From Scatophagus argus (lineage: Eukaryota; Chordata; Actinopteri; Scatophagidae): a DNA stretch of 64,000 nt. Positions 1 to 64,000 of this stretch are shown here, piece after piece (positions within the stretch are counted from its first letter, which is position 1; the number at the start of each line of letters is the position of its first letter). The stretch spans positions 15,300,249 to 15,364,248 of the forward strand of contig NC_058514.1 of the NCBI RefSeq assembly GCF_020382885.2. The letters run 5' to 3'. The notes under the pieces were generated by a model that did no database searches, was not told where the DNA came from, and was given only the letters and a program-made list of their open reading frames with translations. Made by a program: the position numbers and the translations under genes.

Positions 1-1337
1 CCAGAAGTGCACTGTCCTTATGTAATGTGTCTGGCCCAACGTTGTAGAATTACAACATAGACATAACAAGCTCTAAATCAAATTTGATGAATGTTTTCCA
101 AATAACTAAATATGTATGTGTTCTAAACATTGTAATAAACACACATAAAAAAATGTAAAGAATTTTACTTACTTGAATCTTGACAAATCCTTACCTTACC
201 TTACCCACAAATTTTGCAGGTAAGGTGAGTTTATGGCCAGATGATTGGACCTATGAACATTTCTTCAATCCAATAGCATTGTGAGGACAAACAATAGGAC
301 CCATTAACTATGGAAATGTGATCTTGAGCGTGCCCAGAAAATCTCCAAGGGGAGGCGCCCAGGAGGCATCCTAATTAGATGCATGAGCAACAACTTTTAC
401 AATAGTACAGCGGTTTTTTTTTAACATAATATCAATCATCAAAATGTTTTCAACATAAATTAAATGCATCTTGCATAATTTTAGCATTTAGGGTTGGCTG
501 AATCAAACAACCCTGATAAAAGCTGTCCTGGCACAAACAGGTGTACTGTGTATTCTACATGTGGGGTGCTGTTTCTTCTTTGTAAGCATTTGTTCAGACT
601 TGAAGTCTTTGCAGATAACATCGACTTTACATGTTTAAGGCAATAGTTTCACACATGATATACAGATATGGCTAATACTGACTACTAGAGCCCAACTTAT
701 GTTTGAGGCTTTTGATATCCACTCTTAAAATGACCCCCAACCATGTTTTACTGAGCAAAAATATACCTTTTAATATATTTATTATGATTTATATGGTTTC
801 ATATGGTGACTTCAAAACTTACAATGCATTTTCTGAAAATTTAAGATCCTTATGATATTCTCAATGTTCTCAAACCCTGAAACTTAAAGCTAGTAAACAC
901 AGATTCAACCAGAAATAAAATTGTGTCAGGTTGAGGAGTCAAATCTAATGCTCAGAATTGCTTAAACTGTGTTTTGTATGAAGAGTCAATATGCTGGCTG
1001 GATTGATCAATACAATACAGAGCCAAAGTGAGAACTGAACAACTTTCTACAGGTAAGTCACTGCTCTTTTTGTGCTTCCAGTCGAGTTACATCTGATACC
1101 AACAGCTGGAAAGTGGGATGAGATATAAAGGAGTACACATAATTTTGGTGACCCCTAGTCACCTGCTGTCAGTTAACTTAACTAGTCACGAAGCTTAATA
1201 AAAACAGGTTAAGACACCAAAGTGTTAAATATCTGTTCAAACAAGTGATAGTGAGGAAATTTAAAGAGAATGAATAAACTCCTTTTGTGACTGTTCCCAA
1301 TTTCCCTTTTAACTTTCTGTACAAAGATCATTTCATC
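1..1337 (+). promoter_or_regulatory. Upstream region of kinase gene 1, with candidate TATA box
   Basis: AT-rich sequence without a convincing exon. A TATAAAG string at 1124-1130 could be a TATA box, which would place transcription start near 1155 and leave a leader of about 180 bases before the ATG at 1338. An upstream GTG in frame at 1287 is not a plausible eukaryotic start. Clustered TTACC repeats near 193-208 have no assigned meaning. The promoter call rests only on the motif and its distance. Confidence 0.3.
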
Positions 1338-3572
1338 ATGGCAGAGGACAGCAACAGCAGCAGTGACTCAGACGGGTTACTGGTCCCGAGCGATTATGAG
1401 ATAGTTGACTTTATTGAAAATGGGCTTGTTGAAGTCGTGGCAAAGTGCAAGAGAAAGGACACTGAAGAGCCTGTGGCCATAAAATTCTTGAGAAGTAGCA
1501 AGAGCGCGATGAAGGAGGTTGGTTAACTTATATAATTTGATGTTCACAGTTGCAAAAGAGCAGCAAATACCTAAACACATCCAACTTATCATGTATCCCC
1601 AGGTGTCCATTTTAGAAGAATTAATGAGACACAATCTGGATCAACACAACATTGTAAAGCTCTACAGCTGGTACCAGATGAAAAACACCATTGGTCTGGT
1701 GTTGGAATTGCTAGATATCACCCTTTGGGACTACATGAAGGGGGATCGTCTGCCTTTAAAGGATATCAGGCTCATCACAGAGCAGGTATGGAGGTAGTGT
1801 CACAAAGCAACATTTAACAATATATCCAATTTTAAAAATCTTTTCAAGCAGTTTTGAATTGTGTAACTGAACTTTTACCTGCAGATGGCCACAGCTTTAT
1901 ATGGACTGAAGAGTGTTGGAGTGATCCATGGAGATATAAAACCCAACAACATCATGCTGGTGAAGGATCAGGAGCAGTCCTTCACACTGAAGCTTATTGA
2001 TTTTGGCTTGTCATTTCATACATCTGAAGGTGTGGTGGGCACTCGTTACCAGGTACCTTATTACAGGTGAGGATTGGTTGACTTTCTTCTGGATTATGTT
2101 TGAAATTTCCCAGTTTTGCTATGAACAGAAACTTTGATGCTGTTTTTCTGCCACATTCAGAGCTCCAGAGATCATGCTAGGACTTCCCTTCAATGAAGCC
2201 ATTGACATGTGGTCTCTTGGCGCTGTGCTGGGCTTCATGATGTTTGGAGAGCTCATCTTCCCATGGTTCTGTGAATATAATCTGGTAAGCAATTTACTAA
2301 TTTTTTTCTAATGGATCCAATAATACTGCATCCACATACCAACTCTCAGCCTCAGTTCAATCATGTAAAGAATGACTGGGCTGGATCTCATCATCCCTGT
2401 TGAGTGCTTTGGATGTGAGTCCGTGTTTTGTCTCCAGATGCAGTCTATTTGTGAAATCTTGGGCCAACCAGCAGACCATCTTCTCAATGCTGGTCTAAAA
2501 ACAAGCGAGTTTTTCATCAAGACCTCTGACAATAAGTTTACCCTCATGACACATGACCAGTATTGGAAAAACAAGATTTCCTTTGGCAACAAGAAATTTG
2601 CCTTCAGCTCTCTGGACGATCTGAAGGTGGTAAGTAGTTTAGTAGGTTGTAGTTGCTAAAAAGTGACTCTCACTGATTCTCTTTTCATGAATCAGGAGTA
2701 ACTTGACTGCTGATGCATTTGATTTCAATATTAGTTAGGCAAGGAGCTGGGGAATGAAGCTGAGGGATGGGGGCAGTGTGTTGAACTGCTGAAAGCGATG
2801 CTCAAGGTGGATGCCAGTGAGAGGATCACCCCCAGTGAGGTCCTTAGGCATCCCTTCATCACACAGAGCTACCTGAATGAGAATCAGCAGCCAGCAGCAG
2901 ATGAGCCCAGAACCAGTCAGGCCTCAACCGACCTCAGAAGCATAGAGTCTGTGTCTGATGCTGATGACAGGTACAGCAGCTATTGAGCTACTGAATCATC
3001 TCTTTCTGAAGCCATAGATGGTGTCTTCAAATCAAACTCAAATCTTCTTTCTGTTGGAGACCCACACTGACAAACACTGCAGCCTTGTAGCTGTGAGAAA
3101 CATTTACACAATCCTCCTGAATATACTATACTGTATGCTATAATCAACTCTCTGTGTGTTTGTGTGTGTGTTCAGTATCAAGGCTGACCAAACTGAAGAT
3201 ACTCAAAGTGACAGAAACCACTTCAGTGACGTACTGCGTTGTAAAACTCTAGTGCTGGATGCTGACCCTCCTGGCAGTGATCAGGACACCAGTGCTCCTG
3301 AGGAGATCCAGTCGATCATCACAGAACTAGAGGAGACCATATCAGGTACAAAACAGACACCTCCACTTGAGCCCAAAATGACATCCACAGTGTTGTTAAT
3401 TCTACCACTAACAGCCAAAATATTTGTTTGTTTTTCAGATGACAGCAAGGCCCATGAGGAGACCAAGAAGAAGAAGAAGAAGAAGAAGAAGAAGAAAAAC
3501 TGCATCAGACGCTTCTTCTCATGGATGAGGAAGACATTTTGCTTTTGTAGTTCAACAAAAGTTCAGGACTAG
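1338..3572 (+). CDS. HIPK-like protein kinase, divergent paralogue (gene 1), 8 exons
   Basis: Predicted 466-residue Ser/Thr kinase. Exons by splice consensus and phase: 1338-1517, 1603-1785, 1885-2066, 2161-2284, 2438-2629, 2735-2970, 3176-3345 and 3439-3572 (stop TAG). The kinase domain spans about residues 20-328: VAIK Lys49, alpha-C Glu60, catalytic loop HGDIKPNN (Asp138), DFG at 160-162, YYRAPE at 180-185, then a GLPF..AIDMWSLG stretch and LKTSEFF, both typical of the HIPK family. Oddities: the glycine loop reads IENGLVEV, so the usual glycines are lost or displaced; HRD is HGD; the activation-loop Tyr is shifted by one residue. The tail holds an acidic/Ser-rich linker, 11 lysines, then a basic Cys-rich end (CIRRFFSWMRKTFCFC). 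Catalytic residues persist, so it may be active, but a weak or pseudo-kinase is possible. Retention of the intron after 2970 would stop at 2986 (370 residues). Confidence 0.85.
3465..3497 (+). repeat. (AAG)10 microsatellite coding poly-lysine
   Basis: Ten AAG codons plus AAA in the last exon of gene 1 encode 11 consecutive lysines just before the Cys-rich terminus. The run is likely length-polymorphic but stays in frame with unit-length changes. Confidence 0.9.
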
Positions 3573-3693
3573 ATGACAAAGATGGTAACCTTATTAGCCC
3601 AAATACAGAATGAAGAATCAATGCATAATCAGTATGCTTAAAACAAAATAATTCACACAAATAAGCATAACACTACACACTTTCTGATACTTC

Positions 3694-3701
3694 CTCCACT
3701 C
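3694..3701 (+). repeat. Left 8-bp target-site duplication (CTCCACTC)
   Basis: CTCCACTC directly abuts the left terminal inverted repeat of MITE copy 1. The identical octamer abuts the right end of MITE copy 3 at 26685-26692. Eight base pairs is the usual hAT target-site duplication length. Confidence 0.75.
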
Positions 3702-4269
3702 CAGGGACGTGCAGAGACCTCTGGTGGGGCAGGGGCTCAGTTTATAAAAAAGGGCACAAAACATTTCAAGCAATTGAACTTTATTTAAAACTGAATTTCA
3801 ATAACAACTTAATTTCTCCATGAGGTTGCTCTACATTACACAACCCAACGCAAAAAACAGCCCTAAACAATGTATTAACTTGTCCTTTCACGAATCATAC
3901 AACATGAATGGTCAGAAAAGGAATGAACACTGATTCACTGCGACCTTACCATGCGCCTCTCCTTCTTGCATCGTCTCACTTGATGGCCGCGTGCACACGC
4001 TTTCGATGGGTTCGCTGACCATGTGACGTCATGAATCGTGGCCGCAAGGTATTTAGGTGTAAAACGTTTTTCCCCCAAATGTATAACTTCGCATATGATT
4101 TAGGAGACATTGTGGAGAACTTAGCTGTTGGAACTCATTTATTTATTAAAAAAATAATAATAATAATAATAAAAAAAAAACCAGCCCTGTCAAAAGGGCA
4201 CTTTGAATGTCCATCAGGAAAAGGGCAGGTGCCTGAGCCCCTGTAGCCCCCCTTATCTGCACGTGCCTG
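3702..4269 (+). mobile_element. hAT-like MITE, copy 1 (complete)
   Basis: A 568-bp non-autonomous element with terminal inverted repeats: left CAGGGACGTGCAGA, right end TCTGCACGTGCCTG (13 of 14 complementary). The CAG-start termini suit the hAT superfamily. It contains a TGACGTCA site at 4024-4031 and an A/T-rich AAT-repeat tract near 4150-4180. Short open frames inside are not recognisable as transposase. The right flank runs directly into L2-like sequence. Confidence 0.75.
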
Positions 4270-4712
4270 GAAGATAGTGTAGACAGATTTAGGGATGCAA
4301 TCCCATCACAGCTCCCCTCAGCACCATGTACCAGTACAACAGACCGTACTGATTTAAATGTTACTCCTGCAGCAATTGATTCTTTTGTTAATAACACTGC
4401 AGCCACGTTGCACACAGTTTTACTTATCTTTTTAGTAATGTCATTTCTCATGTTGTTAACTGCTTTCCTGCCTGTACAACATCCATTGCACGTCTGCCCG
4501 TCCTGGGTGAGGGATCCCTCCTCTGTTGCTCACCCTGAGGTTTCTTCCATTTTTTCCTGTTAAAGGTTTTTCTGGGAGTTTTTCCTTAGTCGATGTGAGG
4601 GTCGAAGGGCAGAGGATGTTGCTGATGTTATGTTGAGCCCTTTGAGACAAACTGCTTGTAAAAATGGGCTATACAAATAAAGTTGACTTGACTTGACTTG
4701 ACATAGAAACTG
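4270..4712 (+). mobile_element. L2-like LINE fragment, ORF2 piece joined to 3' end
   Basis: Bases 4275-4440 match, with a few changes, the LINE endonuclease-region sequence at 29396-29545. From about 4441 the sequence is a LINE 3' UTR ending in an ATACAAATAAAG signal and a GACTT simple-repeat tail (4680-4701), as in fish L2-clade elements. An internal deletion joins the two parts. The fragment is present in unit 1 only; unit 2 lost it together with the MITE right end. Confidence 0.65.
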
Positions 4713-6842
4713 CCCCCCCCCAGGACACACATCCATACACACATCTTATTTTTATGTTTAATGAAGTTACATTTGGTTTTCACATCAGGGGCCTCAAAAC
4801 ACAGGACTAGTTACTCATAAAATGTGGAAATGATCTGATCTCTTTTTTTGGTGGACTTGACATTGAGTGATCGTCCTGCTGGTTATGTAGGGGTACTGCA
4901 GTTTTGGACACATGCGTCCAAAGCTTTATGAACAGTGTGATATCATCAGTCAAACTGTGAGGAATGAGCAGACCAACAGTCATTATTTTTTGGACACACT
5001 GCATCAATTTTGCGTTTGAAGTTAGACCGTTTCTTTGTAAAGTCATCAGCTTTTCTGCTCCAGCTCGGCTCTCAAGCTGCGTGTTTGGCTTTGCTTTCAC
5101 GTTACAGTCCACTGAATAAGACGTGTCGTCTGGCTTCTGCCTCCTCTGCCGTCCATGTGATCGCAGCCCTCATTTGTGTTATGAGGTGAAATCACAAGGC
5201 AGGTGCAAGTTGATTTAAGATTCATAGATCACATGTGCTTAAATTACAAACGCACTGAAGCTGCTTATGGTTTTTTTTATGCTCAGCATCTTTTCTGAAT
5301 CAAATGTAAGTCAGAAATGATCTTAGAAGACTAAGTTTTGAGACTTCAGCTTAAACCAAACCAACCAACCAAACCAAATTCAGCTTCCTGACGTCCCAAG
5401 ACTTGTGATGTCAGAAAGCTGAATTTGGTTTCTCTTGATTTAATGGGCATTTTGTGCTTGAGAGACTTTGCTTATTAACCATTTGACTTCACTGCGAGAC
5501 TGAACTGATGGGACTGAAGTGATGTGTGGGTAAAGTAACATCACAGCAACGTCTCATGAGATGTATGAGGTCGTTTTTGACGGCCTAACTTCACACGCAG
5601 GCTTCGTCTCGTTGTTTGCGTTACTGAGCAAATACAGACAGCAAATTTCCACAGACGCGTGTCAGTCACGTTAACCTCCGCTGTCAGCTTCGTGATTATC
5701 GTCTGAATATGGGAGGAAGAGACGGTCAGAGCTCAAACAATATGAAACCCATCCTAACTGCGGAGACACCTGACGCTGCAGTGTCTTGTAGCTGAAAGGT
5801 TGCAGTTTGACCCTCGTGTCGAGTCACAATGCCCTTGTGTAAAACACTCAACCGTTTCTTCCTCACTCGCTGTCAGATATTTTCAGTCGCAGGTTTTTTC
5901 TGCTCTGGAAAGCAGTCTGTCTGCAGTCCAGCAGCAGCAGCTGTGGGGGCACAGAAGTAAAGTCTTTATTTCATACACTCTTCATTTTTATTCTTTGTTT
6001 TTGTGCTTTGTACCTTTTAAAACTCATCAATTTTTGATTGATTTGATTTTGAATGATTTCAAAATCATTGGGTGTGCTGAAGGTCATTTCCAAACACGTT
6101 TGTCCTTAAAATCTGTGAGGAATAAATACTATGTGCATATACTTAAACCTTAAATCACATTTTCTTAAATATGAGAAATGGGAGCAGAAACAACAGTGTT
6201 GCTTTTGTATTTTTCATGGGTGTAGTTAAGTCCAGCGGGTCCCAGACGAGGGGTCGGTCCCACCAGAGGGTCATCAGATACCTCTGAGAGCTGAGGCAAC
6301 TGAGGGGGGGCATTTTGATACAAGTTCATATTTAATCTTTCTAATCTTTGATTGTTTTGTGAAGGATTGGATGATTTTACCTCTTGCTGCTGTGATGTGA
6401 GCAGTTTAAAGGGGAAAAAAAAATCATTAGAAACTAAAGTACAATGTTTGACTCTACAATGCAGTGGAATAGGTTTTTTTTGGTGTAATCTGGTATTTCT
6501 GACTTCCCAGTGACATGTGGGCAGTTGGTGGACATTTTGCACTGAACAGAAACTCATGAAATGTCATAAAAAATAAAAAACATGTCTTTCAAGCATACAG
6601 TACACACTGTACATAGTGTTTCATGGAGACATAAAGCTGATTCTACCTGCGGAATGTTAGAACGTGTGACTGTCAAAGACTTTAGAACTCTGTGATGTCA
6701 CAAAGGCCTGCAGGGTTCAGATCAGTCCGTTCTGCGGTTCTGCTCTCACTTTGTTCGAGTGAGTTTCAGCACGAGGACAAACCTTTCAGACATTTCAGTT
6801 TCGACACGGTGAACGAGACACGGAGAAACACCAAGCAACAAG
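4713..6842 (+). other. Unit 1 upstream spacer and 5' flank of gene 2
   Basis: Sequence shared almost base for base with unit 2 (15683-17813). Open frames at 5800-6153 (+) and 6165-6557 (-) are judged non-coding: a 2-base indel between the copies near 5778 breaks the surrounding frame, and there is no splice context. It includes the hairpin at 5372-5430. The last 150 bases are the likely 5' leader and core promoter of gene 2. A CRE-like TGATGTCA lies at 6693-6700, and no TATA box is obvious. Confidence 0.5.
5372..5430. repeat. Inverted repeat (hairpin), unit 1
   Basis: Left arm 5372-5392 and right arm 5410-5430 are complementary at 20 of 21 positions around a 17-base loop. The left arm starts AACCAAATTCAGCTT and the right arm ends AAGCTGAATTTGGTT. 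It could be a relic of a tiny palindromic element. It is kept in unit 2 at 16341-16399. Confidence 0.8.
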
Positions 6843-11291
<4,449 letters not shown>

Positions 11292-11425
11292 ACAGTTTGC
11301 CAGCACTCACACTTGAGATTAATTTGTTTTAAATCAGTTTAGCCGAAATTGTTATGTGATATGAACATAAGATGCAACAAGCAATCAATTCTGTCTCTTT
11401 ATCTGTGAGTACATATGTCCAACAG

Positions 11426-11589
11426 ATGGGAACATACTGCGATACTCTGAGGACACTCCAGCAGCATCTCTAAAGAAGTCCAGACTGCTCATCTCCAGAC
11501 ACGACGAGGAAGAGGAAAAGGAAACAGAAGAACCTGGATGGAACATAGACAGTTTGCCAGCACTCACACTTGAGATTAATTTGTTTTAA
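11426..11589 (+). CDS. Alternative terminal exon (acidic tail) of gene 2
   Basis: After an acceptor-like TCCAACAG, a phase-1-compatible frame runs to TAA at 11587-11589. It encodes GNILRYSEDTPAASLKKSR followed by an acidic stretch (EEEEKETEE) and a hydrophobic end. Exon 12 ends in the right phase to join it, giving an isoform that bypasses exons 13-14. The same DNA repeated at exon 14 is read in a different frame as a basic tail. The splice is inferred from consensus and phase only. Confidence 0.4.
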
Positions 11590-11682
11590 ATCAGTTTAGC
11601 CGAAATTGTTATGTGATATGAACATAAGATGCAACAAGCAATCAATTCTTTCTCTTTATCTTTGAGTACATATGTCCAACAG

Positions 11683-11806
11683 ATGGGAAAATACTGCGAT
11701 ACTCTGAGGACACTCCAGCAGCATCTCTAAAGAAGTCCAGACTGCAGCTCCACATAGTGGAAGAGGATGAAGATGAGCTGGGATGCAGGTGGACAAACAC
11801 ATACAG
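11683..11806 (+). CDS. Alternative internal exon candidate downstream of gene 2
   Basis: Second copy of the alternative exon, with acceptor CCAACAG and donor AG|GTAGGC. It encodes GKILRYSEDTPAASLKKSRL followed by an acidic stretch (VEEDEDELG), leaving phase 2. A possible following exon lies at 12954-13065 but would stop after three codons. Expression is not shown by the sequence. Confidence 0.3.
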
Positions 11807-14800
11807 GTAGGCTCATCTATGGCAACTCACTCTCAGGATCGGCTGATTCTCAATCAGTTCACTTCTTAGTGTCTTTAGGTGTTTCATCATTAGCAAGAAT
11901 TTATTTACATTTATTTATCATTAGCAAGAACTTAGCAAGATGAATTGACCCTGAACACTCACAGACAGCTTGACTCATTAAGCTCAGTTTTACTCAGTAT
12001 GAGGCGCACTGATGTATAACATCTTCTGTGGTCCTGGAGGACATTTTCCAAACTTTTATGAAATAACCCTGGTGATTGTGTCAGGGTTTTTTCTTCTTTG
12101 ACATGAGGCTTAAAAGTTATTCATGGTAAGCTTGATGTAGAGATTGAGAGAAGTTGGCAATTGAAGGGATGGAGGGTCTAAATGAGGATGCCACCAGGCC
12201 GCATTATGGAAATTACTTCTTCGGGCACCCACCAAGATGGATATTAAGTGTTTTTAATTATTGGCAGCAGGGCACAACTCCCCTGCTGCTATTACAGGCT
12301 GCCTTCAGTCCTAATAAAGGCCTGTAGCAAACACCACAGCCTGCTGATGTCCACCTCCCGTAATAATCATCTTCAAATGGAGCAGGTTGTAGCTTAAAAT
12401 AGTGGAGTTAATGGTTTAAAATTTGACACAAACAGTGACAAGTTTTCCTGACTAAACATCATATTTTATTAGCTCATACCAGACAAGTGTAAGTATAAGG
12501 CAGATGCTGCTGTGAGGTTTTCAGATTGCCGCTGTTGTATGTTGGATAACGATGATGTGAAGATGTTGAAAGAGAGCTGCGCTGTCTTGCTTGCATAAAA
12601 AGATTAAAGCAGTCCAGCATCAATTACATGCATGTGAGTGGATTCAGGCCAATACAACCACACTCCTGAATCATCTCTAACCCTCTGCTTTTATAGGTTG
12701 GTTGTTTACAAGAAAAGGGGAGCATTCATCTAGACATGGACCCTTCCAATACACAAAGAGAAGGGGAAGAGAGACCACCTTCCTATATCACACATACCTT
12801 TGAAACTTGGGACGCCTATCTAAACATGGGCTTTGAACATATAAAGGGCCTCAGAAAAAACATCATTCTAGTCTCCAAAATCCCTACTACACTGCTGCTT
12901 TTTCACATTGGTGCCTCTTTACAGTAATCATGTTTGTCTCTGCATGATCCCAGGCCATCGCTGTAACATCAGCCGCTCTTCACCTGAGAGCTACGCGAAG
13001 GAAGGACCAGAAATGGACTGCAGGGAAGCACAGAAGAAGGAGCAACGAACACCGGGAGATAAACGGTAACGCCTGCATTGACTTAATTAGCAGCACCAGG
13101 CTTGTCTTTTTGGCCCATCGACACTAAACAGTCCCTGGAAGGGGGTTTCCTCTTGTGCGAGCCTTCCCAAGGTTTCTTCCAGACTCTCCCGTTAAAGGGG
13201 TCAGTTTGGGAGTTTTTCCTTGCCCGCTTGAGGGAGGTGTCGTAATCACGTGGGCTTGAGATTAATATTACTTGATAGTTTCCGGCCTGGTGTTTTAACA
13301 GCATTTAATTTTACCTGTTACCACAGCTCATAAATAAGATAGAAGACTGTAGTGTATAATCTAGTTCAGGGCAGCACGGTGGTGCAGTGGTTAGCGCAGT
13401 CACCTCACAGCAAGGCCAGGGTCTTCCTGTGAAGGCCCGGGACTTCCTGTGAGGAGTTTGCATGTTCTCCCCGTGTCTGCGTGGGTTTCCTCTGGGTGCT
13501 CCAGCTTCCTCCCACAGTCCAAAGACATGCAGGTTAATTGGTGACTCTAAATTGCCCCTTGAACAACCATGCAACAGATAGGTGGTGACAGATAATGCAT
13601 TATTGTAAAGTATAGCGTGCAGGCGTTACTTTTAGACATATTCATAATTCATAATTTCTGATAAATCTGACAACAAATTAAAAAGAAATGATTAAAATGG
13701 ATGTAAGACTGTCAGTTTCAGGAATGTTCTGCATTTTAAGTAGTAAAATAAGAAGTGTTGTCCCAATGATTGCAAAGAGGTTTTATTCTTGAACAAAGTG
13801 TCTAATGTGTGAAACACTCACTTGAAGCTGAACCTGTAGATGGCTTCCAGAGCTGTGCATCGACAACGCAGCTTAACATCCATCGACTTCAGGTTTAATT
13901 AGCATGAGTAATACAGGCTTTTCAGCCTTTTCATGATAAATTTACTTCAAAATGGATTCATCAGGGTTTCAGAAATTTCATAATTCCTGTTCATAGTATT
14001 TACATTATTTAGAAGTTGGGAGCTGATAATTAAAATTATTTTCTGTATGATTTTAAAATGGCATAAAATGTGTAATGGCATAACACGTGGCATGTGCAGC
14101 ACCGCTTTTCAAAAAAAATCCTCCTCCTCCTCAGGGGATTTTGCATGAAGAAGACTAATGTGACCTTGTTTGGCCATCTCACACTGTTGATACCTCAAAT
14201 TTCCTCTGGCTGGACACCTTTTGGACAGAAGGACTGTGGATTTTGTCTCATTTCTTACACTGGTGCTGCACTGGGAAGGGTGTGCTTTGCAGCCAGTGCG
14301 GAGAAGAAGAACGACTACAGGAACCAGTAGCTCTGCCAAAGTACATACGGGCATGTTAATGTTGTGCCAAGATAGCCTTGAGAATATCTGAACTTATCCT
14401 TTAACACTAAACAAGGGTACAACATAATATAGCATCTCATTTCTATGTGTAGCCAACAACATTCCTCTGAAGTGAGCTCCAAGGCCTGATTCTCTTCTCG
14501 GTACCATGTGTTTGTTATGGACCGAACTAATTAAAATAGGTACAAGGTAGTCTGTATGTATGTATAGAGATGTAGGCCATAAAATGACCCCAGGCCTGCT
14601 GTTGCACACTCACAGACAGGCTGTAATGTGTTCATTCTAGATGTTAGAAGTGTAATGATGGAACAACAACAACAGCAATTTGATTCATGCGTCGGTCGCT
14701 CTGTTCTGATGCTATAAAGAGGTCTTAATTGCATGATTCTTGTGTAGCTGCTAACATAAACTGGCAAACTCTGATTTAGCTGCTCTAATGTTTTCTTTCA

Positions 14801-15141
14801 CACCTTATTTGTTCTGATGCACAAATAAGGTAAGTGAGCCAACCAAAAGGCCGCATTAATACAAAAATAAAGACGGTAAAACCACTTCACTGTCAGAATA
14901 ATGGACCCAGTCATTGATCATGAAACAGATCACAGATCAGATCACTTTTTGGTTTTTTTATTCCTTTTGCATTTGTTGTGAAAAATAATGAAATTGCTTT
15001 TGTAGGCAGCCATTTCTACCCCATGAGCTCTGTGTGTGTGTGTGTGTGTGACACACTTCCCCAGAATGTTTCATAATTAACATGACACACACATACATAT
15101 CAGTGTGGCTCATGCATCAACAGATCAAGCTTCTTCCTATG
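11807..15141 (+). other. Unit 1 downstream spacer
   Basis: No firm gene. It holds a LINE 3'-UTR-like fragment (about 13132-13241), a SINE-like repeat (13369-13563), a (GT)10 run at 15031-15050 and small open frames (12736-12927, 14094-14330) that lack splice or family support. An exon-like interval at 12954-13065 is bounded by CAG and GTAACG; its reading frame is uncertain. The segment is duplicated at 22763-26106. Confidence 0.5.
13369..13563 (+). mobile_element. tRNA-derived SINE-like repeat, unit 1
   Basis: It starts GGCAGCACGGTGGTGCAGTGG (an A-box-like TGGTGCAGTGGTTAGC) and continues through the fish-typical GGAGTTTGCATGTTCTCCCC and ACAGTCCAAAGACATGCAGG blocks to TAAATTGCCCC. It belongs to the same family as the reverse copy at 41725-41978 and the fragment at 27148. 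Copy 2 of the unit carries it at about 24333-24526. Confidence 0.65.
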
Positions 15142-15690
15142 CAGGGACGTGCAGAGACCTCTGGTGGGGCAGGGGCTCAGTTTATAAAAAAGGGCACAAA
15201 ACATTTCAAGCAATTGAACTTTATTTAAAACTGAATTTCAATAACAACTTAATTTCTCGATGAGGTTGCTCTACATTACACAACCCAATGCAAAAAACAG
15301 CCCTAAACAATGTATGAACTTGTCCTTTCACGAATCATACAACATGAATGGTCAGAAAAGGAATGAACACTGATTCACTGTGACCTTACCATGCGCCTCT
15401 CCTTCTTGCATCGTCTCACTTGATGGCCGCATGCACACGCTTTCGATGGGTTCGCTGACCATGTGACGTCATGAATCGTGGCCGCAAGGTATTTAGGTGT
15501 AAAACGTTTTTCCCCCCAAATGTATAACTTCGCATATGATTTAGGAGACATTGTGGAGAACTTAGCTGTTGGAACTCATTTATTTATTAAAAAAATAATA
15601 ATAATAATAATAATAAAAAAACCAGCCCTGTCAAAAGGGCACTTTGAATGTCCATCAGGAAAAGGGCAGGTGCCTGAGCCCCTGTAGCCC
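15142..15690 (+). mobile_element. hAT-like MITE, copy 2 (right end deleted)
   Basis: Left terminus intact (CAGGGACGTGCAGA) at the unit junction, flanked on the left by TTCCTATG. The right terminal repeat and the adjoining L2 fragment are missing: the sequence passes from CTGTAGCCCC straight to AGGACACACATCC. Relative to copy 1, 470 bases are lost between two C-runs. Confidence 0.75.
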
Positions 15691-17813
15691 CAGGACACAC
15701 ATCCATACACACATCTTATTTTTATGTTTAATGAAGTTACATTTGGTTTTCACATCAGGGGCCTCAAAACACAGGACTAGTTACTCATAAAATGTGGAAA
15801 TGATCTGATCTCTTTTTTTGGTGGACTTGACATTGAGTGATCGTCCTGCTGGTTATGTAGGGGTACTGCAGTTTTGGACACATGCGTCCAAAGCTTTATG
15901 AACAGTGTGATATCATCAGTCAAACTGTGAGGAATGAGCAGACCAACAGTCATTATTTTTTGGACACACTGCATCAATTTTGCGTTTGAAGTTAGACCGT
16001 TTCTTTGTAAAGTCATCAGCTTTTCTGCTCCAGCTCGGCTCTCAAGCTGCGTGTTTGGCTTTGCTTTCACGTTACAGTCCACTGAATAAGACGTGTCGTC
16101 TGGCTTCTGCCTCCTCTGCCGTCCATGTGATCTCAGCCCTCATTTGTGTTATGAGGTGAAATCACAAGGCAGGTGCAAGTTGATTTAAGATTCATAGATC
16201 ACATGTGCTTAAATTACAAACGCACTGAAGCTGCTTATGGTTTTTTTATGCTCAGCATCTTTTCTGAATCAAATGTAAGTCAGAAATGATCTTAGAAGAC
16301 TAAGTTTTGAGACTTCAGCTTAAACCAAACCAACCAACCAAACCAAATTCAGCTTCCTGACGTCCCAAGACTTGTGATGTCAGAAAGCTGAATTTGGTTT
16401 CTCTTGATTTAATGGGCATTTTGTGCTTGAGAGACTTTGCTTATTAACCATTTGACTTCACTGCGAGACTGAACTGATGGGACTGAAGTGATGTGTGGGT
16501 AAAGTAACATCACAGCAACGTCTCATGAGATGTATGAGGTCGTTTTTGACGGCCTAATTTCACACGCAGGCTTCATCTCGTTGTTTGCGTTACTGAGCAA
16601 ATACAGACAGCAAATTTCCACAGACGCGTGTCAGTCACGTTAGCCTCCGCTGTCAGCTTCGTGATTATCGTCTGAATATGGGAGGAAGAGACGGTCAGAG
16701 CTCAAACAATATGAAACCCATCCTAACTGCGGAGACACCTGACGCTGCAGAGTGTCTTGTAGCTGAAAGGTTGCAGTTTGACCCTCGTGTCGAGTCACAA
16801 TGCCCTTGTGTAAAACACTCAACCGTTTCTTCCTCACTCGCTGTCAGATATTTTCAGTCGCAGGTTTTTTCTGCTCTGGAAAGCAGTCTGTCTGCAGTCC
16901 AGCAGCAGCAGCTGTGGGGGCACAGAAGTAAAGTCGTTATTTCATACACTCTTCATTTTTATTCTTTGTTTTTGTGCTTTGTACCTTTTAAAACTCATCA
17001 ATTTTTGATTGATTTGATTTTGAATGATTTCAAAATCATTGGGTGTGCTGAAGGTCATTTCCAAACACGTTTGTCCTTAAAATCTGTGAGGAATAAATAC
17101 TATGTGCATATACTTAAACCTTAAATCACATTTTCTTAAATATGAGAAATGGGAGCAGAAACAACAGTGTTGCTTTTGTATTTTTCATGGGTGTAGTTAA
17201 GTCCAGCGGGTCCCAGACGAGGGGTCGGTCCCACCAGAGGGTCATCAGATACCTCTGAGAGCTGAGGCAACTGAGGGGGGGCATTTTGATACAAGTTCAT
17301 ATTTAATCTTCCTAATCTTTGATTGTTTTGTCAAGGATTGGATGATTTTACCTCTTGCTGCTGTGATGTGAGCAGTTTAAAGGGGAAAAAAAAATCATTA
17401 GAAACTAAAGTACAATGTTTGACTCTACAATGCAGTGGAATAGGTTTTTTTTGGTGTAATCTGGTATTTCTGACTTCCCAGTGACATGTGGGCAGTTGGT
17501 GGACATTTTGCACTGAACAGAAACTCATGAAATGTCATAAAAAATAAAAAACATGTCTTTCAAGCATACAGTACACACTGTACATAGTGTTTCATGGAGA
17601 CATAAAGCTGATTCTACCTGCGGAATGTTAGAACGTGTGACTGTCAAAGACTTTAGAACTCTGTGATGTCACAAAGGCCTGCAGGGTTCAGATCAGTCCG
17701 TTCTGCGGTTCTGCTCTCACTTTGTTCGAGTGAGTTTCAGCACGAGGACAAACCTTTCAGACATTTCAGTTTCGACACGGTGAACGAGACACGGAGAAAC
17801 ACCAAGCAACAAG
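15691..17813 (+). other. Unit 2 upstream spacer and 5' flank of gene 3
   Basis: Near-identical to 4721-6842, including the hairpin (16341-16399) and the likely promoter and leader of the kinase gene. No independent gene is supported; open frames here change by indels between the two copies. Confidence 0.5.
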
Positions 17814-22064
<4,251 letters not shown>

Positions 22065-22174
22065 CATGTCCAAAGAGTCACAGCGTGACGAAAAGTAGGT
22101 ATTACATCACAACCCCGTTTTCATTAGATTGTACTCTTGGAGCAAAAGATTTAAACAACATTTGATCTGTGCAG

Positions 22175-22762
22175 AAACCCAGACTGCTCATCTCCAGACA
22201 TGCCGAGGAAGAGGAAAAGGAAACAGAAGAACCTGGATGGACCATAGACAGTTTGCCAGCACTCACACTTGAGATTAATTTGTTTTAAATCAGTTTAGCC
22301 GAAATTGTTATGTGATATGAACATAAGATGCAACAAGCAATCAATTCTGTCTCTTTTTCTGTGAGTACATATGTCCAACAGATGGGAAAATACTGCGATA
22401 CTCTGAGGACACTCCAGCAGCATCTCTAAAGAAGTCCAGACTGCTCATCTCCAGACACGACGAGGAAGAGGAAAAGGAAACAGAAGAACCTGGATGGAAC
22501 ATAGACAGTTTGCCAGCACTCACACTTGAGATTAATTTGTTTTAAATCAGTTTAGCCGAAATTGTTATGTGATATGAACATAAGATGCAACAAGCAATCA
22601 ATTCTGTCTCTTTATCTTTGAGTACATATGTCCAACAGATGGGAAAATACTGCGATACTCTGAGGACACTCCAGCAGCATCTCTAAAGAAGTCCAGACTG
22701 CAGCTCCACATAGTGGAAGAGGATGAAGATGAGCTGGGATGCAGGTGGACAAACACATACAG
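22175..22762 (+). other. Gene 3 terminal exon 14 and alternative 3' exons
   Basis: Counterparts of gene 2's last exon (22175-22247), the acidic-tail exon (22382-22545) and the internal candidate (22639-22762), with the same 257-bp tandem duplication. With gene 3's extra A, exon 12 no longer joins the acidic exon in frame but can join exon 14 directly. Confidence 0.45.
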
Positions 22763-25700
22763 GTAGGCTCATCTATGGCAACTCACTCTCAGGATCGGCT
22801 GATTCTCAATCAGTTCACTTCTTAGTGTCTTTAGGTGTTTCATCATTAGCAAGAATTTATTTACATTTATTTATCATTAGCAAGAACTTAGCAAGATGAA
22901 TTGACCCTGAACACTCACAGACAGCTTGACTCATTAAGCTCAGTTTTACTCAGTATGAGGCGCACTGATGTATAACATCTTCTGTGGTCCTGGAGGACAT
23001 TTTCCAAACTTTTATGAAATAACCCTGGTGATTGTGTCAGGGTTTTTTCTTCTTTGACATGAGGCTTAAAAGTTATTCATGGTAAGCTTGATGTAGAGAT
23101 TGAGAGAAGTTGGCAATTGAAGGGATGGAGGGTCTAAATGAGGATGCCACCAGGCCGCATTATGGAAATTACTTCTTCGGGCACCCACCAAGATGGATAT
23201 TAAGTGTTTTTAATTATTGGCAGCAGGGCACAACTCCCCTGCTGCTATTACAGGCTGCCTTCAGTCCTAATAAAGGCCTGTAGCAAACACCACAGCCTGC
23301 TGATGTCCACCTCCCGTAATAATCATCTTCAAATGGAGCAGGTTGTAGCTTAAAATAGTGGAGTTAATGGTTTAAAATTTGACACAAACAGTGACAAGTT
23401 TTCCTGACTAAACATCATATTTTATTAGCTCATACCAGACAAGTGTAAGTATAAGGCAGATGCTGCTGTGAGGTTTTCAGATTGCCGCTGTCGTATGTTG
23501 GATAACGATGATGTGAAGATGTTGAAAGAGAGCTGCGCTGTCTTGCTTGCATAAAAAGGTTTATTACAAAGCAGTCCAGCATCAATTACATGCATGTGAG
23601 TGGATTCAGGCCAATACAACCACACTCCTGAATCATCTCTAACCCTCTGCTTTTATAGGTTGGTTGTTTACAAGAAAAGGGGAGCATTCATCTAGACATG
23701 GACCCTTCCAATAAACAAAGAGAAGGGGAAGAGAGACCTCCTTCCTATATCACACATACCTTTGAAACTTGGGAGGCCTATCTAAACATGGGCTTTGAAC
23801 ATATAAAGGGCCTCAGAAAAAACATCATTCTAGTCTCCAAAATCCCTACTACACTGCTGCTTTTTCACATTGGTGCCTCTTTACAGTAATCATGTTTGTC
23901 TCTGCATGATCCCAGGCCATCGCTGTAACATCAGCCGCTCTTCACCTGAGAGCTACGCGAAGGAAGGACCAGAAATGGACTGCAGGGAAGCACAGAAGAA
24001 GGAGCAACGAACACCGGGAGATAAACGGTAACGCCTGCATTGACTTAATTAGCAGCACCAGGCTTGTCTTTTTGGCCCATCGACACTAAACAGTCCCTGG
24101 AAGGGGGTTTCCTCTTGTGCGAGCCTTCCCAAGGTTTCTTCCAGACTCTCCCGTTAAAGGGGTCAGTTTGGGAGTTTTTCCTTGCCCGCTTGAGGGAGGT
24201 GTCGTAATCACGTGGGCTTGAGATTAATATTACTTGATAGTTTCCGGCCTGGTGTTTTAACAGCATTTAATTTTACCTGTTACCACACAGCTCATAAATA
24301 AGATAGAAGACTGTAGTGTATAATCTAGTTCAGGGCAGCACGGTGGTGCAGTGGTTAGCGCAGTCACCTCACAGCAAGGCCAGGGTCTTCCTGTGAAGGC
24401 CCGGGACTTCCTGTGAGGAGTTTGCATGTTCTCCCCGTGTCTGCGTGGGTTTCCTCTGGGTGCTCCAGCTTCCTCCCACAGTCCAAAGACATGCAGGTTA
24501 ATTGGTGACTCTAAATTGCCCCTTGAACAACCATGCAACAGATAGGTGGTGACAGATAATGCATTATTGTAAAGTATAGCGTGCAGGCGTTACTTTTAGA
24601 CATATTCATAATTCATAATTTCTGATAAATCTGACAACAAATTAAAAAGAAATGATTAAAATGGATGTAAGACTGTCAGTTTCAGGAATGTTCTGCATTT
24701 TAAGTAGTAAAATAAGAAGTGTTGTCCCAATGATTGCAAAGAGGTTTTATTCTTGAACAAAGTGTCTAATGTGTGAAACACTCACTTGAAGCTGAACCTG
24801 TAGATGGCTTCCAGAGCTGTGCATCGACAACGCAGCTTAACATCCATCGACTTCAGGTTTAATTAGCATGAGTAATACAGGCTTTTCAGCCTTTTCACAA
24901 TAAATTTACTTCAAAATGGATTCATCAGGGTTTTCAGAAATTTCATAATTCCTGTTCATAGTATTTACATTATTTAGAAGTTGGGAGCTGATAATTAAAA
25001 TTATTTTCTGTATGATTTTAAAATGGCATAAAATGTGTAATGGCATAACACGTGGCATGTGCAGCACCGTTTTTCAAAAAAAATCCTCCTCCTCCTCAGG
25101 GGATTTTGCATGAAGAAGACTAATGTGACCTTGTTTGGCCATCTCACACTGTTGATACCTCAAATTTCCTCTGGCTGGACACCTTTTGGACAGAAGGACT
25201 GTGGATTTTGTCTCATTTCTTACACTGGTGCTGCACTGGGAAGGGTGTGCTTTGCAGCCAGTGCGGAGAAGAAGAACGACTACAGGACCCAGTAGCTCTG
25301 CCAAAGTACATACGGGCATGTTAATGTTGTGCCAAGATAGCCTTGAGAATATCTGAACTTATCCTTTAACACTAAACAAGGGTACAACATAATATAGCAT
25401 CTCATTTCTATGTGTAGCCAACAACATTCCTCTGAAGTGAGCTCCAAGGCCTGATTCTCTTCTCGGTACCATGTGTTTGTTATGGACCGAACTAATTAAA
25501 ATAGGTACAAGGTAGTCTGTATGTATGTATAGAGATGTAGGCCATAAAATGACCCCAGGCCTGCTGTTGCACACTCACAGACAGGCTGTAATGTGTTCAT
25601 TCTAGATGTTAGAAGTGTAATGATGGAACAACAACAACAGCAATTTGATTCATGCGTCGGTCGCTCTGTTCTGATGCTATAAAGAGGTCTTAATTGCATG

Positions 25701-26106
25701 ATTCTTGTGTAGTTGCTAACATAAACTGGCAAACTCTGATTTAGCTGCTCTAATGTTTTCTTTCACACCTTATTTGTTCTGATGCACAAATAAGGTAAGT
25801 GAGCCAACCAAAAGGCCGCATTAATACAAAAATAAAGACGGTAAAACCACTTCACTGTCAGAATAATGGACCCAGTCATTGATCATGAAACAGATCACAG
25901 ATCAGATCACTTTTTGTTTTTTTTATTCCTTTTGCATTTGTTGTGAAAAATAATGAAATTGCTTTTGTAGGCAGCCATTTCTGCCCCATGAGCTCTGTGT
26001 GTGTGTGTGTGTGTGACACACTTCCCCAGAATGTTTCATAATTAACATGACACACACATACATATCAGTGTGGCTCATGCATCAACAGATCAAGCTTCTT
26101 CCTATG
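22763..26106 (+). other. Unit 2 downstream spacer
   Basis: Near-identical to 11807-15141, including the LINE 3'-UTR-like fragment (24094-24203), the SINE-like repeat (24333-24526), the exon-like interval beginning at 23916 and a GT run at 25996-26014. No gene recognised. Confidence 0.5.
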
Positions 26107-26684
26107 CAGGGACGTGCAGAGACCTCTGGTGGGGCAGGGGCTCAGTTTATAAAAAAGGGCACAAAACATTTCAAGCAATTGAACTTTATTTAAAACTGAA
26201 TTTCAATAACAACTTAATTTCTCGATGAGGTTGCTCTACATTACACAACCCAACGCAAAAAACAGCCCTAAACAATGTATTAACTTGTCCTTTCACGAAT
26301 CATACAACATGAATGGTCAGAAAAGGAATGAACACTGATTCACTGCGACCTTACCACGCGCCTCTCCTTCTTGCATCGTCTCACTTGATGGCCGCGTGCA
26401 CACGCTTTCGATGGGTTCGCTGACCATGTGACGTCATGAATCGTGGCTGCAAGGTATTTAGGTGTAAAACGTTTTTCCCCCCAAATGTATAACTTCGCAT
26501 ATGATTTAGGAGACATTGTGGAGAACTTAGCTGTTGGAACTCATTTATTTATTAAAAAAATAATAATAATAAAAAAAAAAACAAACAAAAAAAAAACAGC
26601 CCTGTCAAAAGGGCACTTTGAATGTCCATCAGGAAAAGGGCAGGTGCCTGAGCCCCTGTAGCCCCCCTTATCTGCACGTGCCTG
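26107..26684 (+). mobile_element. hAT-like MITE, copy 3 (complete)
   Basis: Both termini are present (CAGGGACGTGCAGA ... TCTGCACGTGCCTG), with TGACGTCA at 26429-26436 and a longer A-rich internal tract than copy 1. The left flank is TTCCTATG, as at copy 2; the right flank is CTCCACTC, as at the left of copy 1. It closes the duplicated array. Confidence 0.75.
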
Positions 26685-26692
26685 CTCCACTC
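26685..26692 (+). repeat. Right 8-bp target-site duplication (CTCCACTC)
   Basis: Exact copy of 3694-3701, abutting the right MITE terminus. Together they mark the ends of the composite block. Confidence 0.75.
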
Positions 26693-27147
26693 GGTTGTCC
26701 ATGCAAACACACAAAAATGATGGAAGTAGTTGTGTGAAGACGGAAACTGAAAGAGGTAATTCAAATCCTACATGTCAAAATCAGAGAGGCACTTTGTTTT
26801 AAGCATACTGAGTTATGGTGAGACTATGTAACATTTGCTTTACAGTAGTCATTCTGGCCAAAACCAGTGGCAATCATAAAATGACGATACAGGACAAAAC
26901 AGCATAAAAGTAGCATAAAAAGAGAGAAGTCAACAATTAAAATACTCAGTAATGTCATTAGCACAGCAATATCCGTCCAATATTTGCTAACATTAACTAA
27001 CAGCTATATAAGCTATATAAGCCACTGGTCAAACACTGAGCAAGAACCCCACAGTAGTGAAGGGTTTTATTTCTTATGAATTTGCCTTTTCATTTGCAAG
27101 AGGAAAAATGTGTTGTTCTTTGAAAAGTTACATAGTCTCACTTTAGA
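26693..27147. other. Unannotated right flank of the composite block
   Basis: AT-rich single-copy-looking sequence with no exon or repeat that I recognise. It should be what followed gene 1 before the block arrived. Confidence 0.4.
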
Positions 27148-27240
27148 GGGCAGCACAGTGGATCAGTGGTTAGTACTGACAGCCACCGCGTGTTTGTGCT
27201 GTGTCAGCATAGGTTTTCTCCGGTCACTCCGGTTTTCAGA
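27148..27240 (+). mobile_element. SINE-like fragment
   Basis: GGGCAGCACAGTGGATCAGTGG and a later GTTTTCTCCGGTCACTCCGG block resemble the repeat at 13369-13563, with an internal deletion. Degenerate. Confidence 0.5.
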
Positions 27241-27269
27241 CTTCTTATCCAGTTTAGTGCTCAGTACAG

Positions 27270-27440
27270 ATCATTATAGTCAGCTCATTATCATTATTAG
27301 AGCCATTATTAGATCATTATCAGTCATTATAGTGGGTGACTTTAACATTCAAATGGATGTTGACTCTGACGGTCTTAAGTCAGCCTTTAACTCACTGTTA
27401 GATTCTGTGTCTGAGCTACAGCTACAGCTTCTCTATCTCC
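27270..27440 (+). pseudogene. L2-like LINE endonuclease fragment
   Basis: One frame reads IIVGDFNIQMDVDSDGLKSAFNSLL, carrying the GDFNI signature of APE-type LINE endonucleases. Only a short piece survives, preceded by an ATTAT-rich stretch. It belongs to the same broken LINE group as 27541-30372. Confidence 0.65.
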
Positions 27441-27540
27441 CTCTCGCTATCCTGCTCTCTCCTGCTTGGTGTGTCACATGTTTAGCTATTCCTCTGCCTC
27501 CTTTAGTGAAAATGGTAAATGGAATAAATGTAGTTTACTT

Positions 27541-28033
27541 GTAGCGCTGGAGGCGAGGCTTAGTGAATTAGAAACGTGGCTCCGCACCATGAAAACAAAG
27601 TCTTTGGCTACTGTTGTTAGTCAGCCCCCATTAGCCGGTGCGGACCGATCTAGTGTAGCTCGTAGCCTGCCCCCGGTAGCTCCCGAGCAGCTGGGAAACC
27701 AGGGAGGCTGGGTGACTGTACGGAGGAAGCATAGTCCTAAGCACAAGCCCACGGTTCACCCCCAACCAGTTCACGTTTCCAACAAGTTCTCCCCACTCAG
27801 CGACACACCCGCTGAGAAACCAACTCTGGTGATTGGCAGCTCTGTAGTCAGAAACGTGAAGTTAGCGACACCAGCGACCATAGTCAAATGCATTCCTGGG
27901 GCCGACGGGTGACATTGAGTCTTATCTAAACCTGCTGGCTAAGGATAAGCGTAAATACAGTAAAATAGTAATACATGTCGGCGGTAATGACACCCGACCC
28001 GAAGAAGAGGAGTTGTACACAATAATCTTATAA
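27541..28033 (+). pseudogene. L2-like LINE ORF1 remnant (esterase-like)
   Basis: The translation includes [20 protein letters not shown], with a GSS motif, and, after a frameshift near 27908, [16 protein letters not shown] and [12 protein letters not shown], with a GND motif. These blocks are typical of the SGNH/GDSL-type esterase in ORF1 of fish L2/CR1 retrotransposons. The frameshift (stop at 27910-27912) and missing 3' part make it non-functional. It lies directly before the endonuclease remnant, as expected for ORF1-ORF2 order. Confidence 0.65.
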
Positions 28034-28470
28034 AGACAAACACCAACACCTCCACAGCTACAACAAATAGGAGAATTAAATGTGGACTGTTAAATGTTAG
28101 ATTTCTCTCATCTAAAGCTGTACTAGTGAATGAGTTAATATTGGACTATATATAGATTTATTTTGTTTAACTGAAACCTGGCTTCGCCCAGAAGAATATG
28201 TCAGCTTAAATGAATCCACTCTCCCCAGTCATATTAATACTCACATTCCTCGAGACACCGGCCGAGGAGGTGGAGTTGCAGCCATTTTTGACCCAAACCT
28301 ATCATTCAATCCAAAGCCCAGAGTCAACTACCATTCATTTGAAAGCCTTATTCTTAGTCTCTCACACCCTACCTGGAAAACAGTACAACTAATTTTTATT
28401 GCTGTAGTGTACCGCACTCCTGGCTTATAGTTCCTATCAAATCTCATCCTGAAAACTAATAAAGTAATTG
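28034..28470 (+). pseudogene. L2-like LINE ORF2, endonuclease N-terminal part
   Basis: Frames read LNVRFLSSKAVLVNELILDY, LTETWLRPEEYVSLNES, RDTGRGGGVAAIFDPNLS and VVYRTPG, the N-terminal half of an APE-type endonuclease. At least one stop interrupts it (TAG near 28154). The coding match ends near 28470, where 3'-end LINE sequence begins. Confidence 0.65.
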
Positions 28471-28874
28471 TTATGGGTGGACATCCTCTCTACATTTAAG
28501 AGTAGACTAAAAACTTTCCTGTTTGATAAAGCTTATAGTTAGGGCTGGCGTAGGCCGGCCCCTAGTTATGCTGCTATAGACTTAGACTGCCGGGGGTCCT
28601 CCCGTGACACACTGAGCTCTTTCTTCCTCTCCCTCTCCTTCTGCACACATCTATGTCCCATTAATGCATATTACTAACTCAACTTCTTCCCTGGAGTCCT
28701 TGTGCTTTATTACTGTTACTAATACTGCTATCATAATCACCATAGTACCTCCTGTATACTCTATTATCATTATCTACAGTTCCAATATTTCTAATATTAT
28801 TACTGCTGCTATGCATCTCTGCTTGTGTGCTCCTTCTTTCACGCTCCCCCCTCTCTGTCTCTCTCCTTGTCTGC

Positions 28875-28939
<65 letters not shown>

Positions 28940-29180
28940 ACCGGTCAAGGCAGATGGCCGCCCATCTTGAGCCGGGGTCTGCTCCGAGGTTTCTGCCTTC
29001 TAAAAGGCAGTTTTTCCTCGCCACTGTCGCCAAGTGCTTGCTCAAGGGGGAATGTTGGGTTCTCTGTATTACAATTTAATTAAAGCGTTTGGTCTAGGCC
29101 TGTTCTAATTGGAAAGTGTCATGAGATGACTTTTGTTGTGAACTGGCACTATATAAATAAACTGAATTGAACTGAAATTG
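28471..29180 (+). mobile_element. 5'-truncated L2-like LINE 3' end, nested
   Basis: It begins with the last ORF2 codons (STFKSRLKTFLFDKAYS then stop), followed by a 3' UTR with a (TC)n run at 28878-28933. It ends in CTATATAAATAAACTGAATTG, a typical L2-type 3' tail. It sits between the two halves of an endonuclease, which implies a nested insertion or a rearrangement. Confidence 0.65.
28878..28933 (+). repeat. (TC)n microsatellite
   Basis: About 28 TC units within the LINE 3' UTR. Confidence 0.95.
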
Positions 29181-29184
29181 AAAT

Positions 29185-30372
29185 TGGTTTCCTTCAGACA
29201 GTAAATTAACCAACACACTGTCATAATCACACCCTGGATCTGGTTCTCACCTATGGCCTAGAAACTAAGAACCTGTTAGTTGTCCCTCAAAACCCTCTCC
29301 TTTCAGACCGTTCCCTTCTAACTTTTGAGCTAACTCTTACAGACTTTACTGCACACAACAAAAAGGTCTACTATACCAGATGCCTCTCTGAGAATACTGT
29401 AGACAGATTTAGGGATACAATCCCATCACAGCTCCCTTCAGCACCATGTACCAGTACAACAGAGCTTACTGATTTAAATGTTACTCCTGCAGTAATTGAT
29501 TGCCTTGTCAACACTGCAGTCGTGTTACACACAGTTTTAGTTATGGTTGCTCCACTGAGAAAGAAGGTTAAAAATCATAGGAGGCTAGCTCCTTGGTATA
29601 ATTCAAATATACGAACACTGAAGCAAACATCAAGATGAATGGAGAGGAAGTGGGACTCCTCCAAATCAGTTGAATCCCAGAGGGTCTGGAAAGATTGTCT
29701 ATTGGCATACAAAAAGGCCCTTCGTAAAGCCAGAACAGCTTATTATTCATCATTAATAGAGCAAAACAAGAACAACCCACGTTTTCTCTTTAACACTGTA
29801 GCCAGGCTGACAAAGAGTCACAGCTCTGTTGAGCCTTGTATTCCTGCAGCTCTTAGCAGTGAAGACTTCATGAGTTTCTTCACCAATAAAATCAATAACA
29901 TTAGAGAAAAAAATCAATAAAGATCTCCCCAGAATAGCCGATATACTGCCAGAAACCTCTTTTAGTCCTACTCCATCTCTGGACAGCTTCCTGCCCATAG
30001 ACCTCCCTGAGCTGACCTCCAGCATTAACAAATCTAACCCAACTACACGTCTCTTAGACCCCATCCCAACTAAGCTCCTCAAGGGCGTCTTTCCCTTGAT
30101 TGGCCTTTCCTTCTTAGATCAGATCAACTTGTCTTTAACAACAGGTTATGTACCACAGGCGTTTAAGACTGCTGTTATCGAGCCTTTTTCACTTGACCCA
30201 GACATCTTAGCAAACTATACTCCGATATCCAACCTCCCATTTGTGTCTAAAATATTTGAAAGAGTGTTTAAATTAAACCAGCATGTGATTTTTTGTAATT
30301 CTGCCCTACTGTGCTGTGTTACACCTCGCTCACCTCAAACCATTCTATCAACATCTAGTGGTGGTCAGTAGG
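29185..30372 (+). pseudogene. L2-like LINE ORF2, endonuclease C-terminal part to RT start
   Basis: Segments read PTHCHNHTLDLVLTYGLET, RCLSENTVDRFRDTIPSQ, then after frame changes VWKDCLLAYKKALRKARTAY and LTTGYVPQAFKTAVIEP, the last leading into the reverse transcriptase domain. The catalytic RT core is absent, since the match ends near 30300. Several frameshifts occur (for example near 29638 and 29920). Dead copy. Confidence 0.65.
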
Positions 30373-33300
30373 AACTGCAGCAAAATCGACTGGTTGCTGA
30401 CGGTGTAAATGACACAAATAATAAACTTTATTTTATTCGGCACAAGTAATACATTTATTAGAGTTAACATCAAGTTGTTATCCATGAATTGAGTAAGTTA
30501 AAAAAAAACAAAATCCACAAGTAACAAACTGAGCTCTTCAAGCTTCAGTCAAGGAATGTAGAGCCAGTCGTCACCTTCTTCTCCTTATCTTGCGTTTTGC
30601 TGAAGACTCACAAATGCATTGATCCACATTTTTATAACCGATTTCAAATGGTGCTAGAAGGCTGCAGCGGGCTCTAAGCACCAGAGGAAATCAGTTATCT
30701 TTGAGTGGGGAAAGCGGAGGAGGGAAGGATGTCCTGTGATTGTCCTCCTGAGGCTCACTCACTGCCAGAGCTGTCCTCCTGTCCCCAAGAACACTGATTT
30801 CAAATGGTGCTAGACAACGGGAACACACATCTAAACCACCATGTGAAACCAGCTTCTGGGGGAAGATGTTTTAGGTGTTGGACCACAGCTGCAGCGGTGA
30901 GATGAACCGAACACACTATTGAGGGTTTTTTACTTTATTTGAGGTGGCATGCAGTTGAATCCTCACTCAACTTTGATAAAGTCATCATATGAAAAAAGTA
31001 AGCATTTCAGTATCATTTAGATGAATTCTGACTCTCCTGATAATAAACTTACCTTTATAAACAATATGATACAAAATACACATAACATTGGTAGTAAAGT
31101 TAATTCAGTTGCGCTCATTTCAACTGCACTGCGTCCATGTGTCAGTCTGTCAGTTGATGAGCTGTTGTGTCACAGGAGAAGAAACGGGTCGACGCTTCTC
31201 ATTTGGACGAAGTCTGTCTTAAACATGAATGGAGTTGTCATGGCAACACGGTGACATGGACGACTAGTGCTTGAAAATTGGCCTCCAGCAGCAGAGAGAA
31301 ATTCAAACAGAACAGACATCACAACAAACAAGGCTGACAGCAAATAACAGCTACGCCTGTGTTGGAGAAATTCACAGGAGCTGTCGTGTCAGCTACATAC
31401 TGACACACTGTGTTCTTTTAGACATTCAGAGTATAATAATGAATACTTACTTTATTCTAAACCATGTTCGGGTACTCACAGCCTCATCCTTGTTGCTACT
31501 TATCCTGCAAGGAAGAATATAGGAGAATCGCATGACAATCGGTTAAAAAAGCTCCTGTGAATAAAATGAATGTATGCGCACTCATGACTGTACTGCACAC
31601 ATCCCTGAGCTCATCCGCAGAGTTAAAGCTAAAGCTGCCTCATTGAATGGAACTGATTGTACCTGTCATGCAGGTATAAGGTGCACAGTCATGTGCATGT
31701 AACAGTGACACACCTTGCCTCGACACTCCCATTCCCACATGTGTATGAGGAAAGACGAATTTAAACCACAAAATTCTAGCCAACCGCTGCATCAAAAGTG
31801 ACTGGGGTTTCATGTTTACACTGGTCTATGCAGTGTGAGTGTAAAAGTAACAGGGATTTTTTGAGCAAAGAAGCTGATTAAAACATATAAAGAGTTAACA
31901 TAATGTTTTAGTTAAATTCATAAAAATGCAGTGCCTGTCAAGCTACAGAAAATCATCAAAGATGATGACTTTTCAGTGGAAAAAGCCTTAAAATAACTCT
32001 GATTCATCCAGTAGGATCAGGCAAATGTTGAGTACACTTGCACTGGGGGCAATTTGTACCACCCAGCTGGCAAATTCTCATCACTCGCTTTCAGATTAAA
32101 TGGCTGGTTAAAAGCAGCTGCATTGTTTTGCTGTGTTTATATCTCTGGTTCCACTGTGACACACTCTAAGAAGAGCAGCTCCAGCCACAGGCGTGCACAA
32201 ACAGTGACAATGTGTGCGTGGTGTCTTGTGTCACAGCACACAGACCTCTGTAGGCAGCCGTTTGTGGGAACTGGCGCTCAGCAATTATGTAATCGTCCAG
32301 GTCGTCAAGACAACAAGGCCACGGTAAAATGCTGCATTGTCCCAGTGGCCCTTACAGGTGTTTGAAAAGTGAGTGTCAGGTGACCTGTAATGGCAGAAGT
32401 GTTGGAGGAGGCAACAACCAGCACGTCCAGGTTAGATCGTCATTAAAGGATTTAATGACACCCTACTGTTGGCTAAGGAGAGCGGAGGCAGTGGAGGGAG
32501 CTGGACAGCATTTCAAACCAATGAAGCAGATACGACCTCACACCGAGATGCACTTAGACTCATGACAAAATATTTGGTCATGCTGTCATATGTGGTTTAA
32601 CACGCTCCCTGAACCCTGTAATTCCACTTATCGGCACAAGAGGGCAGCATCACATTTAGAAGCTCTCATGCCACCCTGTGAGATGGTTACTATGGTGATT
32701 CAACTGCTCGTGTATTCACAGAGGGGACACTCTCATCTATACTGCCCTTAGTTTATGGAGGTCAAAGGTCAGGGTCAGTTGTACAGCAGCGGCAAATAGA
32801 GGCGTGAATATAAAGTTAAGCTGTCACACACATTCTTCTGTATTAGGAAGATTTGACACGTTATGCTGTGTGTGTTCAATCAATTTTTTAAAGTTTTATA
32901 AACACAATCCACGAGTCAATAAGCAATGTTTGGAGGAATCCTAATTTTTTGCATGCATTCTGCGCCTGTGCTTTGTTTTCATGCTTGTTCCGAGTCAAGC
33001 ACCAACTCTCACATAAGTGGAGTCAAAATCTTGACAGCCCTATTTACCAGTGTAGGGTACGCTGCGTCCAGTCCAATCCAGAAATCCAACAGGAGCTCAC
33101 ACTGAATTCAGTATTCATGGATCTACTTGTTGCAACTTCAGTAAGGTTCTACTGTTTAGTAAGGTAGCGAGCACAACTGAAAAGACATGACAAATCCAAC
33201 TGTCCAACTTGTCACTTTCAGGGAAGTAGCCATGCAGCCGGCACACTGAGGTGCGTTGTTGCATTAGACACAGTCTGTCACGCAGAGTTGATTTACACAC

Positions 33301-33960
33301 AAAAATCGTGCAATGGAAGACCTCTGTTTTGCTGTTCTCGCAGTCTAACCAGAGCTTCAGCGTCTTCTTCATAGCCTCAGATTTCTACATGTGATATAGT
33401 TCTTTTGCACATATATCATGCTGTACATGAATCCCATCAATCCAAGTTTGTCACTGCGGCGATACTGCATTGGGCATACATATGAGACAGCTGTCCCTCT
33501 GGTTGTCACTGTTAACAGACAGTAGATCCATACAATGATAAACCACCAATCACAATGGACTTTAATAAATATTTACTAGATGAAGTCAAGCTTCAGTTTC
33601 TCCTCTCTGCTTCTATCCATATACATCCTCATACTCTCTTGACCTCTTGTTCATCACCCATACTTTCATTTTTTTCAGCAGTCCTTTTCTCATCAGTCTT
33701 TCATAAAGTTCTTTGTAAATTATTCCAATGGACCAGAGCTGACCCACATCGATCATGAATGGAGGGATGGATGCCCACCTGCCAAGGTGCCCCAGTCCCT
33801 AAAGAGTCCATGCACACCACTGTCTACAAGAAAATGTGATCACAATTTGTTCATCTGCTTTAAAAGAGTCAGATTGACCTAAAAGAAAATGGAAACAGTA
33901 GAGGCTTACGCAAACTCTGAACCAACACCAGCCCCCTGAAGTATGAATGGAGTGAAGAAC
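30373..33960. other. Intergenic stretch without recognised genes
   Basis: No supported exon. It includes a 19-bp exact direct repeat (30640-30658 and 30796-30814). Open frames of 60-103 codons (e.g. 32054-32365) have no family resemblance or splice context. Confidence 0.4.
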
Positions 33961-33966
33961 GCACGT

Positions 33967-33984
33967 ACACACACGCACACACAC

Positions 33985-34026
<42 letters not shown>
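33967..34026 (+). repeat. (CA)n microsatellite
   Basis: Interrupted CA run with a few CG steps; it produces false Cys-Val or Thr-His open frames. Confidence 0.95.
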
Positions 34027-34151
34027 CCCTCTTTTTTGCTCTCTTGGGAGAAAGGCTTCCTTGTGGAGGTGAGGCCATTGCTTGTTGTCGGCTCTCACTC
34101 CGGCTTCCTGTTCTATTCTCTCCAAGGAAGTGACACATAGAGACAGAGGCT

Positions 34152-34152
<1 letters not shown>

Positions 34153-34200
<48 letters not shown>

Positions 34201-34206
34201 ACACAC
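34153..34206 (+). repeat. (CA)n microsatellite
   Basis: Near-perfect CA run about 130 bp after the previous one. Confidence 0.95.
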
Positions 34207-37200
34207 CGCTGGCATGAATGGCAGGCCCTGGCTCCTAGAGGCAAGGGTGATGTCATCCTCCCAGCCGCTCTGTCCATCAGTCTATCCAGTCTATCCATCC
34301 ATCCGTCCACACTGCCTCTGTGTCAGAAAGGAGAGACGTAGAAATGACGTTAAATGATGATGATTGCAAGTTTATATAAGAGTAATTTTTTTGCCCTTTG
34401 ATTCCAGTTTTGCCGAGTCATGGTGCAATACTCCACTACCCTGATCATCGAGCTCCTTTCATAACAAGTCTACTTTCTGTGACTTTTTGCCTTCTGTGAA
34501 TCATCGTTTTACCCTCTGACTACAGTTTTCATGAGCACTATAGTTGACCTCGAGGAAATGATGGAAGTGAATAAATAAAAGGATGGAGGGATGGGGAAGG
34601 TGAGTGTAGGCGGGGGAGCAGCAGCAGCAGCATTATTCCAATATATGTACAGGTTGTTCACACCATTTAGCAACAACTATTAGTCACACTGCAGCACCAC
34701 TGCCTGAACCACCTGCCACAGGCAGCATCATCACACACCTTCAGGTGAGAAACGGAGATCTGCATGCAAGAGAGCGTGTGTGGGTGAGTCCCTGATAAAA
34801 ATGGAAATTCTGTTGTCCGAGCACGACAAGTTTCACTGAGGAACAAGATGACCGCTATGTCAATGCAGCTGTAGAAGCCAGGTCACCTCACAATTGTAGT
34901 GACAGTTGGAAGAGATTGCAAATTTTTTGAAATGATACAAGTGGACAGTGGGCATGGTTTGTTAGTGGTATTATATGGATTTCACTTCATCCACCAGATT
35001 GTGGTACGGTAAAGAAAAGGATGCACCATCCTTCATACTGTCTGCATCACGTAAAGTTTCATCAGTGAAATTAATAGCATATGGTAGGAAGAAATTAAGC
35101 ATTCAGTTTCTTCTCCAGTTTCCCTCACATAAAATTGCACTACCTCACAATACCTTGCTTAACAGTATATAGTTTATCATTCTTTATTATTTTAACCATC
35201 AAAAAGAATGTTTTCTTCAGTAACACCCAACGCTATTAAGCCCACCTTGTTAGGTTCTAATTTCTGAGTTGAATACAAACTTAATAGCATGTTGGGTTAT
35301 TCCAAATGGTGATTATTGTAATGTTATGTGGGCATGTTGATATGCCTCGGTGTCTGTAGGCTTTAACATTATGGGACTATGAGATGCATAGTTGGGAGCA
35401 CACCACAGCAAATCCCTTTGCAATTCCTCAGATGTCATCAGTGCTGCCATGGGATTATTCCATAAATATGACCAAAAAAGTCCTTTCTAATGAAAATTTT
35501 TTAAAAAATCTTGCACAATAGCCATAGTATCACTAGCATTTCTCAGACAAAAAGTGTTGTGCTGCTTTGGGGCTTGGCATTCAAAACATGTTAGAGCAAG
35601 ACTGAATTTCATTGAAAGGAATATAACTCTAAAATGGACCAACAGCTATAAATCTAAAACCATAAAATGTTTGTCAAGGCTCCCAGGCTCCCAGGCTCCC
35701 AGGCTCCCAGACGTGTACATTAGGTGCTGGGAATCATAGAAATGGACCATTGTATCCCCTTGAACAAGGGCTGAGTAGAGTGACAAATCTAGTTAGCTCA
35801 AACTTTTTCGTGTTACACAAGATATCTGAGACCATAATTTGATAAGATTTCATCCCAAGGAAATCCACCTGTGGAGGTAATGCAGTAAGTTAATATTGAT
35901 AATTACATTTGAGGGTTATGAAGACAATTGGACCTGTAATCACATGTTTGGCTTTGATTTTTCTAGTGAGTAAAATGAGAGAAAAATTAAACTATTTCTC
36001 ATGAACTGGAGGTCCCTGGATCCCAGTTTTGGCACAAATGCCTTGAATAGCTCTCATCTTTGCTGGCAATGAATATTACTTAACATGTATTGCCTCAAGA
36101 AAGTACACACATTCATGCAGTGGAATGCAACCTTCCAATTGTTCCTGGAAGAGAGACGAAAGACTTGGTTGCATGCACACTATTAAAAACCATTAATCAC
36201 CCTCTGTTTCATAGCTCCTTTAAATTCTCCCAGTGGAGCGCTCCTCTAGGAGGCTGCCTGTCAGACGCATCCAGCACTTCAGGGCTACCAACCTCACTGC
36301 CGGTGCGTCCATGTAGGTGAACAAGACAATTACATAGGGTGACACTTTGGGAAGGGTGGCAGAATATGGGCTAACTATTCATGAGCAAAATAAGACAGCA
36401 GTGTATAAGGGAGGTTTAAGGAGCTGAAACTTTTTGGAAACTCATGGATTATTTGGAAAATTTTTATATACATGCTGGTATGACTCTGCTGTCAAGAATT
36501 TGAAACCTGGTGGCATGGTACAATGCACATAAAGAGCCAATATAATCAGTTCTGGCCAACCTGATGCTGACACTCCCTTCCCATCAAGAACGCTCCCCCA
36601 TGAGCCATGTTATTATTCATATGAATCTGTTCCAGGAAAATGAGAGTTTCTTGACGCTGACAAAGAAATGTGAGGATACTTAAAGACTTTTTACAGTGAA
36701 TTACAGAGCAGTCACTGCTGAACTTTCATCATAGATTAAAAAAAATGATACAATCCTCTAGCAATTCCATAAAGAACACTACTATACTGTTGCCATGGAT
36801 GATTTCTTTTCCTTTCATTTCCTGAGACTGGAGAGTGAAAGTTGGGACAAACCCAACCATTCATCAAAGCAGGCACAACCAACAGGTGTCTGCAACATGG
36901 GGGAGGATGTGTGCTTGTTCAAGTAACGCGTGTGTGCGTGTGTAAAGCGCACAAACTCAAATTGTTATCTGACTTCAAATGTCTCTTTGGCTGTTTGAAT
37001 CAATGCACTCTTTCACTACAAGATAACATCCCCCAGGAAATGATGCAGGCCTCCTATGGACTAATCAGCAGTACTTGGCAAAACTGCACAGTAGCCAGCA
37101 ATACTATTTTTGCATTTAACCCAATATGTGCTGGTGTTTGCAACAATGACTAAGGCTGCGTTCAGGCCAACATTAGCACAACATGACAAAACACAATCCC

Positions 37201-40200
37201 CTTAATCTTTGACTAAGACCACCGCGTTGGCATTAGGGTCCTAACACAGAAAAAAACACAAGAACCAGCAACTCCAGCAAGTATTTCAAATTGGCGCAAC
37301 TTATTTTTTGCAGTGCCACACTATATGATCGAGAATTAACTTGTATAAGCATATATTCCTGGTAGATTATTTTGTAATGTAGTTCGTATAGTTACATCTG
37401 TAATGAGTCAATTCTACTGTTCACGTGGCATATACCACATACTGTTATCTGTAAAGTACTTAAAGCCACAATATGTAGGATGTTCAAAAGTCTGACTTTG
37501 CCCCCATCCCCCCCGATCATATCTATGCATTGTGCCCGAACATAATGCACCCCACAACCCTAGAAAGCCACTGACAATCAAGGCTAAACATATACCACAT
37601 ACTAACGAGACTTAACAATATCATATCTAACTTTAATATCTTGATGTATAATTATAAGTTTCCCATCAGGCCAATCAGATCAATACTGTTATCTCAAAAT
37701 GACATGCATACATCCTGTAAAGGCCAACAGACCAGTGCTATCTAAAGCATCATGTTTGGGTTGAAGATTTGACCCCTTGGTATGATCAGCTCTATATTGT
37801 AGCATCAAAATCTCGCTCCAAAATGCATCATACCCCCAAGACCAAAAGAAACCATAACAACCAATCCAAAGTCTTCAAGCAAACACAATGGCTTGTCTCT
37901 GGGTACAGTTTCTCTTGGACCCAGTTTGTCATCCCACATTGCATTTGGCTATAGGGCCCTTTGTCACTATTATGGATAAATGTCAAGCTCTGAGACAGGC
38001 CACCACTGTGGTGACATTACCATAAAGCTGCTCATGTTGTCGCAGTGTGTATAGCCTCAGGTTCCTGTGTGTGTTAATGTGCGTCAGTGGTGCGTTTCAG
38101 GCGGAGGTCGTGCAGAGTAAAAGCCCAGAGGGAGGCGAGCATGAGCCCCAGCATGCAGAGTTATGCTAATGGAAATGTTGCTGATGGTAGCAGCGGAGAG
38201 CATCAGTCTCAGCTAAGGAGCGTGACGATACTTTAAGTCAGCGACTCAGCTAAGCCTCACAGGGCAGCACACACAGACACACACACGGCCTCAACACAGC
38301 TGACGCACAGCTGACAAAGATACTGCACAGGCAGAGACACACTTAGGCTGAATAACAGTGTATTTTACAGTTTGCCGTGGCCTTTGTCGATTCTGGATTT
38401 CACACCGTAAGTGATTTTGCCTAACCCATATTTCATGGCATGGTTTCACTGTTGCTTATAATTAACCGCTGTCGTGGAAAACAAAGACAACCCAGATGAC
38501 ATGACTGTGACAACTCAGTGTGTAAGACAACATGTTTGTTAAGCATTATCTCCTGGAGGAGACAACCATTCCCTTCTGTGTATGTCAGCTGATTGACAGG
38601 CGCGAAAGTGTAAAGTAACACGGCAGTGATATGAAAACATTCAACTCAGGCACAATGAAACACACATGAGGCGCAAAACTCTGACTAAGCTAAATGACAG
38701 CACCATGCGTACGATACTAGACTGTGATGTTCCACTTCCATTCTAGCCAGGGTATTCACACAGTAGACAGGAGGGGTTGGAGAATAAAATGTTCATTACT
38801 GCCACATTATAACTGTTGGACTGAACTAATTTCAACCCATATTTAACTGCTTCATGTATCTTGGGTGAATCAGATAACTGATTCTGTAATTCTGGCGAAC
38901 ATAGTGGAGCTTTTAGCAGCTAAAGAGCCAGATATTTTTCTCAGGATTTGATGGGGAACAAAGAAAAAAAAAAGAAAAAAAGGAGTATGTGTCAGGTGTA
39001 CACAAGCACAACTCCAAATGAATGCTAGCGCTGCTCTGTGTCTGTTGACTCTTCATATGACAAGTGCAAATTGTCATACAGTGACAATTTTGTCATTCGG
39101 CCAGTATTTTCAGTAATGGGGATACAAAAGCTGTCTTGAGGAGGACATTTGATGGAAGGCCACTGGGACTTCGAAATCAAAAGATTTATGCATTCTGAAG
39201 GTCAGAGGAATCATTAGAATTTATCCTCTGTGGACCTTAAATATCCACAACAAAATGCGCAGAAATGATTTTCTATGTAAATGTCAAGGGGAAGCACAGA
39301 TTCATTGTGACCACAGTAGGACTCTGGGAGTCCTAGTTCAGCTATTTTCGTGGTTAGATATATATCTGTTCTACAGATGAAGAGATGAAATGTTTAAATC
39401 TAATATTTCTGCGTATTTTGTGAAAATACTGAAATTAAACCTTGGTATCACCAACATTTTATCATTCCAGGTAGAGCAGACCTATTGGATCAAGGAAGTA
39501 CCCTTGGAGGTATGACAAACTGCTGCAATAACAAGTCAACAAGTTTTTAACATAATATAAACAATGTGGCCAAACCTCTTGGCCTGTAGTAGTAGTAGTA
39601 TTTCTGAATTGTTGAATGAACCATATTCATTAACACTGCCAAGTCCTACTGCAAGTAGGCCAGAGATGAATGGTGGAAAGTGTGCAAGAAGAATGGATAA
39701 ACGACAGACAACCTACACAGTTTTAAGTCAAAACAAACACTGATATTATCCCTTACATAAACACTACAGTGCCACGGGCCATCAATAATTCCTTTGGAAG
39801 AAAAAGGCAACATCACAGGATAAGCCTCAAAAGGCCCTGCCTTCTTGAACACAAACAAGGCTTACGTATTTGTCCTTACCCTATTTTCCATCCTGGAAAG
39901 GAGAAAGGACAAACAAAACCTTTCCTTCTGGAGAATTTCAAACATCTGGCTTTGTTTGGGCTCAGTTCCGGGAACGGATCAAAGCTGCAGTGAACTCCCT
40001 GTGCTATGGCGGCTGGCCCGGCTGAAGGGCCTTCCTCCCTGGACACAGATAAACAATCTTAATAGGACAATTTGAAGTTGGGGTAAAAATAGCAGCATGT
40101 TGCCACACGTGGTTTTGTTGTTAACTGGAAAACAGGCCTTAAAGCGAAAAGGGAGGTGGGCTTTTCACCTTTTACTCAATGAGTGTGCTCACTGCCAGGA

Positions 40201-40410
40201 AGTAAGAGACAGTCAAGGAGGAGGAGAGCATCAGTGGAGGGATGTAAAATGTATAGGCCTAAAATCAGATGGATGGATGGATATGGTGTGATGTGGGGTG
40301 ACCACAAAGGAAGGGTGAAATTAGATGGGTTTGTCACAATGACAACAGTCACAAGTCGAACACACACTGATATCAGAGTTTAGAGGAGAGAGGATTTTTA
40401 AACAGATCTA
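34207..40410. other. Intergenic or intronic stretch without recognised genes
   Basis: No exon supported on either strand. Minor features are an octamer tandem (AGGCTCCC, four copies) at about 35681-35712 and an ATGGAAATG/ATGCTAAT-containing GC-richer patch at 38090-38230 that could be conserved regulatory DNA. Neither is testable from one sequence. Confidence 0.35.
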
Positions 40411-40436
40411 CGTGTGTGTGTGTGTGTGTGTGTGTG
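40411..40436 (+). repeat. (GT)n microsatellite
   Basis: Thirteen GT units at the edge of the following dispersed repeat. Confidence 0.9.
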
Positions 40437-40730
40437 GACACATATTCATATACTTGTGGGGACAAAAATCTACTTACACAGTCACCTTGTTTACGGGGAC
40501 AAAATGCACGTCCCCACAACGTTAATCATTAAATACTAGAGTGTAGACTTGCCTTAAGGTTAGGTTGAGGTTCGGGTTTGGTTAAGGTAAGAGGATTAGG
40601 CAAGTCATGTGTATTGTTATGGTTAGGTGGTGGTTAAACCTCCAGGAAATGAATGTAGTCTATGAATGAATGAAAGTCTATGTAATGTCCCCAATAGAGA
40701 TGGAAACAAGATTGTGTGTGTCAGTGAGAG
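40437..40730 (+). repeat. Dispersed GGGGACA/GGTTAGG-type repeat
   Basis: Bounded by GT runs, it holds TGTGGGGACAAAAA, GTCCCCACAAC, then degenerate TTAAGGTTAGGTTGAGG and TTATGGTTAGGTGG repeats and AATGTCCCCAATAGAG. This arrangement is common in fish genomes. No coding potential. Confidence 0.55.
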
Positions 40731-41724
40731 AGACGGGGGTGCACGTGTGTGTACATGTATGTGTTTGGGGGGGGGTGGGGGCATGATATAATCTTGACAC
40801 ATCACCCACTTACAGTAAAGCAGCATTTAGTCATGTCTTTAATAATAACAGCACATACTCACCCTACCCCTTGCCCCAACCTCAGTTCACAAACACACAT
40901 GCACACACACACACACAAATATGCACGCACACAGATTTAAACCACCCCTGAGACCATTTTGGATTACACTGCAGTTGTTTTTGAGTCTGACACTGTCTCC
41001 TAAACCCCACTATACAGTGACTCAGAAAAGACTCACACATGTGCCTAAATTACAAAGAAAATCCTTTACTGGCGCTGTGGTGCCAAAGGAACCTTGTCCC
41101 GTAACTCAAACACTCTGGCCTTGCTGCCGAGCAGACACACAGCAGTTGTGTGATGAATGCATTCAGGCTGCACACACACTCAAGAGTTAGTCAGCACTAA
41201 AGCACTAACCACAAGCCAAATCGTAACTCCTCAACTTCCCCTTCTGCTTCCCTCTTGGCTCAGTGCCGTGACAGCTTCCCAAAATGAGCAGTGTGTTACA
41301 GTAAGAGTAGTTACGTTCCTGTAATGTTCTGTCTGCCAACACCTCACTATGACTCTACAAAGACCTCCTCATCTGAAGCAAAATCCAGATTTCAAATAGA
41401 CTGCCTGGCTCCTGACTGTGGTGCTGGCATGTGGGTGTTCAGAAAATGTAGGCGAACCGACTGCGACTGAAAGATCCATGTCAAGGTCTGCTGGCAAGGG
41501 TGTAAACAGTCTGTATGCCAATTCAAAAACTGTTGGCAGCAGTCCAACCTCCCGATATCTCTTTTATGGAGAATCTGATGTGTGAATGTGTTTTTATTTG
41601 TAGTCACCTTGAATTAACAAGTTACGTCAAGTTTGGGTCTGTCATTCTACATTAGAAAAGTGTGATAGATTGGTCCACACCCACTGTAATTCTACTCTTT
41701 TGGTGTTCATATCAAATAAAATCT

Positions 41725-41978
41725 ACAGCTGACTACAGGCGAGAAGTGGAGTACACCCTGAACTGGTTGTCAGTCACTCTCAGGGCAGACACACAAAGAC
41801 AGACAACCACACACACACACTCTCACCTAGGGGCAATGTAGAGTAGCCAATTAACTTCATGTGCATGTCTTTGTGGGAGGAAGCCGGAGTACCCGGAGAA
41901 AAACCCACATAAGCACTGGGAGAACATGCAAACTCCACATAGAAGGGCCCAGACCAGGATTCAAACCTGGAATCCGCC
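41725..41978 (-). mobile_element. tRNA-derived SINE-like repeat, reverse orientation
   Basis: Read on the minus strand it starts with a B-box-like GGTTTGAATCC, then GGAGTTTGCATGTTCTCCCA, GTGGGTTTTTCTCCGGGTAC, AAGACATGCACATG and a CAGGGTGTACTCC end. It is the same family as 13369-13563 and includes a short CA run. The A-box end appears to be missing. Confidence 0.65.
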
Positions 41979-44900
41979 ATGGGCACACGATGTCATTTCA
42001 TATTGATCACAGGCTGTCAAATCAAAATAGTATTGTATTTACAAAATCAGCAAATATCGTATCATTGACCAAAGAATTGATATAATAATGTAACATGTTG
42101 AAATTGGTGATTTTTACCTGTAATTAGCATGTTGACTGGTTGAACCTTACCTTACCTTTATTCCAATTTTTTGTGACATCACTAGACTAAGTCCAGTGAG
42201 GCAAGAAACACTAAACCATCAGGTGTTAGGGTTGTAAAGAAGATAAAAGTTTCTCTAGATTAACTAAACTACTTTATTAGTAAGTAAAACTAAAATTTAG
42301 ACCACATGTGTCAACTTTGTTTCCTATTTAAGATTAGGTTTGTCTGATCGTTTCTTGATGTGTTTCTTGCACTGTCTGACATTGAAGTGATGTAAACACA
42401 ATCCCAACAAGACAAATATAAGAACCAGGTTAGCTGGAACCAGAATTTGAATGAAAAATCAGCCACTGCATGTGTGAGAATTGGGTCAACATGCTTAGAG
42501 TGAACACACCCCAAGTTACCAAAGTCCCCCTTGAAGGACGCACTAATTATTATTCATATAGACAGTCAAATCACTATGCATAAAGTGAAAGGTGTCAAAC
42601 TCACAAAGGATTATGAACCGACTCTACTACACTTCCCTTGTTTTGGCTTGTTGTTTTGGTTGCTCATTTGACTCTGGTTGGAGTCTCACTCTTCTCCTCG
42701 ACCTCATTTTCCAGTGAAGCTGTGTGTGTGTGTGTGTGTGTGTGTGTGACACTTTTTTCAACTGTGGCACTTTTATTTCCAAGGGGTTGATCTTATCTAG
42801 GAATCAATATCTCATCTCTCCCCTTTAAAACCCACAAGTTATTCATCTGGGACCTCATTACAGAAACTACATCATTACTGAAATTCTATCTTAACTCAGT
42901 TTAGAATGACATTTAGGAATTTCTGGTGTTACATCTTGATAACTGTCAACACACTCTTGTTATGTCTTTATGACAACAACACTGAAACTGGGGAACAGTA
43001 TAAACACTGAAATACTATTGAAAGGCTACTCAAACTTTCAGCTAACACTGTTGTTAGTCTGTTACAGAAACTAACATAAGTGACACTGACGTTAGTCTGT
43101 CAGCTTTAAATTTCCCTGACTATGTATTAGATGACATCAGCTCTTCTTCAGTACGTTTAGCCAATGCCTCTGAGACATTGAAGCTATGAAGCTTTGCCTC
43201 CCTTGTCATTACAGCAAGCTAGCTAACAGCAGCAAAGCTAGTTATGATTTCTTTAAAAGCTACAAGGTCAGAGATAGGATGGGACACAGCCAGGGACTGC
43301 TTCTGTAAGAGGAAGATAGGATTATTCCCATCTTTAAAACTGATGTTAAGATAGGAAGCAGATACAAATTCTGCCTTTAACAAGGCCCCTGGAACTCTCC
43401 TTAATTGCTTTTTTCACATTTTCAAACCCAAAGGTATAGGACAGCAGTGTAGCACAGTACCCATGAGTATGAACACATAAAGTCAACAAACCTCTTCCTC
43501 GCTCTCTAAGCCTCTTTCTCTTTAGCAGTGATGGTTTTGATCAAGTTGAGTAGTGTTTCTTCAGTGGACTGTTCCCATGAGTACAGATGCCAACTCTCTC
43601 TGTCTCCTATCAATCGATGACCAAACAGGAGCGTAACATTCCCGAGCTATTCCCCTCTGAGAAAAATCAATAATGACAGATGTCCCGCATGTCTATGTTG
43701 AAATCTGTCATTCACATCACGCCAGAATGCAAAACCAGACCACAGGATAGAAAAGATACCGTTAAGCCACAGAGAGAGCTAAGTTTCAAAGGCCTCCACA
43801 GCTTAAGAAAAACATCCACATGTGGGCAGCATTCAGTACATATTTGTTAATAATTAACATCCACAAACTGCCACCTGAGATTTCTAGTTTCACAGTTTAC
43901 ATTTGTGGACATGCAGAGACATTATTAAGTTCAAAACCACATTTTAAAAGCATGCAAGGACTCTCATATGTTTGAAACCTACAAGTTGTGTCATCAGATT
44001 TGAGAAACTAGTACAGTTTATTTTCCTCCTCGCTGTCTTCAACATTGAATGTTCTCAGTTTTGGAAGTCTGGTTCTTTCATTGAAAGTCATCAGGTTCAA
44101 CTTGAAAGTTAAGCATCATCATGTAAGACCCCAGCTTCCACCTATCCTGTTTAGTTTATGAACTCTGGTGGTCTGGCCTGGTGCTCTCTGTTTGGCTGGT
44201 GTGAAAGCTGCCAATCACAATGAGATTTGTTCGTGATGTACAAGCCAAGAGTACCACCAACATTAGTCACTGAATGTGTAGGTTGGCTGTCACAAAAACA
44301 CAACTATATGATATCTTTTACTTGGTTCATTGTAATAAGGCACTGAACACATCTGACCTAATCACTAAGTAATGTCAGACTACTTCCCAATGTGGTCTGT
44401 TGACTTTGTCAGTTTGCTTGCAGAGTTTAATGGATATCAAAGGTCTCAAAGGTATGTAGGACTAGGGGAATTAAGGGCAGAGGTGGAATATAATATTCAT
44501 AGTTATGTTGTCATTAGTGTATAATCACCTGAAATTAAGAACTCTTATTTTTTTTCATTACCTTAGAAACAGCCTTTTATATCTACACAGGGAGCAGGCC
44601 TTCTTCCATAGAGTCCACCATGTTGCACTGCCATGTTTTTGCGCTACAAGATGCCAGTAAGTCCTACACAGAGGCTCTTGAAATCAAGAAACAAATGGCA
44701 AGTGCTTTCTTTTGTGCTTAGTTTGATCAAAGCGAGAGCAGACTTCAAACCGAGTCTGAGCGAATCAAGACTGGATGCTGCCCACAGCAAGAACTCTCTG
44801 ATTTGTGTGTCTTGATAGTCTCGTCGTAAAAATCACACACCTGTGGGCAGCCTATCCCTGAGGCATATCTGATCGTGTATTTTACAAGAAAGTTATGTAA

Positions 44901-47900
44901 TTGTGCAGAGAAATTGAGAAACTACTGGTCAGACTGTCTGCTTCAGAAAATTACAAAAATTGTCAAATGCAGCCTTCTTCCTAGTTTATCAAAAAGGGAA
45001 TTTCAGAAACTGTTGCTCAAACAGCCTCCCCCCAACTCCCCCCCATTTCAAAGTGTTTGAAATCTGATAACCAGTCACTGTACAAACAAAATCCACTTAT
45101 TCTGATACTTGGTAGATTAATCTCGGTGCTCTGGAGCGACTGACTGTGACTCAACAACTCATTCCCAGTAACAAAACTCTAAAGAAACACAGAAAAGATA
45201 ACATGACACTGCAGTTACATTGAGAGGGCTTTGTTGGTGTAATGCCAGCAACAAACATACAGTACATCCATCTTGCTGAGTCATACAACTTACAGTCCGC
45301 AGTAGCACACACACCAAACACTTAAATCTGACACACAGATGTCATACACTGGGCTGTCAGGTGATTTTGCTTGCTCATGATATGCCTCGACACTGTAGAC
45401 AGTATTGTATTTGAGGAACTGGCAGTCTGAACCAGTATCAAACGTCACAACACTGTGTTTAATTTAAGAAGTGACGGTGTGTAATTTAACAAAGGGCCTT
45501 CTCTTGTTGCACGGAAACAGGAACTGTGAGTATATTAAGCTACGTCACATTAAGGCTCTCCGTCTCTGCTGCGGCATGTAGATAACAATGGCAACATGGG
45601 GGTGATGACAGAATGATATGCACAAAGGGACGTCATCAACAGCGGGCTCAGTTCCAGATAGCACGGACGTAATGCTTCATTCAGCTGAATAGATTAAGTC
45701 GTGAGAACTCTAAACAAAGAGTGCAAGGACGCAGAAGAAACAAGTATTGCAAAATCTGACTGACTGCAGACCGTGCTTCAAAAGGGTGAGCTACACTGAG
45801 TTATGGCTCAGTGTAATATAATAACTTTAAACAAGACACTGGCTAAAAGGAGGCATGAAGTATTTTCCAAAACATGGGCTACTTTTCCCAACAAACCTGT
45901 TGATTTTTGTCACAATGATGTTACTGCCTCTTAAGTGAAGGTTTTCAGTTGACACTAAAATACATTTTATTGGTTTCTGTATTAATTCTTCCATCGCTAC
46001 TGCTGTGAAGTGATTTCTTGCCATGCTTTCGAACATGAATTTAACCAACACGACATTTCACTCCGCTGTGACTCAGCAAGGACACAGCGTTCCAACACAG
46101 AGTTTATATTGAAAAGAATGTGGCTCTGATACTGTAGATCCCACTTGATTGTGCAAATTCACTGCTAAAGCCTTATACTGGCTTCAGCTTAACTTAAGCA
46201 GAATCACTCTGGAATTTGAGCCTTTTTCTTCCATTTGTGCTACTGATAAAGTGCTTTAGTGTATGAACAGGAGGAATGATGATTCCACGTGACTCTGCAA
46301 TTCTTAACTTGTTCAACTTTAGCTTATATGATTTTAGCCAAGCAGACATCAGATTTGTCAGTTTAAAACATGACTGATTGTCTGATGACGTTTTGGTTTT
46401 CTCGCCATTACTGTCTACCAGGCATATCAAAATATATAACATGACTTACTGGTTTCAAATTCAGGTACGTACTGCATCAGTTTGGTCCAATATATGTTGA
46501 TTGTAGTCACGTTGTACTGGCTTTTTCTTTGTTCTGCACAGGTGGACAAAACAGAGAAAAGATGGCCCTGCCTTTAACATGGATCGTTAATCATACATTC
46601 ATGCTGGCATCTACCCTAATTCCATAGTCATGCCAAATTTGCATCATCATTACAGCAAGCTAGCTAACCCTAACCCTAAGTAAATTATTAAACTAAACTT
46701 TTCCACTCGCTCAACTCGTGTTTAGTCTGACCGAACCTGACTGACTCATGTCCAGACAGTTAGAGAGACGGGATGGGCTAATCTCTCATACAGGAAGCAC
46801 TGATCATTTGTATAATAGTGTATAATTTTCAATTAGTAAAATGCTAAAGTTAGCACGCTAGCTGCAGCCAAACCATGCTGTTTAATGTTGCCATTCCCAT
46901 TTGACAGCAGATTTCTTTTCATCTTAATTATGCCCCTGTTGGACTGGCCTGTAAACAAGCATGACTGGACTATTAAAAACCTGTACGAGGATCAAGAGCA
47001 ATTGATGTTGTTCAAACGGGTTGTTTTTCCCAGATCATGGGCGAATTTTACAATGATGTTACTTCTACAACCTCAAGAACATTTTCATCAAAACCACCAC
47101 TACGACCACACACACACACACACACAGACACACACATCAAACGGCAAGATGAGATCACAGCTCATGCTCCTAAGTGGTGTTTGTGCTTCCACTGAGAGCT
47201 GTCGAGTCAGAGGCTCTCTCACAGCCCGTTTACGCCCACTACAGCACATAAACACACCCAACTGTGACACGGGCTCTCCGCCGCTACTTCCAACTCAAAC
47301 AAAATGCTTGGTGTGGCTGTTGCCTGCTTCCACTCTGACAGAAAATGAAATAAATAAGGCTCACATCACAACTGTGGCCTCAGTCTGAGGGTGCTCATTT
47401 GATGCCTGTTAATGGTCAGGTGTCAGATGTTCCTGGAGTCGGGTGAGAACATGCTTTTGACTCTGATCTCAGCGCTGGACAGGCTGATCAGGTACAGGAA
47501 AGGAATTAGGGTTGGGCAAATAGACAAATGCATCAAGGATCAGCAATGAGCTCAATCAATTGCCAGTGGAAATCCCCTTGTTAACTGTTTGGTAAATGAA
47601 AGGACAATACCAGTGTATCGGTCCAAGTTTCAGTCGAGTCACCTGACACCCAAAGAAATGAAGTCTCTCCCAGGAAATTATCACCTAGGCTGTCTGACGG
47701 ATTGTATCCGTTTGTAAGAATGAATAAGAAAAGTGCGTGGAATTCTGCCATGCAGTACACTGACTAATGAGAAAACAATCAGTCACTGTATTATCATTTA
47801 AATTACCTTCATGTAGAGGAAATAGCCCAGAGCAGGGCCCTGAAATGTGGAGGAACACTGAAGAACAAAAACATACACTCAACTAAAATATACTTAGAGT

Positions 47901-49722
47901 GAACAGAAGCCTAAACACAGGCAATGTTTCCCAGAGTCTGAATGGTGACTTGTTTTGTCTTCTGGGGTTCTGCTTCAGCTATGCTACAAGTTTAAACTGA
48001 CACCTCATTACACATGTTAACTGATGGAATACCAGCTCAGTACTGGACTAAATAAAAAATATAAATGCCAAAGGAAACATTAATTACAAAGAGTAGAGGG
48101 CAGCCGTTCTCGTCTGCTGTATCCAAAGAAGAAGAAGAAGAAACATCAACGTGGCCTCTCATGTTGCTGTTGTTGTCACTACCACAATGCTTGCATATTG
48201 CAATATTTCCTCATAAATATTATGCAATTCACAGACTGTAAGTTTAAGACACTCTAAAAAACATCTCAGATATTGTTTTAGCGCACTAAATAGCATGTTG
48301 GAAATTTGGACATATTGGTGGCTGAATGGTAACTAACACCAACAAAAATACTCAGCTAATATTATCCAACAACATGAAAAAAGTCAAGTTATGTCAACAA
48401 ACATCTTATCCAACTAGCCGATTGATTACATAAAAATGGTTCAACTCTATGAACATTTGCTGGGGTTGCTGCAGGGCAGTAGGCTTGTAGACCATCAAAC
48501 ATGGTACACTCTTTGACTTGTAGCTATATTTTGTGTTTGACCGGGTGTTTCCTCAGGTTAGACGTGTTGCCCTGGACAGCTTTGCAGTTTGTTTTACAGA
48601 TACTGCAGCAAGTATCACCGAAACATAAATTCTAAGTTGCTCTCTCGCACACTGATTCATTCAAGATCAGTTGTTACTTGATAGTGCTGACGTAATGCAG
48701 AGTTTGATACCCAATCCTAGATAATAAACAACACAATATTTATCTTAAAAGGTTTTCCTCTATCATCAGTTTTAGTTGTAAAGCCACTACAAAACTACAA
48801 AGTGTCAGCCAATCTGACAGTACTAAACATGCATATATTGTCAGTTAGGGTTGCTGTTTGAATTTTGATAATTTCATCCAATTACAGTAATCTACTATGT
48901 AATCATAATCTGTGGTTTCTGCTGTGTTAACTTGTCCTCTAACTTCATCTCTTAGTGGGAAAAACACCAGGAGATGTTTCAGTCCCTACCGGCATTTGGC
49001 ATCTCGTCAATACTCCCAGACTTTCACCTTTCCTCTCAACCTTCACACACACACACACACACACCATCCACCTCCCACCTGTCTGACATCTATCTGCTTG
49101 TCTGCTCGGCATTTGTTTGATGAGAACAGAGCATTATTGAGACATGTCAGGCTGATTGTTTATGGCAGGAGGGGCGGATCAGAGCCCACCAAATCCTGTT
49201 ACCTTCCACTGACGTGAATTCATGTGGGAAAGCACGCAGGCAGGTAAACAAATCCAGGCGGGTAGTGCATGGGGCAGTCGTGAGCACTCATGCACACACC
49301 CACAGCACACCCACTTGCATATGCACTCCTGTAAACAAGCCAAAAGCTAAACATTACCAGCATCAGATGTACATTGCATAATCGCATAAAAATAAGAGTT
49401 ACTGCTGTAGTTCATTTTCCTCACCGTCTCCTGTGCCATGTTGTGTGAAGGTAAAAGCCAGTTTGCCTCTGTCTGCTTGTCTTCTCCTCCTGTCTCCTCC
49501 CAGTTTTCCCTCATGACTAACATTTGCGAGCAAATCCTTCCTTTTCTTCAGAATGTGGCCGCAATGGCAGCATCCGTTCCATCAGAAGAATGTTTTCCCC
49601 TCTGCTGTCACTTCATCCCATCTCACACCATCCTCCAACTGAGCAGTTGCTTCAAGTGGTAGTTCCTGCCTCTCGCTGTGTCCTGACAGTGACAGAGTTA
49701 CATACTCGTCTCTCGCTCTTCC
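41979..49722. other. Intergenic or intronic stretch without recognised genes
   Basis: No exon supported. It contains (GT)14 at 42721-42748, a CA run at 47107-47126 inside a spurious 167-codon frame, an AAG run near 48130 and a two-unit TTAGGG-like string near 46664-46677, too short to be telomeric. Confidence 0.35.
42721..42748 (+). repeat. (TG)14 microsatellite
   Basis: Perfect dinucleotide run. Confidence 0.95.
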
Positions 49723-49917
49723 TGTGTGTGTGTGTGTGTGTGTGTGCTCGCTGTCCTACATAACAAAGTGGGTGTGTCTCTGTGAAACAAGCCAAAAAAT
49801 GTTAGTAAAGAGCAGGAAGCACACACCCATTTGTGAGTGGACTATGTATCTGCTCTGTTCCACGTGTGTGTTTTCAGTAGGTGGGACTGTATATGCATCT
49901 GTGTGTGTGTATATGCA

Positions 49918-49919
<2 letters not shown>

Positions 49920-49955
<36 letters not shown>
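49920..49955 (+). repeat. (GT)n microsatellite
   Basis: Perfect run of about 18 units, part of a GT-rich cluster that begins at 49723. Confidence 0.95.
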
Positions 49956-49956
<1 letters not shown>

Positions 49957-50085
49957 CATCCTGGGACTATATGTGTGTTTTGGTCCAAGCTCCACTTTCC
50001 CTATTTCTGTTTCTCTGTCAGCATTTCCTTGACTCCAGGATGCAGACACACTTTACGCACAACTTCAACTGTGTTCAATTGTGAA

Positions 50086-50087
<2 letters not shown>

Positions 50088-50133
<46 letters not shown>
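50088..50133 (+). repeat. (GT)n microsatellite at SINE 3' end
   Basis: About 23 GT units directly adjoining the minus-strand SINE, so on that strand it forms a CA tail. Confidence 0.95.
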
Positions 50134-50135
<2 letters not shown>

Positions 50136-50292
50136 ATGCCAAGTGCTCTGTTTTCCCAGGCAGCTGGACAGTGTCCCAGCCACACCAGTAAAATACCACT
50201 GATTTCACACAATGCAACTGCACATGGAATTGAACCGACAACCCAAGTAGTGTTGGTGCCTTGCTCTCCCCATTGAGCTACACAGCAGGACC
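50134..50292 (-). mobile_element. tRNA-derived SINE with CA-repeat tail
   Basis: On the minus strand it begins GGTCCTGCTGTGTAGCTCAA (A-box TAGCTCAATGGGGAGAGCA), carries a B-box GGTTCAATTCC at about 50226-50236, then a tRNA-unrelated body of about 90 bases and a (CA)n tail. This is the full head-body-tail layout of a tRNA-type SINE. It is not a functional tRNA: the 3' acceptor arm is absent. Confidence 0.75.
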
Positions 50293-50399
50293 ACACACAA
50301 ACCATCTCCGCTCTGTAGTTAAATAAGAAATAAAAAAAAAAAACAAAAAAAGTCGCATTCCTCCAGGCTCTAAATTGCTCTCCGTTAGCCTCCAACATA

Positions 50400-50630
50400 T
50401 GAACTGAATGGTAAACAGCAGGAGAATGAGAGAAGCCGAGGGACTCTATAAAAAGAGCCCCCTGTCTCCATGGCGATGCCAGAGGCAAAGAGTGGTTCTG
50501 TCCGAGTGGCCGCGCTTCGCCCCCCCACCCCCTCGAACCCACTTCCCCTACTGCTGCCACCTCTTCTCTGTCCACACAAAGCATTGTGGGAAAGCAGACG
50601 CATTTCACATGCCCGCCGTGTGGGACATCA
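50400..50630 (+). promoter_or_regulatory. Promoter-like patch
   Basis: GC-richer than its surroundings, with a TATAAAAAG string at 50449-50457 and a GTGGGAA motif at 50587-50593. The open frames here share no known family. This may be a conserved non-coding element or a promoter; evidence is weak. Confidence 0.2.
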
Positions 50631-52079
50631 GACTTGATCAAAGTCACACTCGTCTCCAAACAGATAAAACTGATGAATGTTGCACAATAATAAAGACAAA
50701 TGTACTCTCTTGACTTTGGCCCCACCGAATGGTCAGAAGTCATGGACAGTATATTTGTGTTCCAGTTAGGAATGAAGTTTTATTATTACTCTAAAAAAAA
50801 AAAGGCCCCTTGGCCTCTTTTCATAATCAAATAAAACAAAGTCAAATGAGCAGTCTGACTCATTAGATTAGAAGCAAATGATTTCATTGTTAACCAGAAA
50901 CACAATATCATTATTTTTTCCTTCTGGCACAGATGTGATCTGTCCATCCGGATTTAGTGTATTTGCAAAAGGAAAACACATTGTGCCAATATACTTATTC
51001 TTTCCTATTTTATATGAGTCAGCATCAGTGTGATTGTTTTCTGGCTATTGTGAAAGAGCACATCAGTAAGGACAAAATGAACTTCAATGAATGGTTTCCT
51101 AAACACCACCAAGTAGCCTACATCCAAGAGGTAGATGGAAGGCAAAATTCACAGCACAAGATCTGGATCAGCTGTGAGTGTTTCTATCATTCATCAAATC
51201 ATTCTGAAAGCGATCCCGACAACAGCATTCGCCACTGTCTTGTCATCATAGTTGTCGTGTGGACTCCACTTGAGTAAGAGCAATTTTTAAAATCACATAT
51301 TTATTTTTACAGTTATTGTTCTTGGTGTGGGTGGCCTTTAAGTTTCATTGTGTTATTGGGTGAACTTTCCCTTTACCCAACCACCCGACCCATCTCCCAC
51401 GTGTAGCGGATCTTTCTGGTATCTGGGTCACAGCAGTAAACATAAATACAGCTGCTCAGTGAAGGTGAGAGCAGGAGGACAGGAGCTGTGTGTTTCCAAT
51501 TAGAGAGCATGATCCACGGCCACAATCTCTCTCTCTCACACACACACACACATACACAGAGTTGGGTCAAACCTTCACGACTGTGTGCAGTGTGTGTGTG
51601 TGTGTGTAAAAAAGAGAGAGAGAGAAGCTGCACACGTGTGACCTGAGCAACGAGCAGGTTTCTTGCTAATGAGGCCGAACTCTAGTTTACCCCCCGCAGA
51701 GATTCACCTTCTGACAGAATGGGGCCCCAAACATACACACACACACACACATACACACATACACAAGCACATACACAGGTGAGTTATAACAAAATAAAAC
51801 AAGAACAACAATGCAGCCCCTAAGTGTCTACTGGATAAAGATATATAGTTGTCAGTACTATGTGTGTTTGAGGATGTGCGTGTGTGTGTGTATGTGCGTG
51901 TATGTGTGGAGATAAAGCATTTATGAATGTGACGTTGTTGCATTGCAGGGCAAAGGTACAGCAGTGCCACACCCAGGGCTCCCAGCCATTCATAAACCCT
52001 GGTCAGGTTCCAGGCACACCGAGCTGAACACGCGGCAGGAGAGTGCTGACTCAACGGTCTGAGCGCGTGCGAGTGAGAC

Positions 52080-52086
52080 ATGGCAG
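52080..52086 (+). CDS. Possible first coding exon end (ATGGCAG before GTAAG)
   Basis: A GC-rich stretch (51950-52080) ends GAGTGAGAC ATG GCA G followed by a strong donor GTAAGACTC. This could be the end of a first exon of a gene continuing downstream, possibly beyond this window. No matching downstream exon was identified, so it is only a candidate. Confidence 0.15.
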
Positions 52087-52898
52087 GTAAGACTCGCGAG
52101 GTTGTGAAAAGGGTGAAAGCGTGGAGCAAAATCAGTCCATTTTGACAGTACAGTAGCTCACCAGGTTGTAGTGAGTCACTCTGTAGAGGATGGACTTCTC
52201 TGTGCCACTTTAGTTACATGTAATAATTAAATTCATTTTGAATTTAAATTAGTTAATAAGGTTCGTCTTTTCTAATAGCCATGCTGTTGTTTCGGTACCA
52301 ATTTAAATAACGGCTTCATGAACAGTGGACAAATATTTTTCTAATTTATCAGTTTTAAGACACTAATCAGACCAACTTTTGGGCTGTCAAGTTGTGAACA
52401 ATCCCTCTGGTTGGTTTATATCTCCTTCAGAATTACTTATCACTTAGTTGGACACCTAGCTATTAATAAATTGATGTTAATGTTAATAAACATTAGATTG
52501 TTATTAATTAAGGCTTATAAATTCATCACTTTTTCAAAAAAAGGCAAAAGTTCATTATATTCAAGCAGTTGTGAATGTTGCGTAGTAATAAAAAGTCAAA
52601 GCACCAGCCAAATCAAAACAAAAGTTCTTACCATTAATGGCTTAGAACTTACCATAAAGCAGTTGTATCAGTTCTAATAAACCCACTAGATTCCAGCTTA
52701 TAAATCAATAAAACACTGATGGAACAATAAATAACACACACCCAACACACGTCAACACTCACATGAGAAAACGTTGGAAGATGCCTGCTATGTCCACTCA
52801 GAGAGAGAGAGAACTCCAGAGCTCCAGCTCGACGCTTCCTCAGGCTTTCCCTTCAGCACAGAGTATCTGTGAGCCCGTCACACAGCCACTGGGAACTG

Positions 52899-52899
<1 letters not shown>

Positions 52900-52957
<58 letters not shown>
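52900..52957 (+). repeat. (GT)n-(GA)n compound microsatellite
   Basis: GT run of about 20 units followed by about eight GA units. Confidence 0.95.
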
Positions 52958-55900
52958 TGCTGCACCGTCATTCATACTGCAACACCATGAAAAGTGTGTC
53001 GTCACAAACCAGCTCCCCCCACCACCACCACCTCCGCTCCCTCCACCACATTTATCTAATTTATCTGTGCTTGAGATTTGCGAGCAGCATGTGTGTGTGT
53101 GTGTGTGTGTGACAGAGAGATAGTGAGAGAGTTAAAAATTATTTGCTATTGTACACACACCTCGCCACTTCAATCTCAAACCACAGACACACTACAAAAA
53201 AACACAAAAAACACACGGCTCTTGCCTGTGGTTTACCCTCACATACTGCTGCTTGCCGTGTGTGTGTGTGTGTGTGTGTCTGTCTGTGAGTGTGTGTGAC
53301 AGGTTCTTGTTCAAGTGAGTTACAGATCAGGAATTCAGAGCGGTGCCTCCAGTCTCAATGGCGGGAAACCACTGGGGGAAATTTGCACACACTCACACAG
53401 TCCACAAAATATAGTCATCATCATGCCTCACAATTAACCCTTTGAGTACGTGTGTGTCCTACTAAACCCTGCCCATCATGACCCTTCACCTAATTCTGCA
53501 TCATCATCCCAAGTCACTCGATACCCTTGCTGTGGTCCCAGCTTTTTACCCACAGTCCCGAGCTGCCACTCGCAACATTTTTCTTTTTGCTTTTTCTCAT
53601 TTGCAGAAAGTTTTTCATTACATTGGAAACCTCTCAGCCACAAGTTTGACATGTGGTTGGTTAGCAGAGGCGAAAATCGTACTGCATGTTCCCAGCAGGT
53701 TGTCAGCCCATACTGAGTGACAGAAGGAAACACCTCAACAAGCGATCATTGGTTTACAGCTGTGCTTTTATTAACAGCTCCACACTAACTAAGGGTGTGG
53801 GTGTGGGTGTGTGTGTGTGTGGTGTGGGCAATGTGGCCAAAATCTATTTGATCGCATGGTCCCTGCTAGTGAATGAGGTTATGTCAAGTTTAGAGAGGAC
53901 AGAAAAGTAGATCGTGGACGGCTTTAAGATCGATTTCGATATAAAATTGTCAGATTGCTCACCCCTAACATGAACTTTTATGTTTCCGTTATTCCCTTTA
54001 AACTTCCCCTCCGTGGAACTTTTTTTTTCTTTTCTTCAACATCTTTTGAGGAACATATGAATCAGAGCAAGCATAGGTCACTTATCTGTCATCAGAACCA
54101 CTTTTGGTTGAAACCAAGAGATATTAAATATTATTACTAAAGATTAACACCAGTGGAAATTTTAAAAAAAAGAAAGAAAGAAATACCCAGTGGCACCATA
54201 CCTAAAAGCTGCTGCATGCCTAACAACAACAACAACAACAAAAGGAACTTTAATTCCAGAAAAAGCAAAGCACTTCTGGGCTTCAGGCCATCCACAGAGA
54301 GGATGAGCACGGTAAGCCGTGGGCCAGTCTATATATCTATACATCTGTGGCAAAGACATTATCATGTGTTGGATAATGCTAATGTGGCAATAAAATGCTT
54401 CAGTTGTAGGCTGAAGCAGACTGAGGTGAATCAAGAGTCTTAGTGACTAAAGTTTTTACGGTGGACGAAAACAGTTTGTCTGCCCAGACCAGACACAGCT
54501 GGGATGAGGTGTTTTAGTATTAATTATTAACATAAACTGAGCTGATGACCATCTAATACTGTATGTTGTAAACAGAACAATGTAGGAAGTGGGACTAAAA
54601 CTGACATGTCTTACTTCTGTTGTCTCATACTGAGGTTCAGTAGAAGTAGCAGTAGTCTGCATTCTGAAGTCGAAAAGGAAAACTCGGACCAGGACTGCTG
54701 TTATACAAACTAATGTTCTGATTAAGCAGCGTTTACGTGCCATTTTTTTCTCTTTCGCTCTTTCTCACAACTCACACGGTTTCACTTGGTCATATGTGCC
54801 TTCTGTGTGTGTGTCCTCTTGGTTTTAGTTGTTCGCTCGCTCTCTTCACTTCCTTTTCTCTTTTCGTACTCTGACTCACTTAACTGAACAGCGTGGAACC
54901 AGTTTCTCTCACCAATAACTTCCACGGCCCATTCGATGCGCTCAATTGGCCGAAGAGCCATCTACAAGAATCGACTAGGGCCAAAAGTGCAAGACAGGCC
55001 GAAAAAACTAGGGCATCCACATCCACTCCCTGATGGCGCGCACACTGGCCAACAATCATGTTGGAATTTAATCTATTATGGAGGCAGATTGAAAGGACAC
55101 TCTTTTTTTTTTCATAAAACAACACTTATCATTGATTGTCAAAAGCATAACTGCTTGTCTGACTGGATGTAAGATTAAGGCTCCTAATGGCTGAAAAAGC
55201 AATACAGTATTCTCATTTTATGCTCTCCTTTAAGCAGAAAACAAGAATATTGTATTACTTCATTATTACTTCATCAGCATGAAGTAGCAGAGTGATGTCT
55301 GGGCCACATGACTGAGTGATTCAACACTTAATGGGTAACTTGACCAACAGACCAAAAGAAACCAGAAGCCTCTGACTCAGTGTCTTGTTCTTATCGCTTC
55401 CTTTCTCTTCATGAGTTCAAATCAAACAAAACACCTACTAAAAACAAGCTCAAATAAAACACAATGGGCTTCATTCTCTTCCTTTCATCCTTTCATTCAT
55501 CTCCCCCCACTTATCGCTCAACCTTTTCATCCTCCCATCCTGCTCGAGTGCCTGCCAGCATACATCACTGTCAGGTGACTGCGGCGAAGGACATACGCAC
55601 GTCTACACACCCAGATGAAGCTGTAAAGGCCGCACAATGTGGTTCGGAGGTAAAGTTCACAGCGAGAGGGAGTGGCATGGTGTATAAGAGACACACACAC
55701 ACACACACACATACACACACTCTCACAGACAACCTTCCGCAACAGGTAGGATCACGCTGTTCGCCCACACACACACATTCTTTTCGTTCCACAGTCAGGT
55801 AAACACTTCGGTCCAGAGGGGAGAAACACAAAGAGGTTGTAGTCCCCCCCCCCCCCCACACACACACACACACACACAGCATCTTCTACTTGAACCCGAA

Positions 55901-56132
55901 AATGATTTGTTTTTGCAATCTGAATTCCCCTGAATTAAAATTCCTTGCACATTCATCACTTGCTCCCTTCCTGAAAGCACACACACACACACACACGCAC
56001 GCACACACACACACAAACAGTTTTCAGAGATTACAAATTCAGACCTTTTTGCCAGTAGTGCGTCATTCCAGTCCTTCTTGCTAATTTGAAGCCAATAGGC
56101 ATCTGCAGCATATATTAACGTCCAGTGAAGCC

Positions 56133-56136
<4 letters not shown>

Positions 56137-56171
<35 letters not shown>
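56137..56171 (+). repeat. (GA)n microsatellite
   Basis: About 17 GA units. Confidence 0.95.
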
Positions 56172-56176
<5 letters not shown>

Positions 56177-59081
56177 CATGGTTACATAAGATGTCCCCGT
56201 GAGATGGACACCATCTCTTCACCGCCTGCCCTTGGTATTCATCCCAGAGGAAAAAATAAAAAGACATAGAGCGAGATGTTACATAAAAGCCATTCAGCAT
56301 AAATAAACACGCACAAGGCCAGAAACGAAGCCTTGAATTACACACACACGCCTGCTGTAAATGATGTTATTAACAGAGGAATCCGTCCGCAGCCCTCCCG
56401 AGATCATTTTTCCCACAGTGCTCCTCTCTTACAAGATCATTCTCCGTTTACAGGAACGTGATCGGCAGCCCCGACCTGTATCCTCCTCGCTGCCGCTGCT
56501 GATGCTGCGTGCTCATGAAGGAGACGATGCTAGACGTTCAGGTGCACACTGAATATGGAGGTGGGATAAAGCATTACTGAGAGCACAGTATGATGGTGAT
56601 GCTACAACCAGTTGCACAAATTACAATCTATTTCCACTGGTGTCTATTGAGAATGACTTTGATCATTTCAAAACTTAAACTACATTTCTTTTCAGTCGTA
56701 TGGGTTTTTTTTTTTCAGAGCCTGAGGATAGTGATGTCACTTGGACATGTTGGTCTTTCCAATACGTTGGGCCAAACAGCAGGCCAGCCAGGCTGACATG
56801 AGGTTTGGATTAGTGTTTTTGTAGGCAACGTCCAGATCTTTCCTCTGGTGATACAAACAGGCCACAGCTCACAGTGATGTGCAGATGTGTTAGTCACAGA
56901 TGTGTTAGTCACTGTCTGCCAGAGGATGAGCTTCATCATGTTCACAAGGGGATAGACCGGTTGGTTTTTTGCAAAACTTTTACAAAACATATTCAAAGGA
57001 AGATTGTGAGGTTTAGGCTTTAACATAGAGAGTGGGTAATAGTCCAAGACCAAACAGAAGAGAAATGTGTTACCTAACACCCTGTGCATAAGTTTAAAAT
57101 TCGACTAACCATTATTTTACCCATTAAATTATTGGGTTTATCACTTGGCCTATAAAATTTCATACAATAGTGAAAAAGGTTTATCACAGTTTCTGAAAGC
57201 TCAGTGTGACATCTGATAATATCTTTCTTTTGTCCAGCCAGCAGTCCTAAGCCAAAAGATACTTAATCAACTGTGACATGAGAAATGCAAGCAGTTCTTC
57301 AAATTCCCATAATTCAACACAACAGAATTTTCTCTTAGATCCTCCCTGCCTGATAAACTTCAAGTTGAACTTCAAGATTACTTCATATAAAATGCATCCT
57401 AAAGAGGCAGAATCTTTCAAGTTGCCGATATGCAATATGAGTCAGGAGAAAGTTCCTAAAAGTCTGATTTGAGGGCAAAACATGCCTACGGCCACATAAC
57501 GTCACATGGTCCTGAATCATCACTGATGGATGTACTTGAGACCTGCAGAGACTGAGGCCTGTCATCTGCCTGATTGAAGAGCAGCAGCAGACACACAAAG
57601 CTCGTCAGAAGGACAGGAGAAGCACATTAGCATAGGTCAATGGCCCCCGTGTCTTTGTCAAACCTGCCTACTGCTCCCGTTCTGCATAATGTGCCCAGAT
57701 TACACCACACTAATGCATCCTGGTTTGTTGTCTTGTAATACGTGTGTTTGTGTTTGTAGTCTGCAGTCATATGAATATTATGCTGTTCCATATGTCAATC
57801 ATACACCCAGCAAACATAAAGTAATGCATTGCCTTGTCATACTGAGTGACTACCACAGGCAAGTGAGACTTAAAGGTAAGAATTTTTTAGAAATATTTTC
57901 TTATTTCAAGAGGAAATACAGACTGCAATTACTTCTTGCTGACACTAGAGGCTACTAACATGACCATCTTCCTCATGCAGCTTTAAGCGCTTCACTGACG
58001 AGCACTTTTGATTTCCTTTCACCTCCTAAATTTGATTCAAATTTGAACCAGAAGCCCTCAAGTCAACACGCTACGTCTAGCCGCGCATCACACCATACTT
58101 ATATGTCTACTAAAATTCGGCAGCTGGCTGTTTTATGGCCACGTGTGAACATAATGGTGATCTGTTGAGTAGCTTCTGGAAAGGCCTTAGAAATGTTTTG
58201 TATGTAATTCCCCTCAGCAGTGAACTCTAAACAGCAGGACTTAGGGGTGTTGAGCTTTTTGACGATGGCAATACAGTGTGTATTGTTAGTGATTAAAGGG
58301 CAAATTGACTGTAACAGTCCTATTCACATAAGCTATTTTTATATTACTGCTGAATGAGAGAAAACAAGCTTTAGAGACAGTCAGTGAAATGACACATAAT
58401 TTCTAGTTTAATTCGAAGGAGCTTCATTTTAGCCTCAACGTCTGACCAGTGTAAGTCACTCAGTGGGGTATTGACAGATTTAATTGGAACATCAATGTCA
58501 AGTCACCCATCTCTGCCCACCGCTGGCTCTTGGTTTCCCACACTAATGGGACAATCCTGCAGAGTGTGACTGACAGACAGTGTAGGGAAGCCATACCAGC
58601 AGAGAGCACACAGTCCCTGGACGCAGAGTCACAGTGGCAGCATTGTTCCTGTTGCCCTTCGACTCAGAGACATTTATCCACAAATGAAAAACCACACCAG
58701 GAGAGAGAGAGCATCTTATTGGCTGAGGGAACTGTCACAGTTCAAGTGACTGTGACTCGAGTGAGAATTAATGCAATATAACAACTGCAGTATTAACATG
58801 GCTGCAGCCAGGAGGGCAAAGTGAGCATCCTCCTGTCTGGAGGAATTGATCACCAATGCCAAAAAAAGGCACCACAGCTTTCTTAATGATGTCATGGCAG
58901 TAGGATGACAAAGCTCCTTTTCTGCCAACCACCACAGCAGTGTGTGTTTGGTTTAATCTCAGGGCGCTGGCTTTGCTGCATCCAGAGCGCCGTACATCGT
59001 GTTCCTGAACGGTATCTGACAGCAGCCCTGCCTGCTGCCAAAGAATGTACTTCTTTTCATCTGTCCGAACCTCTGACTGCC

Positions 59082-59129
<48 letters not shown>
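59082..59129 (+). repeat. (CA)n microsatellite
   Basis: About 24 CA units. Confidence 0.95.
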
Positions 59130-59131
<2 letters not shown>

Positions 59132-62043
59132 CTAGATCTTTACCAAACACATAGAGGCACAATATTCATGATGGTTCCTTGTCTGTTTGTGTTTACTTTC
59201 TGGATGTACCAACTTTTCCTAAACCTGCATCATCAACTTCTGTTTCCTTTATGTATTTCCTACATTTCCCAATATGCATTTCCTTTGAAGGACTGATTGA
59301 GTGGCAACCACCTCAGATGAGTGCTAAAGAGATCCAGATTCAGTTCCTCTTATGGCCACTAGGAATGGAATCCAGAAATATGTAATACTGTATTGATGTG
59401 AATGGGAAAACACCAAACTTAAATCTAGAAAGTCAAGAGATGTTTTTCACAAGTAGTTATGGTTTCGAGAGCTAATTTCACTTCTGACTTGTTGTGAATG
59501 AAATTTGTTTTTTTAATAATGAAGATTTGGTTCCAGTAATGCAGTACACTACCTTTAAAGCTCATCAGAATCAAAACTCTCAAATCAAGGTCTAATGAGT
59601 AATATTTGAATCAGAAAAATAAAAGTCCCTCTATAAGGGGATTTTCTTGACCAGATTACAAATTCAAATACAGAGAAAGGTGAAGACTTTTTCCATTAAA
59701 CTGTCACATCATACTGCCATTGTGGTCATTTGTGGTCATTTCACATGCAGTCTCTATGTTTGTCTTTACGTGATATATCATACTCATTATGACTGGGTGA
59801 AAGCAGCCCTGACTGTGTGGGTGCAAGTGTTTTTTCATGCATATTCAGCTAGCTGAAAACGCCCGTGAAGGTCTTGTAAATGAATATATGGTGTATGTGA
59901 AATCCCAAATCAGCACATTACAACTCCCAGGTGAAAACCCCAGGATAGGCAGTTGATATTGATTCGTTACCAGACTGCAACAGTTGAGTCATAACACAAC
60001 AAATGAACTCTGACACTCATTAAAGAAGTTCCCTTATGGCTGTTGGACTGCTTGTGAGTGTTTCTCTTACTGTTAGGTGCTAAACTACTAAAGAGAGGGG
60101 GTTCAGAAGAAGAGTTTTGCCCTCACTTGACCCCTAAGCTCCCAACCCAGCAATACCTTGGCAATGTTAGGTTCTGGTACTCCCATGATTGTTGAAACAT
60201 CACACAAAAGTATGCCATACTGAAATGTGAATAACAGCTTGTACGTTTTTGAGAGTACAAGGTAGAAACGGTTCAAGAAAGGCTGAGAAAGCTTAACTTA
60301 ATGATGGATGATGAGCTAATGCAATTTCACAGAGCTTGTTGGATATTAAGTGTGATGAATGTTGCAAGTTTTGCAGTATTACGTATGTTTATCTATTAAG
60401 AGATCAGATTTTTAGACCTGTAATGAGTTGTTCACTGTGTTGAAAGTATGATTTCATTATTTATGTCAATTTAGCTGAGCTGCAGTTGATGGTAACTGAT
60501 AGAAGAGGACATAGATTAGTGCCCCTGCCGTTATTGCACAACTGAGGTTAAAGTACTGCAGAAGCTCTGTTGAAAACTAATTTAAGAATAACTTCCCCTG
60601 TGATGGAACTCTCTGCAAAGTGAAACTACTTCTTTTCTCAGTTCTAGCTCAGAGGGTTTCAAAGTGGGAGGGGGGCTTCCCCAGTGGGGTTCATGGGAGA
60701 CTCAGTGAATAGAAGCTGCAAAATATATAGAATATGTTAGTTCATACATTGCTTATCAACTGACACCACAGAGAACAGCCTGAATGTGGGTGATTTAGTT
60801 AAAGAATTTTACTGCTTTTCCCAATTTCCCAGCGTCAGAAAGTAATAAATGCCCTAATGTAGGCTGAAGTTACGTCAAACAGCATTATAGTATCTTGACT
60901 CAACTGTTGAGTGTTTATGGGAGCAAATAACACAGTCGTGATCCCACAGGTATCCAGGAATCGAGAAAACCTAAGCAAGTGAACTCGGCAACCAGCTTGA
61001 ACCGCTGTTCTAGCTGACTGCCTTTCAAAGAAAATTTCTTCAGATTTAGTATACGAGCTGAACTACACCTTAAGTCAAATACAGGTCCAGCAGTCTGACT
61101 GTAGATTTAATCAAGAGTCACGCTTGTCAGCTTCGTCAAAATTACGTTTTTTGTTTTCGATTCTACTTTTTGTGTTTCTTGCTTTTAAATAAGACAGGGG
61201 GCGCTCTGGACCCACTGTTCCTCTAAACTGCAAAACTAGCACTGTATCCGGTCTTCTGAAGACTCAAAACTTGTGCAAATGTTGAAATGTATGCAAAACC
61301 TTCACCCTTACGCTCCCAGAATGAAATGAATTTACATGCTTACAAAAGCATTAGAAAGTTACTCAATTGCACTAATGATAATACTTCAAATTTATTACTG
61401 TCAACCTCTGCAGATTAAATGCATAAAGCAGAACTATATTATATGGCAACTTCCTTCATGCTGAATAAAAAGTGTAATGGCAAGGTGCAATTATAAACTG
61501 TATGAGGTCCTATGCAGGACAATGTTGCCAATAAGTGGGATAGCCCTGGATAGTAAGTCCATTAAAATGCAACATAGTGCACCTTTGAATTTGAACTGGG
61601 GTTTCTCAGATGACATGATAAGATAACAAACTCTGCAAAACCAGTGAACTGATCTGTGAGGATGTGTGCACTTTGACCTCGTAGTCCTGCTCGCATCTCT
61701 CCCAGTTATACCAGCCTGAGAGGGGCAAGAAAACACACTCCAGTGGCAGAAAAGACACTTTGATTTTTAAATAACAGCATGGAAAAAAAAAGCCACTAGA
61801 CAGATAAAACAACCGCCGCGCTCTAAGAGTACTCACAACTGTTTTTACCCAACATGCCACAGACAGGGCAGTGGGAATAAATATTCCATCATCCTGCAAT
61901 GTTCCCTTCTCCTCTCCTCGCTGCTTTTGACATCACGGCCGTGCTCGTTCTACAATCATGAATGAAAAGAGGAACATGACTCACAGATCGCAGTCCCACT
62001 CACAGACCACAAACACACACACAAAGAATTCTAATTACGCTTA

Positions 62044-62047
<4 letters not shown>

Positions 62048-62091
<44 letters not shown>
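62048..62091 (+). repeat. (TA)n microsatellite
   Basis: About 22 TA units flanked by ACAT and followed by a short GT run. Confidence 0.95.
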
Positions 62092-62094
<3 letters not shown>

Positions 62095-63700
62095 GTGTAT
62101 GTGGGTGTGTGTGTGTCAGGTGTATGAAGAGTGGCATTGACCTGGTGGACTGAATGAATCACCGCAACAAGGCAGAAGAATTTGATGGATCTGAAGGCAG
62201 GTTCTTAACCTCACATGTACATGCACATATTTAAAGAGAAACATATAGATGGAGAAAATGAAGAGAAAATGTAATTACCTGCACTGTTCTCGCTGACTGA
62301 CACTTCAAACTTTGCGCAAAAAAAATCCTTAATGACAAAGTGAAATCAAGTTTGTCAAAAGAAAAAAAGAGCAGCCAAGCTCGTCAACACTATCTGAACT
62401 TGACACGGGGGAAAGTCCCAAACACAGGCATAGTTTCTTCTCTAAATGCGTAGTGAGAGCATCCTCGAAAAACCACGCTACAGAACGCCAGCACTCATAG
62501 TGGCAGATCTGATCTGGTTCACACTGGCTTTTGGGCCCTGGAGAGCCAATAAGCAACAAAGAGGGTGGAGTCTCAGCAAGGTGTCAATCATATTACCCAA
62601 CTTGTTGTTCATACAGGAGGATGGTGCAATCTGGTATCATCACAGAGAGCAGCAAAACAGAGCAGGTTACAGAGCGGCTCAAGGGTGAAACCACCTGTCG
62701 CTACATTCGGGTCTCAAGTGGCTCAGGTTCAAAAAATGGTGAGGGATGACCAATTAGAGGGTGAACATGAAACCGTGTGGTGTGTTTTTATTACTGCAAT
62801 CTTCTAACAGGAAACTGGCAGACGTTGAGAAGAGAGAGATGGAGAGTGATTGAAATGGTCCGAGCTGGACTTGGACGAGGAACACTGCAGTTAAATGGTG
62901 ACGCTTTAAGCCCTGGATCACCACAGCACCGTGAGACCACATGACTAATAATTGAACCTGACCTGATATTTTTACACATTTGTCTATTACAGAAAGAAAA
63001 TGATCACGTAAGGAAAAAAAATAGCACGCTTCCTGTAAGCAGTTAGTTTCAGTCGTTTTTAATACGCCACGGATATCAGCTTAAGTCTGCAACAAACACA
63101 AACATCCAAAAGATTCTATTCTTGCATAAAATATATAAATTCAGACACTTTCAATGATGATATTGTGTCTATTAATGTTGATTTTCCAAAACCTTTTTTT
63201 TCTAATTAACAAGCTTTGAGGACCAGTGGGAACCCAGGTTCCAATCCTGTCTCCCAACAGAAACTTGGATCAACCAATCAACCAATCAACTTGTTTGGTG
63301 GACGTGGAAGCGAATCTCGAATCTGCGAAAAGCAAACCTTGAATTTTTGATTCCTGGGTTCCTATAAAGGACACAGCAGAGATTTCATATTGTACTTCAA
63401 TAAAGCTGAGGGATCAGAAGAAACACATGTTGAGATATTCTGACTTTTAGTCAAACTCCAGAGACACTGGATCCAACCTTTTCATGACGGAACATCTCCA
63501 GTTTGTATTGCAGACTTTAAAAGTCCAGACAATCCTGACGACACCTCTATGACATCACAGGTATTTTTATTTTTAAACAATGTTAAGAACCTCCTTCAGA
63601 GCCTCAGAATAAATGATCCTTCTGCTTTCGCAGTTTGAATGGTGCTCTTCACGATGACTAAAAAGAATTAGATGCCTGAAATCAATGGAATGTCCCTTTA
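62092..63700. other. Intergenic or intronic stretch without recognised genes
   Basis: Open frames of 60-80 codons at 62329-62979 overlap on both strands, without splice support or family resemblance. Confidence 0.35.
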
Positions 63701-63712
63701 AAGTTTATGATT

Positions 63713-64000
63713 AAAAAAAATTGTGACTAAAATATAAAAAATATACTCAGAGTGGAGCATTTTAAGAAATTGAAGAAATTTCAAAATATACCCTCTAGTG
63801 AACAAACTGTACAGTGATGGTGACGCCATCTCAGAATGATTTCACTGACGTTTCTGGACTGACTAATTCTTTCTTTCTTTCAACATTTCTTTCTTTTCAG
63901 CAGAGTGTCCTTTTGAATTTGGTTACTAAACAATTGTGACTAAAATATTTGGAGTGGAAAATGTTAAAGACTGAAGAAATTTCAAAATCTACCCTCTGGT
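63713..64000 (+). repeat. Two imperfect direct repeats about 220 bp apart
   Basis: TTGTGACTAAAATAT ... GAAGAAATTTCAAAATATACC at 63720-63795 recurs as TTGTGACTAAAATAT ... GAAGAAATTTCAAAATCTACC at 63934-64000. This may be the start of a satellite-like or transposon array cut by the window end. Confidence 0.6.

Follow-up and report, generated by a model that had tools for sequence, protein, structure and literature searches.

A MITE-bounded kinase-gene block in a fish genome: a probable natural hAT macrotransposon built like the Ac Composite Insertions of maize

Introduction

Can two separate copies of a short, non-autonomous element act together as the ends of one transposon and carry away the host gene that lies between them? 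This question is raised by a block in the 64-kb window (the whole stretch of DNA analysed here), in which a HIPK-like kinase gene occurs twice among three nearly identical elements, each about 568 bp long, the outermost two of which are bordered exactly by the same octamer, CTCCACTC. Macrotransposons of the maize element Ac were reportedly described by Huang and Dooner in 2008 and by Wang et al. in 2022. Here we follow the window block (locus C22) to its relatives elsewhere in the genome and to the locus from which its cargo came.

Results

All features of the block lie on the forward strand. The octamer CTCCACTC occurs at 3694..3701 and 26685..26692 and nowhere else on that strand of the window; its reverse complement occurs once, at 63750. 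We regard the two as the left and right copies of an 8-bp target-site duplication. The left copy is followed by MITE 1 (3702..4269), a short-form element of 568 bp running from CAGGGACGTGCAGA to TCTGCACGTGCCTG, and the right copy is preceded by MITE 3 (26107..26684); these two elements form the left and right ends of the macrotransposon. The two units between them are separated by MITE 2 (15142..15691), from which the 3′ 19 bp have been deleted together with the adjoining LINE-like remnant. Unit 1 (4270..15141) and unit 2 (15692..26106), each taken with part of the following MITE, are 99.2% identical over 10,997 aligned columns. The initial annotation had described the inner MITE borders as unlike the outer ones, and so they are: they read GAAGATAG at 4270 and TTCCTATG at 15134..15141 and, just ahead of MITE 3, at 26099..26106.

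Unit 1 opens with a remnant (4270..4717) that starts exactly at the MITE terminus with GAAGATAG and that we provisionally take to be the 3′ part of a LINE-like element. It is missing from unit 2 and mostly missing from the donor locus described below; part of it (4274-4427) matches 29394-29544 at 88%. The remainder of unit 1 is host DNA containing kinase exons at about 7236-7463, 7555-7746, 7955-8143, 8239-8367 and 8918-9100 (7236..9100 as a whole), which correspond to those at 18209..20073 in unit 2; the frames are open in both. Joined and compared with PDB sequences, the exons matched HIPK3/HIPK2; Pfam searches with single kinase-region frames returned no kinase family.

The MITE-unit-MITE composite is present at five further loci (C10a, C10b, C10c, C1a and C1b), which together with C22 lie on three contigs and hold 11 mobile units, with two or three units in tandem at four of the loci. 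Perfect 8-bp duplications border the composite at C22, C10a and C1a, and all differ: CTCCACTC at C22, and GACCCATG and GTCTCAAG at the other two. At C10b the outer octamers CTCCTGGT and CTCCTGAG agree at six of eight positions, and C10c, with a truncated right MITE, and C1b, without one, have no octamer pair to score. The pair is thus perfect at three of the six loci, or three of the four that preserve both outer MITE ends. At those four, which are 12.5 to about 29 kb long, and at the left ends of C10c and C1b, the block ends exactly at a MITE terminus. A match at eight of eight fixed positions has a chance of about 1 in 65,536; when the right octamer was slid by 1-20 bases, the best match was 5/8 at C22, 6/8 at C10a, 4/8 at C1a and 4/8 at C10b. 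All 10 inner MITE borders at C10a, C10b and C10c read TTCCTATG. The 1.5-kb flanks of the six loci showed no similarity to one another (BLAST, E 1e-5, low-complexity filter on), and no long terminal repeat turned up when the 6.2 kb on the right side of C1b were compared with themselves. In the tail region the loci diverge by 0.2-1.2% (11 rows; the middle unit of C1a, whose match was split, is excluded), which fits a recent dispersal from a single ancestor.

The initial annotation had proposed a macrotransposition in which MITE 1 supplies the left end and MITE 3 the right, and had named beforehand a search for the unit elsewhere in the genome with other 8-bp duplications. The proposal is supported by the independent copies, which have target-site duplications of their own.

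The host DNA derives from a donor locus on C9, which today has a MITE-empty site with a single TTCCTATG. What is trapped in the units is a head-to-tail permuted segment, C9:23613196-23624697, in which Y, the roughly 11.2 kb to the right of the TTCCTATG site that include the kinase gene, is followed by X, the roughly 0.3 kb directly to its left. At the fusion, C9:23624697 is joined to C9:23613196 (15006..15007 in unit 1, 25971..25972 in unit 2). This fusion, which joins the two donor flanks between transposon ends, is identical in 11 of 11 units; the corresponding sides on C9 are unfused (14 of 14 candidates scored). Within X, a 54-bp piece is inverted relative to C9, a difference that is unpolarised, and the adjoining 158 bp or so are absent.

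On the recipient side, a paralog of the C22 site (L030) has contiguous flanks, identical at 332 of 344 aligned bases, and contains none of the three exact end motifs searched for. Small deletions at the insertion site have removed most of the empty-site octamer. No clear excision footprint was seen; L030, for all its deletions at the site, may never have held the element.

The elements at the ends of the composites are short and carry no transposase frame of their own; their terminal inverted repeats, left CAGGGACGTGCAGA against the inverse of right CAGGCACGTGCAGA, agree at 13 of 14 positions (counted by eye). Of 12 solitary relatives that were fetched, a script located both ends in eight and no left end within the fetched stretch in four. 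Five of the eight showed a perfect 8-bp duplication, one scored 7/8, one 2/8 and one, lacking a duplication, 1/8. The 2/8 score, on C15, came from a wrongly placed left end; measured from the correct end, the duplication is perfect, TTCCCACC. The perfect duplications of the solitary relatives are octamers other than CTCCACTC, so the window octamer does not belong to the MITE family's own sequence; the initial annotation had listed the contrary among the outcomes that would refute its reading. The C15 relative is 2,279 bp long, has the same ends as the MITE and contains a 238-aa frame matching PF05699, the hAT dimerisation domain (E 1.1e-7); a 51-aa transposase tail on its own gave no Pfam match. 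Among copies of this hAT transposase (matches of at least 80% identity) no open frame exceeded 238 aa and no complete transposase was found. Long-form relatives measure 974-993 bp (three fetched copies), and the short form of 568 bp lacks a segment of about 400 bp that in them encodes the transposase C-terminus. With 8-bp duplications, short terminal inverted repeats and a transposase-encoding relative, the MITEs belong to the hAT family, as had been supposed from the octamer in the window.

Discussion

In our reading, to which we assign a probability of about 0.9, the block is a hAT macrotransposon: host DNA with a copy of the same non-autonomous element at either end, in direct orientation, all of which a transposase acting in trans would have moved as a single piece. 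The outer termini of two separate elements in direct orientation share one target-site duplication, and composites of this kind stand at six independent sites. The history may have run in four steps. A short-form MITE would formerly have been inserted at TTCCTATG on C9, the octamer of that original insertion; we infer this, since present-day C9 is without a MITE. Y would then have been joined to X to give MITE-Y-X-MITE, a step whose product is observed and whose route is proposed. The composite would then have transposed by means of its outer ends, with a fresh 8-bp duplication arising wherever it landed: perfect duplications show that the whole unit inserted at three places at least, and it probably did so at six, the other three having a decayed or missing partner. 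Finally, the tandem units at four loci probably arose by unequal exchange between MITEs or between units, and units would also have lost pieces, the kinase among them.

For the joining of Y to X, two routes account for the product about equally well: transposition-coupled re-replication with end joining, suggested by analogy with maize, and duplication of the MITE-bearing C9 segment, either in tandem or as a dimerised circle. The latter origin departs from our preferred history at this step only, dispersal being identical, and we hold it to be close to an even prospect. A head-to-tail duplication of the C9 segment yields exactly the observed fusion; however, no tandem copy is left at C9, kinase DNA outside the arrays has only one near-identical match (9 of 9 candidates scored), and the inversion and gap in X, unpolarised though the inversion is, are more suggestive of template switching after fork breakage. 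Under re-replication, the macrotransposon would have been born in one step around a single MITE, to persist as a stable gene-carrying transposon, disperse across the genome and diversify through cargo loss and tandem growth, a scenario that we put forward tentatively and at somewhat less than even odds.

The relationships among units complicate the order of events. C10 units have a structurally ancestral left end, yet in a tail tree rooted on C9 they group with C1a rather than outside the class in which the MITE borders GAAGATAG (86, for the unrooted split). Two trees of the left part hardly resolve the placement of C10, but they do not put it outside that class either. The tail tree is at odds with a simple stepwise history; to explain it, gene conversion or two alternative left ends are needed.

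Dispersal itself might be pictured differently: at each site a MITE-bearing circle would have undergone homologous recombination with a solitary MITE that was already there, and the octamers would be the duplications of that older MITE. This account, offered by the initial annotation alongside macrotransposition, likewise predicts MITE-unit-MITE, matching outer octamers and tandem units, and the circular permutation of the units with respect to C9 also speaks for it. We nevertheless disfavour it, and consider it very improbable, because no solitary short-form MITE was found: the 16 full-length matches (from 40 scored candidates out of 61, in a list headed by the full-length ones) all lie inside the arrays of the six loci. 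A long-form target would have left a long-form MITE at one end, whereas all 16 copies, outer ones included, measure only 487-594 bp, and several sites would each have had to hold the rare short form beforehand.

Ordinary segmental duplication with the MITEs as passengers is barely credible: although such duplications typically contain tandem units and deletions, the block edges fall exactly at MITE termini and three loci have perfect 8-bp duplications specific to their flanks, which refute it there, barring misassembled junctions. Coincidence of the octamers, which that account requires, was rejected in view of the different perfect octamers at other loci. An assembly artefact deserves hardly more credence; long near-identical repeats are prone to misjoining and were judged here from the assembly alone, but the structure is present six times over, on three contigs and between different flanks, with different matching octamers in three cases, and the units differ from one another in their tails.

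The macrotransposon reading brings the block close to two maize systems. The available part of one report describes Ac macrotransposons of 10.3 kb, which reinserted, and 28 kb, which excised and left a footprint, in maize genetic stocks (PMC9910405). These are alike in being hAT elements, two of which, though separate, behave through their outer ends as a single transposon and make an 8-bp duplication; as far as that account goes, ours differs in its MITE ends, fish host, kinase gene cargo, six loci and up to three tandem units. Ac Composite Insertions, as outlined in the accessible portion of another paper, are proposed products of transposition-mediated re-replication with end joining, in which transposon termini at an 8-bp target-site duplication enclose donor flanking DNA fused end to end (PMC4270019). 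Our block is a natural hAT macrotransposon with this plan. Relative to that outline, the event, which would be an alternative transposition during S phase, is here deduced from structure alone, the inversion in X complicates the junction, and the product has spread to further sites.

In Pack-TYPE transposons, the captured DNA lies within one element, between its own two TIRs. These too, in the part of the source consulted, are non-autonomous DNA transposons with host coding DNA (PMC8903248), but at C22, C10a, C10b and C1a the captured DNA has a complete MITE on either side, so that the gene lies between two whole elements, introns and flanks included. Teratorn is likewise a very large fish element based on a DNA transposon, in the excerpt available a 180 kb piggyBac-herpesvirus fusion (PMC10175614), whereas the composites described here have hAT ends and a cargo drawn from the host's own C9 locus.

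Macrotransposition and Composite Insertions have been described in maize, to go by the accessible parts of those papers (PMC9910405, PMC4270019); in the present case a single animal genome displays the stages, from the donor with its empty site through the fusion junction to single- and multi-unit insertions with distinct target-site duplications. Non-coding miniature elements took at least 12 kb of DNA with them to new chromosomes, in some copies with an intron-bearing host gene, and this MITE-bounded kinase package shows a route by which genes are copied to new chromosomes. Permuted segments between MITE copies, together with an outer 8-bp duplication, provide a signature for other genomes. 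If the one-step birth by re-replication is true, animals would have, in re-replication at the ends of transposons, a general and unrecognised origin of duplicate genes at dispersed sites.

As to the cargo, the idea that non-autonomous ends moved or amplified a signalling gene stands in so far as three of the 11 units (units 1 and 2 of C22, and C1b) keep the HIPK-like kinase; as a statement about amplification it is only partly right, because in the other eight little or nothing of the kinase domain is left. Comparison of the C9 kinase with unit 1, unit 2 and C1b gave 7:2, 6:3 and 7:4 nonsynonymous to synonymous changed codons, counted over five exon stretches whose edges may take in a few non-exon codons; the changes are too few for us to claim purifying selection on the copies. 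Downstream of the kinase exons in unit 1, a 257-bp segment occurs twice in tandem (11223..11745) and is possibly an exon of the C-terminal part. Each of the C1a units has a tandem repeat of a segment of about 400 bp that is related to it.

Structure and independent insertions of the composite

The block at window positions 3694-26692 is one of six loci in the 570.7-Mb assembly (48 contigs; window C22:15300249-15364248) at which units carrying a common internal fusion are associated with copies of a short-form MITE. In the window, the octamer CTCCACTC at 3694-3701 and 26685-26692 abuts the outer ends of the MITE copies at 3702-4269 and 26107-26684, bearing out the initial annotation, which had described the same 8-bp duplication on both outer MITE ends. 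A middle copy (15142-15691), without its final 19 bp, separates unit 1 (4270-15141) from unit 2 (15692-26106); the two units are 99.2% identical over their aligned part. Unit 1 opens with a 448-bp remnant, which we take to be LINE-like (recognised by eye) and which is absent from unit 2 along with the MITE end. An open frame at window 29210-29638, presumably part of a LINE protein, contains a stretch (29394-29544) matching this remnant next to MITE 1 at 88%.

A genome DNA search with MITE 1 (40 of 216 candidates scored) revealed short-form clusters on C1 and C10, from which five regions were retrieved. MITEs lie on both sides of the units in four of them, the right copy at C10c being truncated, and C1b has the left MITE only. 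All outer octamers are given in element orientation. The check proposed in the initial annotation, a search for the composite elsewhere with different 8-bp duplications, turned up perfect ones at C10a (21276246-21288760, one unit; GACCCATG/GACCCATG) and C1a (5962317-5990099, three units; GTCTCAAG/GTCTCAAG), in addition to the perfect CTCCACTC/CTCCACTC pair at C22. At C10b (21577731-21606483, two units) the octamers CTCCTGGT/CTCCTGAG agree at 6/8 positions. C10c (22017034-22048689, two units) has the left octamer GTCCTGGT and a right MITE ending at position 483 of 568, and C1b (from 26902725, one unit) has the left octamer ATTGCCTG and a unit that stops 6 bp short of the expected MITE. Across all six loci, the 1.5-kb flanks show no similarity to one another at E 1e-5. 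The central finding is independent insertion of the composite: three loci carry perfect 8-bp duplications of their own, and the duplication at a fourth is imperfect. The left octamers of C10b (CTCCTGGT) and C10c (GTCCTGGT) have seven bases in common, their flanks (C10:21606484 and C10:22048690) being otherwise unrelated, which may hint at a target preference.

An empty locus related to the C22 insertion site lies 0.3 Mb away, at about C22:15007778-15011017. This paralog (L030) aligns with window 2189-3671 over 1,484 columns (98.8% identity) and with window 26750-27006 over 259 columns (93%); when the window flanks are joined through one octamer, 332 of 344 aligned bases are identical to it. 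The three exact end motifs searched for in L030 are absent. It is not a clean single-octamer site, though, because deletions of 14, 24 and 27 bp around the site take out most of the octamer. The gene immediately left of the insertion (window 1600-2875) also encodes a distant HIPK-like kinase, with 32% identity in its longest matching piece, and L030 holds a near-identical copy of its tail; the macrotransposon begins about 0.8 kb beyond the last kinase match of this gene.

Donor locus and mode of movement

Outside the arrays there is a single near-identical match to the unit's kinase part, at C9:23616589-23619370 (98%; all nine candidates scored); three other matches, on C7 and C8, are about 100 bases long at most, with 72-80% identity. 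At C9, segment X (23613196-23613513) is followed directly by segment Y (23613506-23624697), the two overlapping in a single TTCCTATG, and there is no MITE at this boundary. The same TTCCTATG is found at all ten inner MITE borders of C10a, C10b and C10c, marking the left and right of a single MITE insertion. The order in mobile copies is MITE-Y-X-MITE, as against X then Y at C9. The apparently blunt Y/X fusion is shared by all 11 units and was seen at no other place, both of its sides being unfused at C9 (14 of 14 candidates scored). C9 is a donor with an empty MITE site, and the fusion is common to all units. Relative to C9, X in the units has a 54-bp piece inverted (C9:23613398-23613451, beside TG repeats) and about 158 bp absent next to it, a difference that may have arisen on either side; it could reflect template switching when the composite first formed.

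Independent insertions with their own duplications, the common fusion and a donor with an empty MITE site make macrotransposition by the outer MITE ends, the first model of the initial annotation, well supported. How the first fusion arose we infer. On alternative-transposition models, re-replication from one MITE would require ends on sister chromatids. The fusion would be explained about equally well if C9 had first undergone tandem duplication, or given rise to a dimerised circle, and macrotransposition had come afterwards. The second model of the initial annotation, a circle recombining with an older MITE, is disfavoured, since it requires solitary short-form targets and all 16 full-length matches to the stretch contiguous only in the short form lie within the six loci (40 of 61 candidates scored, full-length ones ranked first), while recombination into a long-form target ought to have left a long-form copy at one end, and all 16 copies measure 487-594 bp.

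Macrotransposition has precedents in the Ac elements of maize: Composite Insertions have Ac termini with 8-bp duplications around re-replicated flanks, fused at broken ends (PMC4270019), and of two Ac macrotransposons a 10.3-kb one reinserted and a 28-kb one excised (PMC9910405). MITE-Y-X-MITE follows the same plan. Among the open-licence papers listed, titles and abstract openings yielded no description of a vertebrate hAT macrotransposon.

hAT identity of the MITE

Twelve solitary MITE relatives were retrieved; a script located both ends in eight, while the retrieved stretch held no left end in four. The 8-bp duplication is perfect in five of the eight, and matches at 7/8, 1/8 and 2/8 positions in one each. 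For the 2/8 case, on C15, the script's left end was false, and the whole element (computed coordinates C15:21720145-21722423; 2,279 bp) has TTCCCACC on either side. A 238-aa frame in its body carries the hAT C-terminal dimerisation region (PF05699, E 1.1e-7). The short form is without a segment of about 400 bp, which in three long forms includes sequence resembling the last 51 codons of this frame. On these duplications and this relative, the MITE classifies as a hAT element. No transposase frame longer than 238 aa was found among matches of at least 80% identity (54 of 54 candidates scored), and the transposase would have been supplied in trans. Seven copies of the hAT transposase C-terminus, spaced by about 5.5 or 6.35 kb, occupy C15:16239369-16275948; they seem to belong to a larger, tandemly repeated unit containing this hAT relic, possibly a second composite.

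Kinase cargo

The joined exons match HIPK3 (7o7i, E 7.7e-69) and HIPK2 (6p5s, E 3.4e-67), which makes the cargo a HIPK-like kinase gene. Frames are open through five exon stretches in units 1 and 2, C1b and C9; C1b has HTDLKP in place of HADLKP and deletions downstream. Kinase DNA is retained in three of 11 units (both C22 units and C1b); the other eight, five on C10 and three at C1a, lack most or all of it. What is left is an exon-1 remnant in the first units of C10b and C10c and a 16-residue piece in the second unit of C10c; C10a, the second unit of C10b and the C1a units gave no kinase match. The codon differences that separate C9 from the copies give no sign of purifying selection. The suggestion that a signalling gene had been moved or amplified holds for dispersal of the package, whereas amplification of a putatively working kinase comes down to just three extra copies, in which the examined exons are open.

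History of the units

In the tail, C10 units differ from one another by 0.19-0.49%, the two C22 units by 0.34% and two C1a units by 0.31%; comparisons across these groups, C1b and C9 give 0.62-1.19% (11 rows, omitting the middle C1a unit, which has a split match; the C9 and C1b rows are partial). Such values fit one recent origin. A joint between MITE and GAAGATAG, exact at the MITE terminus, is common to C22, C1a and C1b, and its site lies 3.3 kb inside the C10-type unit; either the insertion of a second MITE at GAAGATAG or a transposase-made deletion would account for it. In the tail tree, C10 joins C1a (86 on the unrooted split), and two left-part trees leave the placement of C10 nearly unresolved, not outside the remaining units. 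The trees conflict with the structural order of the units, and gene conversion among units is likely. The units presumably grew in tandem in place. In every C1a unit (L010-L012), a segment of about 400 bp, corresponding to unit positions 6810-7229, is repeated in tandem in 7-8 copies (e.g. C1:5966296-5969159); C22 has at the same place a 257-bp segment in two copies, far fewer than in the C1a units.
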